Below are positions 1 to 64,000 of a DNA stretch of 64,000 nucleotides, in pieces. Numbering within the stretch: position 1 is the first letter of the stretch; every line of letters begins with the position of its first letter. This DNA is from Prochlorococcus sp. RS04 (GTDB lineage: Bacteria > Cyanobacteriota > Cyanobacteriia > PCC-6307 > Cyanobiaceae): positions 682,001-746,000 of the forward strand of contig NZ_CP018346.1 of assembly GCF_001989455.1 (NCBI RefSeq). Direction: 5' to 3'. Both the position numbers and the translations under genes were made by a program. A model generated the notes under the pieces. That model did not search any database. It saw only the letters and a list, made by a program, of their open reading frames with translations, and was not told the origin of the DNA.

Positions 1-600
1 TTCTGTGCCATAGAACCCCATTGCTAACGCTGCCAAAAGGATGAAGATAGAACTACCAGCTGTATAAATAATGAATTTTGTTGCTGCATATTGTCGATTT
101 TTGCCACCCCATATAGCTAATAATAAATAAACGGGAATTAACTCAAGTTCCCAAGTCAGAAAGAATAAAAGCATATCTTGTACTGCAAACACAGCGATTT
201 GCCCACCATCCATAACCAATATCAAAAAGAAAAATAACTTTGGTTTGAACTTAACTGGCCATGCAGCAAGAACTGCTAAAGCAGTTATAAAACTAGTCAA
301 CAATATTAACGGCATAGACATGCCATCAGCGCCAACAGACCAAGTAAGACCTAAATCAGGGAGCCAGCTAATATTTTCTTTCAGTTGAACATTTTCATTA
401 CTAATATCAAAGCCATTTATATATGAACCTACAGTTATTAAAAAAGTTATTAATGCAATAGACAATGCAAACCATCTCACCTCTTTGCCATCCCCTTTAT
501 CTGGGAAAAAAGGTATCACAAATGCACTACCAATCGGGAATAAAATTGAAGCAGATAACCAAGGAAAATTTGACAATCCAGCTCCCAAAGTTCCCAACAT
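1..600 (-). CDS. ndhD: NDH-1 subunit 4 (NdhD), N-terminal 200 residues, cut by window start
   Basis: Proton-pumping membrane subunit of photosynthetic complex I (NDH-1), which takes electrons from ferredoxin into plastoquinone in the thylakoid. The visible part starts with MLGTLGAGLSNFPWLS and holds several hydrophobic segments. The antiporter-type landmark WELELIPVYLLLAIWGG carries the conserved membrane Glu. The reading frame is open to the window edge, so about 60% of the protein is missing. It lies downstream of ndhF on the same strand, separated by 121 nt with no other gene. Cyanobacteria have several NdhD paralogues (D1/D2 for respiration and cyclic flow, D3/D4 for CO2 uptake). Pairing with a single ndhF suggests the respiratory type, but this is inference. 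Confidence 0.93.
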   Translation of the reverse strand, partial: MLGTLGAGLSNFPWLSASILFPIGSAFVIPFFPDKGDGKEVRWFALSIALITFLITVGSYINGFDISNENVQLKENISWLPDLGLTWSVGADGMSMPLILLTSFITALAVLAAWPVKFKPKLFFFLILVMDGGQIAVFAVQDMLLFFLTWELELIPVYLLLAIWGGKNRQYAATKFIIYTAGSSIFILLAALAMGFYGTE

Positions 601-721
601 TTGTGTCGCAAAATGTGTATAAAAATAAGTGCTCAATTTAATAAGAAATTTATCTTAAATAAAGTCTAGAAATTTTCTGTATTTTTTCACCCCAATGGAC
701 AGTGAAGACACACAATTGTAA

Positions 722-2743
722 TTAAGATACTTGTGGGGATTGAATACCAAATATAGCAACTAGTAGAATTACCCCTCCAAAAACAATAAGCGCATAAAAT
801 TGAGCCCTACCAGTCTCAAAATATTTTAAACCTTCTCCACTACCTAAAGTTACGAGTCCAGTAAGATTTACAACGCCATCAACAACCTTAGAATCAACCT
901 CTAAGACTTCTTTAGCAAGTTTTCTACTACCCTTAACAAAAAGTTTTTCATTAATATCATCTAAATACCATTTTTTGGATAAAAACTTGTTGATACTAGG
1001 AAACTTTTCGGCAAATAAAACTGATAAATTAATTTTTTTCACAAAATATGCCTGATAAGCAATAATGATTCCTGCTGATGCAATAAGAACTGAAGCTATC
1101 GCTAAAGGCAAAAATTCTTTTAATTCGAATGCTTTTGCAGCAGTCTCTGCTTCTTCAGGATCTAGTAAATTTGCAATTTTGCTATCCCATGGAAGTCCCA
1201 TAAAACCGATAATTAGAGACGGTACAGCTAGAAATACTAAGGGAAATGTCATTGACCAGGGTGACTCATGAATAGAGCCATGCTCTTCATGCTGTTCTTC
1301 ATTTTCTTCATCTTGGTTTGTTTTAGAGGCTATTAGAAGCTCTTTTTGCAATTCTTTATCCTCCCCTCTGAAATCTCCTTCAAATGTCAAGAAATAAAGC
1401 CTAAACATATAAAAAGCAGTCATACCAGCTGTTAGAAGTCCTATAAACCAAAAAGCTGGAAATGATATAAAAGCATTTCCGAGGATCTCGTCTTTACTCC
1501 AAAAACCTGCCAATGGGGGAATACCACTAATTGCTATGCAACCTATTAAAAATGTTGTTGATGTATATGGCATTTTTTTTCTTAAACCGCCCATTAATCT
1601 CATATCTTGAGCTAATACAGGCTGATGACCAACTACTTCTTCCATAGCATGTATTACTGAACCAGATCCCAAAAAGAGCATTGCTTTAAAGCAAGCATGA
1701 GTCACTAAATGAAAAATTCCTGCAACTGGTGCTCCACAACCCATCGCAAGCATCATATAACCAAGCTGAGAGACTGTGCTATAAGCTAAACCTTTTTTTA
1801 GATCCATTTGGGTCAAAGCTATAGAGGCTCCTAAAAAACAAGTAATCGTACCAACTAAAGCAATAATGAACTGAATAGAGGGAAATATTGAATACAAAGG
1901 TTGAAGTCTTGCTACAAGAAATATGCCTGCAGCAACCATTGTTGCAGCATGGATAAGTGCAGAAATAGGTGTAGGGCCTTCCATCGCATCAGGCAACCAG
2001 ACATGAAGAGGAAACTGAGCAGATTTTGCCATTGGTCCTAAAAAAACTAAAAAACAAAGTAATAAAGCAGCCCAAATAGGTATCGAATTATCAGATATTG
2101 ATTGAGAAATTCCGGTAGCTATTTCATTAAAATCAAAACTATTTGTTGCCCAAAACAGGCCAAGGATTCCAAGTAATAATCCAAAATCTCCCACTCTATT
2201 AACAACAAATGCTTTTTGTGCAGCGTGGGCAGCGCCATCCCTGTCATACCAGAAACCAACCAACAAATAAGAACACATTCCAACTAATTCCCAAAAAACA
2301 TAAATTTCTAATAAATTCGGACTAACTATTAATCCCATCATTGAACTACTAAATAATGCTAAATATGTAAAAAATCTGACATAACCTTTGTCATGCGACA
2401 TATAACCATGAGAGTAAATCATCACCAGCAACGTTATAGTCGTTACAAGAGCAAGCATTACACTCCCCAAAGGATCAAGGACAAAACCCATCGGGATTGT
2501 AAAATCGCCAGCACTCGCCCATACAAATAATTTTTCTACAGATTGATAACCATTAACTTGTTCAATCAGAGCTTTGTAACTAATTACTGCAGAAATTCCA
2601 ACAAAAGAGATGAGACCTACAGAAACAATTTCTCTAGAATTATTAATTTTCTTGTTAATACTTATTAGGCCTAAACCAGAAAGCACTGCTCCAATAAGTG
2701 GAAAAACAGGAATTAACCAGGCAATTTCTGAAGCTTGAGGCAT
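722..2743 (-). CDS. ndhF: NDH-1 subunit 5 (NdhF)
   Basis: Distal proton-pumping subunit of the cyanobacterial NDH-1 complex. At 673 residues it has the normal NdhF length. It contains about 15 hydrophobic segments, the WELVGMCSYLLVGFWY motif with the conserved Glu, and LHVWLPDAMEGPTPISALIH followed by HAATMVAAG, typical of MrpA/NuoL-type channels. Near residue 480 there is a charged, acidic, His/Glu-rich loop, and the C-terminal third contains the lateral helix region. It is the first gene of an ndhF-ndhD pair on the minus strand. The gene upstream (Z-ISO-like) is also on the minus strand, 34 nt away. The start MPQASEIAWLIPVFP fits the family. Confidence 0.96.
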   Translation of the reverse strand: MPQASEIAWLIPVFPLIGAVLSGLGLISINKKINNSREIVSVGLISFVGISAVISYKALIEQVNGYQSVEKLFVWASAGDFTIPMGFVLDPLGSVMLALVTTITLLVMIYSHGYMSHDKGYVRFFTYLALFSSSMMGLIVSPNLLEIYVFWELVGMCSYLLVGFWYDRDGAAHAAQKAFVVNRVGDFGLLLGILGLFWATNSFDFNEIATGISQSISDNSIPIWAALLLCFLVFLGPMAKSAQFPLHVWLPDAMEGPTPISALIHAATMVAAGIFLVARLQPLYSIFPSIQFIIALVGTITCFLGASIALTQMDLKKGLAYSTVSQLGYMMLAMGCGAPVAGIFHLVTHACFKAMLFLGSGSVIHAMEEVVGHQPVLAQDMRLMGGLRKKMPYTSTTFLIGCIAISGIPPLAGFWSKDEILGNAFISFPAFWFIGLLTAGMTAFYMFRLYFLTFEGDFRGEDKELQKELLIASKTNQDEENEEQHEEHGSIHESPWSMTFPLVFLAVPSLIIGFMGLPWDSKIANLLDPEEAETAAKAFELKEFLPLAIASVLIASAGIIIAYQAYFVKKINLSVLFAEKFPSINKFLSKKWYLDDINEKLFVKGSRKLAKEVLEVDSKVVDGVVNLTGLVTLGSGEGLKYFETGRAQFYALIVFGGVILLVAIFGIQSPQVS

Positions 2744-2777
2744 GTTTTAAAAAACTTATATTTAAGATTTTAAACTG

Positions 2778-3506
2778 TCAATTGAAAAATTCAGACAAAA
2801 ATGATGAATTAAATGTTTTAACAGCAATATTTATATATTGATGAGACCACCAAAGTACTCCGATTGCAATTAATATGCCAAATTGAGATAACCTAAAAAA
2901 TTCTTTAACCTTAAATTCTTGCCTCCCCTGAAGTATTGCCATGAAGGGGATTATGGAAGTATTTTTTTTAAAATTTTCAAATTCTTCTCCAAATCTATTT
3001 GCTAATCTCTTGTCACCATGCCAGATTGCAAAAAGATGATGCAAAACTAAGCCAATAGAAGTTACTAATGTAAATGATGTACCAATCCATAAAGTATGAG
3101 CAAAACACCAAATTATCTGACCAAATGCTTGAGGATGTCTTGTAATTCGCATTATCCCAGTTCCATAGATTCGTACTTTAGGTTTTAAAACCGAAGGAAT
3201 TTCTAGCAAATTATAAGTAGCGGGATATAAAAATAAAAAACTTATTGCAGTTAAGAACCAAACAACCATAAAAACAAAATTATTGCCCTGTAAATTCCAT
3301 AATCTGATTCCGTCATATCTATGAGCCAAAAAATAACTGATCAAGATAATTGCAGATGGCAAACTTAAAAAAACAAAACATAACCGCCATAATCTCGGAC
3401 CCATAATAGATTCTGCTTTGATTCTTAAAGCAGCTCCCCCACTATGAATTACCGCAAAAATCAAAATCAATAGTAAAATGATTAGGGAAGTTTTATGAGT
3501 CTCCAT
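2778..3506 (-). CDS. NnrU-family membrane protein, candidate 15-cis-zeta-carotene isomerase (Z-ISO)
   Basis: Polytopic membrane protein of 242 residues with about six hydrophobic segments. It has conserved-looking histidines at residue 21 (HSGGA), residue 124 in RITRHPQAFG, residues 156-157 and residue 163 (WHGDKR). This is the NnrU family pattern. In plants and cyanobacteria the family includes Z-ISO, a haem-containing enzyme that isomerises the 15-cis bond of zeta-carotene between phytoene desaturase and zeta-carotene desaturase. Phytoene desaturase and synthase genes lie 2-5 kb away and crtQ is also in the window, which supports that role. Alternatively it is an NnrU-like protein of unknown function. 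It is divergent from rbcR across 83 nt. Confidence 0.7.
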   Translation of the reverse strand: METHKTSLIILLLILIFAVIHSGGAALRIKAESIMGPRLWRLCFVFLSLPSAIILISYFLAHRYDGIRLWNLQGNNFVFMVVWFLTAISFLFLYPATYNLLEIPSVLKPKVRIYGTGIMRITRHPQAFGQIIWCFAHTLWIGTSFTLVTSIGLVLHHLFAIWHGDKRLANRFGEEFENFKKNTSIIPFMAILQGRQEFKVKEFFRLSQFGILIAIGVLWWSHQYINIAVKTFNSSFLSEFFN

Positions 3507-3589
3507 ATATTTAAAATGTTCAAATAATTTTTGTTCTTAACAAGAATGCACCAAAGCATTAGAATTATAAGAAATTGTAGGCATAATAG

Positions 3590-4534
3590 ATGCCAGAATT
3601 ACCTTTTACACTCGACCAATTAAGAATATTAAAAGCTATAGCAGCTCAAGGAAGTTTTAAAAAAGCTGCAGATCTCTTATATGTAACTCAACCTGCCGTG
3701 AGTTTACAAATACAAAATTTAGAAAAACAACTTGAAATCACAATTTTCGACAGAGGTGGTAGGAAGGCTCTATTAACTGAAGCAGGAAGACTATTACTTG
3801 AATATTGTGAACGAATTTTGAATCAATGCGACGAAGCTTGCAAAGCTATTGAAGATTTAAATAGCTTAAAAGGTGGAACTCTTGTTATTGGAGCGAGCCA
3901 AACAACGGGTACCTATTTAATGCCGAGAATGATAGGACTATTCAGACAAAAATACCCTGATGTATCCGTTCAACTTCAAGTTCATAGTACGAGAAGAACT
4001 GGTTGGAGTGTCGCCAATGGACAAATTGACTTAGCCATTATTGGCGGACAATTACCTGGAGATTTGGAAAATTTGCTACAAGTAATTCCATATGCCACTG
4101 ATGAATTGGCATTAGTTTTACCATCTAAACATCCACTTTCGAACAAAAAAGAGCTTCTAAAAGAAGACTTATACAAATTAAATTTTGTAACATTAGACTC
4201 ACAATCTACAACAAGAAAAGTTGTTGACAAACTTCTCCAAGATTCTGGGCTTGATATTCAAAGATTAAAAATTGAGATGGAACTTAACTCTCTTGAAGCA
4301 ATCAAGAATGCAGTTCAATCAGGTTTAGGAGCTTCCTTTTTGCCTGTTGTTTCTATTGAAAGAGAATTATCGGCTGGAACAATCCACAAAGCATTCATTG
4401 CTGATTTAGAGGTTAAAAGAGAACTTAAATTAATTACTAATCCGTCAAGATATTCATCAAGAGCATCAGAAGTATTTAAGAAAAACATTCTTCCACAATT
4501 TGCTAGTTTAGAAAGTCCTTTGAGGCATATATAA
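3590..4534 (+). CDS. rbcR: LysR-type regulator of RuBisCO/CO2-fixation genes (RbcR-like)
   Basis: Transcription factor of 314 residues, the usual LysR length. The N-terminal winged helix-turn-helix includes [20 protein letters not shown] and the recognition segment [19 protein letters not shown] linker helix follows, then the two-lobed co-inducer domain from about residue 92 ([20 protein letters not shown]). This head sequence is that of the cyanobacterial/plastid RbcR (Ycf30) group, which senses carbon-status metabolites to control rbcLS or carbon-concentration genes. Other LysR paralogues (CmpR, NdhR) are close relatives, so the target set is inferred. It is convergent with the DUF3172 gene, ending 6 nt away. 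Confidence 0.85.
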
Positions 4535-4540
4535 TTTCGA

Positions 4541-5164
4541 TCAAAACTGAATTGCTTCTTTGTTAATGCCTACCCCGCCGTCTTCGGCTTGTCCATCTCC
4601 TTTTATTATGAATTTATTTTCATTTACATCAGTCTGATAAACGCACTTAACTATTGGCTTATCTCTTATAGAACCGATATAAGCAAAAGTATTCATCCTT
4701 TGCTTACATTCTCTTACATCTTCATTACTAATTGCGCCCTGTTTTTGTAACACTGTCCAATTCTCTCTTCTAATCACACACCCTGGCTGAAGAGCTGGTT
4801 GCGTTACAAAACTAGTAGATGGATTTAAAGTCGTATACATTTCAACATCAATAACAAAAGCACTAGCTCCCCATTGTCTACAAAATTCAGGGTCTGGAAC
4901 AGCCATATCTAATTGTTGTTGACTTGCTATATTTCCCTGCCCGCCATCAGTTGTACTGGTAATAGCGCTCCCAATACCAACTCCTAATATTAATACTCCA
5001 GCAAGTACGGCAATGGTTCCTGTACTAAAGTTGATCTTTTGTTCAGAGGAAGCAGGCAATCTATTGCTTCTTTGACCATACGGATCCATGTCCCTTGGAT
5101 TTGGAGGATAATAGCTTCTATTTGAGCCTCTTCTTGGCCTTCTATTCGATGGTGGTCTATTCAC
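4541..5164 (-). CDS. DUF3172 family membrane protein
   Basis: Cyanobacterial protein of 207 residues and unknown function, assigned to DUF3172 from memory of the family. The first 40 residues are Pro/Arg/Asn/Tyr-rich and probably cytosolic. One membrane helix follows at about residues 46-68 ([20 protein letters not shown]). The C-terminal domain has four spaced Cys (FCRQW, PGCVIR, VRECKQ, VKCVYQ) that could form disulfides outside the cytosol. Its start overlaps the stop of ndhM by 4 nt (ATGA type), so the two are translationally coupled. That hints at a link to NDH-1, but no function should be asserted. Confidence 0.8.
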
Positions 5165-5508
5165 AGTACTTCATTAGTTTTTGGTAAACCCATTGAATAA
5201 TTCATGACTCTACAATCAGGGTTATAACTAAGCTGACCGTTTTGAAGCAAAAATTTAATTAGACCTTCGATTTCTGATCCTATTTTTCGAAGTTCATAAT
5301 CATCTAAATCCTTTCCTGCTCTCTCTTTTATTAATTCATTGAATTTTTCATTTATTTTGTTTAGAGAATCTTCGTTCCAAATAAATTCGTTATCGGGATC
5401 TAAATCAAGAGTTAGTTTATTGGGATGAAACTTTAATTCTTCATCTACCACTTCGGCAGTAAAAATTCTTACATGCCTAGTAGTCGATTTTAAAAGCATT
5501 TTTTCCAT
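5161..5508 (-). CDS. ndhM: NDH-1 subunit M (NdhM)
   Basis: Oxygenic-photosynthesis-specific peripheral subunit of NDH-1, located in the hydrophilic arm close to the ferredoxin-binding site. The 115 residues match the short cyanobacterial NdhM. Recognisable segments are [17 protein letters not shown] near the start, [16 protein letters not shown], and the C-terminal [19 protein letters not shown]. It is first in a two-gene operon with the DUF3172 gene (4-nt overlap) and is divergent from crtP across 90 nt. Translation could start at residue 1 or at Met4 (MLLKSTTR). Confidence 0.92.
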
Positions 5509-5556
5509 AATTTTACGAAATAATCAACGAAAAAAACTATTATGTTCTAACTTTAA

Positions 5557-6999
<1,443 letters not shown>

Positions 7000-7033
7000 C
7001 ATTTGCAACATACTTTAATTAAGCTAAAACTTT

Positions 7034-7942
7034 TTGAAAAATTCAATTTCTCAACTTGATCAAGCATACGAGATATGCCGAAAAGAAACTCAACAATGGG
7101 CTAAAACCTTTTATTTGGGTACTCTTTTATTACCTCAAGAAAAGAGAAAAGCTATTTGGGCTATTTACGTATGGTGTAGAAGAACAGATGAAATAATGGA
7201 TAGCATAGAAGCCTCTACTAAATCACAAGATGAGCTTTCAGACAATTTAGATGAATGGGAAGAAAATACTAAAAGTGTGTTTAAAGGAAATATCAAATCT
7301 GAATTAGACTTAGTTTTATTAGATACCATCGAGAAATATCCACAAAGTATTAAACCCTATTTAGATATGATTGATGGACAGAGGATGGATCTGAATAAAT
7401 TTAGATACAAAGATTTCGATGAATTAAAACTCTATTGTTATAGAGTCGCAGGAACTGTTGGTTTAATGACTCAAAATGTAATGGGGATTGATAGTGCTTA
7501 TACATCAGCCCCGTGGAGTGACATGCCTGACCCCTCTGAAGCAGCTATAGCTCTAGGTATTGCAAATCAATTAACCAATATATTGAGAGATGTAGGGGAA
7601 GATAGACACAGAGGAAGAATTTATCTCCCGCAAGCAGATATTGAAAAATTTAATTATTCTGAAGAAGAACTGTTAAAAGGAAAAATAAACAATCAGTGGA
7701 AAGCACTGATGAACTTTCAATTAACAAGGGCACGCGAATGGTTCCAAAAGTCTGAGGATGGTATTAAGTGGCTATCTGCTGACGCAAGATGGCCAGTATG
7801 GACGTCTTTACGTCTTTATAGAGGGATATTAGATTCTATTGAAAGATTAGATTATGATGTCTTTAATAATAGGGCTTTTGTAAAAAATTCAGTAAAAGCT
7901 CTTGAAATCCCAATATCTTTTTTAATTTCTCGAATTAAGTAA
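7034..7942 (+). CDS. crtB: phytoene synthase (CrtB)
   Basis: Condenses two geranylgeranyl-PP molecules to 15-cis-phytoene, the committed step of carotenoid synthesis. The 302 residues carry both Asp-rich Mg-diphosphate motifs: RRTDEIMDS near residue 55 and LRDVGEDRHRGRIYLP near residue 190. YVWCRRTDE is typical of the trans-isoprenyl synthase fold. The most upstream start is TTG at 7034 (KNSISQLDQAYE), with no in-frame ATG before the conserved sequence, so a TTG start is likely. Second gene of the crtP-crtB unit, convergent with the RRM gene 7 nt downstream. Confidence 0.96.
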   Translation: MKNSISQLDQAYEICRKETQQWAKTFYLGTLLLPQEKRKAIWAIYVWCRRTDEIMDSIEASTKSQDELSDNLDEWEENTKSVFKGNIKSELDLVLLDTIEKYPQSIKPYLDMIDGQRMDLNKFRYKDFDELKLYCYRVAGTVGLMTQNVMGIDSAYTSAPWSDMPDPSEAAIALGIANQLTNILRDVGEDRHRGRIYLPQADIEKFNYSEEELLKGKINNQWKALMNFQLTRAREWFQKSEDGIKWLSADARWPVWTSLRLYRGILDSIERLDYDVFNNRAFVKNSVKALEIPISFLISRIK

Positions 7943-7949
7943 TAGGTAA

Positions 7950-8369
7950 CTAGGCAGGCGTCTTCTGATTAGCTAACAAATCTTTCAATTTAGATAATTC
8001 TCCAGCCCATCTTGGATCAGGAGCTTCTAGGTTGGGAGCATCGCTATGAACAATTTTCTTAAAGTTTTTCCTCTTTTTATTGTTGTTTAATTTTCCACCG
8101 TTTCTTTTGTTTGAAGCAGAATCTTTTTTTTCTGATAGCTCTACTCTTAATTTAGAACCATTAAATTCAAAACCATTTAACTTTTGAATTAATAAATCAG
8201 CATTATCTTCATTATTAGCTGTTGCGAAACCAAACCCCCTGCATTCCTTAGTTTCCTTATCTAGAACTGCTTTAAATCTAATCGAGTCAGAAACTGACTT
8301 TAAAAGTGTATCAAATTCTTTTGGATTAAATCCTTGTGGTAAGTTGCCAATGTAAATGCGAATGCTCAT
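7950..8369 (-). CDS. RRM-domain RNA-binding protein
   Basis: Single RNA-recognition-motif protein of the cyanobacterial Rbp type, 139 residues. RNP2 is IYIGNLP at residue 5 and RNP1 is CRGFGFATA near residue 43, giving a complete RRM over residues 3-77. A basic Asn/Lys/Gly-rich linker (NKRNGGKLNNNKKRKNFKK) follows and may add RNA affinity. The C-terminal tail includes DPRWAGELSKLKDLL. Such proteins are implicated in RNA chaperoning, cold response and mRNA localisation to thylakoids in other cyanobacteria. The specific targets here are unknown. Confidence 0.9.
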   Translation of the reverse strand: MSIRIYIGNLPQGFNPKEFDTLLKSVSDSIRFKAVLDKETKECRGFGFATANNEDNADLLIQKLNGFEFNGSKLRVELSEKKDSASNKRNGGKLNNNKKRKNFKKIVHSDAPNLEAPDPRWAGELSKLKDLLANQKTPA

Positions 8370-8427
8370 AAATTTTTAAAAATGATTTTGAAGTCTGAAC
8401 TTCTAAACAAAACTAAGCTATGTGTAT

Positions 8428-9645
8428 TTAATCACATTTTGGTGCATTTTGTTCAATCCATCGCTTTGCTTTATAAATAGCTTCATCAAAATTATTTAAT
8501 CTTTTATATGCAAGTTCCTTAGAAAGATACCGTAACAGCTCTCCTAGGATAGGCCCATCCTTTATTCTTAAATTTTTTTTGATTATGTCACCATTAAGTA
8601 AGTTTGAAGGATGAAACAATTTATCATCATTGTCGCGCCATCTACGAAGCCAATTTAATCGTAAGTTTTGAGGTAAATGAAAAATAAATATTGGAAGAAA
8701 CATCTCTAATTCTTTATGTAATGCAAATCTATCTGATTCAGAAAATTGAGCGATATTTTTTTTCTCCAACAAAAAGTGCCATTTTCTTAACAACTTAGTT
8801 TTTTCAATTTCAGCTTTACTAAATTTAAGTTTCTCTAAAGATATAACGTCTAATAATTGAGCAATAAAAAATGATGGCAAAAATTTTTCTTTTTCTTCCT
8901 GATTAAGTTCTACATAATTAATTTTCTCTAAATCCAAAAAAAAAGAATCTTCAGATAAATTATCAGTAGCAAATATATTTAATTTTTTTATCAACAATAC
9001 TGCATCAAGAGCGCTGGCTCCATGAACTATTTTCTGTATTTCATTATTAATCCTCTCTTTAGCGACAAGATATAATTTCCCTTTATTTTTTTTAATGAAA
9101 GTAATTAAATTAAGATCAACTTTAAAATTCAATTCTGAAACAAATCGAAAACATCTTAATATTCGTAAAGGATCATTTAGTAAATTCTTTTCAGAATGAG
9201 TTCTAAGCAAAGAAATCTCTAGATCTTTAAGACCATTTAATGGATCAACCAAACACTTCTTATCAAATAAAAAAGCAATTGAATTAATTGAAAAGTCTCT
9301 AGAACATAAATCTCCTTCTATCGTAGATGAAACCTGATTAGCAATATCAATATAAATATGATTAAGAATAATTCTTACTACTTCTCTTTTTTCATCTAAG
9401 ATTATAAATTTTGATCCAATACTATCTGCAATCTTTTTTCCAATTTCAATTGCATTTAAAGGTACCACAATATCAACATCTACCTTTTTAGTTTTTCTTG
9501 CCAAAATAATATCTCTTATGTAACCACCAACCAAATATGATCCTTTAGGTAAAAAACCTAATATTAAATCCAAATTATGAAATTTTATACTTCTTTCTAA
9601 TTGATCAATTATTAGTGTATGATCTGTGTGAATGCTACTTTTCAT
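8428..9645 (-). CDS. tRNA nucleotidyltransferase / poly(A) polymerase family protein
   Basis: Class II nucleotidyltransferase that either adds CCA to tRNA 3' ends or polyadenylates RNA. The head domain is intact: GSYLVGGYIRDIILARK, the catalytic VDVDIVVP acidic pair, GDLCSRDFSINSIAF, and DPLNGLKDLE, followed by the helical body with DPLRILRCFRF. Its 405 residues are typical. Sequence alone does not distinguish a CCA-adding from a poly(A) enzyme, because many cyanobacteria carry enzymes of both specificities. It is divergent from ycf34; the two starts are separated by only 14 nt, so their promoters must overlap the opposite coding sequence. Confidence 0.88.
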   Translation of the reverse strand: MKSSIHTDHTLIIDQLERSIKFHNLDLILGFLPKGSYLVGGYIRDIILARKTKKVDVDIVVPLNAIEIGKKIADSIGSKFIILDEKREVVRIILNHIYIDIANQVSSTIEGDLCSRDFSINSIAFLFDKKCLVDPLNGLKDLEISLLRTHSEKNLLNDPLRILRCFRFVSELNFKVDLNLITFIKKNKGKLYLVAKERINNEIQKIVHGASALDAVLLIKKLNIFATDNLSEDSFFLDLEKINYVELNQEEKEKFLPSFFIAQLLDVISLEKLKFSKAEIEKTKLLRKWHFLLEKKNIAQFSESDRFALHKELEMFLPIFIFHLPQNLRLNWLRRWRDNDDKLFHPSNLLNGDIIKKNLRIKDGPILGELLRYLSKELAYKRLNNFDEAIYKAKRWIEQNAPKCD

Positions 9646-9659
9646 TTTATTTATTAATT

Positions 9660-9911
9660 ATGTGCATTTGCATCAACTGTAAATGGGTTGATAGATGTAT
9701 CACATATCATGATGTTGAGAATAATCATGGTGTTGATCATATTTGTGATCTTCCTGATTTTAAAGCAAAAAAACCATTGATTCATATCAATATAGTTAAG
9801 GACAATAATGGTGATTATAAAACTGATTGGGATGTTCAATCTTGTGAAAGTTTTGAAAATGAATTTGGTAAATGGTCTAAGTGTAATCCAGGTATGGAAT
9901 TACCTGTTTAA
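9660..9911 (+). CDS. ycf34: Ycf34 family Fe-S protein
   Basis: Small conserved cyanobacterial/plastid protein. Starting at ATG 9660 gives 83 residues beginning MCICINCKWVDRCITYH, the Ycf34 hallmark with four closely spaced Cys. Further Cys occur in HICDLP, VQSCESF and WSKCNP. In Synechocystis, Ycf34 was reported to bind an Fe-S cluster and to affect photosynthetic electron transport. The frame is open 45 nt upstream, but the extra residues do not resemble the family, so the internal ATG is chosen. It is followed by tsaB after 9 nt, suggesting co-transcription. Confidence 0.87.
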   Translation: MCICINCKWVDRCITYHDVENNHGVDHICDLPDFKAKKPLIHINIVKDNNGDYKTDWDVQSCESFENEFGKWSKCNPGMELPV

Positions 9912-9920
9912 AGGTAATAG

Positions 9921-10574
9921 ATGACAAATAAACTCAAACAAAGAGAAAATTACCCTATATTAGTCATTCACAGCACAGACAATTCTTTTGGCTTTGGGTA
10001 TAGAAAAAACAATACCCTTGAATCTGATGAATTATTTATCAAAAAATTTGATAATGACCTTTGCAACAACTTAGTTAATGATCTTGACAAATTCATTTCC
10101 AAAGAAAATTTACAAAAAATAAAAAAGTTATCTGTCAGCATAGGGCCAGCAAATTTTAATGCTTCACGACTTGTTGTGGTTTTAGCAAGAACTATCTCAC
10201 AACAGATAAATTGTCCTCTAGACAGTTTTAGTGCATTTGAAATAATGGCAAAAAGAATTGCATCAAAGAATAATATCTTTAAAAACAAAAAATCATTCTG
10301 GATTTACAAGAAATTAAAACGAAAGGGTTTAATTGCAGGTAAATATGAAATTTATCACAAAGAAAAAGACTCCTCTGATCTAGTCATCCGAGAAACAGTT
10401 TTACCTAAAGTTGTCAAAGAACTTGAGAGTAAAGAAGTTACTTTTGAGGCAAATTATGATGATAAAGAAGATTTAAAAGAACTATTAAACTTAGCAAATA
10501 AAAATTTATTAAATTCAAATTTAGATTCCTGGAAAAAAGTTTTGCCTCTTTACCCTATTTCTCCAATTAACTAA
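9921..10574 (+). CDS. tsaB: TsaB-like protein for tRNA t6A modification
   Basis: Non-catalytic ASKHA-fold partner of TsaD in the synthesis of N6-threonylcarbamoyladenosine at position 37 of ANN-decoding tRNAs. Recognisable elements are ILVIHSTDNSFGFGY at the N terminus, LSVSIGPANFNASRLVVVLA around residue 75 (the family's GPGSFTGLR region, here diverged), and DSFSAFEIMAKRIA. At 217 residues it is normal for TsaB. Sequence is more divergent than in other cyanobacteria, as expected of picocyanobacteria. Lies 9 nt after ycf34 and convergent with plsC. Confidence 0.8.
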   Translation: MTNKLKQRENYPILVIHSTDNSFGFGYRKNNTLESDELFIKKFDNDLCNNLVNDLDKFISKENLQKIKKLSVSIGPANFNASRLVVVLARTISQQINCPLDSFSAFEIMAKRIASKNNIFKNKKSFWIYKKLKRKGLIAGKYEIYHKEKDSSDLVIRETVLPKVVKELESKEVTFEANYDDKEDLKELLNLANKNLLNSNLDSWKKVLPLYPISPIN

Positions 10575-10578
10575 ATAT

Positions 10579-11199
10579 TTATCCAATCAAATTATTAATT
10601 TTATCTTGAAGGTAAATTGTTACAGAATTCAGATCATTTTTTGATGAACTTTGTGGAGGTTGAACAGGTTCTCCAACTTTAATAACAATTTTTGAAAACA
10701 AAGGAATAAAGAATTTAAATCTTATTAGTCTATGAGAATTAACTATTGCAACAGGCAATAATAATTTTTGATTTTTAAAAGCTAATAATGCTGCGCCTTG
10801 TTTGGGCTTATTTACTCGACCATTTTTTTGACGCGTACCATCAATAAATATTCCAATACAATTTTCATTTGATAATTTTTTACAAGCTGTTTTAATGGTA
10901 TTTTTATCAACAATTCCTCTTTTTACAGGATAAGCTCCACAAGCCTTGATAATAAAACCAAGTACGGGTATTTTAAATAGCTCTGCCTTGGCCATAAAAG
11001 ATATATTACGTCTAAGAGCATGTCCTAACAAAGGAGGGTCAAGCAAAGAACCATGGTTAGAAACCATAATATAAGAATTTTTTTGCGGAATATTTTCTCT
11101 ACCTATTAATTGACCTCTAAATACAAATTTATAAATTGGCAATACAAACAAGTTGCTAACTAATTGATAGATTAATTTTTGAAAAACATCATTTTTCAT
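10579..11199 (-). CDS. plsC: 1-acyl-glycerol-3-phosphate acyltransferase (PlsC)
   Basis: Acylates lysophosphatidic acid to phosphatidic acid at the membrane. The HX4D catalytic motif is visible as VSNHGSLLDPPLLG around residue 48. The substrate-binding motif appears as GIFIDGTRQKNGRVNKPKQG, where the usual FPEGTR Glu is Asp. 206 residues, with a hydrophobic N terminus. Last gene of the minus-strand run rpaB-plsX-fabH-fabD-plsC, 6 nt after fabD, so phospholipid entry and fatty-acid initiation are probably co-expressed. Confidence 0.93.
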   Translation of the reverse strand: MKNDVFQKLIYQLVSNLFVLPIYKFVFRGQLIGRENIPQKNSYIMVSNHGSLLDPPLLGHALRRNISFMAKAELFKIPVLGFIIKACGAYPVKRGIVDKNTIKTACKKLSNENCIGIFIDGTRQKNGRVNKPKQGAALLAFKNQKLLLPVAIVNSHRLIRFKFFIPLFSKIVIKVGEPVQPPQSSSKNDLNSVTIYLQDKINNLIG

Positions 11200-11205
11200 A
11201 CTTGA

Positions 11206-12102
11206 TTAATAAGTTAGTTGATTAGAAGATGAAACTTGAGAAATTTTTAAATCTTTCATATGTCTTTTTGCTAAACCGCTAAGCACATTTGATGGACCAA
11301 CTTCAACAAAATGAAGATCATTATCTTTTGCCATTAAATCCATAGTTTCTCGCCACCTTACGCCATTACACATTTGATTTTCCAATCTCACTTTAAGCTC
11401 ATCAGGATCATCACATAATGAAGGTTCATAATTACTTATTACTGGGAAAGAAGGATATTTAAACTTAATCTGTTTTAAATACTCAGAAAATTTAACTGCA
11501 GATTTATTCATGAATGGTGAATGGAATGCACCTGAAACATTTAATTTTAGGAATCTTTTACAAGAAATTTCTTTCGATAGATTGTCTAACTCTTCATTAG
11601 ATCCTGATAAGACAACTTGGGAAGAGCTATTATCATTAGCAATTACAACATCTTTACTTTTTTTGACTAATAAATTAAGTTCATTTCTATCAAAACCAAT
11701 TACTGCTGCCATAGATCCTTGCTCAGCATTTACCATTAATTGAGATCTTACTTTTATTAGTGATACACAGTCTTCGAATGAAAAAACTTCCGCACAATAT
11801 AATGCAGTTATTTCTCCCAGACTATGCCCAGCAACATAAGTTGGTTTAAAACCATTTTCTTTTAAGGCATCTAATAAAATTGATTCAACCAAAAAGAGGC
11901 AGATTTGTGTATTTCTTGTATAATTCAAATCACTAAGAGGATTTGTTGGATCATTATTTAACTCGCAAATTTCAAATAAATTTCTCTCAAATATCTCAGA
12001 AGCATAACTAAACCTCTCTTTTGTACTCGGCAAATTTTCAATTTGTTTTGCCATTCCAATTTTTTGCGAACCCTGTCCAGGGAATACCCATGCAACTGTC
12101 AT
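11206..12102 (-). CDS. fabD: malonyl-CoA:ACP transacylase (FabD)
   Basis: Transfers malonyl from CoA to acyl-carrier protein for fatty-acid elongation. 298 residues with the expected motifs: VFPGQGSQKIGMA at the start, the Ser nucleophile elbow AGHSLGEITAL near residue 93, and catalytic His in VSGAFHSPFM near residue 195. A conserved VEVGPSNVLSGL lies near the C terminus. It sits between fabH (18 nt upstream) and plsC (6 nt downstream), consistent with a lipid operon. Confidence 0.96.
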   Translation of the reverse strand: MTVAWVFPGQGSQKIGMAKQIENLPSTKERFSYASEIFERNLFEICELNNDPTNPLSDLNYTRNTQICLFLVESILLDALKENGFKPTYVAGHSLGEITALYCAEVFSFEDCVSLIKVRSQLMVNAEQGSMAAVIGFDRNELNLLVKKSKDVVIANDNSSSQVVLSGSNEELDNLSKEISCKRFLKLNVSGAFHSPFMNKSAVKFSEYLKQIKFKYPSFPVISNYEPSLCDDPDELKVRLENQMCNGVRWRETMDLMAKDNDLHFVEVGPSNVLSGLAKRHMKDLKISQVSSSNQLTY

Positions 12103-12120
12103 AATGTTCCTATTTTGTTT

Positions 12121-13128
12121 TTAACCCCATTTAATTAGGGCTGCACCCCAACTTAACCCAGCACCGAAACCACTTGTAGCAATAATATCATTTTGTTTAA
12201 TTCTATAATCTCTTACAGCTTCATCCATCATGAGTGGAATTGTTGCTGCTGACGTATTGCCATATTTTTCTAAATTACTAAGAATCTTTTCTCTGGGAAT
12301 TTTTAACCTTTCTCCTACAGAATCCAATATTCTTTGATTAGCTTGATGCAGTAAGAGCCAATCAACTTGATTAGACTTATATCTCATTTTTTTCAACAAC
12401 TTTTCAAGAATTAGGGAAACTTCTTTAACTGCGAATTTATAAACTTCCTGACCATTCATCTGAATTGGAGAAAAACCTCCACTTAAAAAGTCAATTTCAT
12501 CAACTATTGAATTCTTATCCTTTTTTGATGGAAGATTAAGAAAAGAACCCCTTCCCCCATCAGTTCGCATGTCAAAACCGATAAAATTATCAAATTCATT
12601 TGTGGCTTCAATTGCTAATGCACCGGCACCATCTCCAAAGAGGATACAACTTCTTCTATCATTCCAATCAACAAAACTTGATAATTGATCTGCTCCAATA
12701 ACAATAGCCCTTTTAAAACTACCCCCTTTTAAAAATTGTGAGGCTGTTATTAAGGCGAATAAAAATCCACTACACGCTGCAGTTAAATCGAAAGCTACAG
12801 CATTAGCTGCCCCTAATTTACCTTGAATGGATGGGGCTGATCCAAATAAATCATGCGGAGTAGAAGTAGCTAAAACAATCAAATCAATCGTTTTAATATC
12901 CCAATTAGCCATTTCTATAGCGTTTATAGCAGCCTTATAACCCATCTCAGTAACATTATCTTCTACGCTAGAAATTCTTCTCTCAGAAATGCCAGTTCTA
13001 GATTTTATCCATTCATTGCTTGTATCAACCTTTTGACTAATTTTTTGATTGGTTAGGATTTGATCAGGTACATAACTTCCGCTTCCCTTGAATGACAATC
13101 CAATCTGATTAAATTTAATTCCTTCCAA
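12121..13128 (-). CDS. fabH: 3-oxoacyl-ACP synthase III (FabH)
   Basis: Initiates fatty-acid synthesis by condensing acetyl-CoA with malonyl-ACP. The Cys-His-Asn triad is visible: Cys in AFDLTAACSGFLFAL near residue 117, His in WLLLHQANQRI and Asn in KYGNTSAATIPLMM. The FabH signature GTSGFGAGLSWGAALIKWG is at the C terminus in slightly altered form (ATSGFGAGLSWG). 335 residues, normal length. In the minus-strand operon 53 nt after plsX. Confidence 0.97.
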   Translation of the reverse strand: MEGIKFNQIGLSFKGSGSYVPDQILTNQKISQKVDTSNEWIKSRTGISERRISSVEDNVTEMGYKAAINAIEMANWDIKTIDLIVLATSTPHDLFGSAPSIQGKLGAANAVAFDLTAACSGFLFALITASQFLKGGSFKRAIVIGADQLSSFVDWNDRRSCILFGDGAGALAIEATNEFDNFIGFDMRTDGGRGSFLNLPSKKDKNSIVDEIDFLSGGFSPIQMNGQEVYKFAVKEVSLILEKLLKKMRYKSNQVDWLLLHQANQRILDSVGERLKIPREKILSNLEKYGNTSAATIPLMMDEAVRDYRIKQNDIIATSGFGAGLSWGAALIKWG

Positions 13129-13181
13129 AAGAGTTTTTTAGTTACTTATATTAGTCAAACATAAATTTGACTCAATATGTT

Positions 13182-14600
13182 TTATGAATTTAAAACTTGA
13201 AGCTTTTGCAGTTGATTCAAATTGTCCATAACACCATGATTCACAGCAGAGTGAGCCAAGCGAAGAGCACTTACTACTGATAAAGATTTGCTACTTCCAT
13301 GACCAATAACGCAAATACCATTCACCCCAAGTAATAAAGCGCCTCCATGTTCGGCATGATCTAATCTTTTCTTAATTCTAAGTAGATTACTTCTTAAAAA
13401 AGCTGAACCAACTTTCCCCCGCCTTCCACGTGGCAGCTCAGATCTCAAAATATCTAATAAAACTCCTCCCACAGATTCAAGAAATTTCAACAATATATTT
13501 CCAGTAAATCCATCACAGACAACTACGTCAAAACTACCTGATAGTACATCTCTCCCTTCACAATTACCTCCAAAATCAAAACTTTTTTCAGAAGATAATA
13601 ATTCAAATGTTTTTAAGGATAAATCATTACCTTTACATTCTTCTTCTCCAATATTTAAGAGGCCAATTCTTGGTTTTTGTACTTGAAGGACATCTTTTGC
13701 ATAAATATTACCTAGAAGAGCAAATTGATGCAGATAAGATGGCTTACAATCAGTATTTGCACCGACATCTAAAACTAATACCGGGCGAGTTTGATCCCTT
13801 GTTGGAAACAATGCTCCTATAGCTGGTCTCTCAATGCCTTTCAATCTCCCAATTCTAAATATGGCAGAAGCCATCATGGCGCCTGAATTACCCGCTGAGT
13901 AGACAGCTTCAGCTTTATTATTTCTCACTAAATCCATTGCAACGTTTATACTTGCATTTTTCCTTTTTCTAACTGCGGTAGCTTCTTCATTCATCCCAAT
14001 AGGTTCTCCACTATCAATTAATTCAAGACGATTATTATCTATTTCATTTTCTAATAATTCTGCTAAACCATTTTTTCTTGCTGCATCTTTAACTTTTTCA
14101 ATTTCGCCGACAAACTTTATATTTATTGGAAATCTACTTATTGCTTCTAGGCAACCTCCAAGAATTGGACCAGGAGCATAATCACCACCCATCCCATCAA
14201 CTGCGATCCAAATTCTTTTAGATTGAGATTCCTCCACCCTATCTAAAATATTATCGTTATTTTGTAATCTTTTTAATGGGTCAAAAACTAATGGCTGCAA
14301 TGTATTTTTAGCTATTGAACTAGCATTTGAAACTACACTACTAGCAGTATTAACAACAGATTCAGCACTTGAAACTACATTACCTGCAACATTACCTGCA
14401 ACATTACCAGCAACATTACTAGCTGTGGTTACTACTGATCCAGCACCAGAAACCATATTACCCGCAACATTACTAGCCGTTGCTGCAGAACTAGCAGCAG
14501 TATCAACTATAGAGGTCACAGCCGAATTTCTTTTATACCAAATTACTAATCTTCTAATGGCTCTAGGCTTGTTAATTTTTTGCGCAGTTTCTTTCCCCAT
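13182..14600 (-). CDS. plsX: phosphate acyltransferase PlsX with long repeat-bearing N-terminal extension
   Basis: Makes acyl-phosphate from acyl-ACP for the PlsX/PlsY route to lysophosphatidic acid. The catalytic domain starts only at about residue 129 (RIWIAVDGMGGDYAPGPILG) and continues through YSAGNSGAMMASA, VLDVGANTDCKP and CDGFTGNILLKFLE to the usual C terminus. The first ~128 residues are extra relative to a standard PlsX of 330-350 residues. They comprise a basic patch (RAIRRLVIWYKRN) followed by Ala/Val/Ser/Asn/Gly-rich repeats, including three tandem NVAG units encoded by a 12-bp DNA repeat. The extension may form a membrane-binding amphipathic region; this is inference. Its ATG directly abuts the rpaB stop codon. 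Confidence 0.94.
   Translation of the reverse strand: MGKETAQKINKPRAIRRLVIWYKRNSAVTSIVDTAASSAATASNVAGNMVSGAGSVVTTASNVAGNVAGNVAGNVVSSAESVVNTASSVVSNASSIAKNTLQPLVFDPLKRLQNNDNILDRVEESQSKRIWIAVDGMGGDYAPGPILGGCLEAISRFPINIKFVGEIEKVKDAARKNGLAELLENEIDNNRLELIDSGEPIGMNEEATAVRKRKNASINVAMDLVRNNKAEAVYSAGNSGAMMASAIFRIGRLKGIERPAIGALFPTRDQTRPVLVLDVGANTDCKPSYLHQFALLGNIYAKDVLQVQKPRIGLLNIGEEECKGNDLSLKTFELLSSEKSFDFGGNCEGRDVLSGSFDVVVCDGFTGNILLKFLESVGGVLLDILRSELPRGRRGKVGSAFLRSNLLRIKKRLDHAEHGGALLLGVNGICVIGHGSSKSLSVVSALRLAHSAVNHGVMDNLNQLQKLQVLNS
14377..14419 (-). repeat. 12-bp tandem repeat encoding NVAG units in PlsX
   Basis: About 3.5 copies of a 12-bp unit (plus strand ACATTACCTGCA, with one copy ACATTACCAGCA) lie in frame in the plsX 5' region. 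Each encodes Asn-Val-Ala-Gly on the minus strand. A related copy (ACATTACCCGCA) lies near 14455-14470, so the whole region looks built by repeated duplication of an approximately 60-bp block. In-frame repeats of this kind can gain or lose units by slippage without breaking the gene. Confidence 0.8.
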
Positions 14601-15347
14601 TTATTTACCATCAAAGGGAGCAATATCGACAATCCGTTGAAAAAGATATCCTGTACCCCTTGCTGTCAATATTAATTCTGGATTTGCTGGATCTGCCTCC
14701 AGTTTGGATCTTAATCTTGAAATATGAACATCGACAACTCTTGTATCTACATGTCTCTCGGGAGTATATCCCCAAACTTCTTTCAAAATCTCTCCTCTAC
14801 TAAATGGCTCTCCTGACCTACTCACCAAAAGCTCTAAGAGACTAAATTCCATACCAGTTAATCTAATTCTCTCATCACTTTTAAAAACTTGTCTTCGATT
14901 TGTATCAATTTTTATATCCGTAACCAAAATTAATCCTGAATTAGGCATTCCAGGAATTTGCTCTTTGTCGATTCTTCTAAGAACACACCTAATTCTAGCT
15001 TCTAACTCCTTTGGGCTAAATGGTTTTACTACATAATCATCAGCCCCTAATTCTAAACCTGTTATCCTATCTGCAACATCTCCTAATGCAGTTAACATAA
15101 CAATTGGAACATCAGAATCTTTCCTTAACTCTTGACAAACTCCATAACCATCTAGTTTTGGCATCATAACGTCAAGTACAACTAAATCAGGTTCATAATC
15201 TTTAAATAACTTTAGTGCTTCTTTGCCATCACTTGCAGTTACAACTTTGTAGCCAATCATGGAGAGACGCGTCTCCAGAATTCTTCTAATACTTGCCTCG
15301 TCATCTGCGACAAGTATAGTTTCTTTAGTTTGACTAGATAGAGCCAT
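14601..15347 (-). CDS. rpaB: OmpR-family response regulator RpaB
   Basis: Essential cyanobacterial/plastid (Ycf27) regulator of high-light and redox-stress genes, normally phosphorylated by the NblS/Hik33 kinase. The 248 residues begin with TKETILVADDEASIRRILE and have phospho-acceptor Asp in LVVLDVMMPKLDGYGV. GADDYVVKPFSPKELEARIR closes the receiver domain. The winged-helix DNA-binding domain includes VWGYTPERHVDTRVVDVHIS and a C-terminal ARGTGYLFQRI. First gene of the lipid operon: its TAA stop is immediately followed by the plsX ATG. It is divergent from radA across 107 nt. Confidence 0.95.
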   Translation of the reverse strand: MALSSQTKETILVADDEASIRRILETRLSMIGYKVVTASDGKEALKLFKDYEPDLVVLDVMMPKLDGYGVCQELRKDSDVPIVMLTALGDVADRITGLELGADDYVVKPFSPKELEARIRCVLRRIDKEQIPGMPNSGLILVTDIKIDTNRRQVFKSDERIRLTGMEFSLLELLVSRSGEPFSRGEILKEVWGYTPERHVDTRVVDVHISRLRSKLEADPANPELILTARGTGYLFQRIVDIAPFDGK

Positions 15348-15454
15348 ATGTTTCTATTAGCTAATCAGTAAGAGAATTTATTATTAACCTAATCTAACTT
15401 GTAGAGGGGCAATATCCCAAACATTCTAGTTCCATTACTTTATTCAGAGACTAA

Positions 15455-16816
15455 ATGTCTAGCAAATTATCTACTTTTATTTGTCAGAATTGCGGATCTG
15501 AAACTTCTCAATACTTTGGTAGATGCCTAAATTGCAACTCATGGAATTCCATTGTTGAAGAAATAAAAAGCAAGAGATCTAAATATCAAGAAATAAAAAA
15601 TATTAAAGTTAATAAAAAATCTATACAGTTTAACGAGATTTCATCAAAAAAAATATCAAGATTTACAAGTGGTTTTAGAGAATTTGATCGAGTGCTTGGA
15701 GGTGGAATAGTACCTGGATCTGTTGTTTTACTAGGAGGAGAACCAGGTATAGGTAAAAGCACAATAGTGCTTCAATCAGCAGGAAAAATATCTCTAAATC
15801 AGAAAGTTTTATATATAACTGCAGAAGAATCTTTAGAACAAGTAAAAATTAGATGGGAAAGATTAAAGCAAAACAGTATTGATTTACAAATTTTTGCAGA
15901 AACCAATTTATCCCTAATTATTGAAGAGATCAAACGCGTAAGTCCGAGTTTCGCAATTATTGATAGTATTCAAGCCATCCATAATCATGAAATGCAAAGT
16001 TCCCCTGGATCGGTTTCTCAAGTTAGAGAATGTTCATCTGAATTGCAAAATCTTGCCAAAGAAAATAACATTGCGCTTCTAATAATTGGTCATGTAACCA
16101 AAGATGGTGCTTTAGCTGGCCCAAAAACTCTAGAGCATTTAGTGGATACAGTAATAAACTTTGAAGGAGATAATATTTCCTCACATAGATTACTAAGAAG
16201 TATAAAAAATCGATTTGGATCGACCTTCGAGATTGGAATTTTTGAAATGCTTGAAGAGGGTTTACATGAGATAAAAAACCCAAGTTCAATTTTTACAAAT
16301 AAAGAAAATATTTCAGGTGTAACAACTACGATTACAAATGAAGGCTCTCGACCATTAGCAATTGATATTCAAGCACTGGTAAATAAAACTTTCTACAGTA
16401 ACCCAAGACGTACTACAACTGGAATAAGCATAAATAGGTTGCATCAAATTCTAGCTGTTATTGAAAAACACGTAGGAATAAAATTATCTGAATTTGATTG
16501 TTATATAGCTACTGGTGGAGGGTTTGAGATTAATGACCCATCCTCTGACTTAGGTGTAGCAATTTCAATTTTATCAAGTTTGAAAAATATTCCTCCTTTG
16601 GCAAATAGCTCATTTATTGGGGAATTGGGTTTGAGCGGTCAGGTTAGAAAATCGAATAACCTTCGTACAAAGATAGAAGAAGCTGTAAGACTAGGGATCA
16701 AAAATATCGTAGTGCCAAAATTAGAAGTAGAACTAAATAATAATTTTCAAAATTTAATAAATATCAAGGAGATCTCCAATATTAATGAAGCAGTTAATTA
16801 TTCTTTTTCAAAATAA
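15455..16816 (+). CDS. radA: DNA repair protein RadA/Sms
   Basis: Branch-migration helicase that assists RecA in recombinational repair. 453 residues in canonical order. An N-terminal C4 zinc finger has Cys 10, 13, 24 and 27. The Walker A is GGEPGIGKST at residues 94-103. The RadA-specific KNRFGST motif follows, and then a Lon-protease-like C-terminal domain lacking catalytic residues (IATGGGFEINDPSSDLGVAI). The start ATG lies 107 nt from the divergent rpaB start. It converges on ycf3, whose stop is only 5 nt away. Confidence 0.97.
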   Translation: MSSKLSTFICQNCGSETSQYFGRCLNCNSWNSIVEEIKSKRSKYQEIKNIKVNKKSIQFNEISSKKISRFTSGFREFDRVLGGGIVPGSVVLLGGEPGIGKSTIVLQSAGKISLNQKVLYITAEESLEQVKIRWERLKQNSIDLQIFAETNLSLIIEEIKRVSPSFAIIDSIQAIHNHEMQSSPGSVSQVRECSSELQNLAKENNIALLIIGHVTKDGALAGPKTLEHLVDTVINFEGDNISSHRLLRSIKNRFGSTFEIGIFEMLEEGLHEIKNPSSIFTNKENISGVTTTITNEGSRPLAIDIQALVNKTFYSNPRRTTTGISINRLHQILAVIEKHVGIKLSEFDCYIATGGGFEINDPSSDLGVAISILSSLKNIPPLANSSFIGELGLSGQVRKSNNLRTKIEEAVRLGIKNIVVPKLEVELNNNFQNLINIKEISNINEAVNYSFSK

Positions 16817-16821
16817 AAAAA

Positions 16822-17343
16822 TCAAAGATACATATCAATTGAGCTTCTGCCTGAGTTTTTCAACCAATTCTCAATATCTAAATATCCACCTGGATAAAGT
16901 CTCACTGCTTTAGACCAGACTTCAGCAGCTTTATCAAACCAAATATCTCTTTGATCTAAATCACCATTTTGCTCAGCATATCTTCCCCTTTTTTCATAAA
17001 TTAAACCTATATTTTTCAAGCATGATGGTTGTTTGGGGTTTTCTACTAATGCTTTTTGATAAGTTTCAATAGACAAATCTTCTTCACCGTTACTCATATA
17101 TATGATTGCCATATTTTTTAAAGTCTCACCCCTATCAATTTTATTTTCTTCAAGCAGTAAACTCTCTTTGTAATACTCTAATGCTTCAGAATAATCCCCA
17201 TTATTTTGTGCAGCTAAGCCATCTCTATAATAAATATATGCCTTTTTTTCTTTCTCAGCGATAGGCATTATTTTTACAATAGATTCAGCAATTACAGTAA
17301 AAGCTTTATCAATAAAATTGTCTCTGTTTTGATTACTAGGCAC
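16822..17343 (-). CDS. ycf3: photosystem I assembly protein Ycf3
   Basis: Tetratricopeptide-repeat chaperone required for stable assembly of photosystem I on the thylakoid surface. 173 residues with three TPR units, seen as [40 protein letters not shown] and [20 protein letters not shown]. The C-terminal segment, with [18 protein letters not shown], is characteristic of Ycf3 rather than a general TPR protein. The N terminus ([19 protein letters not shown]) matches the family. Monocistronic between radA and the P-type ATPase. Confidence 0.95.
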
Positions 17344-17455
17344 TGCTCAAAATCTAATAAAATTAATATAGTAATTTAAAAAATTACTATTTAAAAAGTC
17401 TATTACATTTATTATTATAGTTAAATATAAAGACAAGCATTAATTTGCTTCTATC

Positions 17456-19759
17456 GTGAAAAATATGGAGAGCATTCAATTAAGCGTTAAAGGAATGAAG
17501 TGCGGAGGTTGTGTTAGTACTGTTGAAAAAATATTGAATAATTCTGATGGTATTGAAAATGTTTCTGTTAACTTGCTTACTGAAAGTGCATATTTTGAAA
17601 TTACCCAGAAACATATAGATATAGAATCAGTTCTCGAAAATTTAAAAGAGAATGGTTTCCCAGCAAAGATTTACATAAATGATTTTTCAAAAAAAATAAA
17701 TAAAACAGAATTAGAAAAAAAAAAGAAGTGGAATAATCAATGGAAAAAACTAACTTTTGCCCTATTACTTTTATTCTTTTCAGGATTAGGTCATCTGGCA
17801 GAAGGAAGATATATAAATTTTCCAATATTAGGTAATATATTTTTTCACGCTTCATTAGCAACGTTAGCTCTATTATTTCCTGGCAGAGGAATAATTATTA
17901 ATGGATTCAAATCATTTATTAAGAACCATCCCGATATGGATTCTTTAGTAGCTCTAGGTGTAATTAGCGCATATACAACAAGTCTTCTATCCTTAATATT
18001 TCCTGCCACTGGTTTTCCTTGTTTTTTTAATGAGCCAGTTATGCTGTTAGGCTTCATACTGATTGGGCGTTACTTAGAAGAAAGAGCAAGATATCAAACT
18101 GGTTCATCCATTGGAGAATTATTAGATCTTCAACCTGAAATGGCAAATATCTACACAGAAGACAATCAAATAAAGTCAATAAGAGTGAATACTTTAAGAC
18201 CTAATCAAGAGATTCAAGTTTTAGCAGGAGACAGAGTACCTGCTGACTGTATTGTTACCCGAGGTAATTCATATGTTGATGTTTCACATATTACTGGAGA
18301 ATCCAAACCTATAGAAGTAAAGGAAGGCGAAAATCTATCTAGTGGGTCTTTAAATCTTAATTCAACTCTTAGACTAAAAGTACAAAAGGTCGGAGGAGAT
18401 TCTTCTCTTGCAAAACTAGTAAATCTGATTGAGTCTGTAAACGCTAGAAAACCTCGCATCCAAAGCATTGCTGATGAAATTGCAGGTAAATTTACATACT
18501 TTGTACTTATTTTTGCTACTCTAACCTTCTTCTTTTGGTGGAAGGGGGCAAGAAACATATGGCCTGATTTATTAAGTCACAATAATGAATTAATCACTCA
18601 CTCAAGCCATACACTTCATAGTTCGCTTGGTAGTAATGCTGAGAATTTCCTGAGTTTAGCAATTCAATTATCAATTGCCGTTTTAGTGATAGCTTGTCCT
18701 TGTGCATTAGGTTTGGCCACCCCAACCGTAATCACTGTCGCATCAGGTAAAGCAGCAAAAAAAGGGGTTTTATTCAAAGGCGGGGACAAAATAGAGATGG
18801 CTTCAAAAATTAATCACATTATTTTTGACAAGACCGGTACTTTAACAAAAGGTAAGCCTTTCATTGTTGATTACAAAAATAATAATGATCATACATTTTT
18901 ATTGAAAATAGCTGCCAGTTTAGAAAAAGAAAGCAGACATCCAATCGCAGATGCCTTAATTCAAGAGGCAAAAAAGCAAAATTTAAGTTTATTTCCAATA
19001 AAAAAAATTTTCACTCATTCAGGGCGCGGTATTTCAGGAGAACTTGAGTCAATTGATGGACTTATTAATATTGGAAATATTGAATGGCTACTAAGCAAAG
19101 GAATAATTATTGATAGTAATGCAAAACAAGTCATTGAAAATGAAGAAACAAAAACGAACACTATCATTGGAGTAAGTATCAAAGATAATTTATTAGGCTT
19201 TATTTTGCTCGGAGATTTACTAAGAGATGATTCAATTAAAACAGTTCAAAATTTAAGAGAAAACAAATTTAAAATTAATATTTTAAGTGGCGATAGAAAA
19301 CAAACAGTTTTAGCTTTAGCAAAAAAAATTGGTTGTAAAGAAACGGAAGTAAAATGGGATCTTCTTCCTGAAATGAAGCTTAAGACTATAGAAACTTTAA
19401 AAATTAACAATAAAGTGGCAATGATTGGTGATGGTATTAATGATGTCCCAGCCTTAGCATCCTCAGACTTAGGAATTGCGGTAGGATCAGGGACTCAAAT
19501 AGCCAAAGCAAATGCAGATGTAGTATTAATGGGAGATCAACTAAATGGATTAACCTACGCCTTAAACCTTGCAAAAAAAACTATAAGAAAAATAAAGCAA
19601 AATCTAACATGGGCTTTTGGTTACAACTTACTAGCTATACCTTTAGCCGCGGGCATTCTATTCCCTAAATACGGTATTCTTCTTACTCCGTCAATAGCAG
19701 CATTATTGATGGCTATTAGCTCTATTACAGTTGTAATTAATGCTTTATCTTTGGATTAA
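17456..19759 (+). CDS. copper-type P1B ATPase
   Basis: Membrane copper pump of the CtaA/PacS type, which supplies plastocyanin and cytochrome oxidase or exports Cu. An N-terminal heavy-metal domain has GMKCGGC at about residue 14. HPDMDSLVALG-type early helices follow, then ITGESKP, the intramembrane VIACPCALGLATP motif, phosphorylation site FDKTGTLTKG, SRHPIADAL and GDGINDVPALASSD. 767 residues. The longest frame starts at GTG 17456, but ATG 17465 (MESIQLSVKG) is equally plausible. Its TAA stop directly abuts the tmk ATG, so tmk and holB likely share its transcript. Import versus export cannot be settled from sequence. Confidence 0.93.
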   Translation: MKNMESIQLSVKGMKCGGCVSTVEKILNNSDGIENVSVNLLTESAYFEITQKHIDIESVLENLKENGFPAKIYINDFSKKINKTELEKKKKWNNQWKKLTFALLLLFFSGLGHLAEGRYINFPILGNIFFHASLATLALLFPGRGIIINGFKSFIKNHPDMDSLVALGVISAYTTSLLSLIFPATGFPCFFNEPVMLLGFILIGRYLEERARYQTGSSIGELLDLQPEMANIYTEDNQIKSIRVNTLRPNQEIQVLAGDRVPADCIVTRGNSYVDVSHITGESKPIEVKEGENLSSGSLNLNSTLRLKVQKVGGDSSLAKLVNLIESVNARKPRIQSIADEIAGKFTYFVLIFATLTFFFWWKGARNIWPDLLSHNNELITHSSHTLHSSLGSNAENFLSLAIQLSIAVLVIACPCALGLATPTVITVASGKAAKKGVLFKGGDKIEMASKINHIIFDKTGTLTKGKPFIVDYKNNNDHTFLLKIAASLEKESRHPIADALIQEAKKQNLSLFPIKKIFTHSGRGISGELESIDGLINIGNIEWLLSKGIIIDSNAKQVIENEETKTNTIIGVSIKDNLLGFILLGDLLRDDSIKTVQNLRENKFKINILSGDRKQTVLALAKKIGCKETEVKWDLLPEMKLKTIETLKINNKVAMIGDGINDVPALASSDLGIAVGSGTQIAKANADVVLMGDQLNGLTYALNLAKKTIRKIKQNLTWAFGYNLLAIPLAAGILFPKYGILLTPSIAALLMAISSITVVINALSLD

Positions 19760-20398
19760 ATGAAAGGAAAATTTATCGTTATTGAGGGTATTGATGGATG
19801 TGGTAAAACTACCCAAATAGATGAACTATCTAAGTGGCTTCCTAATAGTGATCTAATAAAGAAAGGGTCTAAATTAATCACAACTAGAGAGCCTGGAGGC
19901 AGTCTTTTAGGAAAAAAACTTAGAGGACTGATTCTTGATAATAATGAAAATAACAAGCCTTCATCTCTTGCAGAATTATTGCTTTATTCAGCAGATAGAG
20001 CTGAACACGTTTCCAAAATTATTTCACCTGCTTTAAATAACAATGATTGGGTAATAAGTGATAGATTTTCCGATTCCACACTGGCTTATCAAGGTTATGG
20101 AAGAAATATAAATTTAGAAATAATTAAAAATATTGAATCTATTGTGTGTCAAGGAGTATCTCCAGATCTCACTTTCTTCTTAGAAATTTCTCCAGAAGAG
20201 AGCATATTTCGAAGAAAAAATGAAATTCCAGACAGAATAGAGTCAGAGGGTATTAGATTTTTAGAGAGAGTAAATGAAGGCTTCAAACTTATTGCCAAAC
20301 AAAAAAACTGGAAAGTAATATCTGCTTCACAAAATATTAAAACCATTTCTAATCAAATTAAAGAAACTTTGCTAAACAATTTTTCTAATAACAAATGA
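19760..20398 (+). CDS. tmk: thymidylate kinase
   Basis: Phosphorylates dTMP to dTDP. 212 residues with P-loop [11 protein letters not shown] at the N terminus, [15 protein letters not shown] (the DR(E)-type motif), and [16 protein letters not shown]. The lid region ends with [17 protein letters not shown]. Starts immediately after the Cu-ATPase stop and overlaps holB by 4 nt (ATGA). The tmk-holB pairing is common in bacteria and reflects DNA precursor supply next to the clamp loader. Confidence 0.97.
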
Positions 20399-21357
20399 TT
20401 GAGGTTAAAAAAAATAATTATTTCTTGAATGAAGAAGTCAATACCTTTCTTCAAAACATAATTAAAAACAAATCATTGGCTAATGGTTATATATTTTATG
20501 GTGCTGAAGGATTAGGCAAAAAGCAAACTGCTCTTCAATTTATAAAAGAGATTTTCAAACAGTCTTCACCAAGCAAAAATGTTGAAGAGAGAATTACAAA
20601 CAATAACCATCCTGATTTTTTAATTATTGAACCTGATTCTCTTTTGGCAACAAAAAGTTCAGGAAGTGTCGAACTTGAAAAAACAATAAAAAGTGGATCC
20701 GAGATTATTAAAATTACTCAAATACGTAATATCAAAACCTTTCTTAGTCAAAAATCAATAAACTCAGAAAAAAAAATTGTTTTGATTATTGATGCTCACC
20801 TCTTAAACGAAGCGGCCTCAAATTGCCTTTTAAAAACTTTAGAAGAACCTAGTAACGGCATTTTTATTTTACTAACATCTAAATTAAACCTTCTATTAGA
20901 TACGATCATCTCAAGATGTCAAATCGTAAGATTTCGATCTTTTTCTAGTAAAGAAATAAAATCAATTTTAAAAGAATATCTAAATACTTCTAAATTAAAG
21001 ATAAATACAAAATTAAAATTTGAAGATTTAATAAACTCTGCAAATGGATCTCCAAAAAAATTATTGAAAAATATTGAAATTTGGAATGATTTTTCAGATG
21101 AAATTATGAGTAAATTAGATTATCCAATTAAAAATAGTCTGGAAATATTAGAAATATCTAAATCAATATCTGAAAAATTAGAAATTTTTCAGCAGATTTA
21201 TTTAGTAAATTTAATTCAAACAATTTGGTGGAGAAAAACAAAAAATATAGGTTTAGTTAAAAAACTTGAAAATTTAAAATCTCTCTTAAGAAAAAATATT
21301 CAACCAAAGTTGGCATGGGAAATAACTTTTTTAAAAATTTCAATGGAAGATATATGA
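20395..21357 (+). CDS. holB: DNA polymerase III delta' subunit (HolB)
   Basis: Clamp-loader subunit. 320 residues with an AAA+ fold: [20 protein letters not shown] (Walker A, somewhat modified), [21 protein letters not shown] (the family's typical [13 protein letters not shown]) and [13 protein letters not shown] (sensor-1/SRC motif). The zinc module seen in many DnaX/HolB proteins is reduced here to a loop. The C terminus is divergent. Overlaps tmk by 4 nt and converges on rpaA with 2 nt between the stops. Confidence 0.9.
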
Positions 21358-21359
21358 GA

Positions 21360-22142
21360 TTAGTCTGCTGCAGAATTTATCAGGTCTGGATTTCTTGCTT
21401 GAATGAACTCTTGCCTAGCAGTTTCCACTTGAGAACCAATAGGTAACTCGAGACAATATCCAGCACCGTATACAGTTTTTATATATATAGGTTTGCGTGG
21501 ATCGGGTTCAAGTTTAGTGCGTAAGTGCCTAATATGTACTCTTATTGTCTCAATATCATCATCAGGTTCATATCCCCATACTTCTTTAAGAATTAATGCT
21601 GGCGATACAGTTTGACCATGTCTCTGCAAAAGACAATGAAGAAGTTCAAATTCAAGATGCGTTAACCTAACAGGAGATTCAAACCAAATAGCTTCAAATC
21701 TTTCAGGAACAAGAGTTAAGGGTCCATAATTCAATATTTCTTGCTGATTACTAGAATTTAATTGTGCTCTATTGGTTCTTCTTAATAAAGCTTTTATGCG
21801 TACATATAATTCTTCTAAATCAAATGGTTTAGTAATGTAATCATCTGCTCCAGAATTAAACCCAGTAACCTTATCTTTAAGGCCTCCTAATGCAGTTATC
21901 ATCAAAATTGGTATATTTGATGTTCTTTCATCTCTTCTTAGTCGCTGGCATAAAGTCAATCCATCAACACTTGGTAACATTAAATCTAGGAGTATTAAAT
22001 CTGGTGAATATTGAAGAGCTAATGCTTGTCCTTTAATTCCATCTTCAGCTTTTTGGACATCAAAACCAGAATGTTCTAAATGCCTAGCCACCAAATCACG
22101 CATATCACGATCATCTTCAATTAAAAGGATTGAAATTTTCAT
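21360..22142 (-). CDS. rpaA: OmpR-family response regulator RpaA
   Basis: Master output regulator of the circadian clock in cyanobacteria, phosphorylated by SasA and controlling dusk gene expression. 260 residues: receiver domain with acidic pair LLIEDDRD, phospho-Asp in [20 protein letters not shown] and [18 protein letters not shown]. The winged-helix domain carries [20 protein letters not shown] and [20 protein letters not shown], segments nearly invariant in RpaA. The N-terminal half is less conserved than in Synechococcus elongatus. Prochlorococcus lacks kaiA, so how RpaA is timed here is of interest. A 397-nt gap lies upstream. Confidence 0.93.
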
Positions 22143-22539
22143 ATTTATGAACTATTAAATTAAAATTAAATTTTTGTATATTCTCTCAAGAATTTATAAA
22201 GATTGCTGAATAACTGTAAACAATTTTATCAATTAGATTTATAAAAACTTTGTTATATCAAGAGATTAGATAGAAATTGCAAATTTTAAAAAAGTTGAAA
22301 TTTTAGAATTTCTTTCGATTTGATTCACTTTTTCTTAATAATCAAAGGATTATTAGAAACAAATAATGGTTCCAATTAAAAAATATTTAACTCAAATTGC
22401 CATTCTAAGGTCTACAAAAATTGAATTAAATGGAGATTTTCAGTTTTCAAATAAGAATTAACTAAGTTTAAAATTTTTAGTTTCTCCGAAATGTTTAAAC
22501 TCATAATTTTGTCTATATTAAAAAAAATTTACGTAGTCT
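22143..22539. other. 397-nt intergenic region upstream of rpaA
   Basis: No confident gene. On the plus strand there is a short open frame of 31 codons at 22366-22461 (MVPIKKYLTQIAIL) with no recognisable similarity. A hairpin at about 22333-22357 has perfect arms AATAATC and GATTATT around AAAG, extended by TTCT/AGAA with one bulge. It has no following T-run on either strand, so it does not look like a simple terminator. The region is long for this genome and must hold the rpaA promoter and the promoter of the divergent hypothetical gene. Confidence 0.5.
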
Positions 22540-22899
22540 ATGAAAAAAAAGTCCATTATCTATTCTGATTTATCAAAAAAACAACTAGAAACTCTCAAAG
22601 AACTTTACATTCAGAAAAAAGTTGAATCGATGAGTCATCAAGAACTTAAACAATATGTATTAGAAATTATTTCTCATCAGATAAACGATACTATTGGCAA
22701 AGAAGAGGAAATGGAAGCATGGAGAGAAATGTCAGATTTTTTTGGAGAACAATTTGAAATAATTATCTTAGAGATACAAACAAAATACATTGAAGATAAA
22801 AACGTAATTGAAACAGAAATAGATTCTCAGAAGCAAAGAATAGAATTACTTGAAAGGCATAATTTGCATGAAGAGAAAAAGGATATGTGGGATGACTAG
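22540..22899 (+). CDS. conserved hypothetical protein of picocyanobacteria (119 aa)
   Basis: Acidic/basic helical protein with no domain I can name; I recall similar proteins in other Prochlorococcus genomes (possibly DUF7326). It has an N-terminal segment SDLSKKQLETLKELYIQKKV, the Met/His-rich MSHQELKQYVLEIISHQIND, and a C-terminal predicted coiled coil (IETEIDSQKQRIELLERHNL). No signal peptide or membrane helix. It is the last core-looking gene before the tRNA-Asn island. A weak hairpin at 22948-22972 may end its transcript. Confidence 0.65.
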   Translation: MKKKSIIYSDLSKKQLETLKELYIQKKVESMSHQELKQYVLEIISHQINDTIGKEEEMEAWREMSDFFGEQFEIIILEIQTKYIEDKNVIETEIDSQKQRIELLERHNLHEEKKDMWDD

Positions 22900-22947
22900 A
22901 ATTTCCCGAATGGTGCAGTAATTCAAACGATATGAAAAAGAATATGT

Positions 22948-22972
22948 CTTTGATTTAAAAAATCAATCAAAG
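22948..22972 (+). terminator. candidate weak terminator hairpin
   Basis: Arms CTTTGATT and AATCAAAG with a 9-nt loop, about 50 nt after the stop of the preceding hypothetical gene. A T-rich stretch follows only after a further ~14 nt, so termination strength is doubtful. Confidence 0.35.
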
Positions 22973-23006
22973 AGCTTATTATTTCATTTTTTTGGAGGAT
23001 TTAGTA

Positions 23007-23109
23007 AATGTTCTAATTACTGTTCTTAATAAACAATATTTTAGTTATAAACCCATAATATTTAAAGTAAATTATAATTATTTTTAATGTTCTAATTACT
23101 GTTCTTAAT
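23007..23109. repeat. perfect 24-bp direct repeat, two copies (23007-23030 and 23086-23109)
   Basis: Two identical 24-nt copies, each starting AATGTTCTAATT and ending TGTTCTTAAT, are spaced 79 bp start to start in non-coding DNA just outside the tRNA-Asn element. Each copy is itself an imperfect dimer of TGTTCTAAT and TGTTCTTAAT. They could be protein-binding sites or scars of an earlier insertion. Confidence 0.85.
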
Positions 23110-23179
23110 ATTATAAAATCATATACTTGATTGCATCTTTGGCTAACCACTATTTAACAAAAAGGAGTAGAAGAAATAA

Positions 23180-23204
23180 AAAAAGTCACCTTTTTAAGGT
23201 GACT
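23180..23204 (-). terminator. Rho-independent terminator, probably the original tRNA-Asn terminator displaced by the element
   Basis: Read on the minus strand, a perfect 10-bp stem (AAGTCACCTT / AAGGTGACTT) with a 3-nt loop is followed by a run of T. It lies just beyond the outer copy of the tRNA 3'-end repeat. If the element were removed and the repeats fused, this hairpin would sit about 25-50 nt after tRNA-Asn, where a tRNA terminator is expected. Confidence 0.8.
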
Positions 23205-23227
23205 TAGATAACTTTTTAAAATTTGTA

Positions 23228-23241
23228 AACTCCCCGGGCGG
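23228..23241. repeat. outer attachment-site copy (partial tRNA-Asn 3' end)
   Basis: AACTCCCCGGGCGG, identical to the sequence at 25001-25014. Only the last 12 nt of the tRNA plus two flanking bases are duplicated; the sequence diverges immediately inside (TAGTCAGG versus GATTCGAA). This is the distal junction of the element. Confidence 0.85.
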
Positions 23242-23309
23242 TAGTCAGGGTGATGTTTCCTGAAGGTGTATGAATGAATATGACATAAGAAATTTGCGAT
23301 TTCGATATA

Positions 23310-23331
23310 TTTCCCCACCATTTCCCCACCA
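23310..23331. repeat. iterons, two copies of TTTCCCCACCA at the left end
   Basis: Two perfect 11-bp units head to tail, the second running into the ATG of the AlpA-like gene (last base A at 23331). They start 68 bp inside the left attachment repeat. The same unit, in the same orientation, occurs at the right end. Positions fit either arm-type recombination sites or operators covering the ribosome-binding region of the AlpA-like gene. Confidence 0.85.
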
Positions 23332-23528
23332 TGACAAACCCAAATAATCGTCCCTTTCTAACTATTAGAGAAGTATCAGAACTTCTTGGAATTTCAATTT
23401 CTACGATTAATAGACAAGTTAAAAAAGGAACATTTCCGCCAAAACATAAATTATCTACCAAGAGAATCGGTTTTCTTAGGTATCAAATAGATCAGTGGAT
23501 AGGAGGGGAAAGAGATAAATGGAAATAA
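23331..23528 (+). CDS. AlpA-like helix-turn-helix regulator/excisionase
   Basis: 65-residue MerR/AlpA-type DNA-binding protein. The helix-turn-helix reads FLTIREVSELLGISISTINR, followed by the AlpA wing KKGTFPPKHKLSTKRIGFLR and terminal YQIDQWI. Such proteins activate integrase genes (AlpA of CP4-57), act as excisionases, or regulate neighbouring cargo. The ATG overlaps the last base of two iterons, which leaves no usual Shine-Dalgarno sequence and suggests control at or near the start codon. It is convergent with the restriction gene. Small size and single domain are normal for the family. Confidence 0.85.
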   Translation: MTNPNNRPFLTIREVSELLGISISTINRQVKKGTFPPKHKLSTKRIGFLRYQIDQWIGGERDKWK

Positions 23529-23559
23529 AAAATTTTATAAATCTACTCTTAAATCAGAA

Positions 23560-24852
23560 TCATTCAAAAAGTATTTCCTCAGGATCTCTGTATTGAATTA
23601 CGCCTTCGTATTCTAAATCAATTTTTTTTAAATATTCTGCTACATTTTTAAAACCTTGTTCAAAAACAATTTCATTAACCACTTCAGCAAGTTTTTTGCC
23701 ATTTATTAATAAAAGAGGATACTTATCTTCAAGAATTTCAATTTGTACTTTATCTGAAAAATAAGAAGTAGTTACATATACACCCAACCATCCTCTTTTG
23801 AGTTTGGCGACAGTTCTTGCAATATGCTTGCCTCCTGTTGGACTATTTAAGGATTCACATTTTGCTTGTCCTAATACAATAACTTTTGCACTTCCAAAAC
23901 CAGTCCCAATATCCATCCTTCCTATAAAGTCTATTCCAGAATCTCCACTACCTTTTGTTATCCACCCTGCTTTATAGTCTTTTGCAGACTTCCTTATTAA
24001 AGATTCTGTTACGATAGACGCTAAATTCTCAAATCTGAGTTTTTTGTTGTCATAAAAATCATATATTTCTTTGAGCGTTTTAAATTCTTTTGAACCTTTT
24101 TCTGGTTTTTGTTGTGAAGTTGGAAGAACATTCAGTTTAAATACATTTCTTCTTAAACTATCAATACTTTTATTCCCTAATTCAATCCATTTCTTCCATG
24201 ATGAAGGTGCTTTTTTTATTGTTTCCTCTATAGATAAATTTTTATCTCTCCGAAGGTTTATCCATTCCCAGTCAAAATATTCATTTTCTGTAGTCATCTC
24301 CAATACAGCAAAATCAAAAACATAATTAACAAAATCTTTATTGGTTTTTCCGTTATGTTGAACTATTCTCTCTGCATTTGTAATTATTCCAAATCCATTA
24401 AACTCCAAAAAACCTTTTTGCTTTCCATCAATTGATTTTCTTTTAAAAAATATTATCGGGCATGCCCCTCTTCGCACATCAATATTGCTTGAATTATGTA
24501 TTTCAAATTGCTTAAGTAGTGCTTTATTGCCTGATTTTTTCTCAGGATCTCCTATGTCCTTATTATCTCCGTAATATCTAATATGACCTTTTTGAATATT
24601 ATAAAAATCTTGCCATGGAGTAACTAAAGAACCACTTTTATGCGGACTTGAAGAAGTGATTATGGCAGGTGTTCTTTCTATACTCTTATTTCGTACTTTT
24701 CCTATAGGATTAATTCCACTTTCTAACAAAACTAAATTTTCATTTGGTAAGTCCGTATAAAATGAAAAATTAGGATAACCATCAATTTCAATTTGATCTC
24801 TCACTTTATCTTTTGGATATCTAAATATTTGCCCAATTTTTAATTTATTCAT
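23560..24852 (-). CDS. AspBHI/MspJI-like modification-dependent restriction endonuclease
   Basis: Likely cleaves DNA carrying modified cytosine, as MspJI-family enzymes do. From ATG 24852 the protein is 430 residues (MNKLKIGQIFRYPKDKVRD), about MspJI size. The N-terminal two thirds should hold the base-recognition domain (PNFSFYTDLPNENLVLLESG, RGACPIIFFKR, GFGIITNAERI). The C-terminal domain is Mrr-like, with Asp308 in GDSGIDFIGR, then GQAKCES giving Gln329 and Lys331. This D-x20-QAK spacing equals the MspJI active site as I remember it. The frame is open to 24951, but the extra codons run through the iterons and look non-coding. No cognate methyltransferase is present, as expected for a type IV-like enzyme. 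Confidence 0.75.
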   Translation of the reverse strand: MNKLKIGQIFRYPKDKVRDQIEIDGYPNFSFYTDLPNENLVLLESGINPIGKVRNKSIERTPAIITSSSPHKSGSLVTPWQDFYNIQKGHIRYYGDNKDIGDPEKKSGNKALLKQFEIHNSSNIDVRRGACPIIFFKRKSIDGKQKGFLEFNGFGIITNAERIVQHNGKTNKDFVNYVFDFAVLEMTTENEYFDWEWINLRRDKNLSIEETIKKAPSSWKKWIELGNKSIDSLRRNVFKLNVLPTSQQKPEKGSKEFKTLKEIYDFYDNKKLRFENLASIVTESLIRKSAKDYKAGWITKGSGDSGIDFIGRMDIGTGFGSAKVIVLGQAKCESLNSPTGGKHIARTVAKLKRGWLGVYVTTSYFSDKVQIEILEDKYPLLLINGKKLAEVVNEIVFEQGFKNVAEYLKKIDLEYEGVIQYRDPEEILFE

Positions 24853-24902
24853 AATTTTCTCTGAACAAATATTTATATTTATTTTGCCAGATATTGAAAA
24901 TA

Positions 24903-24935
24903 ATTCCCCACCATTTCCCCACCATTTCCCCACCA
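24903..24935. repeat. iterons, three copies of TTTCCCCACCA at the right end (first copy one mismatch)
   Basis: Head-to-tail 11-bp units: ATTCCCCACCA, then two perfect TTTCCCCACCA. They end 65 bp before the tRNA-side attachment repeat and lie 50-83 bp upstream of the restriction-enzyme start codon. Orientation relative to the chromosome is the same as in the left cluster. Confidence 0.85.
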
Positions 24936-24952
24936 CAAACTTTAATATCAAT

Positions 24953-24976
24953 AAAAAAAGACCTCTATTGAAGTCT
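24953..24976 (-). terminator. Rho-independent terminator after tRNA-Asn, carried by the element
   Basis: On the minus strand AGACTTC-AATA-GAGGTCT forms a 7-bp stem (one G-T pair) with a 4-nt loop, followed by seven T. It lies 26 nt beyond the tRNA 3' end but inside the element, so it replaces the displaced original terminator. Confidence 0.8.
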
Positions 24977-25002
24977 CCTGAAAGTTTTAGTAATAGATGT
25001 AA

Positions 25003-25074
<72 letters not shown>

Positions 25075-25122
25075 ATATAAATGAATTTAGCTCTTTAAAG
25101 TACCTTATGACAAGTAAAATAT

Positions 25123-25797
25123 TTAATTATATTGAAATTTTGATGGTTCTTGCCAGCTAGATAAAAAACCATTTTTCAACTCTGCTATTGCATCAGCATA
25201 AGCTAATTCTTCATAACGATGAGTAATCCACAAAGCTGATAGAGGTTTTTTATTGTTACTTGTAAGATTTTTAATAGTTTGTAAAACTTTTAATTGACTG
25301 GTTTGATCAAGTAACGCTGTAGGCTCATCTAAAAGAATAAAGTTTCTATTACTAATCAGAGCACATGCAATAGTTAAGCGTTGTTTTTGTCCGCCGCTCA
25401 AAGTATGAACTGGTCTTTTTTCAAAACCAGTCATTCCTACCTGATCAAGCACATATTCAATTTTTTTATTAATTTCATTTTGACTTATATTCTGATTAAT
25501 ATTAATCAGAAGTTCGCTCCTGCAATTTGGCATCAATATTTGATGATCAGGGTTTTGAAACACCATGCCAATATTTGCATTAGAGTCAATGACACCATTT
25601 TTTGGTTTGATTATTCCATTAATTAATTTTAAAAGAGTACTTTTTCCGCTCCCGTTTTTGCCTACAATCATCCAAAATCCAGGTTTTTTTATTGAGAAGT
25701 TACATTTAAAAATTAAATTTTCTTTTTCTCCAAGATATGAAAAAGAAACATCTTTGAATTTAATATGAGGTATTTCATTTTCAAGGGAATCTCTCAT
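25123..25797 (-). CDS. ABC transporter ATPase of the CbiO/energy-coupling-factor type
   Basis: 224-residue nucleotide-binding subunit with Walker A GKNGSGKSTLL, Q-loop NIGMVFQNPDHQILM, signature HTLSGGQKQRLTIA, Walker B FILLDEPTALL and H-loop WITHRYEEL. The FQNPDHQ-type Q-loop is typical of ECF vitamin/cobalt/biotin transporters (CbiO, EcfA). No T or S component is adjacent in this window, so the substrate is unknown. It lies 48 nt upstream of tRNA-Asn in transcription order and may read through into the tRNA. Confidence 0.88.
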   Translation of the reverse strand: MRDSLENEIPHIKFKDVSFSYLGEKENLIFKCNFSIKKPGFWMIVGKNGSGKSTLLKLINGIIKPKNGVIDSNANIGMVFQNPDHQILMPNCRSELLININQNISQNEINKKIEYVLDQVGMTGFEKRPVHTLSGGQKQRLTIACALISNRNFILLDEPTALLDQTSQLKVLQTIKNLTSNNKKPLSALWITHRYEELAYADAIAELKNGFLSSWQEPSKFQYN

Positions 25798-25805
25798 TAA
25801 TTCTA

Positions 25806-26084
25806 TTAATCTATGTTGAGAGAAAATCCTGGTCTTTTAGCTCCTCCTGCTACTGACGATTTTTCATACATCTGAACAGAAATGATTTCTTTAGCTCTTA
25901 CAGCAATTAATTTATCTTGCACTTTGTCACACCTTAGTTCGATCAAGTTTGAGGATTCTGAAGTTTCATTCATATAACTTTTTATTTCATCATAAATTCG
26001 TTTAACATCATCAAATTCCTTCTTCTGAATTGATATTGGAAAAGGTGAATATCTCAGACTTAGTTCCAACGAATACATAATCAT
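25806..26084 (-). CDS. UPF0367 family protein
   Basis: Short cyanobacterial protein of unknown function. The pattern MYSLELSLRYSPFPISIQKK, central ELRCDKVQDKLIAVRAKEI and C-terminal KSSVAGGAKRPGFSLNID matches the UPF0367 family as I remember it. The frame begins MIMYSLE; the second Met (MYSLELSL, at 26078) is the more family-like start. No membrane segment. 8 nt upstream of the ABC ATPase gene and probably in the same transcript. Confidence 0.8.
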   Translation of the reverse strand: MIMYSLELSLRYSPFPISIQKKEFDDVKRIYDEIKSYMNETSESSNLIELRCDKVQDKLIAVRAKEIISVQMYEKSSVAGGAKRPGFSLNID

Positions 26085-26229
26085 AATAAAATCTACCTCT
26101 TATATTACTAAATATTTTTGCGGAGGAAGTTATTAAAATTAAATTCTTTTGAGAAAATTATATAAAGATCTTTAAATACAATTATCATAAGTGTAGGAGA
26201 TTTTATTTTGCATTTTAAAAAATAATTTC

Positions 26230-27198
26230 ATGGAAATAGCAAATGATATAACTTCTCTAGTTGGAAATACCCCATTAGTAAAATTAAATCGAATCAGAAA
26301 GTATTTTGATTGTTATCCAGAAATAATAGCCAAACTCGAAAGTTTCAATCCATCAGCTTCCGTTAAGGATCGGATCGCTTATTCAATGTTATGTAAAGCT
26401 GAAGAAGAAGGATTAATAACACCGGACAAAACAACTTTAATAGAAGCAACTAGTGGGAATACTGGCATCGCACTAGCAATGGTTGCCGCAGCAAAAGGCT
26501 ATAAATTGATATTAACTATGCCGGATACGATGAGTATTGAGAGAAGGGCAATGTTAAGAGCATATGGCGCTGAATTACAGCTAACACCAGGGAAAGACGG
26601 AATGAAAGGAGCTTTAGATTTAGCTAATGAGTTGTCTTCAACAATTGCAAATAGCTATCAATTTAATCAGTTTGAAAACTTTGCTAATCCAGATATTCAT
26701 GAAAGAACGACGGCTCAAGAAATATGGTCCCAATCCAATAACAATTTAGATGGACTAGTTACAGGAGTAGGCACAGGAGGAACAATTACTGGTTGTGCAC
26801 GTTTTTTGAAAAAAGTTAATCCAAATTGCAAAATTTATGCCGTAGAGCCCAAAAAAAGTGCTGTGATTTCCGGAGAAAAAGCAGGATCTCATTCGATTCA
26901 AGGAATTGGAGCGGGTTTCGTACCAAAAGTTCTTAATACTAAATTAATTGATGAAATTATAAAAATAGATGACGATGAAGCATTTTATTATGGGCGTTTA
27001 TTAGCTAGATTAGAAGGCCTTTTATCTGGCATCAGCAGCGGTGCAGCTTTAGCAGCAACTATAAAAATCGGCAAAAGAAAAGAACTAATGAATAAAAGAT
27101 TAATAGTTATTCTTCCAAGTTTTGGAGAAAGATATTTATCAACAGCAATGTTTGAATCTAATACTTCAATTCAAGCCAGAAAAGATGGTTATCTTTAA
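26230..27198 (+). CDS. cysK: cysteine synthase (O-acetylserine sulfhydrylase)
   Basis: PLP enzyme that makes cysteine from O-acetylserine and sulfide. 322 residues with the PLP-Lys motif NPSASVKDRIAY around residue 44, substrate loop EATSGNTGIALAMV, phosphate-binding GVGTGGTITGCARFL and GISSGAALAAT near the C terminus. Normal length. Followed 16 nt later by a DnaJ-like gene on the same strand. cysH for sulfate reduction lies elsewhere in the window. Confidence 0.96.
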   Translation: MEIANDITSLVGNTPLVKLNRIRKYFDCYPEIIAKLESFNPSASVKDRIAYSMLCKAEEEGLITPDKTTLIEATSGNTGIALAMVAAAKGYKLILTMPDTMSIERRAMLRAYGAELQLTPGKDGMKGALDLANELSSTIANSYQFNQFENFANPDIHERTTAQEIWSQSNNNLDGLVTGVGTGGTITGCARFLKKVNPNCKIYAVEPKKSAVISGEKAGSHSIQGIGAGFVPKVLNTKLIDEIIKIDDDEAFYYGRLLARLEGLLSGISSGAALAATIKIGKRKELMNKRLIVILPSFGERYLSTAMFESNTSIQARKDGYL

Positions 27199-27214
27199 TG
27201 CATAATTTATAAAA

Positions 27215-27892
27215 ATGGAAAAAAATTTATATGAAGAATTAGGTCTCAAACAAAATGCAACCAGAAGTGAAATTAAATCTTCATATCGCTCTTTAGTTAA
27301 GCAACACCATCCAGATGCAGGCGGCAAGAAAGAACGATTTCTTGCAATACAAAATGCCTGGGAAACTCTTAATGATCCTATCAAAAAGAAACAATATGAT
27401 AGCAGTTTTTCCTTTTCTAGCTCATCATTTGATTCATTAAATGAAAATTGGGAGGAGAAATTTAATTCAAAAAAACATAATTCTTCAATTAAGGACAAAG
27501 AAGTTGAAACATGGATTAAAGAAATTTATAGTCCGATAAATAGATTAATTAGTCAAATCATTAAACCTTTGAATAACGAAATAAAAGAACTATCTGCGGA
27601 TCCATATGATGACGAACTAATGGAAAATTTTTGCAGTTATATTATTCTTTCACAAAAGAAAATAGAAAAAGTTGAAAAAATTTATAACAAAAAAATAGTT
27701 CCAAAGTCTATTTCAGCTTTAGGCCTCGATCTATATCATTGTTTTTCACAAGTTAAAGATGCACTATCAGAATTTGATAGATATACGCAAGGATACGTAG
27801 ATAATTACTTATTTGATGGCAAAGAAATGATCAAAGAAGCAAAAAGAATACAATCAAAGATGTCTATAGAGAAAAAAAATAAAAACTTTTAG
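27215..27892 (+). CDS. DnaJ-domain protein
   Basis: 225 residues: a J domain occupies residues 1-65 (LYEELGLKQNATRSEIKSSY, then the HPD tripeptide in KQHHPDAGGKKERFL). The remainder is a Lys/Glu/Ile-rich helical region without the Gly/Phe linker or zinc-finger domain of full DnaJ. It is thus a type III J-protein that would recruit Hsp70 (DnaK) to a specific client. The client is unknown. The C-terminal domain (WIKEIYSPINRLISQIIKPL) I do not recognise. Downstream of cysK by 16 nt. Confidence 0.85.
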   Translation: MEKNLYEELGLKQNATRSEIKSSYRSLVKQHHPDAGGKKERFLAIQNAWETLNDPIKKKQYDSSFSFSSSSFDSLNENWEEKFNSKKHNSSIKDKEVETWIKEIYSPINRLISQIIKPLNNEIKELSADPYDDELMENFCSYIILSQKKIEKVEKIYNKKIVPKSISALGLDLYHCFSQVKDALSEFDRYTQGYVDNYLFDGKEMIKEAKRIQSKMSIEKKNKNF

Positions 27893-27903
27893 ATATAAAA
27901 ATT

Positions 27904-28140
27904 TTATTGAGTATATTCTTTAAGTTGATCTAATTTGAACCAAACATCTGGAACAGGTCTGCGCCATCGAACCTGAGCATATTCGTCTTTAACTGAAAGA
28001 ATCTCTCCAGGGCCTTCAAAGACATAATTAGGTAGATCATCATCACTGGCTAGCGCTTCGATACTTTTTATATAATTTTCTCTATCGATAAAAACTAAGC
28101 TTCCTTTCTTGAGAGGTTTCTTTGGAATAGATTCTGTCAT
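27904..28140 (-). CDS. ndhO: NDH-1 subunit O (NdhO)
   Basis: Small regulatory subunit of photosynthetic complex I found only in oxygenic phototrophs. 78 residues with KKGSLVFIDRENYIKSIEAL, ASDDDLPNYVFEGPGEIL and the C-terminal VKDEYAQVRWRRPVPDVWFK, all aligning with NdhO as I know it. The start MTESIPKKPLKKG fits. In other cyanobacteria NdhO destabilises the large NDH-1 complex when abundant. Convergent with the DnaJ-like gene (11 nt). Confidence 0.9.
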   Translation of the reverse strand: MTESIPKKPLKKGSLVFIDRENYIKSIEALASDDDLPNYVFEGPGEILSVKDEYAQVRWRRPVPDVWFKLDQLKEYTQ

Positions 28141-28276
28141 AATAAATTCAAGAAAGATATTTGAAATCCATTATACAAAAACTTGTTTGAAAACTATTGA
28201 AAAAAATTTATACCGGAATAATAATTACAAACGTCTGAAAAATTTAATAGCCTTAAATGATAAACATTTATAAGAT

Positions 28277-29203
28277 ATGCGTCTTTTACTACTTGGCTGC
28301 ACTGGATTTGTTGGTAAAGAATTAGTACCAACACTACTCAATGAAAATCATGAAATATACATTGTAAGTAGAAAACCCATTAATAAATTAAAGCTTGATT
28401 TAGATTTCAATAAGTTTAAATTTTTTCAAATAGATTTATCAAGAGAAAAAAACTGGAATAACGAAAATCTTCTAAATATTTTAAGAGAGACAGATGGAAT
28501 TATTAACTTGATGGGAGAACCCATAGCAGAAAAAAAATGGACTTCTGAACAAAAACAGGAGATTGAAAATAGTCGTATTAACACCACAAAATTTATGATG
28601 AAGACCCTTAAAAATTTAAAAATAAACCCAAAAGTCATCATAAATGGATCTGCTATAGGTTATTACGGTACAAGTTTGTCTAGTGAATTCACTGAAAATA
28701 GTCCTGGAGGAAAAGACTTTTTATCTAATCTTTGCAAAAAATGGGAATCGGTCGCCGCTGAAAAACCATTTTTCTCAAGGTTAGTTATTTTTAGAATTGG
28801 AATTGTTCTAGAGAAAGATGGAGGAGCATTAGGAAAAATGCTCCCTATATTTAAAGTTGGATTAGGTGGGCCAATTGGAGATGGTAAGCAATGGATGAGT
28901 TGGATTCATAGAACTGATTTATGTGCATTAATTATTCAAGCATTAGTTGATAAAAAGTATTCGGGAGTATTTAATGCTGTTGCACCAAATCCAGTATTAA
29001 TGAAAGAATTTTCTCAGACTTTAGGCAAATGTCTTAATAGACCTAATTTACTCCCAGTGCCTGGAGCGGTTTTAAAAATATTGTTAGGAGATGGAGCGAA
29101 AGTTGTTTTAGAAGGACAAAAAGTAATTAGCAGTAAAATCAAAAATTATAATTTTAAATATCCTCTTCTTGAGAAAGCAATTTACGCCTCCACCAAGAAT
29201 TAA
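28277..29203 (+). CDS. NAD-dependent epimerase-like protein, TIGR01777 family (YfcH-like)
   Basis: Extended short-chain dehydrogenase of 308 residues. The Rossmann motif RLLLLGCTGFVGKELVPTLL is at the N terminus. INLMGEPIAEKKWTSEQKQE is specific to this family, the active-site segment is GSAIGYYGTS, and SWIHRTDLCALI plus a C-terminal GDGAKVVLEGQKV segment follow. Substrate unknown; plant and cyanobacterial members have been linked to chloroplast/thylakoid or division phenotypes. Its 3' end overlaps the convergent 89-aa membrane gene by 50 bp. Confidence 0.88.
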   Translation: MRLLLLGCTGFVGKELVPTLLNENHEIYIVSRKPINKLKLDLDFNKFKFFQIDLSREKNWNNENLLNILRETDGIINLMGEPIAEKKWTSEQKQEIENSRINTTKFMMKTLKNLKINPKVIINGSAIGYYGTSLSSEFTENSPGGKDFLSNLCKKWESVAAEKPFFSRLVIFRIGIVLEKDGGALGKMLPIFKVGLGGPIGDGKQWMSWIHRTDLCALIIQALVDKKYSGVFNAVAPNPVLMKEFSQTLGKCLNRPNLLPVPGAVLKILLGDGAKVVLEGQKVISSKIKNYNFKYPLLEKAIYASTKN

Positions 29204-29423
29204 TACCGTTTACTAAAGCACCAATAATAAGAATTGTTATCAATGGAACTACAAGAGGATTCCAAACTATCTGAATAAAATTAATAAAAATAAATATCCC
29301 ATTAAATTGCATGATGATTGCAAAAATAAAAAATATTGCAAAAAAAATGACTGTAAATAAATTTATTAATAACAAATTATCGATAATTTGTTTTAACTTA
29401 TTTTGATTATTCTCCTTAGTCAT
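29154..29423 (-). CDS. small two-helix membrane protein (89 aa)
   Basis: Hypothetical protein with two strong hydrophobic segments at about residues 18-42 and 52-70 (WNPLVVPLITILIIGALVNG), then a basic Trp-containing end (SWWRRKLLSQ). I do not recognise a family with confidence. The gene overlaps the convergent epimerase gene by 50 bp, but its upstream partner's ATG overlaps its own coding tail in an operon-like manner with the LpxB-like gene (8-nt overlap), supporting that it is translated. Confidence 0.6.
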   Translation of the reverse strand: MTKENNQNKLKQIIDNLLLINLFTVIFFAIFFIFAIIMQFNGIFIFINFIQIVWNPLVVPLITILIIGALVNGINSWWRRKLLSQEEDI

Positions 29424-30618
29424 TTTTTATAACAATATTCATATCATCAACAATTTTAAGACAAGCTTTGTTTTCACCCAGTCTTTTTTTAGCGTTTTCA
29501 TTACATGAGATCATAAACTTCTTATTTAGCTGTATGAGGTATATGATTTTTATGATCAATTTAATTGTCTGATTTATTTGATCATTTTTATCTTTAAAAT
29601 TACTGGCACAAAAAACATATTTCCCAAGTAAACGTCTTTGCGCTTCTGCAAAAGTTTTTGTAAATTGTGGACCTTTACCTTCAATCTGAATAACCGGTTT
29701 TCCTAATCCAATCGCTTGCTCTGCTGCTGTTCCTGCCATGCTAATACAGCATCTACTTTTCAATAATATTTTATCAAAATTATTCCAATATATATTCACT
29801 TCCAAAAATTTATATTGGAATTTCAAGAGATTATTATCTTTTAGATTTTCTATTTTTAACCATCCTCTTTTTTGAAATATCTCCTTTATTTTTGATGAAG
29901 ATAGAGCATTAACTATTGCAAAATTAAACTGAATTTTTTGAAAATATCTTAAATCTGACAATGCCTCTAATACCTCTAAAATCAAAACAAAATTATCTAA
30001 AATTTCAGGGAATCTACTTCCTGGAAATAATCCAATACTAAATTCATCTTTATTTAATTCTTCGTTTCTAGGAAAAAACTTATCCATAAATGGGTTGCCT
30101 AAAAAAGACACTTTCTTTTTTAACTGCAAAGTTAAATCATCAGCTGTAAGGGAATCTCTCGTATATATTTTTTTTGCTTTTTGTGAGAGCAAGAAAATTT
30201 TAGAAGGCCATGGTAATTTCAACTTCCCTTCATAATGGCTGGAATAAGCAACTAGATACGTAAAAAAATCTTTCTTACAAAACCATGCAAAAAAAACTGG
30301 CACAATATCTCCAACTACAAAAAAATAATCATATTTTTTTTTTATTTTAAAAGTTAAATATAATCTTTTTAGAAGATAAAATATTTCTCCTCCTAATATT
30401 TCAGTAAGTCTTCCCTTAAAAGAATTATAACCAATTCCTCCAGTTCTAAATTCCTTCGTTTTACCGATAATCTTGATTTTTTCTTTTTCGTAATGGTTTC
30501 CCATACCAACAATTGGCAAAGCATGAACAGAATAACCACTTTTTACGAATTGTTTAGCTATTAGACTGCCAGATAGATCTTCTCCATGCCCATTACTTAA
30601 AATTAAAATCTTAAACAA
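29416..30618 (-). CDS. lipid-A-disaccharide-synthase-related glycosyltransferase (TIGR03492-type)
   Basis: 400-residue GT-B-like protein. It opens with ILILSNGHGEDLSGSLIAKQ, and has YFFVVGDIVPVFFAWFCKKD, IGLFPGSRFPEILDNFVLIL and the nucleotide-binding region SMAGTAAEQAIGLGKPVIQI. These match the cyanobacterial group related to LpxB, not LpxB itself. Picocyanobacteria lack normal Kdo/heptose lipopolysaccharide, so a role in a modified outer-membrane glycolipid is possible. Substrate unknown. Next upstream is a TPR gene, 1 nt away, so it is in an operon. Confidence 0.8.
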   Translation of the reverse strand: MFKILILSNGHGEDLSGSLIAKQFVKSGYSVHALPIVGMGNHYEKEKIKIIGKTKEFRTGGIGYNSFKGRLTEILGGEIFYLLKRLYLTFKIKKKYDYFFVVGDIVPVFFAWFCKKDFFTYLVAYSSHYEGKLKLPWPSKIFLLSQKAKKIYTRDSLTADDLTLQLKKKVSFLGNPFMDKFFPRNEELNKDEFSIGLFPGSRFPEILDNFVLILEVLEALSDLRYFQKIQFNFAIVNALSSSKIKEIFQKRGWLKIENLKDNNLLKFQYKFLEVNIYWNNFDKILLKSRCCISMAGTAAEQAIGLGKPVIQIEGKGPQFTKTFAEAQRRLLGKYVFCASNFKDKNDQINQTIKLIIKIIYLIQLNKKFMISCNENAKKRLGENKACLKIVDDMNIVIKND

Positions 30619-30619
30619 C

Positions 30620-31048
30620 TTAAAATTCCAACCATTTTTTTACTTTGGTTAACTCAGGCCAATCTGGATATCTACTTAATCCGTCTTCAACAGTTTCTTT
30701 CAACTCACTTTTCACATCTGGCATCATCATAGACATTTTTTTTATTAACTCAATATGATCCCTAACACCTTTATTATTGGTAGCCAAAAGAGCTAAAGAC
30801 AAATTCATTCTTGCTTGTGGATCTTGCTGATTTAATCGAACAGCTTGTCTGGCAGCTGACAAAGCTTCTTCATTATTTTTCAAAAGTAATTGGAGCCATG
30901 ATAAACAAGTCCAAGCAGCAAAATGATTTGGAATTTGCTGTATAATTTTTTGAAAATCTTGAACGATTGGAATTAAATCTTGCCCTGCTTTATATCTTGA
31001 TAAAGCTGCATTAAAATCCTCTTCGATGGGATTAATTTCGTTATTCAT
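30620..31048 (-). CDS. tetratricopeptide-repeat protein
   Basis: 142 residues with about two to three TPR-like helix pairs, seen in DFQKIIQQIPNHFAAWTCLS, WLQLLLKNNEEALSAARQAV and RLNQQDPQARMNLSLALLAT. No signal peptide. Such proteins scaffold complexes; the partner is unknown. It sits between the Fe-S carrier gene (6 nt upstream) and the LpxB-like gene (1 nt downstream) on the minus strand. Confidence 0.82.
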   Translation of the reverse strand: MNNEINPIEEDFNAALSRYKAGQDLIPIVQDFQKIIQQIPNHFAAWTCLSWLQLLLKNNEEALSAARQAVRLNQQDPQARMNLSLALLATNNKGVRDHIELIKKMSMMMPDVKSELKETVEDGLSRYPDWPELTKVKKWLEF

Positions 31049-31054
31049 TATTTA

Positions 31055-31453
31055 TTAAACTGCAAAAGAGCTTCCACAACCGCAAGTTTGAGAAGCATTG
31101 GGATTTACAAAGTTAAAGCCGCCTCCAATTAATTCCTTACTAAAATCTAACTGCATTCCATAAATATACAAAAGACTTTTAGGATCACAAACAACTTGAA
31201 AGCTTTGATCAGCTTTTAATGAATAATCATAAACTTTATCATCGGAATTTATTTCATCAGTTCCTATAAAATCCATCGTATAACTCATCCCACTACAACC
31301 GCCAGATCTTACTCCTACCCTTAGTGCTTTTTTATCACTTTGGCCCTTCAATAAATTTGCAATTTGTTCTATAGCATCATTCGTAATTAAGATACCTTTG
31401 CCATCATCAGAATTTTTAATTTCCTGTTTAACTTCTACATTTTCCATAAACAA
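31055..31453 (-). CDS. A-type iron-sulfur carrier protein (SufA/IscA/ErpA family)
   Basis: Delivers or assembles Fe-S clusters. 132 residues with the three family cysteines: VGVRSGGCSGMSYTMDF and the C-terminal QTCGCGSSF. A ~20-residue Lys/Glu extension precedes the domain. Which A-type subgroup it belongs to cannot be fixed here. It is divergent from crtQ (93 nt) and first in a run with the TPR and LpxB-like genes. Confidence 0.93.
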   Translation of the reverse strand: MFMENVEVKQEIKNSDDGKGILITNDAIEQIANLLKGQSDKKALRVGVRSGGCSGMSYTMDFIGTDEINSDDKVYDYSLKADQSFQVVCDPKSLLYIYGMQLDFSKELIGGGFNFVNPNASQTCGCGSSFAV

Positions 31454-31546
31454 GGGATTTCTACTATTTATAATATAAAAACTTAATCAATAGGGTGCAT
31501 AGAACAAACGTTATCCAAACTTGATTTGTTATAATTTTAAGAAAAA

Positions 31547-33001
31547 GTGAAAATTGCAATAGTTGGTTCTGGATTAGCTGGTCTTACAGCAGCAGTCAAT
31601 TTAGTTGATGAAGGCCACGAAGTAGAAATTTACGAGAGCAGGTCATTTTGGGGAGGTAAAGTTGGAAGTTGGGAAGATAAGGATGGCAACCACATAGAAA
31701 TGGGTTTACATGTATTTTTTTACAATTATGCAAATCTGTTTAAATTAATGAAAAAAGTAGGAGCTTTAGACAATTTACTCCCGAAAGATCATACTCATCT
31801 ATTTATCAATAATGGTGGTAATTTAAAATCGTTAGACTTCAGATTTCCTTTAGGTGCTCCTTTTAACGGACTTAAAGCTTTTTTTACCACCGAACAACTT
31901 ACTTGGGTTGATAAGTTCAGAAATGCCCTAGCTTTAGGGACAAGTCCAATCGTTAGAGGATTGATAGACTATGAAGGTGCAATGAAAATAATTAGAGATC
32001 TAGATAGAATTAGTTTTAAAGAATGGTTTTTAAACCATGGTGGAAGTGAAAAAAGTTTAGAAAGAATGTGGGATCCTATCGCATATGCATTAGGTTTTAT
32101 TAATTGCAAAGATATTTCAGCAAGATGCATGCTAACTATATTCATGATGTTTGCTTCAAAAACAGAAGCATCAAAACTTAATCTTTTAAAAGGTTCCCCA
32201 CATAAGTGGTTAACGCAACCTATCGTCGACTACATCACAAACAAAGGAGCAAAAATACATCTTAACCATAAGGTAGAAGAAATCATTTATGAAAAGGAAT
32301 CTTCCTCTTATTCAGTAAATCAATTAAAAATATCTTCTCCTGAAGGAATTAAGGCAGTGTTTGCAGATAAATTTCTAGCTGCCTGTGATGTTCCTGGAAT
32401 TAAAAAAATAATTCCAAAAGAATGGTATCAATTTAAAGAATTTGAAGGTTTAAAAAAACTTAGAGCTGTAGCTGTTGCCACAATCCAATTAAGATATGAC
32501 GGTTGGGTTACTGAATTAAAAAAAGATAATACTGGAAACGAACCAATTGGACTAGATAACCTTCTTTATTCTGCTGATGCCTCTTTCAGTTGTTTTGCTG
32601 ATTTAGCACTAGCAAGTCCAGCAGACTATAGAAAAAAAGATATGGGATCGCTTCTCCAATGTGTTTTAACTCCTGGCGATAGATGGATGGGAAGATCCAC
32701 AGAAAGAATTACAAAAGAAATTGATAAAGAGGTTCGCCGTCTATTCCCATCCTCAAAAAACCTTAAATTGCTTTGGAGTAACGTGGTACAAATTCCACAA
32801 TCACTCTATAGAGAAGCTCCCGGTATGGAACCTTTCAGACCCGATCAAAAAACATCTATATCTAATTTCTTCATGGCTGGTAGTTATACAAAACAAGATT
32901 ATATAGACTCTATGGAGGGAGCTACAATGAGTGGTCATTTAGCTGCCGCCGCAATTTTAGAGAAGAAAGCCGAATTAGCAAAAAATCTTGCAGTAAGTTA
33001 A
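31547..33001 (+). CDS. crtQ: zeta-carotene desaturase (CrtQ/ZDS)
   Basis: Plant-type desaturase converting 9,9'-di-cis-zeta-carotene to prolycopene. 484 residues, start GTG ([20 protein letters not shown]), FAD motif at residues 2-20, [18 protein letters not shown], and the C-terminal [20 protein letters not shown]. The CrtQ-specific [20 protein letters not shown] separates it from CrtP. A SRPBCC gene follows after 3 nt. Together with crtP, crtB and the Z-ISO candidate, most of the phytoene-to-prolycopene route is encoded in this window. Confidence 0.96.
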
Positions 33002-33004
33002 TTA

Positions 33005-33475
33005 ATGGGTACTTGGCTAAAACATGACGTAATAACAGTTGTTAATGCGCCTCTTGAAAATGTATGGGACACATGGAGCGATTTAGACTCAATGTCACTT
33101 TGGATGAGCTGGATTGAATCTGTAAAAACAGTTGACGAAGAGACTAATACATTACCAGATTTAACAGAATGGACTTTAGCTGCAAATGGCTTTAGATTTA
33201 AATGGAAAGCTCAAATTACAGAAAGGGTTGAAAAAAGCAAACTTAAATGGAAATCAATAGGAGGGTTACCAACTGAGGGATCAGTAGTTTTCGAAAGTAA
33301 AACTGATCAAATCACAACGGTAAATTTAGCAATAACTTATGAACTACCAAAAATGATTGCTCGGTTTATGGAAGAAAATATTTTAGGCAAAATGGTTACA
33401 AATGAATTACAGGCCAATATTGATAGGTTCAAAGATTTAGTTGAAAAGAACTATACAAAAAAATTTTCTAATTAA
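33005..33475 (+). CDS. SRPBCC (polyketide cyclase/START-like) protein
   Basis: 156 residues with a hydrophobic-ligand cavity fold: TVVNAPLENVWDTWSDLDSM near the start and MSLWMSWIESVKTVDEETN, typical of the cyclase/dehydrase family. No catalytic motif can be assigned. Its start follows the crtQ stop after 3 nt, so it is translated from the same message; a role in carotenoid handling is an inference. It converges on hemD, overlapping it by 8 bp at the 3' ends. Confidence 0.85.
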   Translation: MGTWLKHDVITVVNAPLENVWDTWSDLDSMSLWMSWIESVKTVDEETNTLPDLTEWTLAANGFRFKWKAQITERVEKSKLKWKSIGGLPTEGSVVFESKTDQITTVNLAITYELPKMIARFMEENILGKMVTNELQANIDRFKDLVEKNYTKKFSN

Positions 33476-34277
33476 AAATATTAATTGCTACATCTAGTAG
33501 TCCTTCAAAAGTATATTTTTTTGCCTGACTATCAACTCTTCCAAAAATCTTGTTACATATTTTTGTTGTCTGAGGTCCAATAGTTAATAACTTAATTTGA
33601 TCAAAATATTCTAACCATTGTTTACCAAGTTTTTTCTCTAGTAAAAAAGCAGCATTTACTACGGTTTTACCGCTTGAGAAAATAATTGCATCGACTTTTC
33701 GATTAGAAATAATATCAATTGTTTCTTCCGGAATTGATTCAGGACATCTAGTTTCATATGCAGCAACCTCAAATACACGAGAACCAGCCTTTCTAAATTG
33801 ATCTGCAATTAAATCCCTACCACCTGTTTGAACTCTTGGTACAAAAACTCGAAGTCCATAACCAGATACTGGGAAATTATCAATTAAACTTTCAGCAACA
33901 AATTCTGGAGGTATGAAATCAGCCTTAATCCCAAAATCATCAAGAGTTTTTGAGGTTTTTTCTCCGACTACGGCGATTTTTGTTTTTTTAGAACATTCTT
34001 TTAATGAACTATTAAAGTATCTAAGTCTTTTATCAACAAATTTGATCCCATTACTACTGGAAAAAATAATCCAATGAAAATCATTTATTTGACTTAATGC
34101 TTCGTCAAGAGGATTCAAATCATCAGGATCAGCAATACTTATTGCAGGTAAATCAAATACATTAGCGCCCTTGCATATGAATATTTTTTTTATATCCAAT
34201 ATCCCTTCTTTTGATCGAGTAATAATTATATTTCTTTGATCAAGGGGTAGATCAACTTTCGGCATCCTTGTCCTCAA
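33468..34277 (-). CDS. hemD: uroporphyrinogen-III synthase (HemD)
   Basis: Cyclises hydroxymethylbilane with D-ring inversion, the branch point for haem, chlorophyll and sirohaem. 269 residues: NIIITRSKEGILDIKKIF, IIFSSSNGIKFVDKRL, VRVFVPRVQTGGRDLIADQF-like segment (LRVFVPRVQTGGRDL), DAIIFSSGKTVVNAAF and LLTIGPQTTKI, all in family order. HemD is poorly conserved, but these Ser/Thr-rich motifs are characteristic. It overlaps the upstream rbfA end by 26 nt if MRTRMPKVD is used, less if Met5 starts. Confidence 0.9.
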   Translation of the reverse strand: MRTRMPKVDLPLDQRNIIITRSKEGILDIKKIFICKGANVFDLPAISIADPDDLNPLDEALSQINDFHWIIFSSSNGIKFVDKRLRYFNSSLKECSKKTKIAVVGEKTSKTLDDFGIKADFIPPEFVAESLIDNFPVSGYGLRVFVPRVQTGGRDLIADQFRKAGSRVFEVAAYETRCPESIPEETIDIISNRKVDAIIFSSGKTVVNAAFLLEKKLGKQWLEYFDQIKLLTIGPQTTKICNKIFGRVDSQAKKYTFEGLLDVAINIFN

Positions 34278-34644
34278 AATTATGATTTTGATTTTTATTT
34301 TTTAATTCATCGAGAAGTTTCAAGACTGATAATCCTTTATCAAGAACAACATCGTCTTTAAAAATTATCTCTGGAACTCTTCTCATCTCAATTCTTTTTC
34401 CTAAACTATGCCTTATAGAACTTTTTGCAATATTCAAGTTTTCAACAATCTCTTTCCTCACTTTCTCTTGAGCAGTTGAAGTTATGTAAATTTTACAGTG
34501 TTGCAAATCATTTGATAAATCAATCTTAGAAATATTGACGAAATGATCTCTAATAAGATCATTTTCTAAATCATTATGCAAAATAAGGGTTATTTCTTTC
34601 TTCAAAAGAGAAGAAACTTTTGCAAGACGGTAATTATTTGGCAT
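34252..34644 (-). CDS. rbfA: 30S ribosome-binding factor A (RbfA)
   Basis: Binds immature 30S subunits and assists 16S 5'-end maturation, important in cold. 130 residues with RLAKVSSLLKKEITLILHND, FVNISKIDLSNDLQHCKIYI and the KH-fold end IRHSLGKRIEMRRVPEIIF. Normal length. In a minus-strand operon ycf33-rbfA-hemD with overlapping ends on both sides (1 nt and 26 nt). Confidence 0.95.
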   Translation of the reverse strand: MPNNYRLAKVSSLLKKEITLILHNDLENDLIRDHFVNISKIDLSNDLQHCKIYITSTAQEKVRKEIVENLNIAKSSIRHSLGKRIEMRRVPEIIFKDDVVLDKGLSVLKLLDELKNKNQNHNFEDKDAES

Positions 34645-34862
34645 TATGGTTGTAAATTTATTGGGTTTGTCATCGCTTGCAAGACAAAATAAACAGTTAT
34701 GAAAGCACTTAAGACAGAAGATATCAAACCTACTATTGTGAGTGGATTTGATCTATTCTTGAATAAAGGTTCAAGCAAAGCAACAAGTCCCCCAACAATG
34801 ATAGATATCAAATACTTTGGATATCTCGCAACATTAGAGAAAAATTCGCCCATCAGCTCCAC
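34644..34862 (-). CDS. ycf33: Ycf33/DUF751 family protein
   Basis: Small membrane protein of cyanobacteria and plastids with unknown function. From Met4 (MGEFFSNVARYPKYLISIIV) it is 69 residues with two hydrophobic helices, at about 16-32 and 43-60, joined by a basic loop (FKNRSNPL). The upstream MEL is probably not translated. It overlaps the rbfA start by 1 nt. Confidence 0.85.
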   Translation of the reverse strand: MELMGEFFSNVARYPKYLISIIVGGLVALLEPLFKNRSNPLTIVGLISSVLSAFITVYFVLQAMTNPINLQP

Positions 34863-34907
34863 AAATAGATTACTTTTTTAGCTAAGTTTTAACAAACATT
34901 AAACAGC

Positions 34908-35633
34908 ATGATTACATTATATCAATTTAGGCATAGTGCTTTTTGTTTAAAAACAAGAATGGCTCTTCATGCAAAAAAACTACAATATCGCGTTGAAGAA
35001 GTAACACCTGGAATAGGGCAATTTGAAATCTTTAAATTATCAGGTCAAAAACAAGTACCTGTAATAGTCGATAGTAATGATCAAGTTATTAATGACTCTT
35101 CAACTATTTGCGAATATATAGATAAAAAAAATGATAACAATCCGCTTTTTCCTGAGGACCCAATATTATTTGCACAATGCAAACTAATTGAAGATTGGGC
35201 AGATACTACAATGGCTACAACTTGTAGAAAATCTTTAATAAAATCTGCCATAGAAAATCCACAGCTAAGAACTGCATTACTCCCAGATGAAATACCTTCT
35301 TCAGTTAAAAGTATTGTTGATAAATTACCTTTTGAAAATCTTAGTAGAATTTCTAATGTAGTTTTGTCTTCTAAAGATAATTTAGAACTCCAAAAATTAC
35401 TGGAAGCTTTATCAAAATCCTTGATCAACAAGAAATATTTAGTTGGAGATAGTTTATCAATTGCAGATATTTCAATTGCTGCTCAATTATCCCTTCTTAA
35501 ATTTCCAAAGTCTGCAGGACCCATTCTTTCAGGAGAAGGGAGCCAAGAATACATAAACAACCCTTATTTAGAAAATCTTTTCATTTGGAGGAACAACTTA
35601 GAAGAATATCTTTTTAGTGCTAACTCTCAATAA
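34908..35633 (+). CDS. glutathione S-transferase family protein
   Basis: 241 residues. The thioredoxin-fold N-terminal domain reads ITLYQFRHSAFCLKTRMALH, with Cys12 and cis-Pro region QKQVPVIVDSNDQVINDSST. The all-helical C-terminal domain includes YLVGDSLSIADISIAAQLSL. Probable detoxification or glutathione-linked isomerase; substrate unknown. Divergent from ycf33 (46 nt) and convergent with the DUF6816 gene, with 14 bp of 3' overlap. Confidence 0.88.
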   Translation: MITLYQFRHSAFCLKTRMALHAKKLQYRVEEVTPGIGQFEIFKLSGQKQVPVIVDSNDQVINDSSTICEYIDKKNDNNPLFPEDPILFAQCKLIEDWADTTMATTCRKSLIKSAIENPQLRTALLPDEIPSSVKSIVDKLPFENLSRISNVVLSSKDNLELQKLLEALSKSLINKKYLVGDSLSIADISIAAQLSLLKFPKSAGPILSGEGSQEYINNPYLENLFIWRNNLEEYLFSANSQ

Positions 35634-36327
35634 ATTCAAACTTCAATTTATATTTATTTGTTTTTATAGCATGAATAGAAGGATCACCAACTTTTGAACC
35701 ATAAGAAGCAACATATTGCACTCCACAAATTGATGGTTTGATTGAATTATCAACTTCCAATATTTCTTCGGAACATTTTTGAAATTTACTAATGGTCTCT
35801 ACCTGATTAATCCTTGAAGCACCTGGCTTATGTGCAGTTTGTATAACTAGCTCATCTGCGAAAAAAATATCATCATTTTGGATCTGATTTCTCCCTGTAA
35901 TTCTTGAATCGATATAAAAATCATCTTTTAAATAAGTAATTTGATTATTAATAGATTGAGGATCATTTACAACCTTGATTAAGGTATCACCAAATATTGC
36001 TTTTCCAATAGATTCAGAATTTTTTGCACGATTACCGACAACTAAATCTGAATCATTCTTAAAGAAATTTACTTTATAAATAACTGGCTCTTCTGAATCA
36101 TTAATTATATCTTGAGAAGTAACCAGCCAATTCCCCTCGAACCATTTAGGATAAATTAAATCCTCAGAAGTATCCGACAATTTAAAATTTGGTAAATATA
36201 ATTCTGGCCATTGATTTACACGATTTTCCAAAAACTCTCGTACATTAGAATCTACAAAAGCAAAAGAACTTTCTACAAAAATTCCTTGAAAAATCAAGCA
36301 AAGAATTAATCCAAGAAGAATCTTCAT
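35620..36327 (-). CDS. DUF6816 family secreted/lumenal protein
   Basis: 235 residues with an N-terminal signal peptide (MKILLGLILCLIFQGIFVES, cleavage probably after SSFA). The mature domain has WFEGNWLVTSQDIIND, ITYLKDDFYIDSRITGRN and FADELVIQTAHKPGA. The family is cyanobacterial (I recall DUF6816), possibly lumenal or periplasmic and lipocalin-like in strand pattern; function unknown. Divergent start just 1 nt from the CRR7-like gene. Confidence 0.75.
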   Translation of the reverse strand: MKILLGLILCLIFQGIFVESSFAFVDSNVREFLENRVNQWPELYLPNFKLSDTSEDLIYPKWFEGNWLVTSQDIINDSEEPVIYKVNFFKNDSDLVVGNRAKNSESIGKAIFGDTLIKVVNDPQSINNQITYLKDDFYIDSRITGRNQIQNDDIFFADELVIQTAHKPGASRINQVETISKFQKCSEEILEVDNSIKPSICGVQYVASYGSKVGDPSIHAIKTNKYKLKFEFIES

Positions 36328-36328
36328 T

Positions 36329-36586
36329 ATGTCAAATCCACTAATAAGAGCATCAGATCATTATGTATTATTAGAGCCAGATTCAAAAGAAAAAATTGTA
36401 TCAAAGCAAGAAGCAATTTTATGGTTGAAGAATTGGCTCAGTAAGACAGAAACACAAACAATATATCAAAATATAGAAGATCCTGATCAGGAATTTTTTG
36501 AAGAATTATTAGAAAGCACTTATGAACTAGAAATAAAATTAGGATACGTTATCAAATGGTTTGCAGTAAGAATTGAACCAGATTAA
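36329..36586 (+). CDS. CRR7-like NDH-1 assembly protein
   Basis: 85-residue acidic protein resembling chlororespiratory reduction protein 7: N-terminal DHYVLLEPDSKEKIVSKQEA, middle EDPDQEFFEELLESTYELEI and the C-terminal GYVIKWFAVRIE, the family's most conserved end. CRR7 in plants is needed for assembly of the NDH-1 hydrophilic arm. In this window it accompanies ndhD, F, M and O. Identification is from remembered patterns. Confidence 0.7.
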   Translation: MSNPLIRASDHYVLLEPDSKEKIVSKQEAILWLKNWLSKTETQTIYQNIEDPDQEFFEELLESTYELEIKLGYVIKWFAVRIEPD

Positions 36587-37140
36587 CTATTTATTTCTTT
36601 ATGAATTGCATTAATTATTTTCATAGCGACTTCTTCAATATTTTCCCTTTTTACTTGAATTCTTAAATCTGCTTGAGAATACAAATTTTCTCTAGATTGA
36701 AAAATGCTCATATATAAATCATTTAGATTCTTTCCCTGAAGAAGTGGTCTATTTTCAATTTCATTTTTCAATCTTCCAATTGCTATATCTTGGTCGAGAT
36801 CTATCCATGCAGTTATTCCCTGCCTTAAGATTCCCCAGTTTTCCGATTTGGTAACTATTCCTCCCCCGGTAGAGATTACTAATGAAGGAATTTTGATAGT
36901 TTCTTTAAGGCAGCTTGCTTCTAATTCACGGAAATTATTTTCTCCTTCATCATTAAAAATTTGATTGATAGATTTTTTTGCCAACTTCTCTATTAACGTA
37001 TCTAAATCAATATATTTATACTTCAATAATTCAGCCAGCTTCAAACCGGTTTGTGACTTACCAGAACCCATCATTCCTATTAAAAATATGCTTCTGCCCT
37101 TTAAAGTATGAATTATTTTTTTGATAATGGATTGTTCCAT
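36583..37140 (-). CDS. aroK: shikimate kinase
   Basis: Phosphorylates shikimate in aromatic amino-acid synthesis. 185 residues with P-loop IFLIGMMGSGKSQTGLKLAE, YIDLDTLIEKLAKKSI (shikimate-binding Asp), GENNFRELEASCLKE and the STGGGIVTKSENW motif. C-terminal lid RPLLQGKNLNDL. It overlaps the stop of the convergent CRR7-like gene by 4 bp and is divergent from the PTPS gene. Confidence 0.96.
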   Translation of the reverse strand: MEQSIIKKIIHTLKGRSIFLIGMMGSGKSQTGLKLAELLKYKYIDLDTLIEKLAKKSINQIFNDEGENNFRELEASCLKETIKIPSLVISTGGGIVTKSENWGILRQGITAWIDLDQDIAIGRLKNEIENRPLLQGKNLNDLYMSIFQSRENLYSQADLRIQVKRENIEEVAMKIINAIHKEINS

Positions 37141-37190
37141 AAAGACAAAAGCGTATTTAAAACCTTAAGATAGTATTATCGCAGAAAGTT

Positions 37191-38117
37191 ATGACTTCTA
37201 CACAATCCAAACCATTACATGGAAAAGGACGTGAATGCGTCATAACTCGACGTGCCTGCTTTAGTTCTAGTCATCGTTATTGGCTTCCTGAAAAAACCCC
37301 AGAAGAAAATTTATCTCTTTTTGGAAATTGCAGTATTGCACCAGGTCATGGTCATAATTATGAACTTATTGTTTCAATGGGTGGAGAACTAGACTCTGAT
37401 GGAATGGTACTTAATCTCTCTGATGTAAAACACTCTATTAAAGATAAGGTTACTGGACAATTAGATTTTCGTTTTTTAAATGATGTCTGGCCTGAATTTA
37501 ATGTTAATAATCGAGAAGGTATACTTCCCACGACTGAGGCATTAGTAAAGGTTATTTGGAGTCGTCTAAAGGATGATTTACCTCTTACAAGTCTAAGGCT
37601 TTATGAAAACCCAAATTTATGGGCAGATTATTTTGGAAAAAACATGGAAGCATTTTTAACAGTACAAACTCATTTTGCAGCCGCTCATAGACTTGCAAAA
37701 GAAGAGATTTCCTTTGATGAAAATAAAAAAATCTATGGGAAATGTGCCAGAGTTAATGGACATGGTCATAACTATCTTGTCGATATAACTGTAAAAGGAG
37801 ACATTGATAAAAGAACGGGGATGGTTTGCGACTTATCTGCGCTCCAGGAGATAATTAATGATTTGGTTGTTGAACAACTAGATCATACTTTTCTAAATAA
37901 AGACATCGAATTTTTCCAGAATTGTGTTCCAACTGCTGAAAATATAGCTTTATATATTTCTGATATTCTTAAAAATCCAATACATGAACTTGGTGCAACA
38001 TTACACAAAATAAGACTCCAAGAGAGCCCAAATAATGCTGCAGAAATTTATGTTGATCAAAAGCTAACCAATTCATTGAAGTTAAAACTTGAAAATAGTT
38101 TAGTCTCACAAACTTGA
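37191..38117 (+). CDS. tandem 6-pyruvoyl/6-carboxy-tetrahydropterin synthase-like protein
   Basis: 308 residues made of two PTPS/QueD domains (about 15-150 and 155-295). Each has the zinc and Cys pattern: SSSHRY...NCSIAPGHGHNYEL, then FAAAHRL...KCARVNGHGHNYLV. Domain 2 has the catalytic-type LDHTFLN; domain 1 has LDFRFLN, so its catalytic His is replaced by Phe. One active and one degenerate domain are therefore likely. Role: pterin or queuosine precursor synthesis. The RibD-like reductase gene follows with a 4-nt overlap, as expected for a pterin/flavin-type pathway. Confidence 0.85.
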   Translation: MTSTQSKPLHGKGRECVITRRACFSSSHRYWLPEKTPEENLSLFGNCSIAPGHGHNYELIVSMGGELDSDGMVLNLSDVKHSIKDKVTGQLDFRFLNDVWPEFNVNNREGILPTTEALVKVIWSRLKDDLPLTSLRLYENPNLWADYFGKNMEAFLTVQTHFAAAHRLAKEEISFDENKKIYGKCARVNGHGHNYLVDITVKGDIDKRTGMVCDLSALQEIINDLVVEQLDHTFLNKDIEFFQNCVPTAENIALYISDILKNPIHELGATLHKIRLQESPNNAAEIYVDQKLTNSLKLKLENSLVSQT

Positions 38118-38764
38118 GTATCCCAAGAGTAATAATTGTTATAGCATCTAGTATTGATGGGAGAATTGCATTTCCTGGAGGTGGAGAATCGCATCTTGGA
38201 AGCGAAGAAGATAAAAAAATGTTAAATCAACACTTATCAATGGTTGACGCCACCATTTTTGGTTTAGGTACTTTAATAGCTCATCAATCAACTTACCTAA
38301 TTAAAAATCTCAATGGTAATGAAGAAGTAACAATATCAAAAAAACAACCAATTTCTATAGTTGCTTCAAATAGCAAAAAATTTAACAGTAATTGGGAATA
38401 CTTTCGTCAACCAATTAGAAGATGGCTAATAAGCTCAAGTAAAGTTGATAATTCATCGAATAATGACTTCGAGAAACAACTCTTTTTCGAAGATTCATGG
38501 AGTAAAACTTTAATTTCACTTAAAAAACAAGGGATAAATGATTTAGCTCTTTTAGGAGGTGCAAAACTTATAAATTCTTTTATAAAAGAGGATCTAATAA
38601 CAGATATAAAAATTACAATAATTCCACAAATTATTGGAGGTAAATATACATGGATCCCTCCAGAAGCAACAAATGAAATTTTTAATCTCAAAAGACTATG
38701 GGAAATAAAATCAATTAAAAATTTAATGAATAATGAAATCCATATTCATTACAAAAGAATTTGA
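38114..38764 (+). CDS. RibD C-terminal-like pyrimidine reductase
   Basis: 216 residues of the RibD/DHFR-like reductase fold: PRVIIVIASSIDGRIAFPGG near the start, DATIFGLGTLIAHQSTYLIK, and LALLGGAKLINSFIKEDLIT. No deaminase domain is fused. Riboflavin and methanopterin-type reductases share this fold; in picocyanobacteria a stand-alone reductase may complete riboflavin synthesis. It starts with TTG at 38114, overlapping the PTPS stop by 4 nt, and no better start exists downstream. Confidence 0.85.
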   Translation: MSIPRVIIVIASSIDGRIAFPGGGESHLGSEEDKKMLNQHLSMVDATIFGLGTLIAHQSTYLIKNLNGNEEVTISKKQPISIVASNSKKFNSNWEYFRQPIRRWLISSSKVDNSSNNDFEKQLFFEDSWSKTLISLKKQGINDLALLGGAKLINSFIKEDLITDIKITIIPQIIGGKYTWIPPEATNEIFNLKRLWEIKSIKNLMNNEIHIHYKRI

Positions 38765-38781
38765 AATAGATTCAATAATAA

Positions 38782-39936
38782 ATGAACCAAAAAATACATA
38801 AAGTTGAAGTCAAATTTTCAATCAAGGAAATCTCCAAGGAGATATGGAATGAATTAACAAATGAAATCAATAATCCATTCTATGAATGGACTTGGCTTAA
38901 AAACCTTGAAATATCAAAAAGTGTCTCAAGAGAAACTGGATGGCAACCTCTATATTTTGTTGCTTATAAAAATGAAGAAATATTAGGAATTGCGCCACTT
39001 TTTTTAAAAAATCATAGCTATGGAGAATTTATTTTTGATCAATCCTTTGCAAGATTGGCTCAAGAGCTGAATTTAAATTATTACCCTAAATTAATTGGAA
39101 TGAGTCCTTATAGTCCTGTAAATGGATATCAATTTCTTTATAAAAAAAATGAAGATAAGAAAGAAATTACAAATTTACTAATAAACCATATCGAAAGCTT
39201 TGCGATTACAAACAAAATTCTAAGTTGTAATTTTTTATATATTGACGAAAGCTGGGGCAACTATCTTAAATCTTTGGGATACCATAAATGGATAAATTCC
39301 AGCAGTGAATGGAGGAGTAATGGAGAAAAGACGTTTGATGATTTTCTTTGCAGATTTAACTCTAATCAGAGAAAAAATATCAAAAAAGAGAGGAAATCAA
39401 TTACTAAACAAGATATTAAAGTAGAAATTTTTAATGAAGATGATATCAACCAAGAAATCCTCAAAAAAATGCATAATTTTTATGAACAGCATTGTTCTAG
39501 GTGGGGAGTTTGGGGAAGTAAATATCTAACATCTACATTTTTCGAAAAAATTGTTGCTAATAAAAAAAATATCTTACTTTTTAGCGCATCAAAAAATGAT
39601 TCAAATGATATTTTTGCTATGTCGATGTGCGTTAAGAATAAAAAAAACTTATGGGGTAGATATTGGGGTACTCAAGAAGACATATCTAATTTACATTTTG
39701 AATTATGCTACTACCAGCCAATTGAATGGGCAATAAAAAATAATATCCATTTTTTTGATCCTGGAGCAGGTGGTAAACATAAAAGGCGGAGAGGTTTTTT
39801 TGCAAAAAGCACTATTAGCTTGCATAAGTGGTTTGACAAAAATATGGAAAATATAATTTATCCTTGGCTAAATGAAGTTAATAAACAAACCGAGAAGGGA
39901 ATTGAATTTGAGAATAATTCTATACCCTTTAAATAA
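38782..39936 (+). CDS. DUF482/COG3146 acyltransferase-like protein
   Basis: 384 residues with the FemAB/GNAT-like pattern of COG3146: NPFYEWTWLKNLEISKSVSR, LYFVAYKNEEILGIAPLFLK, RFNSNQRKNIKKERKSITKQ and FFDPGAGGKHKRRRGFFAKS. Once annotated as peptidoglycan-linked, true role uncertain. 18 nt after the reductase gene, same strand. No signal peptide. Confidence 0.85.
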   Translation: MNQKIHKVEVKFSIKEISKEIWNELTNEINNPFYEWTWLKNLEISKSVSRETGWQPLYFVAYKNEEILGIAPLFLKNHSYGEFIFDQSFARLAQELNLNYYPKLIGMSPYSPVNGYQFLYKKNEDKKEITNLLINHIESFAITNKILSCNFLYIDESWGNYLKSLGYHKWINSSSEWRSNGEKTFDDFLCRFNSNQRKNIKKERKSITKQDIKVEIFNEDDINQEILKKMHNFYEQHCSRWGVWGSKYLTSTFFEKIVANKKNILLFSASKNDSNDIFAMSMCVKNKKNLWGRYWGTQEDISNLHFELCYYQPIEWAIKNNIHFFDPGAGGKHKRRRGFFAKSTISLHKWFDKNMENIIYPWLNEVNKQTEKGIEFENNSIPFK

Positions 39937-39995
39937 AAATTATATGGCTTTTATAAAGATTATATTAGTAATATAGTTTTTATTAACTTCTAATA

Positions 39996-40382
39996 ATGGA
40001 TTCAAGTCAAAGTTTAGATGAAAAAATAAAGATTGATAATAATCTATCTAACCGATATATAGACTTAGATCCAAACGGTTATTTCATTATAAAAGTAGAT
40101 TTAGAAGAAAATAAAATAATTTTAGAGCACTTCCTAAATAATATTAATGATGAGGGATATGCGCTTGACCCAGAAACAAATGAACCAATTAAGTGCGACT
40201 CTCAAAATAAAAGAGTTTGTAATGAAGTTTTTGAAGGAATTAGTGCGAAACAACTTGGAATATTGATCACTGAAGAAAGAAATGACTTAATAACAAGATT
40301 CGATCATGCTCTATATTTAGGCCGGGAACTACAAAAAGCAGAAGAATGTTTATACAAAAAATTACCATATATCCAAGATTAA
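39996..40382 (+). CDS. DUF4346 family protein
   Basis: 128 residues resembling DUF4346, a domain seen alone in cyanobacteria and as a C-terminal part of dihydropteroate-synthase-related proteins. Segments: RYIDLDPNGYFIIKVDLEEN, AKQLGILITEERNDLITRFD and HALYLGRELQKAEECLYKKL. No membrane segment or catalytic motif seen. The assignment is from memory of the C-terminal HAxYLGREL pattern. Confidence 0.75.
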   Translation: MDSSQSLDEKIKIDNNLSNRYIDLDPNGYFIIKVDLEENKIILEHFLNNINDEGYALDPETNEPIKCDSQNKRVCNEVFEGISAKQLGILITEERNDLITRFDHALYLGRELQKAEECLYKKLPYIQD

Positions 40383-40446
40383 GAAATTAAACGAAAAAAT
40401 CTAATCTTTTCATCTGATGTTAAATTAAATAAAAATAAAAAAATTA

Positions 40447-40539
40447 ATGAACATCATCTTCTATTTTGCATTTATTGGTTTTGGTTTTGGAGCTGCTTTC
40501 GCATTAGATAAGCTCTTAAGAGCAGTTAAATTAATTTAA
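40447..40539 (+). CDS. petL: PetL-like peptide of the cytochrome b6f complex (30 aa)
   Basis: Reading ATG 40447 to TAA gives 30 residues, MNIIFYFAFIGFGFGAAFAL then DKLLRAVKLI. A single transmembrane helix followed by a LRAVKLI end is the pattern of PetL, subunit VI of cytochrome b6f. It lies between the DUF4346 gene and rimO, whose stop is 3 nt beyond. An upstream AT-rich run (AAATTAAATAAAAATAAAAA) gives no strong ribosome site. A chance open frame is possible but the composition and end are persuasive. Confidence 0.6.
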   Translation: MNIIFYFAFIGFGFGAAFALDKLLRAVKLI

Positions 40540-40542
40540 AAA

Positions 40543-41907
40543 CTACAAAATTTTAATAATCTCTCCATACAAATCATATTCATCCGCAAAAGAAATATTT
40601 GCTTCAACAAATTTACCAATATAATTTTTCAAATCATTTTTAGTATTTATAGATAAAATCACATTTCCGTCAATTTCAGGAGAGAAATTGTAGGACCGAC
40701 CTATTAATTCGTTGTTATCTGATATTTTTTCTACCAAAACTTTCATTTTAGAACCAACATATGCCTGATTTTTATCTTTAGAGATATTTTGTTGAACTGA
40801 AATAACATTATCTTTTCTTGCCTCTGCAACCTCTTGGGATACTCTATTTGGTAAATCAAAAGCTGCAGTTCCGTCCTCAGGAGAGAAAATAAACACTCCT
40901 ACATGATCAAATTTGTGTCTATACAAAAATCCCAGAAGATGTTCAAAATGTTCTTTTTTTTCTCCTGGGAAACCAACAATGAGACTAGTTCTTAATACAG
41001 CAGATGGAATTTCTTCTCTAATTTTCTCCAAAATTGATTCATTCAAAGAAGCTTGCCAAGGCCTATTCATACTCTTCAAAACATCTGAATGACTATGCTG
41101 AAGTGGCAAATCAAAGTAAGGCACGATATTCTTTGAATCTTTGAAAGCTCTAATAACTTCATTAGTTAAACCTGTTGGATAAGCATAATGTATCCTTATC
41201 CATGGAATTGGAACTTTAGAAAGCTCATTCAAAAGTTTTGCTAATGATGGTTTTCCATAAATATCTTGACCATAATTAGTTGTTATTTGACTAATTAATA
41301 TGATTTCTTGAATACCATTTTTTGCAAGACTTTTGGCTTCTGAAACTATAGATTCTATTGTTCTACTTCTTTGAGGACCTCTCAACTTAGGAATAATACA
41401 AAAAGCGCAATTATAGTTGCAGCCTTCAGCAATGCGAAGATAAGCAACAAATTTATTTTTATCTACAAAACGAGGCATTTCCTCATCTGCAATAAATTCA
41501 GGAATTTTTGAAACTTCATTAACGATTTCCCCTTTTTCTACTCTGTCTAAAACATTGGCTATTTTTTGATAATCTCCTGTTCCAACCAAACCTTTTATTT
41601 CAGGTATTTCTTTTATGAGCTCATCTTTAAAATGCTGAGCCATACAGCCTGCAACTATTACTTCCTTGCCTTGATTTGTATATTCTAGAATTTTTCTAAT
41701 AGATTCTTCTCTAGCTGTTTCAATAAAACTGCAAGTATTTACAACAACAACATTTGCATCATTTATATTGCTTTCAACTTCATAACCCTCTCTATCTAAT
41801 AAACCTTGCATATGTTCAGTATCAACAAGATTTTTCTCACAACCGACATGACTAAATGCAACCTTAGATAGTTTTTTTTCTTTTACAATGAGACTATTTT
41901 GTTTCAC
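40543..41907 (-). CDS. rimO: ribosomal protein S12 methylthiotransferase (RimO)
   Basis: Radical SAM enzyme adding a methylthio group to an Asp of ribosomal protein S12. 454 residues: UPF0004 domain with [12 protein letters not shown], radical SAM motif [20 protein letters not shown] (CxxxCxxC), and a C-terminal TRAM domain ([20 protein letters not shown]). The start region [19 protein letters not shown] is RimO-type rather than MiaB-type. Convergent with the PetL-like gene. Confidence 0.95.
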
Positions 41908-42012
41908 AACTTGAAAAATAAGAATTAAAAGATTTAAAAAGCATTTCGTATATAACTGTCATGCCTAGATAATATTAGGATAGATAATGTAAATAACAAA
42001 CTTTCTTTTTGT

Positions 42013-42948
42013 ATGGCCCTTAAGACTCTAAACAGAAGAAATAAAAAAGATTTGAAATGGCCAAAAATCATAATCGCAATTCTTAGCACTATAGGCATAG
42101 TTGATACAGGTTCGATTACTTTAAAAAACTGGGGATTATTTACTTCGCTTTCATGCCCCGGGATACAAAATGGTTGTGAAACAGTTTTAAATAGTCCATG
42201 GGGTACTTTATATGAAAATAATCAAGTTAATGTCCCTCTCTCATTAGCTGGATTTATAACATATTTTTCAATATTAGTTTTCACAATAATACTCTCGCTT
42301 AATTTAATTTCCCCAAAAGAAAAATTAAATAAGTTTTTATGGTGGTTAATATTTCTAATTTCTTGTGCGTCATCAACATTTAGCTTTTTATTGATAAATA
42401 TAATGTTCTTTAAGATTCAAGCATATTGCTTTTTTTGTATACTTTCAGCAATTTTATCGTTTTCTATCTTTATAATTTCTATGATTGGAGCAAAGTTCGA
42501 AAGTAGAGAACCAATGATTTTTAGAGGTTTTATTGTAGCAATTAGTGTCCTGCTGGGGGGCCTAATTTGGTCAACAAATGTTGACCCCTCTAATGCTATT
42601 GATGTTGCAAACCCCACTGAAAATGTATCACCAATAATTACCACTTCAAGCTCTCCCCAGAAGATAAAATTTGCAAAATTTTTAAGTGATAACAATATTG
42701 TTATGTATAGTGCATACTGGTGCCCGCATTGCCATGATCAGAAACAATTATTTGGTAAGGAAGCAGTTAAAGAATTAAAAGTTGTTGAGTGTGCCAAAGA
42801 TGGAAAAGATAATGAGTATGAGCTATGCCAAACGAAAGGAATCAGTGGATTTCCTTCTTGGGAAATAAATGGAGAAATTATTAGTGGCACGCGTGACTTA
42901 AATGAATTAGCTACAAAAACAAACTATCAGGGAGATCTTAATTTTTAA
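42013..42948 (+). CDS. VKOR-thioredoxin fusion (disulfide-forming membrane protein)
   Basis: 311 residues: a vitamin-K-epoxide-reductase domain with several membrane helices (LGLFTSLSCPG-type loop Cys in TSLSCPGIQNGCETVL, VPLSLAGFITYFSI and quinone-site YCFFCILSAILSF), then a thioredoxin-like domain with MYSAYWCPHCHDQKQLFG and GFPSWEIN cis-Pro. In cyanobacteria such fusions oxidise Cys pairs of lumenal proteins, passing electrons to quinone. It has a short basic N terminus. Its 3' end overlaps the convergent nadB by 11 bp. Confidence 0.93.
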   Translation: MALKTLNRRNKKDLKWPKIIIAILSTIGIVDTGSITLKNWGLFTSLSCPGIQNGCETVLNSPWGTLYENNQVNVPLSLAGFITYFSILVFTIILSLNLISPKEKLNKFLWWLIFLISCASSTFSFLLINIMFFKIQAYCFFCILSAILSFSIFIISMIGAKFESREPMIFRGFIVAISVLLGGLIWSTNVDPSNAIDVANPTENVSPIITTSSSPQKIKFAKFLSDNNIVMYSAYWCPHCHDQKQLFGKEAVKELKVVECAKDGKDNEYELCQTKGISGFPSWEINGEIISGTRDLNELATKTNYQGDLNF

Positions 42949-44605
42949 TAAATCTTTTTTGAATTTTTTGATCTAACTGTTGTCTTGTATGGCATTCCCA
43001 ATTTTTCTCTTTATCAGGGAAATCATCTCTATAATGCCCTCCTCTACTTTCTTCTCTAAATAGACAAGCTTTTAATAAAGTAATAGTAGTTATTTGTCTA
43101 TTCTTTAAATCAAGTAAAAGATTTAATGCTCTTCTATTACGTTCACTGAGTTTTACTTTTTGATCAAATTTTATTTTTTCAAGACAATTTAGTAAATCAT
43201 TTGTATTTAATTTATCTATATCATTTTGAATGCAATTTAAAAATTTACTCATATTTACCTTATTTCGAGATACACCTAAATTTAACCAACATAGTTTTCT
43301 TAGTTCATCAATTTTTTCAGCAATTATAGAAATTTGATCTTCTTTAGGATCTTCAATATCAAACTCTTGAAATGATCTATCAAGTTGTTCAAATTTAGAA
43401 AGGTCATTCAAAACAATTGAAGACATTTTTCTTGCGAAAACAAGACACTCCATCAGGGAATTACTTGCCAGTCTATTAGCACCATGCACACCTGTAGAAG
43501 CAACTTCTCCAACAGCATATAATCCTTTTCTTGTTGAAGATGCATTTAGATCAGTTTTAACACCCCCCATCCAATAATGAGCTGCAGGAGCTACGGGAAT
43601 AACCTCATTTAAAGGGTTAACGCCATAATCCTGACATCGACTCAAGATCGTGGGGAAGCGCTCTACAATTTTTTCTGGATCAATATACCGAAGATCTAAG
43701 CCAACATGGTCTGCATTATTATCATGCATATTTTTCATAATTGCTCTACTTACCTGATCTCTAGTAGCTAGATCACGATTTTCAAGATTTTTAACAGGAC
43801 TTTCACCATTTTTATCAACTAATATCGCTCCTTCCCCTCTAAGTGCCTCAGATATTAAGAAGCAAGGTGCACCATAAAATTTTAAAGCGGTTGGATGAAA
43901 TTGCACGAACTCTAAATCTTCAATAGCAGCTCCTGCTTTCCATGCAAGAGCAATACCTTCACCAGAGGATTGAGCAGGATTTGTTGTATTTGTGAATAAG
44001 TGCCCACCCCCACCTGTAGCCAAAACAACAGCTCTAGATTTAATCCAATATAAATTTGCTCCATCAAGAACCTGAACTCCTCTACATTCTTTATTTTCAA
44101 TGAGAAGTTCAGTTACTCTTACACCTCTACAGTGAAGAATATTTTTTTGATTCTCAATATGATCTTCTAGAACTTCAACTAATGCTCGTCCAGTACGATC
44201 TTTAACATGTAAGACTCTTCTTCGTGAATGGGCTGCTTCCAAGGTAGTAGCTAGTTGATCAGAACTTTGATCAAAAATCATCCCTAAATTCTGCAACCTT
44301 TCTACACAACCTGGAGCTTCTTTAACTAGCATTTCTACAGCTTGAAAATCACATAGTCCATCACCTGCTTTTAAAGTATCCTCAGCATGAAGATCAAATG
44401 AATCATCTTGTCTAACAACAGATGCAATTCCGCCTTGAGCCCATCTACTGGAAGATACCTTACTAGTATTTCTATTTAAAAGAAGCACTTTTAAACTTGA
44501 GGGTAATTCAAGACAAGTCATAAGGCCAGCAGCTCCAGCGCCTATAACGATTACATCCCAATTATCTATTGGTATCAGTTCTTGCGAAAATGGAGGCCTT
44601 AACAT
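42938..44605 (-). CDS. nadB: L-aspartate oxidase (NadB)
   Basis: FAD enzyme oxidising aspartate to iminoaspartate for de novo NAD synthesis. 555 residues; Rossmann VIVIGAGAAGLMTCLEL, SRWAQGGIASVVRQDDSFDL, LATGGGGHLFTNTTNPAQSS, and HPTALKFYGAPCFLISEALR with RGEGA. ANRLASNSLMECLVFAR confirms NadB over succinate dehydrogenase. Start ATG overlaps the upstream DUF3120 stop by 1 nt. No nadA is adjacent. Confidence 0.95.
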   Translation of the reverse strand: MLRPPFSQELIPIDNWDVIVIGAGAAGLMTCLELPSSLKVLLLNRNTSKVSSSRWAQGGIASVVRQDDSFDLHAEDTLKAGDGLCDFQAVEMLVKEAPGCVERLQNLGMIFDQSSDQLATTLEAAHSRRRVLHVKDRTGRALVEVLEDHIENQKNILHCRGVRVTELLIENKECRGVQVLDGANLYWIKSRAVVLATGGGGHLFTNTTNPAQSSGEGIALAWKAGAAIEDLEFVQFHPTALKFYGAPCFLISEALRGEGAILVDKNGESPVKNLENRDLATRDQVSRAIMKNMHDNNADHVGLDLRYIDPEKIVERFPTILSRCQDYGVNPLNEVIPVAPAAHYWMGGVKTDLNASSTRKGLYAVGEVASTGVHGANRLASNSLMECLVFARKMSSIVLNDLSKFEQLDRSFQEFDIEDPKEDQISIIAEKIDELRKLCWLNLGVSRNKVNMSKFLNCIQNDIDKLNTNDLLNCLEKIKFDQKVKLSERNRRALNLLLDLKNRQITTITLLKACLFREESRGGHYRDDFPDKEKNWECHTRQQLDQKIQKRFIKN

Positions 44606-45372
44606 TAAACCAATCCACTAAAAGTTGGTTGCAGAATTGCTAAAACAATAAAAATACCATCAACAATTAATGTCGTTTGAACTACGTAACCAAAAACTAA
44701 GAGTGCTTTACCACTAGTAGTATTAATTGTGCCAGAATCTAAAATTTCTTTTGAAATAAACCAGAGTATAAGAGCAACAAAAACAATAATAGATAATGAT
44801 TTTATTTGAATAAGACTCTCTGAAGTTTTTTGAAGAATCATGGGTGCATTTTCAGAATCTGCTGTAATTACCTGCTTCCATTGATCCATGATTCCGATTA
44901 AAAATATTGTAATATCAGTGACTGCGGTTCCAAATAAAGAAGAGATATAAAAACTTGAACCTATTTTCCAATTAGTACCAAATCCAATTAAAGCTAATGG
45001 GAGCACTACAGCTTCAACAGGTATGTGTAGGATAGGAAATGGGCTTAACCATCCCCAGAACAAACATCCACCAAGCCAACTACCTGATATACCAAGTAAT
45101 AATGAACTGACAATAAACCACTTATTTGATCCTTTCTGATTCAAAACAATTGCCACTAAGGCAATAACAAAAGTAAAACAAAGAGCACTTATTGGTTCTA
45201 ACCTAACCCAAGGTGCTTGAACAAAAATAGGTAAAATTACAAAAAAAGAAGACCACAATCTTAAAGATATAGGATTTGATAAAAAACTATTTTCGTATGA
45301 ATCAACTTTCTTGTTGGATTCATAGTTGAATTTATCTTTTACTTCTAAATTTTTTGTAATTAATTCTTTCAA
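44605..45372 (-). CDS. DUF3120 family membrane protein
   Basis: 255 residues with about seven hydrophobic segments and a 30-residue charged N terminus. Segments include LWSSFFVILPIFVQAPWVRL and SWLGGCLFWGWLSPFPILHI (typical of DUF3120 as I remember it), then PVEAVVLPLALIGFGTNWKI. Cyanobacterial and of unknown function. Immediately upstream of nadB with 1-nt overlap. A 37-codon open frame on the same strand lies 18 nt further upstream. Confidence 0.82.
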   Translation of the reverse strand: MKELITKNLEVKDKFNYESNKKVDSYENSFLSNPISLRLWSSFFVILPIFVQAPWVRLEPISALCFTFVIALVAIVLNQKGSNKWFIVSSLLLGISGSWLGGCLFWGWLSPFPILHIPVEAVVLPLALIGFGTNWKIGSSFYISSLFGTAVTDITIFLIGIMDQWKQVITADSENAPMILQKTSESLIQIKSLSIIVFVALILWFISKEILDSGTINTTSGKALLVFGYVVQTTLIVDGIFIVLAILQPTFSGLV

Positions 45373-45390
45373 TGAAAAAGGTAATTTTAA

Positions 45391-45504
45391 TTAATCTAAA
45401 TCGTGTTTTAGAAAACTGCGAATGCCATATTTTAATAAATAAAAGGCCCATAATTTAACACCTATATTTAGTTTTTTAAAAGTATTTAATACACTTTGAA
45501 TCAT
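45391..45504 (-). CDS. possible small protein (37 aa)
   Basis: ATG to TAA frame giving MIQSVLNTFKKLNIGVKLWA followed by FYLLKYGIRSFLKHDLD. It is amphipathic and basic, with no family I can name. It fills part of an otherwise empty 178-nt gap, lies on the same strand as the DUF3120 gene 18 nt away, and has codon use like its neighbours. Could be a leader peptide or a chance frame. Confidence 0.4.
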   Translation of the reverse strand: MIQSVLNTFKKLNIGVKLWAFYLLKYGIRSFLKHDLD

Positions 45505-45550
45505 ATATAAGTTTAGAATAAATATAAATAAGAGTATTTGGCCTTAAATT

Positions 45551-46930
45551 GTGTGGCAAGAAATTAATTACAAGGAAGATCCCATTGATCTTTTGGTTCC
45601 TAATATTACTTATAAAATAAACCCTGCAGAAATTGAAAGTATTGAAGCTAATTCTATTGCTGAAGAAATCGGATTTGAAAAAGGTGATTCAATAATTAGT
45701 ATTAATGGGAAAAAACCAAGAGATTTAATTGATTATCAAATTCTGATTAGTGAAGAAATTTTAGACATATCAGTTTTAGATAAAAATCATGAGATTCACA
45801 ATATAAATATTGAAAAAGATCAAGACGTTAATTTAGGTATAAATTTTAAAGATGCATTATTTGATTCAATAAAGCAATGCAATAATAGATGTCCATTTTG
45901 TTTTATTGATCAACAGCCAAGTGGTAAAAGAAAAAGCCTTTACATAAAAGATGATGATTATAGATTAAGTTTTCTATATGGCTCTTATTTAACTCTTACG
46001 AATTTAAAAAAAGAAGACTGGGAAAGGATTGCTTTGCAAAAACTATCCCCACTTTTTATTTCAGTTCATGCTACTGATCCCGCCACAAGAGAAAAATTAT
46101 TAAAAAATAAAAAAGCAGGAGTGATACTTGATCAAATTTCGTGGTTTGAAAAAAACTCTATTCAAATACATGCTCAAATAGTTGTTTGTCCAGATATTAA
46201 TGATGGGGATATTCTTGAGAAATCAATTTTGGAACTTGCTGAATTCTACAAAAAAACCTCTCAAACAGTACTTTCAGTGGCAATAGTTCCTGTAGGACTT
46301 ACAAAATTTAGACCAGAAAATGATGGATTGAAATCAATAAGCCCAGAATACGCCAAAAAAACTATTAAACAAGTAGAGAGAATTCAAGCCTCTCTACAAA
46401 ATACTCTTGGGACTCGTTTTTGTTGGCTAGCAGACGAATGGTATTTAATTGCTGGGACAAACTTACCTAGTTACAAAACCTACGAAAATATGCCACAGGA
46501 ATCCAATGGAGTTGGGACTATTAGAAACTTTCTAGAAACATTAAAAGAGAAGACTCAAAACCTACCCCAAAAAGTAAAAAAGCCAAAAAAAGTTAGTTGG
46601 ATTGTTGGTAAATTAGTTTATGAAGCCCTAATTCCTACAGTTAAAAAATTAAACTTAATTAATGGATTAACAATTAATTTATATGGTTTGCCAAGTATTT
46701 ATTGGGGCCAAGATCAAGTTGTTACAGGTCTTCTTACTGGAGAAGATCTAATTTACGGGCTGAAAAATAAGGATTTAGGAGAAGCTGTTTACATACCATC
46801 TATTATGTTAAAAATTAATACTGATTTATTTTTAGATGATAAAAATATTCAAGAAGTTGAGAATCAAATAAATACTAAAATTCACGTTCTTGATGATTCA
46901 AATGATATTATTAATACTTTGATTGGTTAA
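45551..46930 (+). CDS. PDZ-radical SAM/DUF512 protein (TIGR03279-like)
   Basis: 459 residues: an N-terminal PDZ-like segment (PAEIESIEANSIAEEIGFEK, GDSIISINGKKPRDL), a radical-SAM-like FeS motif KQCNNRCPFCFIDQQPSGKR, and a C-terminal DUF512 region with GVGTIRNFLE. This order is the cyanobacterial FeS-protein family TIGR03279. The Cys spacing here is C-N-N-R-C-P-F-C (CxxxCxxC). Substrate unknown. Longest start is GTG 45551 (WQEINYKEDP); an alternative is not obvious. Confidence 0.88.
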   Translation: MWQEINYKEDPIDLLVPNITYKINPAEIESIEANSIAEEIGFEKGDSIISINGKKPRDLIDYQILISEEILDISVLDKNHEIHNINIEKDQDVNLGINFKDALFDSIKQCNNRCPFCFIDQQPSGKRKSLYIKDDDYRLSFLYGSYLTLTNLKKEDWERIALQKLSPLFISVHATDPATREKLLKNKKAGVILDQISWFEKNSIQIHAQIVVCPDINDGDILEKSILELAEFYKKTSQTVLSVAIVPVGLTKFRPENDGLKSISPEYAKKTIKQVERIQASLQNTLGTRFCWLADEWYLIAGTNLPSYKTYENMPQESNGVGTIRNFLETLKEKTQNLPQKVKKPKKVSWIVGKLVYEALIPTVKKLNLINGLTINLYGLPSIYWGQDQVVTGLLTGEDLIYGLKNKDLGEAVYIPSIMLKINTDLFLDDKNIQEVENQINTKIHVLDDSNDIINTLIG

Positions 46931-46955
46931 TCGAATATTTTCGAAACTATAAAAC

Positions 46956-48383
46956 ATGCTTAGAAGAGTAATAAATCCTTTCTTATTATTGCCGCTTACA
47001 TTAAGTATGAATACCTTTAATATTCTATCGAGCGAAACAAAAAATTACATTGATAATGTTTTAGAAGAAAAATCAAATACTACTTTTGTTGATTATCAAG
47101 AAATAGAAAAACTTGTATTAAATAATCAAGAATTAAAATCATTACAAAACTTAGTAGCCTCTGCAAGCTTTAATCTTTCCAGTCAAATTGCCAAAAGATA
47201 CCCATCCTTAAATTTTCAAGCCAATGGGATACCAAAATATGTCGCAGGTAAAAATTACAGTAGCAGTTCAGCTACTTTAAAAACATCACAATTTACGGCT
47301 AATCCCTCCCTGAATATTAAATGGGATGTAATTGCCCCGCTAAGAGGATATGAAATTAAAATTGCCAAAACAAATTACAAAATTGCAGAAAATAATTATG
47401 AGATTAAGAAAAAAGATTTAATTCAAGAAGCAAGAATCAGATATCACAAATACAAAAAATCATATGAAGATATTCAAAATAAAAAATTCACACTTGATTT
47501 ATCTATTACAAGTTTAGAAAATGCTAAAGCGAAGCTAGATGCTGGAATTGGTACAAAATTTGAAGTTCTTGAAGCAGAAGCTCAATTCTCTCGAGATCAA
47601 CAATCACTTAATGAAAAGAAAATTGAACATGAAATTAATAAAATTTCTCTTAAAGAAATTCTTAATGTTAAGGGAGATTTCGAAACTAATAAAGAGCAAA
47701 ACCTTATAGGGTTTTGGAATCATAAATTGAATAAAAATATTAATGAAGGTTTGGATAAAAATCTTTCCTTAAAAAATCTTATTCTTCAAAAATCAATCAA
47801 AAAGAGCCAAGCAGAGAGCTTTTTAGCTCAAAATAAGCCAAATATCTATATCAGTAATTCATTATCTAGTACATTTTCAAAGGGTGACTCTTTAGCAACT
47901 AATATCGACTCTGAAAAATCTGGATCTAATTATACAAATACCATAAGTCTAAATTTTGCATGGAGTATTTTTGATGGCGGACAAAATAAGAACTCTTACA
48001 AATCAAAAATAGCAGATGCAGAAGCCGAAAAATATACTTATGAAAATCTAAAAAATGTTTTAACAACAAATATTAGTAAAGCTTATTTAAATCTTAAATT
48101 AAATGAAGAAAAAATAATCTCTTCTCTCAAAGAAATTGAATCTAGCAAAGAGTCTGTAAGGCTTTCCAGACTTAGATATGATGTTGGAATATCAACTCTA
48201 AAAGATGTTCTTATTAGGCAAAGTGAATTAAGTAATGCGAAATCAAAAAATATTAATGCAATATATAATTACAATCTGAATATAGATGAATTAGAAAGAT
48301 TAACTTTCCTTGCTAAAAGTAATAATTGTTTAGATAGGAATAATACTAAAATTAAGGATACAGAGTCTATTTGCAATATATAA
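46956..48383 (+). CDS. TolC-family outer-membrane efflux protein
   Basis: 475 residues with N-terminal signal-like segment (NPFLLLPLTLSMNTFNIL) and two internally repeated TolC halves rich in coiled-coil helix: ASASFNLSSQIAKRYPSLNF, LDAGIGTKFEVLEAEAQFSR, FAWSIFDGGQNKNSYKSKIA and LRYDVGISTLKDVLIRQSEL. It forms a trimeric channel in the outer membrane for efflux or secretion. It has no inner-membrane partner here. 3' end overlaps the phosphatase gene by 13 bp on the same strand. Confidence 0.92.
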   Translation: MLRRVINPFLLLPLTLSMNTFNILSSETKNYIDNVLEEKSNTTFVDYQEIEKLVLNNQELKSLQNLVASASFNLSSQIAKRYPSLNFQANGIPKYVAGKNYSSSSATLKTSQFTANPSLNIKWDVIAPLRGYEIKIAKTNYKIAENNYEIKKKDLIQEARIRYHKYKKSYEDIQNKKFTLDLSITSLENAKAKLDAGIGTKFEVLEAEAQFSRDQQSLNEKKIEHEINKISLKEILNVKGDFETNKEQNLIGFWNHKLNKNINEGLDKNLSLKNLILQKSIKKSQAESFLAQNKPNIYISNSLSSTFSKGDSLATNIDSEKSGSNYTNTISLNFAWSIFDGGQNKNSYKSKIADAEAEKYTYENLKNVLTTNISKAYLNLKLNEEKIISSLKEIESSKESVRLSRLRYDVGISTLKDVLIRQSELSNAKSKNINAIYNYNLNIDELERLTFLAKSNNCLDRNNTKIKDTESICNI

Positions 48384-49186
48384 AGATGAATCCACCAAAT
48401 TTAACCAATAAGCAACTAAGTGAATTAGATTCTTTATTTGAATTGGTTAGTCAACGTCAAACAAAAGATTTTGGAAATATTAGTGCCAGCAATAAAGCAG
48501 ATGGATCATTATTAACAAGTTGTGATTTATGGAGTGACAAAACAATCGTAGATGGCTTAGCTTCAATAGCTCCAGGTGAGGGCGTCCTTAGTGAAGAAGG
48601 GCAAAAGTTAATTCCAAATTCAAAAGCTTACTGGGTGGTCGATCCACTCGATGGGACAACAAATTTTGCTGCCGGTATTCCTTACTGGTCTATATCTGTA
48701 GCAAGGTTCGTTGATGGTAAACCACAATCTTCTTTTTTAATAATTCCTACATTGAAAAAAAAGTTTGTATCCATAAAAGGTGAAGGGGTTTGGTTGAATA
48801 ACCAGCGAATAGATCCTAGACAAAATAATCGTCAAAGTGAGTGCATTTCATTATGTAGTAGATCAATAAAAATTTTACAAAAAAAACCAAATTCAGTATT
48901 TCCAGGCAAAATCAGACTCTTAGGTGTATCGAGTTTAAATCTTACGAGTGTAGCAATGGGACAAACTTTCGGAGCAATTGAATCAACCCCTAAGATATGG
49001 GATATTGCAGCAGCCTGGCTGCTATTAGAAGAACTCAACTGTTCTATAAAGTGGTTAGAAACAGATCCTTTAAATTTAGTGTCTGGAGAAGACTTGAGCA
49101 ATGTTAATTTTCCATTAATTGCGTGTAGATCTATAGAAAAATTTGAAATTTTAAAGCCATGGGGCAATTTATTATTAGAAAAATAG
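48371..49186 (+). CDS. inositol-monophosphatase family protein
   Basis: 271 residues of the IMPase/CysQ fold. The metal motifs are intact: LLTSCDLWSDKTIVDGL, LSEEGQKL (for the family Glu-Glu), WVVDPLDGTTNFAAGIPYWS and WDIAAAWLLLEEL. Substrate may be inositol phosphate, PAP or a sugar phosphate. Likely the ATG of MNPPNLT at 48386 also fits; the frame starts ATG 48371 (MQYIKMNPPN) inside the TolC 3' end. Same-strand overlap suggests translational coupling. Confidence 0.9.
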   Translation: MQYIKMNPPNLTNKQLSELDSLFELVSQRQTKDFGNISASNKADGSLLTSCDLWSDKTIVDGLASIAPGEGVLSEEGQKLIPNSKAYWVVDPLDGTTNFAAGIPYWSISVARFVDGKPQSSFLIIPTLKKKFVSIKGEGVWLNNQRIDPRQNNRQSECISLCSRSIKILQKKPNSVFPGKIRLLGVSSLNLTSVAMGQTFGAIESTPKIWDIAAAWLLLEELNCSIKWLETDPLNLVSGEDLSNVNFPLIACRSIEKFEILKPWGNLLLEK

Positions 49187-49261
49187 TTGCATCATAAATA
49201 AAAAATTGCTTGAAAAATTTCTTAATCAGATACAATAAAAATTAAGTAAATAAATAAATAT

Positions 49262-50191
49262 TTGAAGAAAATTAATATGCAGAGAAGTTCAACATGGATA
49301 CTGAAAAGTTTATGGGGAGCTTGTGAGCGATGGAACAAATCTGATTGTGTTGATTTAAGCGCTGCATTTGCATACTACACACTTCAATCATTTTTTCCCA
49401 TCCTTCTAATTTCTCTTTCAATAGCTTCATGGTTCCTAGGAAAACAAGAAGGATTAGATCAACAAATAATTGCCATTGCTGCTCAACTTTTACCTCCTTC
49501 AGTAGTTGAATTAGTAGAGACAACATTATTTAATTTGATAGATCAAGGTTTTGGAGCAGGAATTCTTGGGGCTATGTTTTTGCTATTTACAGCAGGAAAT
49601 GCATATCTATCTCTTCAAAGAGGTTCGGATAGGCTCTGGGAGGACGAAATTCCTTCTAAAAAAGTTAATGCTGCTTGGAGAGTGCAAGCTTCGAAGTTTC
49701 TCCGAAATAGAGTTGAAGCCTTTTTGATAGTATTCTTTATTGGTTTTTTAATGGTACTAGATCAAATTAGTGCAAATCTTAGGATGATCCCAAGTAACGT
49801 TTTAGAAAATCTTTCAAAATCTAATAATCTAATTTCCGATTTACTATTAAAGTTGCCGTTATTACAAGTTGGTCAGTTTGCAATACCACTAATTGGCTTT
49901 TCCTTAATGGCTCTTTTATTACAAGCACTTTTACCCAGTAGAAAAGTACCATTGAAACCACTTTTGCCTGGATCTTTTCTTATTGGAATTGGCCTAACTA
50001 CTTTGAACCTAGCAGTAAGTAAAAGTATTCTCTCACTTGGAGCAAGATTTCAAGCATACGGTTTTATTGGAGGTTTTCTTGTACTTACTTTGTGGGTATG
50101 GCTATTAGGAGTGATTTTATATTTTGGACAATGTTGGAGCGTAGTAATTGCTAATATGACTTTAGTAAATAAAAAAAGAAATCATAGATAA
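49262..50191 (+). CDS. YihY/BrkB family membrane protein
   Basis: 309 residues with about six hydrophobic segments, DLSAAFAYYTLQSFFPILLI at the N terminus (the YihY hallmark), and LPGSFLIGIGLTTLNLAVSK near the C terminus. An internal ORF starts TTG 49262 (KKINMQRSS), the Met at 49277 being an alternative start. Function unresolved; the former RNase BN annotation is wrong for this family. Followed by a zinc-ribbon gene after 11 nt. Confidence 0.88.
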   Translation: MKKINMQRSSTWILKSLWGACERWNKSDCVDLSAAFAYYTLQSFFPILLISLSIASWFLGKQEGLDQQIIAIAAQLLPPSVVELVETTLFNLIDQGFGAGILGAMFLLFTAGNAYLSLQRGSDRLWEDEIPSKKVNAAWRVQASKFLRNRVEAFLIVFFIGFLMVLDQISANLRMIPSNVLENLSKSNNLISDLLLKLPLLQVGQFAIPLIGFSLMALLLQALLPSRKVPLKPLLPGSFLIGIGLTTLNLAVSKSILSLGARFQAYGFIGGFLVLTLWVWLLGVILYFGQCWSVVIANMTLVNKKRNHR

Positions 50192-50202
50192 GGATAACTA
50201 AG

Positions 50203-50544
50203 GTGAATTATTTTCTTAAAGCAAATAAAAATCTTCTTACCTACTCATTAATAATACTTATCGTTATTCCAATTTTTGGATTAAACTTTTTCATTAGCTT
50301 TATTGGAAATATCCTACTTCTTTTATTTTTAATTCCTCTTCTATTATTAGCTTTAATGTTTATAGGTTTTAATTCTTTTAAATCTAAAATTAATACATGC
50401 AGTAATTGTGGAGCAATATCACTAGGTTTAAGTGAAACCTGCATGAATTGTGGGGCAGATTTAGAAAATATAAAGAAGAGTAGTCAATTAGATAAAAAAC
50501 CTAGTGAAAGTACCATTGAAGTGAAAGCAGAAGAAGTAAAGTAA
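50203..50544 (+). CDS. membrane protein with C-terminal zinc ribbon
   Basis: 113 residues, GTG start. Two hydrophobic helices at about residues 15-33 and 35-54 are followed by a zinc ribbon of four Cys (NTCSNCGAISLGLSETCMNCGA) and an acidic tail. Family not recognised. It is 11 nt after the YihY gene. The tail runs close to the convergent hli gene stop (4 nt). Confidence 0.7.
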   Translation: MNYFLKANKNLLTYSLIILIVIPIFGLNFFISFIGNILLLLFLIPLLLLALMFIGFNSFKSKINTCSNCGAISLGLSETCMNCGADLENIKKSSQLDKKPSESTIEVKAEEVK

Positions 50545-50548
50545 AATA

Positions 50549-50695
50549 TTAACCAATTCCAATTTGTCTAAGAATACTTTGTCCAGTAATTAATTCAGTA
50601 CCAAGACCAATCAAAATCCCCATCATAGCCATACGGCCATTCCAGGTTTCTGCAAAATTTACAAAGCCAAATCTTGGTTGATTGTCATTATTCAT
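50549..50695 (-). CDS. hli: high-light-inducible protein (Hli/Scp), 48 aa
   Basis: Single-helix relative of light-harvesting antenna proteins that binds chlorophyll and carotenoid for photoprotection. From ATG 50695 to TAA the 48 residues are N-terminal NDNQPRFGFVNFAETWNGRM then AMMGILIGLGTELITGQSIL. The chlorophyll-binding motif AETWNGRMAMMG (ExxNGRxAMMG) is perfect. Too short for routine ORF calling. Prochlorococcus carries many hli copies, some phage-derived; this one looks like a core single copy. Probably light-regulated, but I saw no clear RpaB box. Confidence 0.93.
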   Translation of the reverse strand: MNNDNQPRFGFVNFAETWNGRMAMMGILIGLGTELITGQSILRQIGIG

Positions 50696-50765
50696 AATTA
50701 ACTAGATTATCTATCAAATCATTTTAACGTTTTAAGGAAGAATTTATGATAAATAAATCAATTAT

Positions 50766-51149
50766 TTATTTAACATGTCTTACACCATCAACAGGTCGAT
50801 ACTCATCTCCAGTTAATTCCTCATAAACAATTGCTGGCAATCCTGTGTCAAACATTGTTTGCAATGCTTCTTTTAACATAGGATTCCAACCACCAGTACT
50901 AACTTTTCCATGCCTTACAGTCCAGTCCCAAGTCCCTTGAAGATCTCTGGGTAATCTACCTTCTCTATCTCTTCGCGCGACTAAGTCTAAAGACTCAACT
51001 ATACCAACGATAACTGGATTTTTACCGTAAGAAGGGGTAAGACTTAATTCAAGTCTAACTGGATCTTCTTTAACCATTTTTAAACGAAACCTTGGTGGCA
51101 ACTTTAGAGATCTTAATACCGCTGAAACAATTTTTGTTCTTAATTCCAA
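50766..51149 (-). CDS. conserved hypothetical protein (127 aa)
   Basis: Soluble protein with no domain I recognise. It begins MELRTKIVSAVLRSLKLPPR, contains LELSLTPSYGKNPVIVGIVE and GRLPRDLQGTWDWTVRHGKV, and ends EYRPVDGVRHVK. The even mix of hydrophobic and charged residues and the Trp-rich motif suggest a folded conserved protein. It lies between the hli gene and the DUF2973 gene on the same strand. Confidence 0.7.
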   Translation of the reverse strand: MELRTKIVSAVLRSLKLPPRFRLKMVKEDPVRLELSLTPSYGKNPVIVGIVESLDLVARRDREGRLPRDLQGTWDWTVRHGKVSTGGWNPMLKEALQTMFDTGLPAIVYEELTGDEYRPVDGVRHVK

Positions 51150-51173
51150 TTTTTTTCCTTAGATGTAATTTGA

Positions 51174-51437
51174 TTAATCAGTTGTTGAACCTTTCTCTTC
51201 TAATGTGGAGTCATTGTCGTTCGAAAATCTTACTGTTAATAACTCCTCTTCAGTTATGTTTCCTGATTTATCTAAAAGTTCAGGATGTATTGTGTACTTT
51301 TTTTGTTTAAGACTGGAAGTACTGAAACGTTTATTATTATTATCGGATATACCCCAGCCATTAGACATCACTTTAAAAGCTTTCCAAACTAAATAAGTTA
51401 AGGCCGCAGAATATATAATTGGAAATAAAATAGTCAT
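51174..51437 (-). CDS. DUF2973 family membrane protein
   Basis: 87 residues with a single N-terminal hydrophobic helix (TILFPIIYSAALTYLVWKAF) and a soluble tail holding YTIHPELLDKSGNITEEELL, the family's conserved HPELLD motif. The family is cyanobacterial and of unknown function. 24 nt upstream of the 127-aa gene and probably co-transcribed. Confidence 0.8.
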   Translation of the reverse strand: MTILFPIIYSAALTYLVWKAFKVMSNGWGISDNNNKRFSTSSLKQKKYTIHPELLDKSGNITEEELLTVRFSNDNDSTLEEKGSTTD

Positions 51438-51564
51438 TAAGCTTATAAATTAGTTAATTATATTTTTTAATATCATAGCCCGAAAAAAAGAAATTTAGCT
51501 TAAGTCATTAAATTATTCTCTAGATTCAAATAATTTAATTAGTAGTTATATTTAAATTACACTT

Positions 51565-52728
51565 GTGTGGTGTATTAAATCCCTCGCAGAACTTCAAAAA
51601 TCAAAATTGAAAAGATACATCCAAAAGATATTACTAGTCACTTCATTAATTACAGTAGGCATTAGATATCCTGCAAAAGTAATATCCCAACCATTAAGTA
51701 AACCAAAAATTAATGAAGTTAATTTATATTCAAACAAATCTTTTATAACTAAAGCTGTAGAAAGAACCGGTTCAGCTGTGGTGACAATTGATACTCAAAG
51801 ATATGTTAAAAAAAGAAAATTTCCTAGAAATTCTCAACTATTTATTGACCCATATTTTGAAAGATTTTTTGGGTTAGATTTACCTAATGACAATCGGCCT
51901 AGGATAGAGCAAAGCCAAGGGAGTGGATTTATATTTGCAGATGGACTCATAATGACCAATGCTCATGTTGTGAATAGATCAGATAAGGTGATTGTTGGTT
52001 TAACCAATGGCAAAAAATTTGAAGCAAAACTAATAGGGCAAGACTTTTTTACTGATTTAGCAGTTCTAAAAATTGAAGGGAAAGGACCTTGGCCAAAAGC
52101 AAAATTGGGCAATTCGGCAAAGATTAAAGTTGGAGATTGGGCCATAGCAGTTGGAAATCCATTTGGACTGGAAAACACAGTGACCCTTGGTATTATTAGT
52201 AATCTAAATAGAAACGTTAATCAATTAGGAATATATGATAAAAAGCTTGAATTGATACAAACAGACGCTGCTATTAATCCTGGAAATTCTGGAGGACCAC
52301 TATTGAATAGCGAGGGAGAAGTAATTGGTATTAATACGTTGATAAGATCAGGTCCAGGAGCGGGTTTGAGTTTCGCAATCCCAATTAATAAAGCTAAGGA
52401 AATTGCCTATCAACTTATAAAAAATGGAAAAGTAATACATCCCATGATCGGGATTAGCCTAATAGAAGAAAAGAATTCTGAGAGCAAAAATAATTCCGTA
52501 AAAGTTGGATATGTAGTACCGAACAGCCCAGCTGAAAAGAGTGGAATCATGATAGAAGATACTATAGTTAAAGTCGGCAATAAAAATATTGAAACAGCAT
52601 CAGACGTTATAGACCAAATAAGTAAAAACGGTATTAATAAACAAGTAAATATATTATTGAAGCGTAGAAATAAATTTATTCAATTAAAAGTAATACCAAC
52701 TGATATAACTAATCTAGAAAAAAACTAA
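51565..52728 (+). CDS. HtrA/Deg-type serine protease with PDZ domain
   Basis: Periplasmic or lumenal quality-control protease, up to 387 residues. The catalytic triad is present: His in DGLIMTNAHVV, Asp in FTDLAVLKIEG and Ser in NPGNSGGPLLNSEG. A C-terminal PDZ domain includes GYVVPNSPAEKSGIMIEDTI. The frame is open from GTG 51565, but TTG 51592 (KRYIQKILLVTSLITVGIRY) gives a more natural signal-anchor start. Upstream intergenic space is 127 nt. Confidence 0.93.
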   Translation: MWCIKSLAELQKSKLKRYIQKILLVTSLITVGIRYPAKVISQPLSKPKINEVNLYSNKSFITKAVERTGSAVVTIDTQRYVKKRKFPRNSQLFIDPYFERFFGLDLPNDNRPRIEQSQGSGFIFADGLIMTNAHVVNRSDKVIVGLTNGKKFEAKLIGQDFFTDLAVLKIEGKGPWPKAKLGNSAKIKVGDWAIAVGNPFGLENTVTLGIISNLNRNVNQLGIYDKKLELIQTDAAINPGNSGGPLLNSEGEVIGINTLIRSGPGAGLSFAIPINKAKEIAYQLIKNGKVIHPMIGISLIEEKNSESKNNSVKVGYVVPNSPAEKSGIMIEDTIVKVGNKNIETASDVIDQISKNGINKQVNILLKRRNKFIQLKVIPTDITNLEKN

Positions 52729-52733
52729 AAGAT

Positions 52734-52877
52734 TTAATTGTCATTCTGTTTAAGTATTTCCACACACCTGGAAATACATCTACCATCCCTTATATCACAG
52801 GTAGTAATGCATTCAAAATAACTTTCAATAGGATCAGAAATTTGCAAATGTTTTTCTTGGAAATCGTAATTTTTCAT
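52734..52877 (-). CDS. small Cys-rich protein (47 aa)
   Basis: ATG-to-TAA frame giving a 47-residue protein with two CxxxC pairs: YFECITTCDIRDG and GRCISRCVEIL. The spacing is typical of a metal-binding or disulfide-rich peptide. I recall similar small proteins in Prochlorococcus but no named family. It occupies most of the 260-nt gap between htrA and the ABC-F gene, and it starts 111 nt beyond the ABC-F stop. Not in the longer-ORF list because of its size. Confidence 0.6.
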   Translation of the reverse strand: MKNYDFQEKHLQISDPIESYFECITTCDIRDGRCISRCVEILKQNDN

Positions 52878-52988
52878 TTAAATTATTAAAAACTATTTTT
52901 GTATTTTTAAGATTAATAAGGGAAGGTAAACTCTGTAAAGATAAATGAGTGATCTTACTTAGCTAAATGTAAATTTTATTAAAAGTAA

Positions 52989-54617
52989 TCAAATTTTTTT
53001 TTGACTTTGAGTTTTTTCTAAAAAATATTCGTAATTACCATCATATGAAAATAACTTTGAATCTTTAATTTCGATAATTCTATTTGCAACCTTTGAGATA
53101 AAATACCGATCATGAGAAATGATTAATAATGAACCTTTATAATTTTTAATTGCTAATTCTAAGTTTTCCTTAGATTGCAGATCCAAATGATTAGTTGGTT
53201 CGTCCAAAAGAAGAAAATTACTAGGATTAATTATCATGAGCGCCAATGCTAATCTTGCCTTTTCTCCTCCACTGAGTTGTTTAATATATTTAAAAACAGT
53301 TTCATTTTGAAAGCCAAAACCTCCTAAAAATGTTCTAACTTTTTTTTGAGACCATTCTGGAGACTTATTACATATTAAATCAATAACCCTTTCTTCAAGT
53401 GAAAGTGCTTCAGCCTGATTCTGTTCATAATAGCTAGTAATTATATTATGTTTACCAAGATTAATTTCTCCAATTTCAGGAGATAATTTTTTCATAATAA
53501 TTTTAAGCAATGTAGATTTGCCGCAGCCATTAGGTCCCAATATTGCTATTTTCTCCCCAGAAGAAATCTTTAAATTAATATCTAAAAAAAGAATTTTATC
53601 CTCGAAACTATGAGACAAATTTTTGATATTTAGAACTAATTTTCCTGAGCGAGGGCACTCTGGAAAATTAAAAACAGGACTTTTTGATTTTGCTATGGGA
53701 GCCTCAATTTTAGAAATCTTTTTTAATTGTTTTTCTCTACTCTTTGCTTGAGAACTTCTAGTTGCACTAGCTCTAAATCTATCTATATACCTCTTCTGTA
53801 ACTCAATTTCTTTTTGTTGTAATTGATATGCCTTATTTTGTGATTCTTCATTTAAAGATTTCTGTTCAACAAAAAAAGAATAGTTCCCATTATATGTTTC
53901 AGATGTTCCTCTATCTACAAAAATTATTTTTTTACATAATTTATCTAAGAAATATCTATCATGGCTGATTATTATAACTGCAATCTTAAGCGATGATAGA
54001 TATTCTTCCAACCAAAAAATAGTTTCTAAATCTAAATGATTAGTTGGTTCATCCAGTAAAAGTAAATCAGGTTTTTGTAAAATTATTTTTCCAAGTGCAA
54101 CTTTCATCTGCCAACCACCTGAGAAATTGCCAACTAATTTATCAGCATCTTCTGTAGAAAAGCCTAATTTTGGTAATATTTTTTCTACATCAGATTGCAT
54201 TTTATAACCACCTAAAGCTTCAAATTTTGCTTGATATTTTGCGAGTTGATTTACAAATATTTCAAATTCATCAGAATTTTTTTTTATATCCAATGATTTC
54301 ATTTTATTCTCAATTTCTAAAAGTTTAACGGCAACAAGTTGTATATCTTTAAAAGAACTTTCTAATTCCTGTCTCACTGAAAAATTTAAATTACAATCAA
54401 ACTCCTGTTTTAAATGGGCAATTTTAGGATTTCCCTCTTTGATGATCGTTCCACTTGTTTGCTCTTCCTCTCCAATTAAAATCTTAAACTGGGTTGATTT
54501 ACCTGCACCATTAGAACCAACTAAGCCAACTTTTTCGCCTTTCTTAATCTCCCAACTAATATTTTTTAAAACAACATCTGTAGAATAAATTTTGCTTACA
54601 CCTTCAAATCTAATCAC
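52989..54617 (-). CDS. ABC-F family ATPase (EttA/Uup-like)
   Basis: Cytosolic translation factor type with two ATPase domains and no membrane span, 542 residues. Domain 1: Walker A LVGSNGAGKSTQF, signature NFSGGWQMKV, Walker B LLLLDEPTNHLDLETIFW. The linker has the charged helical P-site tRNA-interaction motif region. Domain 2: ILGPNGCGKSTLL, QLSGGEKARLALAL, FLLLDEPTNHLDLQSKENLE. Such proteins modulate ribosomes or confer antibiotic tolerance; exact subgroup unknown. Confidence 0.9.
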   Translation of the reverse strand: MIRFEGVSKIYSTDVVLKNISWEIKKGEKVGLVGSNGAGKSTQFKILIGEEEQTSGTIIKEGNPKIAHLKQEFDCNLNFSVRQELESSFKDIQLVAVKLLEIENKMKSLDIKKNSDEFEIFVNQLAKYQAKFEALGGYKMQSDVEKILPKLGFSTEDADKLVGNFSGGWQMKVALGKIILQKPDLLLLDEPTNHLDLETIFWLEEYLSSLKIAVIIISHDRYFLDKLCKKIIFVDRGTSETYNGNYSFFVEQKSLNEESQNKAYQLQQKEIELQKRYIDRFRASATRSSQAKSREKQLKKISKIEAPIAKSKSPVFNFPECPRSGKLVLNIKNLSHSFEDKILFLDINLKISSGEKIAILGPNGCGKSTLLKIIMKKLSPEIGEINLGKHNIITSYYEQNQAEALSLEERVIDLICNKSPEWSQKKVRTFLGGFGFQNETVFKYIKQLSGGEKARLALALMIINPSNFLLLDEPTNHLDLQSKENLELAIKNYKGSLLIISHDRYFISKVANRIIEIKDSKLFSYDGNYEYFLEKTQSQKKI

Positions 54618-54688
54618 TGTTTTAAAATAGAATTTACAAAATCTGTGGCTTATTTACTAAAAAATATTTTGTGGAATAAAATTAAACT

Positions 54689-54865
54689 ATGAAAAGAATA
54701 GAACAAATTGTAGTGATTTTCATAGCTGCAGCTCTTGCAATTCCAAGTTATTGGTTTTTTTGGACTTTAGCTGGTGGAGGTGGTTATAACAAAAGGGTAA
54801 AACCTATTAGTAATCCAAATAATAATTATTCTAAACCTTTTACTAAAGACCTCCTCGAGCCTTGA
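54689..54865 (+). CDS. small single-helix membrane protein (58 aa)
   Basis: Frame from ATG 54689: an N-terminal transmembrane segment (IEQIVVIFIAAALAIPSYWF), then WTLAGGGGYNKRVKPIS and a short polar tail. Family not recognised. It is divergent from the ABC-F gene (71 nt), and its last 23 bp overlap the convergent Nif11-like gene. Composition looks like a real small thylakoid or membrane protein. Confidence 0.6.
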   Translation: MKRIEQIVVIFIAAALAIPSYWFFWTLAGGGGYNKRVKPISNPNNNYSKPFTKDLLEP

Positions 54866-55073
54866 TTAACCACATTTTAGTTGCTTCATCATCAATAGTA
54901 CTCAAATATTCAATAACCTCTTCTTTAGTCACAGAAATATTTAGCTCGTCACCAATATCGCATATTTTATCTAAGGCTTTTTTGGGATTAGTTAAAGCTG
55001 TCATAAAAAGACTTTGTTTCTTTTTGGAATCGTTAGCTATTAACTTATAGAGCTTTTCAGCGTTACTGGACAT
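54843..55073 (-). CDS. Nif11-like leader-domain protein (76 aa)
   Basis: 76-residue protein resembling the Nif11-type leader of ribosomal peptides (seen also in prochlorosins): MSSNAEKLYKLIANDSKKKQ, ALDKICDIGDELNISVTKEE. It ends KARGGL, so a GG site is almost at the terminus and no core peptide follows. The gene converges on the small membrane gene with 23 bp overlap. It could be a conserved regulator rather than a leader; the match is from pattern memory. Confidence 0.6.
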   Translation of the reverse strand: MSSNAEKLYKLIANDSKKKQSLFMTALTNPKKALDKICDIGDELNISVTKEEVIEYLSTIDDEATKMWLIKARGGL

Positions 55074-55107
55074 GTTTTTGAAATCTATTTATTAATAGAT
55101 TATTACT

Positions 55108-55461
55108 TCAAGCTACATTTTGTTCATTATATTTATTATTAGATAAATCATTATCCACATCTTTTATCTCTTTTGCAGATGCATCTGCCATACTTCTTGC
55201 GTCTAAACATAAAACTTTTCTTAGTTTCGCAAAGTTAGCTGCGTGAGATTTTCTGCCATCTTTTTGAGCATAATACTCAGACTGCTGAAGAATTTGGTGA
55301 AGATGAGTTAACAAATATGGGCTAATCACAGCTGATACCAAAACGTCGCTATTTTCATTACCGTGAGAATCAGAATTAGCTAATCTTTTTTTCGGTTTAT
55401 CAATTATCGACCTTTTTGGAGAATCAATTTTTCTTGAATTTTTCATGGGACAATAAAACAA
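55108..55461 (-). CDS. conserved hypothetical protein (112-117 aa)
   Basis: Likely starts at Met6 (MKNSRKIDSPKRSIIDKPKK). Basic N terminus, then a helical region VLVSAVISPYLLTHLHQILQ and KSHAANFAKLRKVLCLDARS. No recognised domain. Divergent from the ribbon-helix-helix gene across a ~100-nt promoter region with nested inverted repeats. Confidence 0.6.
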   Translation of the reverse strand: MFYCPMKNSRKIDSPKRSIIDKPKKRLANSDSHGNENSDVLVSAVISPYLLTHLHQILQQSEYYAQKDGRKSHAANFAKLRKVLCLDARSMADASAKEIKDVDNDLSNNKYNEQNVA

Positions 55462-55496
55462 TTAATTGATAGGGACGTAAATTTCCTTACTAATAA

Positions 55497-55550
55497 TATA
55501 CACAAAGATAGTATCCTTGACTAACTGTGTATACTAATAAGTAACAGTTA
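55497..55550. promoter_or_regulatory. nested inverted repeats in divergent promoter, candidate RHH operator
   Basis: Two overlapping inverted repeats occupy the gap between the divergent 117-aa gene and the ribbon-helix-helix gene. First, TATACACA (55497-55504) pairs with TGTGTATA (55526-55533). Second, TAACTGT (55522-55528) pairs with ACAGTTA (55544-55550). A TATACT -10 box at 55530-55535 lies inside both. Suggested role: operator for autoregulation by the RHH protein. Confidence 0.5.
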
Positions 55551-55563
55551 TCAACTTTAACTC

Positions 55564-55866
55564 ATGGCTACCCGCCAAAACTCAACTAATGGGAAGCCTA
55601 AATCCCCCAGAATTCAAGTAGTTCTTCCAGAATTAATATGTGAGCAATTAACTATTTTGGCCGATAATGAATCTAGGACAGTAAGTAATATGGCAAAAGT
55701 GTTAATACAAGAGGGTATAAAAAAATATTTCGAAAAAGAAAGTAAATCACCGCTTTCAGAAAATAATTTAAATACTGATAAATTTAGAGATGAACTTGAA
55801 AAACAAAACGTCAGAAGATTAAAAAGAGCTCCTCAAAGGATTAGATACTATAAAAAATCTGATTAA
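55564..55866 (+). CDS. ribbon-helix-helix DNA-binding protein
   Basis: 100 residues. The RHH core spans about residues 17-48: SPRIQVVLPELICEQLTILA then NESRTVSNMAKVLIQEGIKK, with the typical strand (IQVVLP) and two helices. A 50-residue Lys/Arg-rich tail follows (RRLKRAPQRIRYYKKSD). CopG/Arc-type fold. Expected to repress its own promoter. Not next to a toxin, so a toxin-antitoxin role is not supported. Ends 6 nt before the convergent KtrA-like gene stop. Confidence 0.8.
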   Translation: MATRQNSTNGKPKSPRIQVVLPELICEQLTILADNESRTVSNMAKVLIQEGIKKYFEKESKSPLSENNLNTDKFRDELEKQNVRRLKRAPQRIRYYKKSD

Positions 55867-55872
55867 AAATAA

Positions 55873-56577
55873 TTAATTTTGAGGCAATTTCTGTAAATCT
55901 ACAGTTTTACCCATGACTACCAAAATATTTCCTCTTTCCAAAATATATTTTGCTGGAGGATTAACTGTTAACTCTTCAGCAGGTCCTGCAGCAAGAACAT
56001 TTACTAAATAATTTTTCCTCAAATTTAAATCTCTTAAAGATCTTCCAATAAATTCCTCTGGAACTGTTATTTCATCTATACCAGTTTGATTATCTAGTTC
56101 CAATCTTTCGATTAGGTTTGGTCTTACTAGTTCTAAACCTAATCTTTCTCCTTGCATCCTAGATGGGAAAACAACTTTATCTGCACCTACTCTTTTTAAC
56201 ATTTTTTCGTGCAAGTCACTGGTAGCTCTCGCTATTACTCTTTTCACTTTGCTACCTTCACTATCCTTAGCAATAAGAGTAGTAGTTATACTTGCTTCAA
56301 TGGGTTCACTAATACCCACAACAACAGTATTCATTTCAAGAATTCCCGATTCCTTCATAGACTCTTCATCAGTACAATCTACAACTCTCGCTTCTATCGA
56401 AGGTTCTAATTGTCTTAAATCGTCAATAGCTTTTTCCGAATAATCTGCAGCCAAAACATCTGCACCATTACTAATAAGTTCTCTGCAAACTGCGGTTCCA
56501 AATCTTCCAACGCCGACAACTGCAAAAGTGAGTGCTTCATTTTCTCTCTTTTGAGACCACTGCCACCAATCAGCCAT
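55873..56577 (-). CDS. KtrA/TrkA-type potassium channel regulatory protein
   Basis: 234 residues with an RCK Rossmann domain (VVGVGRFGTAVCRELISNGA, ADYSEKAIDDL, VVDCTDEESMKESGIL) and a C-terminal TrkA-C domain (GIDEITVPEEFIGRSLRDLN). It binds NAD(H)/ATP and gates the transporter encoded next door. Starts 18 nt after the transporter gene stop on the same strand, so it lies downstream in the same operon. Confidence 0.93.
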   Translation of the reverse strand: MADWWQWSQKRENEALTFAVVGVGRFGTAVCRELISNGADVLAADYSEKAIDDLRQLEPSIEARVVDCTDEESMKESGILEMNTVVVGISEPIEASITTTLIAKDSEGSKVKRVIARATSDLHEKMLKRVGADKVVFPSRMQGERLGLELVRPNLIERLELDNQTGIDEITVPEEFIGRSLRDLNLRKNYLVNVLAAGPAEELTVNPPAKYILERGNILVVMGKTVDLQKLPQN

Positions 56578-56595
56578 AATAAAACTCAGTCAATT

Positions 56596-57999
56596 CTAAA
56601 CATATAGATCAGCCCTAGGATAGCCAATTCTCTTTTGTCTATCTATTCTACTCTTATAAAGAGCCTGCCAAAGTGCACTTAAAAGCAAAAGGATCCCAAG
56701 TCTGCCCACAAACATACCCACAATAAGAATAAATTGACCAAAATGATTTAATTTTGCAGTTAAACCAATATCAAAACCAACTGTTGCAAATGCAGATATG
56801 CAAGTGAACAGAATTTCTAGAAATGTAAAGGATTCTTTTTTAACAAAAGTATTAGTTGTACTAAGTAACATTGCCATTAAAAGAACAAAAAGCAAAGATC
56901 CAACTGTTATTCCAACTGCTTTTAGAATAACTTTATCTGAAATTAATCTATTGCTAATAATTACATCTTTCTGACCTCTTAAAGTTGATCTAGTTGCAGC
57001 CATTAAAGCAATAAATGTAGTTGTTTTTATTCCTCCACCAGTACCTCCGGTACTTGCTCCAATAAACATAAGTGTCATTAATAATAAGAGGCCCGTATCT
57101 GATATAGAGTTCAAAGAAATCGGAAAATTTGTAAAGCCTGCAGTTCTTGCACTTACTGTTTCGAAGATAGATGACATTAACCGTTCAAACAGATTTAAAT
57201 CATTAAAAAATTGACTATTTAGCAATGATTCAGTGATAAAGAATCCTAGTGATCCAAACAATATTAGAGACAAACTTGTCCTAATAACCAGTCTGGAATG
57301 AAGGCTTAATTTCCTATAAGAAAGATTTTTTTTATGACTCCAAATATCATCAATAACCCGCCAGCCCAATCCACCCATAACAATGAGAAAAACAAAAACA
57401 CTATTCACCAAATAATTGGTTCTATAGTCTTGAAGACTATTTGACATTAAAGAAAATCCTGCATTGTTATATGCAGAAATACTATGAAAAATCGAGGACC
57501 ATAGTCTTTCCCAATTATTTTGAATATCTACAAATCCAAAAGAATATAAGACAATTGCGCCCAAGGATATGATACTAATCGCCGTAATAGCAATGCTTTG
57601 AAAAGTTCGACCAATTCCTCCAACTCCAAATTCATCTAAAGTCTTTCCTTTGTCTAATCTCGTTCTGAGTTTTGTCCCCTTTACAACAAACCCTTGTAAA
57701 AATGTTGTAATGGCCATTAATCCTAGACCACCTGATAAAAGCATAAAAGCTAAGAAAACTTGGCCAAAGAAATTTAAATCAACACCAATATCTATTATGG
57801 TTAAGCCGGTAACGGTTATAGCAGAAGTTGATGTAAAAAATGCTTCCCACAAACCAACCTTTGAAGATGAACATAATGGAGAACTCAAAATTAAAGTTCC
57901 AAGACAAATAATAAATAAACCTGTAACAATAGTAAACTGAGGTACAGATAGCTTTTTGTAAGCATCTTTTAACTTATAAACTTTACTTGAGAATTTCAC
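56596..57999 (-). CDS. KtrB/TrkG-type potassium transporter
   Basis: 467 residues with eight-helix/four-pore-loop K+ uptake architecture: AFFTSTSAITVTGLTIIDIG, ISAYNNAGFSLMS, ETVSARTAGFTNFPI and MFIGASTGGTGGGIKTTTF, CISAFATVGFDIGLT. The selectivity-filter glycines are present in these loops. In cyanobacteria Ktr supports osmoadaptation, often Na+-dependent. In a three-gene unit: SLC13-type gene, this, then KtrA-like gene. Confidence 0.93.
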   Translation of the reverse strand: MKFSSKVYKLKDAYKKLSVPQFTIVTGLFIICLGTLILSSPLCSSSKVGLWEAFFTSTSAITVTGLTIIDIGVDLNFFGQVFLAFMLLSGGLGLMAITTFLQGFVVKGTKLRTRLDKGKTLDEFGVGGIGRTFQSIAITAISIISLGAIVLYSFGFVDIQNNWERLWSSIFHSISAYNNAGFSLMSNSLQDYRTNYLVNSVFVFLIVMGGLGWRVIDDIWSHKKNLSYRKLSLHSRLVIRTSLSLILFGSLGFFITESLLNSQFFNDLNLFERLMSSIFETVSARTAGFTNFPISLNSISDTGLLLLMTLMFIGASTGGTGGGIKTTTFIALMAATRSTLRGQKDVIISNRLISDKVILKAVGITVGSLLFVLLMAMLLSTTNTFVKKESFTFLEILFTCISAFATVGFDIGLTAKLNHFGQFILIVGMFVGRLGILLLLSALWQALYKSRIDRQKRIGYPRADLYV

Positions 58000-58003
58000 G
58001 ATA

Positions 58004-59812
58004 TTACCCGTAATTTAAAATTATCAATGCCGGTACTGTAAAAGACATTATAAGTGTTAATCCAGCTCCGTATTTTGCGATATCAAAAAACCTATATCTT
58101 CCAGGACCATAAACCATTAAATTTGTTTGATAACCCATTGGAGTCAAGAAAGATTGACTAGCACCAAATAAAACAAGCATTATTAAAGCACTTGGTGAAA
58201 TCCCTAAAACATTTGAGAATTCAATAGCAACAGGCAAAATCAAAGCCACCGAAGCAGCATTACTTATAAATTGTGTAAGAATAACTGTCGATACAAAAAT
58301 TAGGACTAGTGCAAAATACAGAGGCATTCCATTAAGGGCAAAATTTAGATTGACAGCAATTAAATCTGCTAATCCTGTTACTTGCATAGCCACACTAAAA
58401 CATGATAAGGACCCCAACAATAAAATGACGTCTAACCTAATTGATTTTTGAATCTCTGCAGGTCTTAAACATCCACAAGCAACCATAGCAATTACTGCTA
58501 AAAGAACTGAACCTACTAATGGAATATTAGAAACCGAAGGCAAAACTACCATTCCTATTGCAATTGCAATTGATATAGGTTTTTTTATCAAAAAAGGTAA
58601 GTCATCTTCGAATTGATCTAAAACAAGTAAATCATTACTAGCTTGCAAACCTCTTATTGAATCTAACGGTGCTTGCAATAATAAAACATCTCCAGCCCTT
58701 AAAACAGCTTGACCTAATCTCTCCTGAACAGTTTGTTGACCTCTTCTTAATGCTAAAACCGTTGCATTATGACGCTGCCTAAATCTTAATTCTCTCAAAC
58801 TTGCACCCGCTAGAGTTGAACCAGCTGGCAACAGGGCTTCAAAGGTCTTAGTACCTTCATCATCTGAGAAAACATTAGCTGCATCGAAAGAAGTTTTGTT
58901 TTCTCCTAACAAAATGGTATGTTCCTGCTGCAATCTAAATAAGTCAGCTCTTGTAACTCGGATTATTAATCTATCATCCGGCTCAATCTTTCTATCAGCC
59001 AAAGGAGGAAGAATAACTTTTCCATTTCGTTGCAATTCCAGAACATCAACGTCAAATCGTCTTTGCAATCTACTATTTCTGACAGATTGTCCAACTAATT
59101 CTGAAGTAGAGGGAATAGTAACTTCAGTAAAATATATATTCATATCACCATTTTTAACAAACTCCTTCTCTCTTCCTCTATCAGGCAAAAGCATGTCAGA
59201 AACTAGAATCATATAGGTTGTACCTATAAGCCACACAGGAATTCCTATTGAAGTCAAACTAAATAATTCCAAAGCTCCATAACCTAATTGTTGACTAATA
59301 TCACTTACAAGAAGATTTACTGAGCTGCCTAATAATGTCAGAGTTCCACCGAGTAAAGTAGCAAAAGAAAGAGGTAATAAAACTTTTGATGGGGATATAT
59401 TTCTTCGCTCGCACCAACTTTCAATTAAAGGTAACAAAGATGCCACTACTGGTGTATTAGGCACAATTCCAGATATTGGAGCAATCAAAAAAGCTATTAA
59501 AGAAATTAATTTCCTAGGAGTTCTTATTCTTTCAGAAGAAATCAATTCTCTTACTCTGTCTAAAGCACCACTTTTAAATAATGCAGAAGAAACTGCGAAT
59601 AAACCCATAAGAGTAATTAAGGAAGGGCTACCAAATCCAGCTAAAGCTTTTTCAGGAGAAAGGACACCTGTAGCTATGAATATTCCAACACATAACAAAC
59701 CAGTCAATTCTGGCGCAATAGTATTTTTTATAAATAAAATTATAGACATTATTAAAACAACTACCGTTAAAAACGCATCAAAATTATTAATAATTACTGC
59801 AATTAAATTCAT
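58004..59812 (-). CDS. SLC13/DASS-type anion symporter with TrkA-C domains
   Basis: 602 residues: an N-terminal membrane domain with about 10-12 helices (TGLLCVGIFIATGVLSPEKA, ISGIVPNTPVVASLLPLIES), a central cytosolic pair of TrkA-C domains (STSELVGQSVRNSRLQRRFD, PAGSTLAGASLRELRFRQRH), and more helices (NAASVALILPVAIEFSNVLG). Substrate might be sulfate or dicarboxylate. Its stop is 4 nt from the KtrB start, so an operon linking ion transport is clear. Confidence 0.9.
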   Translation of the reverse strand: MNLIAVIINNFDAFLTVVVLIMSIILFIKNTIAPELTGLLCVGIFIATGVLSPEKALAGFGSPSLITLMGLFAVSSALFKSGALDRVRELISSERIRTPRKLISLIAFLIAPISGIVPNTPVVASLLPLIESWCERRNISPSKVLLPLSFATLLGGTLTLLGSSVNLLVSDISQQLGYGALELFSLTSIGIPVWLIGTTYMILVSDMLLPDRGREKEFVKNGDMNIYFTEVTIPSTSELVGQSVRNSRLQRRFDVDVLELQRNGKVILPPLADRKIEPDDRLIIRVTRADLFRLQQEHTILLGENKTSFDAANVFSDDEGTKTFEALLPAGSTLAGASLRELRFRQRHNATVLALRRGQQTVQERLGQAVLRAGDVLLLQAPLDSIRGLQASNDLLVLDQFEDDLPFLIKKPISIAIAIGMVVLPSVSNIPLVGSVLLAVIAMVACGCLRPAEIQKSIRLDVILLLGSLSCFSVAMQVTGLADLIAVNLNFALNGMPLYFALVLIFVSTVILTQFISNAASVALILPVAIEFSNVLGISPSALIMLVLFGASQSFLTPMGYQTNLMVYGPGRYRFFDIAKYGAGLTLIMSFTVPALIILNYG

Positions 59813-59861
59813 ACGAAAGTTATTTAACTCAATATACCCAAAAACAAAATTTCAAAAAAGT

Positions 59862-61055
59862 TTAATTGGAATTATCTTTTTTAAGAAACTTTTTAAAAAT
59901 AGATTTTTTTTGGAATATCCATGAAGATGCAGATTTTAAGCTTTCAGTAATATCAGGCAACTTGGAAGCATATATTAGTCTTCTTGCCTCAAAGGCCAAT
60001 TTCCCAGATAAAGTAACCCCAAGCCCGGAAATTGAAGCTTCGCCTATTCCTAAGCTAATCATTTCACCATTGTCTTTAAATTCAAAGGGTAGAGGATCCT
60101 TCCCTTGAATTAAAAGTTCTAAATTATTAGCCAGATGATTTCCCTCCTGCATAGCGACCTGAGCAGTTATGGGTAAATCCTCCATGCCTTCAATAACTGA
60201 AATATCGCCAATAGCAAAACAGTTTTTATATTTTTCTATTTGCAAATTATTATTAACTAAAATTCGTCCAAATTTTTTTGTTATTTGATCAGTTTCTAAG
60301 TAAGACAAATTAGGGGTCACGCCTGCAGTCCAAATAACAATATCTTTATCCAAAGAAGTTATTCCAGCCTCACTAGAAATACTAATTTTAGTTTCTGAGA
60401 CTTCTTTAACTATGGAATTCAAAAGAACGTTTATTTTTCTTTTTTCTAATGCCTTCTCTGCTTGCTCTCTATTAAAAATTTTGTTTTTATTGAGGATTTC
60501 ATTTGATTTTTCTATTACATTAATTTCAAATTGGTCTGAAAATATATCTTTAATTTTGCATGCTAACTCAATGCCAGAGGGACCACCTCCAACTATAAAT
60601 AACTTTTTATGCAACGCAGTATCTTGTGATTTTTTTAAAAAAGAATTTAATTTATTTAGATCGTGAACATCATTAAAAAAATAACAATTTTCATCTATAC
60701 CTTTTATTAACAAACTATTTGGGATGGATCCTGTACAAATAACAAGATACTGATAACTTAATTTTAAATTGTCACTAAATTCAAGTATATTTTCTTTGAA
60801 AGAAATTTTAGTCAAACAATTTCTTAAAAAAGTTATGCCAGCATCAGAAAAAATATTTGCAAATTTTGGAGTGGCTTCCCAACTTCTTATTTCTTTACTT
60901 AAAACTTCGTACATTAGGGGTTTAAATATAAAGTTAGTTTCAGAATCAACTACAAGAATCGGCAAAGAAGGATTAAGATTTTTTAAATTCAAAGCAAATG
61001 TCATACCTGCAAAACCTGCTCCAACTATTACTATTGGTTTTTGTATTGATTTCAT
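59862..61055 (-). CDS. type II NAD(P)H dehydrogenase (Ndb-like)
   Basis: Single-subunit FAD enzyme that reduces quinone without pumping protons. 397 residues: FAD motif IVIVGAGFAGMTFALNLKNL, second nucleotide-binding motif KLFIVGGGPSGIELACKIKD, IVIWTAGVTPNLSYLE and CFAIGDISVIEG. Could be NdbB-type, linked in Synechocystis to phylloquinone maturation; subgroup not resolved. Minus strand, 49 nt after the SLC13 start. Confidence 0.88.
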   Translation of the reverse strand: MKSIQKPIVIVGAGFAGMTFALNLKNLNPSLPILVVDSETNFIFKPLMYEVLSKEIRSWEATPKFANIFSDAGITFLRNCLTKISFKENILEFSDNLKLSYQYLVICTGSIPNSLLIKGIDENCYFFNDVHDLNKLNSFLKKSQDTALHKKLFIVGGGPSGIELACKIKDIFSDQFEINVIEKSNEILNKNKIFNREQAEKALEKRKINVLLNSIVKEVSETKISISSEAGITSLDKDIVIWTAGVTPNLSYLETDQITKKFGRILVNNNLQIEKYKNCFAIGDISVIEGMEDLPITAQVAMQEGNHLANNLELLIQGKDPLPFEFKDNGEMISLGIGEASISGLGVTLSGKLAFEARRLIYASKLPDITESLKSASSWIFQKKSIFKKFLKKDNSN

Positions 61056-61150
61056 TAGAGAAATATTGTTATCCGTAAATGTATTATTAAACTATACGAA
61101 TAATTTTTAAATTAAGCGAAATAACATTAAACTCATAACGGGATTCAAGA

Positions 61151-61873
61151 ATGATTGAAAAAATCCACAAAGATATTCAAACTAACTTGAGGAAACATAA
61201 TCAAGAGTTAGTAGATATGAATCCTCAAGAAATGCTTTCGTGGGGTTATGAAAAGTTTGATAATCAATTTGCTATTACAACGAGTTTTGGTATACAGTCA
61301 TCAGTTCTTTTAGATATGGTCAGTAAATTATATCTACAAAAAAAAATCAAAATATTTTGGATTGATACAGGTTACCTGCCTCTAGAAACATACCATTACG
61401 CTGAAAAGCTTATTGATAATTTATCCTTAGAAGTTGAAGTTCTGCAAAGTGAATTATCTCCAGCAAGAATGGAGGCCAAATACGGAAAACTTTGGGAAAC
61501 AAATAAAGAGAGTGATTTAGATAAGTATCATGAGTTGAGAAAAATAAGACCTTTGGAAATTGGTCTAGAAAAATATAATATTTCCTGCTGGGCAAGCGGA
61601 GTTAGATCAAGTCAAACAGACAATAGAAACAAAATGAAATTCCTGGACATAATTCGTCAAAGACTCTCTTTAAGACCTTTATTAAATTGGACAAATAAAG
61701 ATATTTATTATTATATGGAAGAGAATAATTTACCTGCCCATCCACTTTTTATCAAAGGTTATTCTTCTGTAGGAGATTGGCATTCAAGCAGTCCCGATGG
61801 TATTGAAACAAAGGGCAGAGATACAAGATTTGGGGGGATTAAACAAGAATGTGGAATACACACTAATAATTAA
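61151..61873 (+). CDS. cysH: phosphoadenylyl-sulfate reductase, thioredoxin-dependent (CysH)
   Basis: Reduces PAPS to sulfite in assimilation. 240 residues: TTSFGIQSSVLLDMVSK (PP-motif), FWIDTGYLPLETYHYAEKL, SCWASGVRSSQTDNR and C-terminal KQECGIH. It lacks the double-Cys plus CxxC set of Fe-S APS reductases, so PAPS and thioredoxin are the expected substrate and donor. Followed by coaX after 15 nt, same strand. Confidence 0.94.
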   Translation: MIEKIHKDIQTNLRKHNQELVDMNPQEMLSWGYEKFDNQFAITTSFGIQSSVLLDMVSKLYLQKKIKIFWIDTGYLPLETYHYAEKLIDNLSLEVEVLQSELSPARMEAKYGKLWETNKESDLDKYHELRKIRPLEIGLEKYNISCWASGVRSSQTDNRNKMKFLDIIRQRLSLRPLLNWTNKDIYYYMEENNLPAHPLFIKGYSSVGDWHSSSPDGIETKGRDTRFGGIKQECGIHTNN

Positions 61874-61888
61874 AATGATCATAGAGTA

Positions 61889-62578
61889 ATGATCTCAGAT
61901 ATAAATTTTTTATTAGTAGGCAATAGTAGGCTTCACTGGGCAAAGTATTCTAAAAATCGATCTAAATTCTTTCATACCATGAAAGAGGAAAAAGTTCCCG
62001 AAAATATAGATCTTGATCAATTAATTTGGGCTTCTGTAGGAAAACTACCAAATTTTTTGCTGAAAAAAGAAAATGAGATAAAAACTAAAGATATTCATTT
62101 ATCAAATCTTCCTGATTATTTTGGAATTGATAGAGCTCTTGCTTGTCTCGCAGCTCTAAAAATTATTGAAAACCCTTTAAAAAAAGATTTTCTAATAGCA
62201 GATTTTGGAACAATATTATCGATAACAAAATTGAATTCAAATGGATCTATTATTGGAGGTCAACTTATTCCAGGTTTTCTAACACAATTAAAATCAATGG
62301 AACAAAATACAAAAAATCTTAAAGTTCCAAAAAAATATGATATTCCGATCAAAGATTTTTTAATAACTACAGAAGAAGCAATTTTAAAAGGAGTAATCAA
62401 CTCTCTTACTGGGGTGATTAATAATTTATTTAATCCTGAAAAAGATATTTTAGTAATCTGTGGTGGAGACTCTGAACTCCTGACAAAATCACTAAAGACT
62501 CAAAAAGAAAATATTATTAAAGCTCCTAATTTAGTTATGGAGGGAATGATTATTCACAACCTGACCATAAATAATTAG
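61889..62578 (+). CDS. coaX: type III pantothenate kinase (CoaX)
   Basis: ATP-dependent first step of coenzyme A synthesis. 229 residues in ASKHA fold: FLLVGNSRLHWAKY (Mg/phosphate motif in altered form), DYFGIDRALACLAAL (type III GxDR), FLIADFGTILSITKL and GGQLIPGFLTQL, with VICGGDSELLTK near the end. Diverged from the standard DxGNT and GTA motifs, as usual in Prochlorococcus. 4-bp overlap with the convergent bcp stop. Confidence 0.85.
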   Translation: MISDINFLLVGNSRLHWAKYSKNRSKFFHTMKEEKVPENIDLDQLIWASVGKLPNFLLKKENEIKTKDIHLSNLPDYFGIDRALACLAALKIIENPLKKDFLIADFGTILSITKLNSNGSIIGGQLIPGFLTQLKSMEQNTKNLKVPKKYDIPIKDFLITTEEAILKGVINSLTGVINNLFNPEKDILVICGGDSELLTKSLKTQKENIIKAPNLVMEGMIIHNLTINN

Positions 62579-63042
62579 CTTAACTTAAGGTCTGCAATTA
62601 TATGATCAGCCATTATTGCTGCTTTTACTTTTAAGTATATTTTTTCGATGTTACCATCAGTATCAATCAAAAAAGTATTTCTCATCATTCCCATATATTC
62701 TTTTCCCATGAATTTCTTAAGTCCATAGCTATCGTAATCAGAAGAAACTTTGAAAGGTTCAGGATCAGTTAAAAGAATAAAAGGTAAATTAAATTTTTCT
62801 ATAAACTTCTGATGAGAGGATGCATTATCTTTACTAATACCAAGCACAACAATATTATTTTTTTGGAGTAAATCCCAATTCTCTTTAAAATTACATGCTT
62901 CTTTAGTACATCCTGGAGTATTATCTTTTGGATAAAAATATAGTATTATTCTTTTACCTTTAAAATTACTAAGAGAAACTTCTTTCTCAAAAGAATCTTT
63001 TAATTTAAATTCTGGTGCTTTGTCGCCAACCTTAAGAGCCAT
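62575..63042 (-). CDS. bcp: peroxiredoxin Q (Bcp)
   Basis: Thiol peroxidase. From ATG 63042 the protein is 155 residues starting MALKVGDKAPEFKLKDSF; the frame extends upstream but the extra 12 residues do not fit the family. Peroxidatic Cys in YFYPKDNTPGCTKEACNFKE and the resolving Cys five residues later; FRNTFLIDTDGNIEKIY-like C-terminal region (MMRNTFLIDTDGN). Divergent from the PPTase gene, whose TTG start shares this base. Confidence 0.92.
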   Translation of the reverse strand: MALKVGDKAPEFKLKDSFEKEVSLSNFKGKRIILYFYPKDNTPGCTKEACNFKENWDLLQKNNIVVLGISKDNASSHQKFIEKFNLPFILLTDPEPFKVSSDYDSYGLKKFMGKEYMGMMRNTFLIDTDGNIEKIYLKVKAAIMADHIIADLKLS

Positions 63043-63698
63043 TGAAATTATTAAATAAGTATAGATATAAAATACCAAAAATTTGGTTTTATGAGATTAA
63101 AGGTGTGCAAGATGTCGCAACGTTAGAAGAAATTAAAACCGCAAAAAACCTAACAAGTTCAAGATCAAAGATTTTTTTAGAAACAAGAGCGTATTTGCGA
63201 CAATCACTTTCAACACTTTTTGGATTAGACCCCCTCAAAATTCCAATTAATGCTCTTCCTGGAGAACCTCCAAGTTTACCCTCTGGGATGGGAAATATTA
63301 GTTTAAGTCATTGTAAAGATGCCATTATTATAGTCTGGCATAAAAGTAAAATAGGGATTGATATTGAGAGAACAGATAGAGATTTTAATCATATAAAATT
63401 TGCAGAAAAATATTTTTTTCATACCAATAAATCAAACCATAATAATTATTTGACAAAAAATATGATATTAAATCAATGGTGTACTGTTGAAGCGGCTATA
63501 AAATGGAATCATGGAAAATTAGCTAAAGATATTAACCATTGGCAATATTTTGAAAATCCAAAGGCGTTAATTCATAAGAAGAAGAACATACATTTAAATT
63601 ATTCACAGATTAATTTCCATAATTGGACTATCGCTTTAGCCTACGAAGAAAAAACTTCTTTAAATCCTGAGATTATTTGTTGTTCGAAAAATTTTTAG
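63042..63698 (+). CDS. 4'-phosphopantetheinyl transferase (Sfp/HetI-like)
   Basis: Activates acyl-carrier and peptide-carrier proteins by attaching phosphopantetheine. 218 residues: IWFYEIKGVQD near the start, LFGLDPLKIPINALPGEPPS, NISLSHCKDAIIIVW (the SxSHxxx region), IGIDIERTDRD (Mg-binding Asp/Glu) and NQWCTVEAAIKWNHGKL (the WxxxEAxxK motif). The only start before the conserved region is TTG at 63042, which overlaps the bcp start codon on the other strand. Confidence 0.9.
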   Translation: MKLLNKYRYKIPKIWFYEIKGVQDVATLEEIKTAKNLTSSRSKIFLETRAYLRQSLSTLFGLDPLKIPINALPGEPPSLPSGMGNISLSHCKDAIIIVWHKSKIGIDIERTDRDFNHIKFAEKYFFHTNKSNHNNYLTKNMILNQWCTVEAAIKWNHGKLAKDINHWQYFENPKALIHKKKNIHLNYSQINFHNWTIALAYEEKTSLNPEIICCSKNF

Positions 63699-64000
63699 TT
63701 TTCTGTTCTTCTAAGCAGTTCTTCATGTTGAGTTTTTTCCCATCCATTATTATTTGGTTCCCATATTTTTAAACCTCTTAAAGATTTGGGAAGATATTCT
63801 TGTGCGACCCAATTACCTGGATATTTATGAGGATTGACATAACTATTTGAATTATTTTTTAAATGAAGTGGCACATCAAAAGCATTGGTAGATTTTATTA
63901 TTTCAATTGCTTTGAAAATACTTTTCGTGCTGTTACTTTTTGGAGAAATAGCTAAATATAAAGAAGCCTGCGTTAAAAAATATAATCCTTCAGGAAAACC
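63695..64000 (-). CDS. rarA: RarA/MgsA-type replication-fork ATPase, C-terminal 101 residues
   Basis: Only the 3' end is in the window. Visible residues include YFLTQASLYLAISPKSNS, DVPLHLKNNSN, YVNPHKYPGNWVAQEYLPKS and RGLKIWEPNNNGWE. The NPHxYPGxWVxQxYLP pattern is diagnostic of the RarA/MgsA C-terminal domain. The AAA+ part lies beyond the edge. The stop overlaps the PPTase stop by 4 bp (convergent). Confidence 0.85.
   Translation of the reverse strand, partial: GFPEGLYFLTQASLYLAISPKSNSTKSIFKAIEIIKSTNAFDVPLHLKNNSNSYVNPHKYPGNWVAQEYLPKSLRGLKIWEPNNNGWEKTQHEELLRRTEN

What the first reader, a model, noticed from the sequence alone, without database searches (positions are those of the whole stretch)
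23228..25014. Minimal integrated element at tRNA-Asn with no integrase
Seen: a 14-bp perfect direct repeat of the tRNA 3' end encloses 1.76 kb holding only an AlpA-like HTH and a restriction-endonuclease-like gene. Known: tyrosine recombinases use tRNA 3' ends, and Prochlorococcus carries tycheposons at tRNAs. Inference: this is a non-autonomous satellite that depends on an integrase encoded elsewhere, carrying a compact defence cargo. If mobile, it would be one of the smallest cargo-bearing elements of its kind.
Basis: partly seen in the sequence, partly recalled or inferred. Interest (0 to 1): 0.86.

Follow-up and report, generated by a model that had tools for sequence, protein, structure and literature searches.

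The report
Integrase-less defence element at tRNA-Asn
In this ocean cyanobacterium (Prochlorococcus) a 1.77-kb piece of DNA, carrying one small DNA-binding gene and one DNA-cutting defence gene, sits precisely inserted at a tRNA gene without an integration enzyme of its own; relatives show that it belongs to a family of such stripped-down hitchhikers that probably borrow the enzyme of larger elements with matching ends.

Summary
Observation confirmed: AACTCCCCGGGCGG at 23228-23241 and, as the tRNA-Asn 3' end, at 25001-25014. The site is empty in many relatives and the junction is exact. The insert holds alpA and an MspJI-type modification-dependent restriction enzyme. Relatives hold many different elements at this tRNA; an intact integrase was found in 2 of 67 occupied loci censused. 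One autonomous element (AG-321-E21, 10.3 kb) has the same iterons plus alpA and a lambda-Int-like integrase with a predicted arm-binding domain. The window's genome has no gene of this integrase family. The 104-bp left arm is about 94% identical across 13 ends, while outer flanks and cargo differ. The alpA of integrase-less elements forms its own branch. Best reading: a trans-mobilised, integrase-less satellite that keeps its cis sites and excisionase (CIME- or MITE-like). Mobility is inferred; one related element (L062) with an integrase stump shows that decay also occurs. The 'smallest' claim fails: cargo-bearing elements of 0.97-1.1 kb occupy the same site. The primary tycheposon paper was not held, so prior description cannot be excluded.

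The parts
23183..23205 (-). original tRNA-Asn terminator, displaced 1.77 kb from the tRNA by the insertion
   Evidence: terminator scan, fold -12.7 kcal/mol, z -3.6; in the nine relatives whose empty site was printed a similar hairpin sits next to the tRNA
23228..23241 (+). attL core, 14-bp copy of the tRNA-Asn 3' end
   Evidence: aligned to the empty site of G037
23242..23309 (.). left arm, non-coding; the class averages 94% identity over 13 left ends in the stretch not used for selection
23310..23331 (+). two left iterons TTTCCCCACCA (proposed arm-type integrase sites); the second abuts the alpA start codon
23331..23528 (+). alpA, 65 aa, AlpA/excisionase-type HTH
   Evidence: PF05930 5.7e-10; phrog_66 excisionase 1.1e-9
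23560..24852 (-). MspJI-family modification-dependent restriction endonuclease (430 aa from ATG; open frame to 24951, 463 aa)
   Evidence: 4f0p E 2.5e-88; PADLOC mREase_II 2.7e-155; PF18062 and PF04471
24903..24935 (+). three right iterons (24903 with one mismatch, 24914, 24925)
24956..24979 (-). replacement terminator for tRNA-Asn carried by the element
   Evidence: 67 of 67 occupied loci have a hairpin with T-run next to the tRNA, 9 of 67 in control stretches
25001..25014 (+). attR core, the functional tRNA-Asn 3' end
25002..25075 (-). tRNA-Asn(gtt), target gene, restored by the element

Best explanation
A non-autonomous integrative element (23228-25014) inserted by site-specific recombination at the 3' end of tRNA-Asn. 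SHOWN: exact insertion against empty sites; att core duplication; matched iterons at both ends; alpA; an MspJI-type restriction gene; no integrase; a new tRNA 3' end and terminator supplied by the element; an autonomous element with the same iterons, alpA and a tyrosine recombinase at the same tRNA in another strain. INFERRED: the iterons are arm-type sites for the helper's integrase; when a helper element with compatible arms is in the same cell, its integrase joins or separates attL and attR in trans, while the element's own AlpA acts as directionality factor (excisionase). The cargo pays by restricting DNA that carries modified cytosine, and needs no methylase. Integrase-less elements with this alpA type look like a persisting lineage, not just one recent decay product.
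For: Empty sites: 41 of 116 censused tRNA-Asn loci by gap length, one of which (L078) carries a right-end remnant; 67 occupied, 8 undetermined. G037 aligns through the junction with the core used once. Own genome: no match to integrase alignment A1, which matches in 26 of 266 genus genomes, several only as fragments. Helper: L227/AG-321-E21, 10.26 kb at tRNA-Asn, iterons CCCCACCA on both ends (2 left, 3 right), alpA, 437-aa integrase: phrog_1 6e-25; model matches lambda integrase, Z 15.2, and its residues 16-106 the HAI7 arm-binding domain, Z 9.5, rmsd 2.1 over 82; R, K, H..R, Y invariant in the 14 rows of A2. Left and right arms of one element match each other: sum 919 against a maximum of 678 in 10,000 random pairings of 28 elements. 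Left arm 94.5% (94.0% in the unselected part) over 13 ends, outer flank 63%, cargo 57%. The iteron-pair pattern (20 fixed bases) in one genome for each of 84,980 species: 16 stretches, 11 genomes, all Prochlorococcus/Synechococcaceae; 15 of 16 stretches hold an Asn att core. RE dS between G000 and G256 0.14, four flank genes 0.31-0.58. AlpA of integrase-less elements on one side of a 100/100 branch (19 against 5).
Against: No excised circle, attP or reads seen; the attP-like pattern in viral contigs gave only two unrelated high-GC contigs. No helper in this genome. Helper and window left arms are 82% alike, not identical. In 5 of 28 elements the own arms match no better than random ones (L041, L144, L152, L172, L176). 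L062 has a degraded alpA of the integrase-less type about 370 nt from a 56-60-aa integrase C-terminal remnant, 86% identical to that of L232, so at least one such element arose by, or went through, loss of an integrase (1 of the 114 loci without an intact integrase; a weak broken match in G048 is). G256, the only other of 266 genomes with an unbroken copy of this enzyme gene, has lost the left end and the first half of alpA. dS varies along the flank anyway (0.09-0.45 between G000 and G037). Two further tyrosine recombinases exist in the genome and are not excluded as helper.
Confidence: 0.74

Rival explanations
1. A stranded, dead remnant (CIME by decay): a once autonomous element lost its integrase and survives only for its restriction gene.
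For: No helper in the genome; G256 has a left-end deletion around the same cargo; five of 28 elements have unmatched arms; L062 shows an integrase stump behind an alpA of this type.
Against: Both ends, iterons and alpA are intact in the window and no integrase stump is found in it; its alpA type occurs in many integrase-less elements and in none of the five integrase-bearing ones of the sister branch; dN/dS median 0.37 over 137 pairs; the left arm is better conserved than the coding alpA beside it.
Confidence: 0.21
2. The helper is the 389-aa tyrosine recombinase that most genomes of the genus seem to carry, or the recombinase at C1:1414312, i.e. a resident enzyme serves the element.
For: Both genes are in this genome; open frames of 389-404 aa are among the PF00589 hits of most of the 58 relatives searched, and the copies printed are nearly identical.
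Against: The one element found with these arms that does encode a recombinase encodes the alpA-linked family instead; the second enzyme lies beside a partial tRNA-Pro-like sequence (my reading).
Confidence: 0.12
3. Strains gain the filled allele by homologous recombination of the whole locus; no site-specific step is active now.
For: One shared cargo allele is at the same locus in two strains.
Against: Different cargoes and tandem elements each bounded by an att copy; flank dS exceeds cargo dS for G256, though dS varies between genes.
Confidence: 0.1
4. A phage satellite (PICI/PICMI-like) packaged by a cyanophage.
For: alpA is one of the genes that define PICMIs and is sufficient to trigger their excision (PMC10803314, passages).
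Against: No integrase or primase found inside; iteron pair 0 hits in viral contigs, the integrase 0 hits, the element 0 hits in 50,697 phage records.
Confidence: 0.05

Closest known systems
CIME (cis-mobilizable element; as defined in PMC5704250, passages read)
   Same: Has attL and attR at a tRNA 3' end and no integration genes; such elements accrete in tandem with others.
   Different: A CIME is defined as a decay product; here alpA and matched arms are kept, and the same alpA type recurs in many integrase-less elements with different cargo.
Tycheposons (Hackl et al. 2023; the paper itself is not held; known here only through passages of citing papers)
   Same: Prochlorococcus, tRNA sites, tyrosine recombinases, variable cargo.
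   Different: The window element has no recombinase. One citing paper gives 4-200 kb and seven tRNA genes; whether tRNA-Asn is one of them I could not read.
PICMI (PMC10803314, passages read)
   Same: Small marine element with alpA; AlpA necessary and sufficient for activation there.
   Different: PICMI requires int, alpA and a primase; int and primase were not found here.
MITEs and CALINs as hitcher elements (PMC11389934, passages)
   Same: Elements with ends but no enzyme, moved in trans.
   Different: Site-specific tRNA integration; keeps its own alpA.
MspJI family of modification-dependent endonucleases (PMC4499157, passages; 4f0p)
   Same: Nearly full-length similarity, E 2.5e-88; recognition and Mrr-type domains; the D..QxK residues I recall for MspJI align.
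   Different: Specificity untested; carried on a minimal integrative element.

Membership tests
Site-specific tRNA-integrated element | Direct repeat of the tRNA 3' end bounds the insert, and the empty site has one copy | tested here: met
CIME | attL and attR kept, integration and transfer genes lost | tested here: met
   loss from an integrase-bearing ancestor not shown for the window's copy
CIME | Mobilised by an integrase from a related element | not testable with these tools
   a candidate helper with the same iterons is found; no functional test
Tycheposon | Encodes a tyrosine recombinase | tested here: not met
   none in 23228-25014 and none of this family anywhere in G000
Tycheposon | Sits at one of the tRNA genes described for tycheposons | tested here: inconclusive
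   sits at tRNA-Asn; whether that tRNA is on the published list was not readable
PICMI / PICI-like phage satellite | int, alpA and primase genes together | tested here: not met
   only alpA and the restriction gene are recognisable
PICMI / PICI-like phage satellite | Presence in phage particles | tested here: inconclusive
   no hit in viral contigs or phage records, which does not exclude it
MspJI-family restriction endonuclease (cargo) | SRA-like modified-base domain plus Mrr-type catalytic domain along the protein | tested here: met
   the alignment shows D..QAK conserved (catalytic role recalled)
MspJI-family restriction endonuclease (cargo) | Cleaves DNA with 5-methyl- or 5-hydroxymethylcytosine | not testable with these tools
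   the genome has no PF00145 C5-methylase at E 1e-3, which is compatible

The most novel reading that the evidence does not exclude
The window's element belongs to an old, separately evolving lineage of integrase-free elements whose common gene is alpA and whose arms match several autonomous integrase classes (CCCCACCA with AG-321-E21; CCCAACAT with G035 and G111). They would be obligate parasites of other elements' integrases that supply their own directionality factor, carry exchangeable cargo, often for defence, and restore the host's tRNA terminator. In the integrase-less CCCCACCA class the promoter-bearing leader of alpA seen in two autonomous elements is gone and the alpA start abuts the second iteron (11 of 13 left ends), so an integrase sitting on the iterons would directly silence the excisionase: a two-part switch needing no regulator.
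Probability: 0.42. Interest if true: 0.78.

Novelty: new variant of a known kind. Interest (0 to 1): 0.62.

Why it matters
It offers a small test system for how streamlined ocean bacteria shuffle defence genes: one tRNA site, empty and filled alleles, one alpA, one cargo gene, and a named candidate helper with the same arm sites. If the lineage really persists without an integrase, satellites of integrases that keep only an excisionase are a stable way of life and not just debris, and small 'genomic scars' at tRNA genes would need re-reading. It also suggests how a tRNA can be hit repeatedly without harm, because each element brings a new 3' end and terminator.

Tried and rejected
Pfam PF00589 as the integrase search: it gave two genes in the window's genome but missed the tRNA-Asn integrase of G050 and gave no family at E 0.001 for the L227 integrase; replaced by own profiles and alignment A1. 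A statement I would have made, that no tRNA-Asn element has an integrase, would have been wrong and is not used.

Viral contigs: iteron pair 0 hits; attP-like pattern 2 hits, both in unrelated high-GC contigs; L227 integrase 0 hits. Phage records: 0.

The tyrosine recombinase at C1:1414312 was considered as helper: it lies beside a partial tRNA-Pro-like sequence (my reading; ARAGORN found no complete tRNA there), and the iteron pair does not occur near it.

Phage-satellite reading rejected for lack of integrase, primase and viral hits. 'Smallest of its kind' rejected.

AlpA tree with more families needs two changes because of distant long-branch rows; the one-branch result is from the restricted set, from which I had dropped L062, L160, L056 and L075 (short or degraded ORFs), L185, and the alpA genes of the other integrase elements. 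L062, one of the dropped rows, is the one with an integrase stump, which lowers the lineage reading somewhat; I lowered its odds from 0.45 to 0.42 and the main reading from 0.75 to 0.74 for that reason.

Papers: the primary tycheposon paper is not held. Searches that could have shown an integrase-less Prochlorococcus element showed none in their listings; that does not prove that it is unpublished. One search was a listing only.

Full report
OBSERVATION. The 14-bp repeat AACTCCCCGGGCGG is at 23228-23241 and 25001-25014 and nowhere else in the window, even with two mismatches (expected 0.03). The right copy is the 3' end of the only tRNA gene, tRNA-Asn at 25002-25075 minus. Between the copies are alpA (23331-23528, PF05930) and a restriction gene on the other strand (PF18062 plus PF04471). 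Two further features frame the insert. First, 11-bp iterons TTTCCCCACCA, two at the left end and three at the right (one with a mismatch), all in one orientation; as a tandem pair, with up to three mismatches, they occur only here in the 1.66-Mb genome. Second, two terminators on the tRNA strand: the native one, now stranded at 23183-23205, and one supplied by the element at 24956-24979 (folds -12.7 and -11.2 kcal/mol, z -3.6 and -2.5).

IT IS AN INSERTION. I fetched tRNA-Asn loci of relatives, chosen by match quality and completeness and not at random (of 197 matching genomes of the 200); G256 and G124 were fetched because of the restriction gene. After dropping one duplicate genome (L082), 116 loci including the window were scored by the gap to the next conserved gene and by extra att copies: 41 empty, 67 occupied, 8 not determinable. 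One 'empty' locus (L078) holds a right-end remnant. In G037 the window's flanks align on both sides of a single core copy, at about 90% identity on the left (printed junctions of nine relatives). A hairpin with a T-run lies within 90 nt of the tRNA in 67 of 67 occupied and 40 of 41 empty loci, against 9 of 67 in control stretches 300 nt further out, so the elements bring a replacement terminator.

A CROWDED SITE. Occupants differ in size and content: type I restriction genes judged by sequence beginnings only (L095, L228), a DNA methylase with a second gene (L041), restriction-helicase proteins (L099, L177), a MrcB_N/NOV_C protein (L045), repeat proteins, and elements of 168-219 bp without any ORF of 75 aa (L058, L070, L083, L087). 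Of eight cargo proteins that I picked as possible defence genes, seven had PADLOC matches at E 0.001 or better, some of them weak; that is a chosen sample. Smaller cargo-bearing elements than the window's exist: 972 and 993 bp with alpA plus one gene, and 1090 bp with one gene.

HELPERS. Six own profiles of tyrosine recombinases found an integrase in 2 of 117 loci (L067, L185), both directly behind an alpA-type gene. A tblastn with 18 integrase rows on 116 loci found the same two and one 56-60-aa remnant in L062. An alignment of four such integrases (A1) found matches in 26 of 266 genus genomes, several only fragments, and none in the window's genome. Of its 30 loci, six have a tRNA-Asn att copy nearby (G180, G050, G021, G035, G111, G082; G111 seen at its left end only). 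In the G082 element no alpA was detected. The G021 element (10.26 kb; contig length equals AG-321-E21) has iterons TTTCCCCACCATATCCCCACCAT at the left and three CCCCACCA at the right, alpA, and a 437-aa integrase; the G035 element shows the same 2+3 layout with CCCAACAT. The G021 integrase is phrog_1 (6e-25). Its model (mean pLDDT 80.9, pTM 0.49) matches lambda integrase (Z 15.2, but rmsd 21 over 304 residues, as if the domains were placed differently), and its first domain matches the arm-binding domain of HAI7 integrase (Z 9.5, rmsd 2.1, 82 residues). The residues I recall as catalytic (R275, K304, H372, R375, Y410) are invariant among the 14 rows of A2; in the G180 enzyme, not in A2, the H is a Q. 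An arm-binding domain makes the iterons the natural arm sites; this is inference.

THE ARMS ARE THE CONSERVED PART. For 28 hand-collected elements over 600 bp with two att copies, the left arm of an element matches its own right arm far better than in random pairings: sum 919 against mean 526 and maximum 678 in 10,000 permutations. The elements are related, so the number is not a clean probability. The own arm ranked in the top three for 21 of 28; for five it was no better than random (L041, L144, L152, L172, L176). The iteron-pair pattern (20 fixed bases) in one genome for each of 84,980 species gave 16 stretches in 11 genomes, all Prochlorococcus or Synechococcaceae; 15 of the 16 contained an Asn att core and the other (L243) lies in the same host neighbourhood. 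One of the 11 genomes showed the integrase in the fetched stretches; the stretches were 8 kb or less, so an integrase further off could be missed. Across 13 left ends of this class the 104-bp arm is 94.5% identical (94.0% in the part not used for selection), the outer flank 62.7% (14 ends; in tandem arrays this is another element's end), alpA 77.9% (8 ends), cargo 56.7% (7 ends).

THE INTEGRASE-LESS LINEAGE. In a tree of 24 alpA products, the 5 from integrase-bearing elements and the 19 labelled integrase-less lie on two sides of a branch with 100/100 support. Three of the 19 (L242, L247, L253 second copy) come from truncated loci, so absence of an integrase further on is not proven for them. 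With more distant alpA families added, the groups need two changes. dN/dS over 137 alpA pairs has median 0.37; the 40 rows printed run from 0.10 to 1.27, and those near 1 involve L062 or pairs across the two groups. Against a purely old integrase-less lineage: L062 carries a degraded alpA of this type some 370 nt from an integrase stump. In two autonomous elements a consensus promoter (TTGACA, 17 bp, TATAAT) lies between iterons and alpA; in the integrase-less CCCCACCA class that leader is missing and alpA starts within about 10 nt of the second iteron in 11 of 13 ends (my reading of the sequences).

CARGO. The enzyme is related over most of its length to 4f0p (MspJI, name recalled; E 2.5e-88) and more weakly to AspBHI, and is PADLOC mREase_II at 2.7e-155. 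Such enzymes cut DNA with modified cytosine and need no protecting methylase, so one gene suffices. The genome has no C5-methylase match at E 0.001. PF18062 matches in 3 of 266 genus genomes: here, in G256 at the same tRNA (96-97% aa identity) but with the left end and the first half of alpA deleted, and broken in G124 on another contig than its tRNA-Asn. Synonymous divergence between G000 and G256 is 0.14 for this gene and 0.31-0.58 for four flanking genes, as expected for transfer; but dS between G000 and G037 ranges from 0.09 to 0.45 over the same flank genes, so local recombination could do the same.

MECHANISM. Proposed: a helper element with compatible arms enters or resides in the cell; its integrase binds the iterons and the tRNA core and recombines attL with attR in trans; AlpA of the small element favours excision, as shown for AlpA in PICMI (PMC10803314, passages) and for the AlpA-like VefA in a Vibrio island (PMC3014918, passages); the circle reintegrates at tRNA-Asn, restoring tRNA and terminator. 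How DNA leaves the cell is unknown. None of these steps was observed.

KNOWN OR NEW. By the definition in PMC5704250 (passages) it meets the anatomy of a CIME. It is not a tycheposon by the recombinase criterion, nor a PICMI. The new part is the repeated, alpA-keeping, arm-matched family. The tycheposon paper could not be read, so I rate it a new variant of a known kind.

Noticed in passing
G000:C1:357493-357921 (L038, L080): A 389-aa tyrosine recombinase; similar-sized hits recur in most of 58 relatives and the printed ones are nearly identical. Role unknown; it could be a chromosomal recombinase.
   Followed up: partly
L081:5420-6915 (G000:C1 about 1413400-1414900): A second tyrosine recombinase gene beside a partial tRNA-Pro-like sequence, with small secreted-protein-like genes around it; tycheposon-like.
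   Followed up: partly
L070 (168 bp), L058, L083, L087 (187-219 bp) at tRNA-Asn: Mini-elements without any ORF of 75 aa, bounded by att copies. L070 looks like a deletion between left and right iterons, with one iteron pair left.
   Followed up: partly
L062 (G022) at tRNA-Asn: Degraded alpA of the integrase-less type near a 56-60-aa C-terminal integrase remnant, a possible snapshot of integrase loss.
   Followed up: partly
L150 and L152 at tRNA-Asn: Elements whose left and right iterons look like different classes, as if built by recombination of two elements.
   Followed up: no
L069, L241, L244, L246, L249, L252, L253, L256: Long repetitive proteins (about 340 to 2500 aa, 'GSDGSIYI' type repeats in several) are recurrent cargo of elements with the CCCCACCA iterons.
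   Followed up: no
window 23007-23031 and 23086-23110: A perfect 25-bp direct repeat in the host flank next to the insertion; similar TGTTCT..ACTGTTCT sequence is seen in empty sites.
   Followed up: no
L067, L185, L227, L228, L230: All five fully seen autonomous tRNA-Asn elements also carry a small gene with a resolvase-like sequence start (serine recombinase by eye, not tested).
   Followed up: no
L137 (G256:C9): Same restriction gene at the same tRNA, but a deletion removed attL and the first half of alpA, locking the cargo in.
   Followed up: yes
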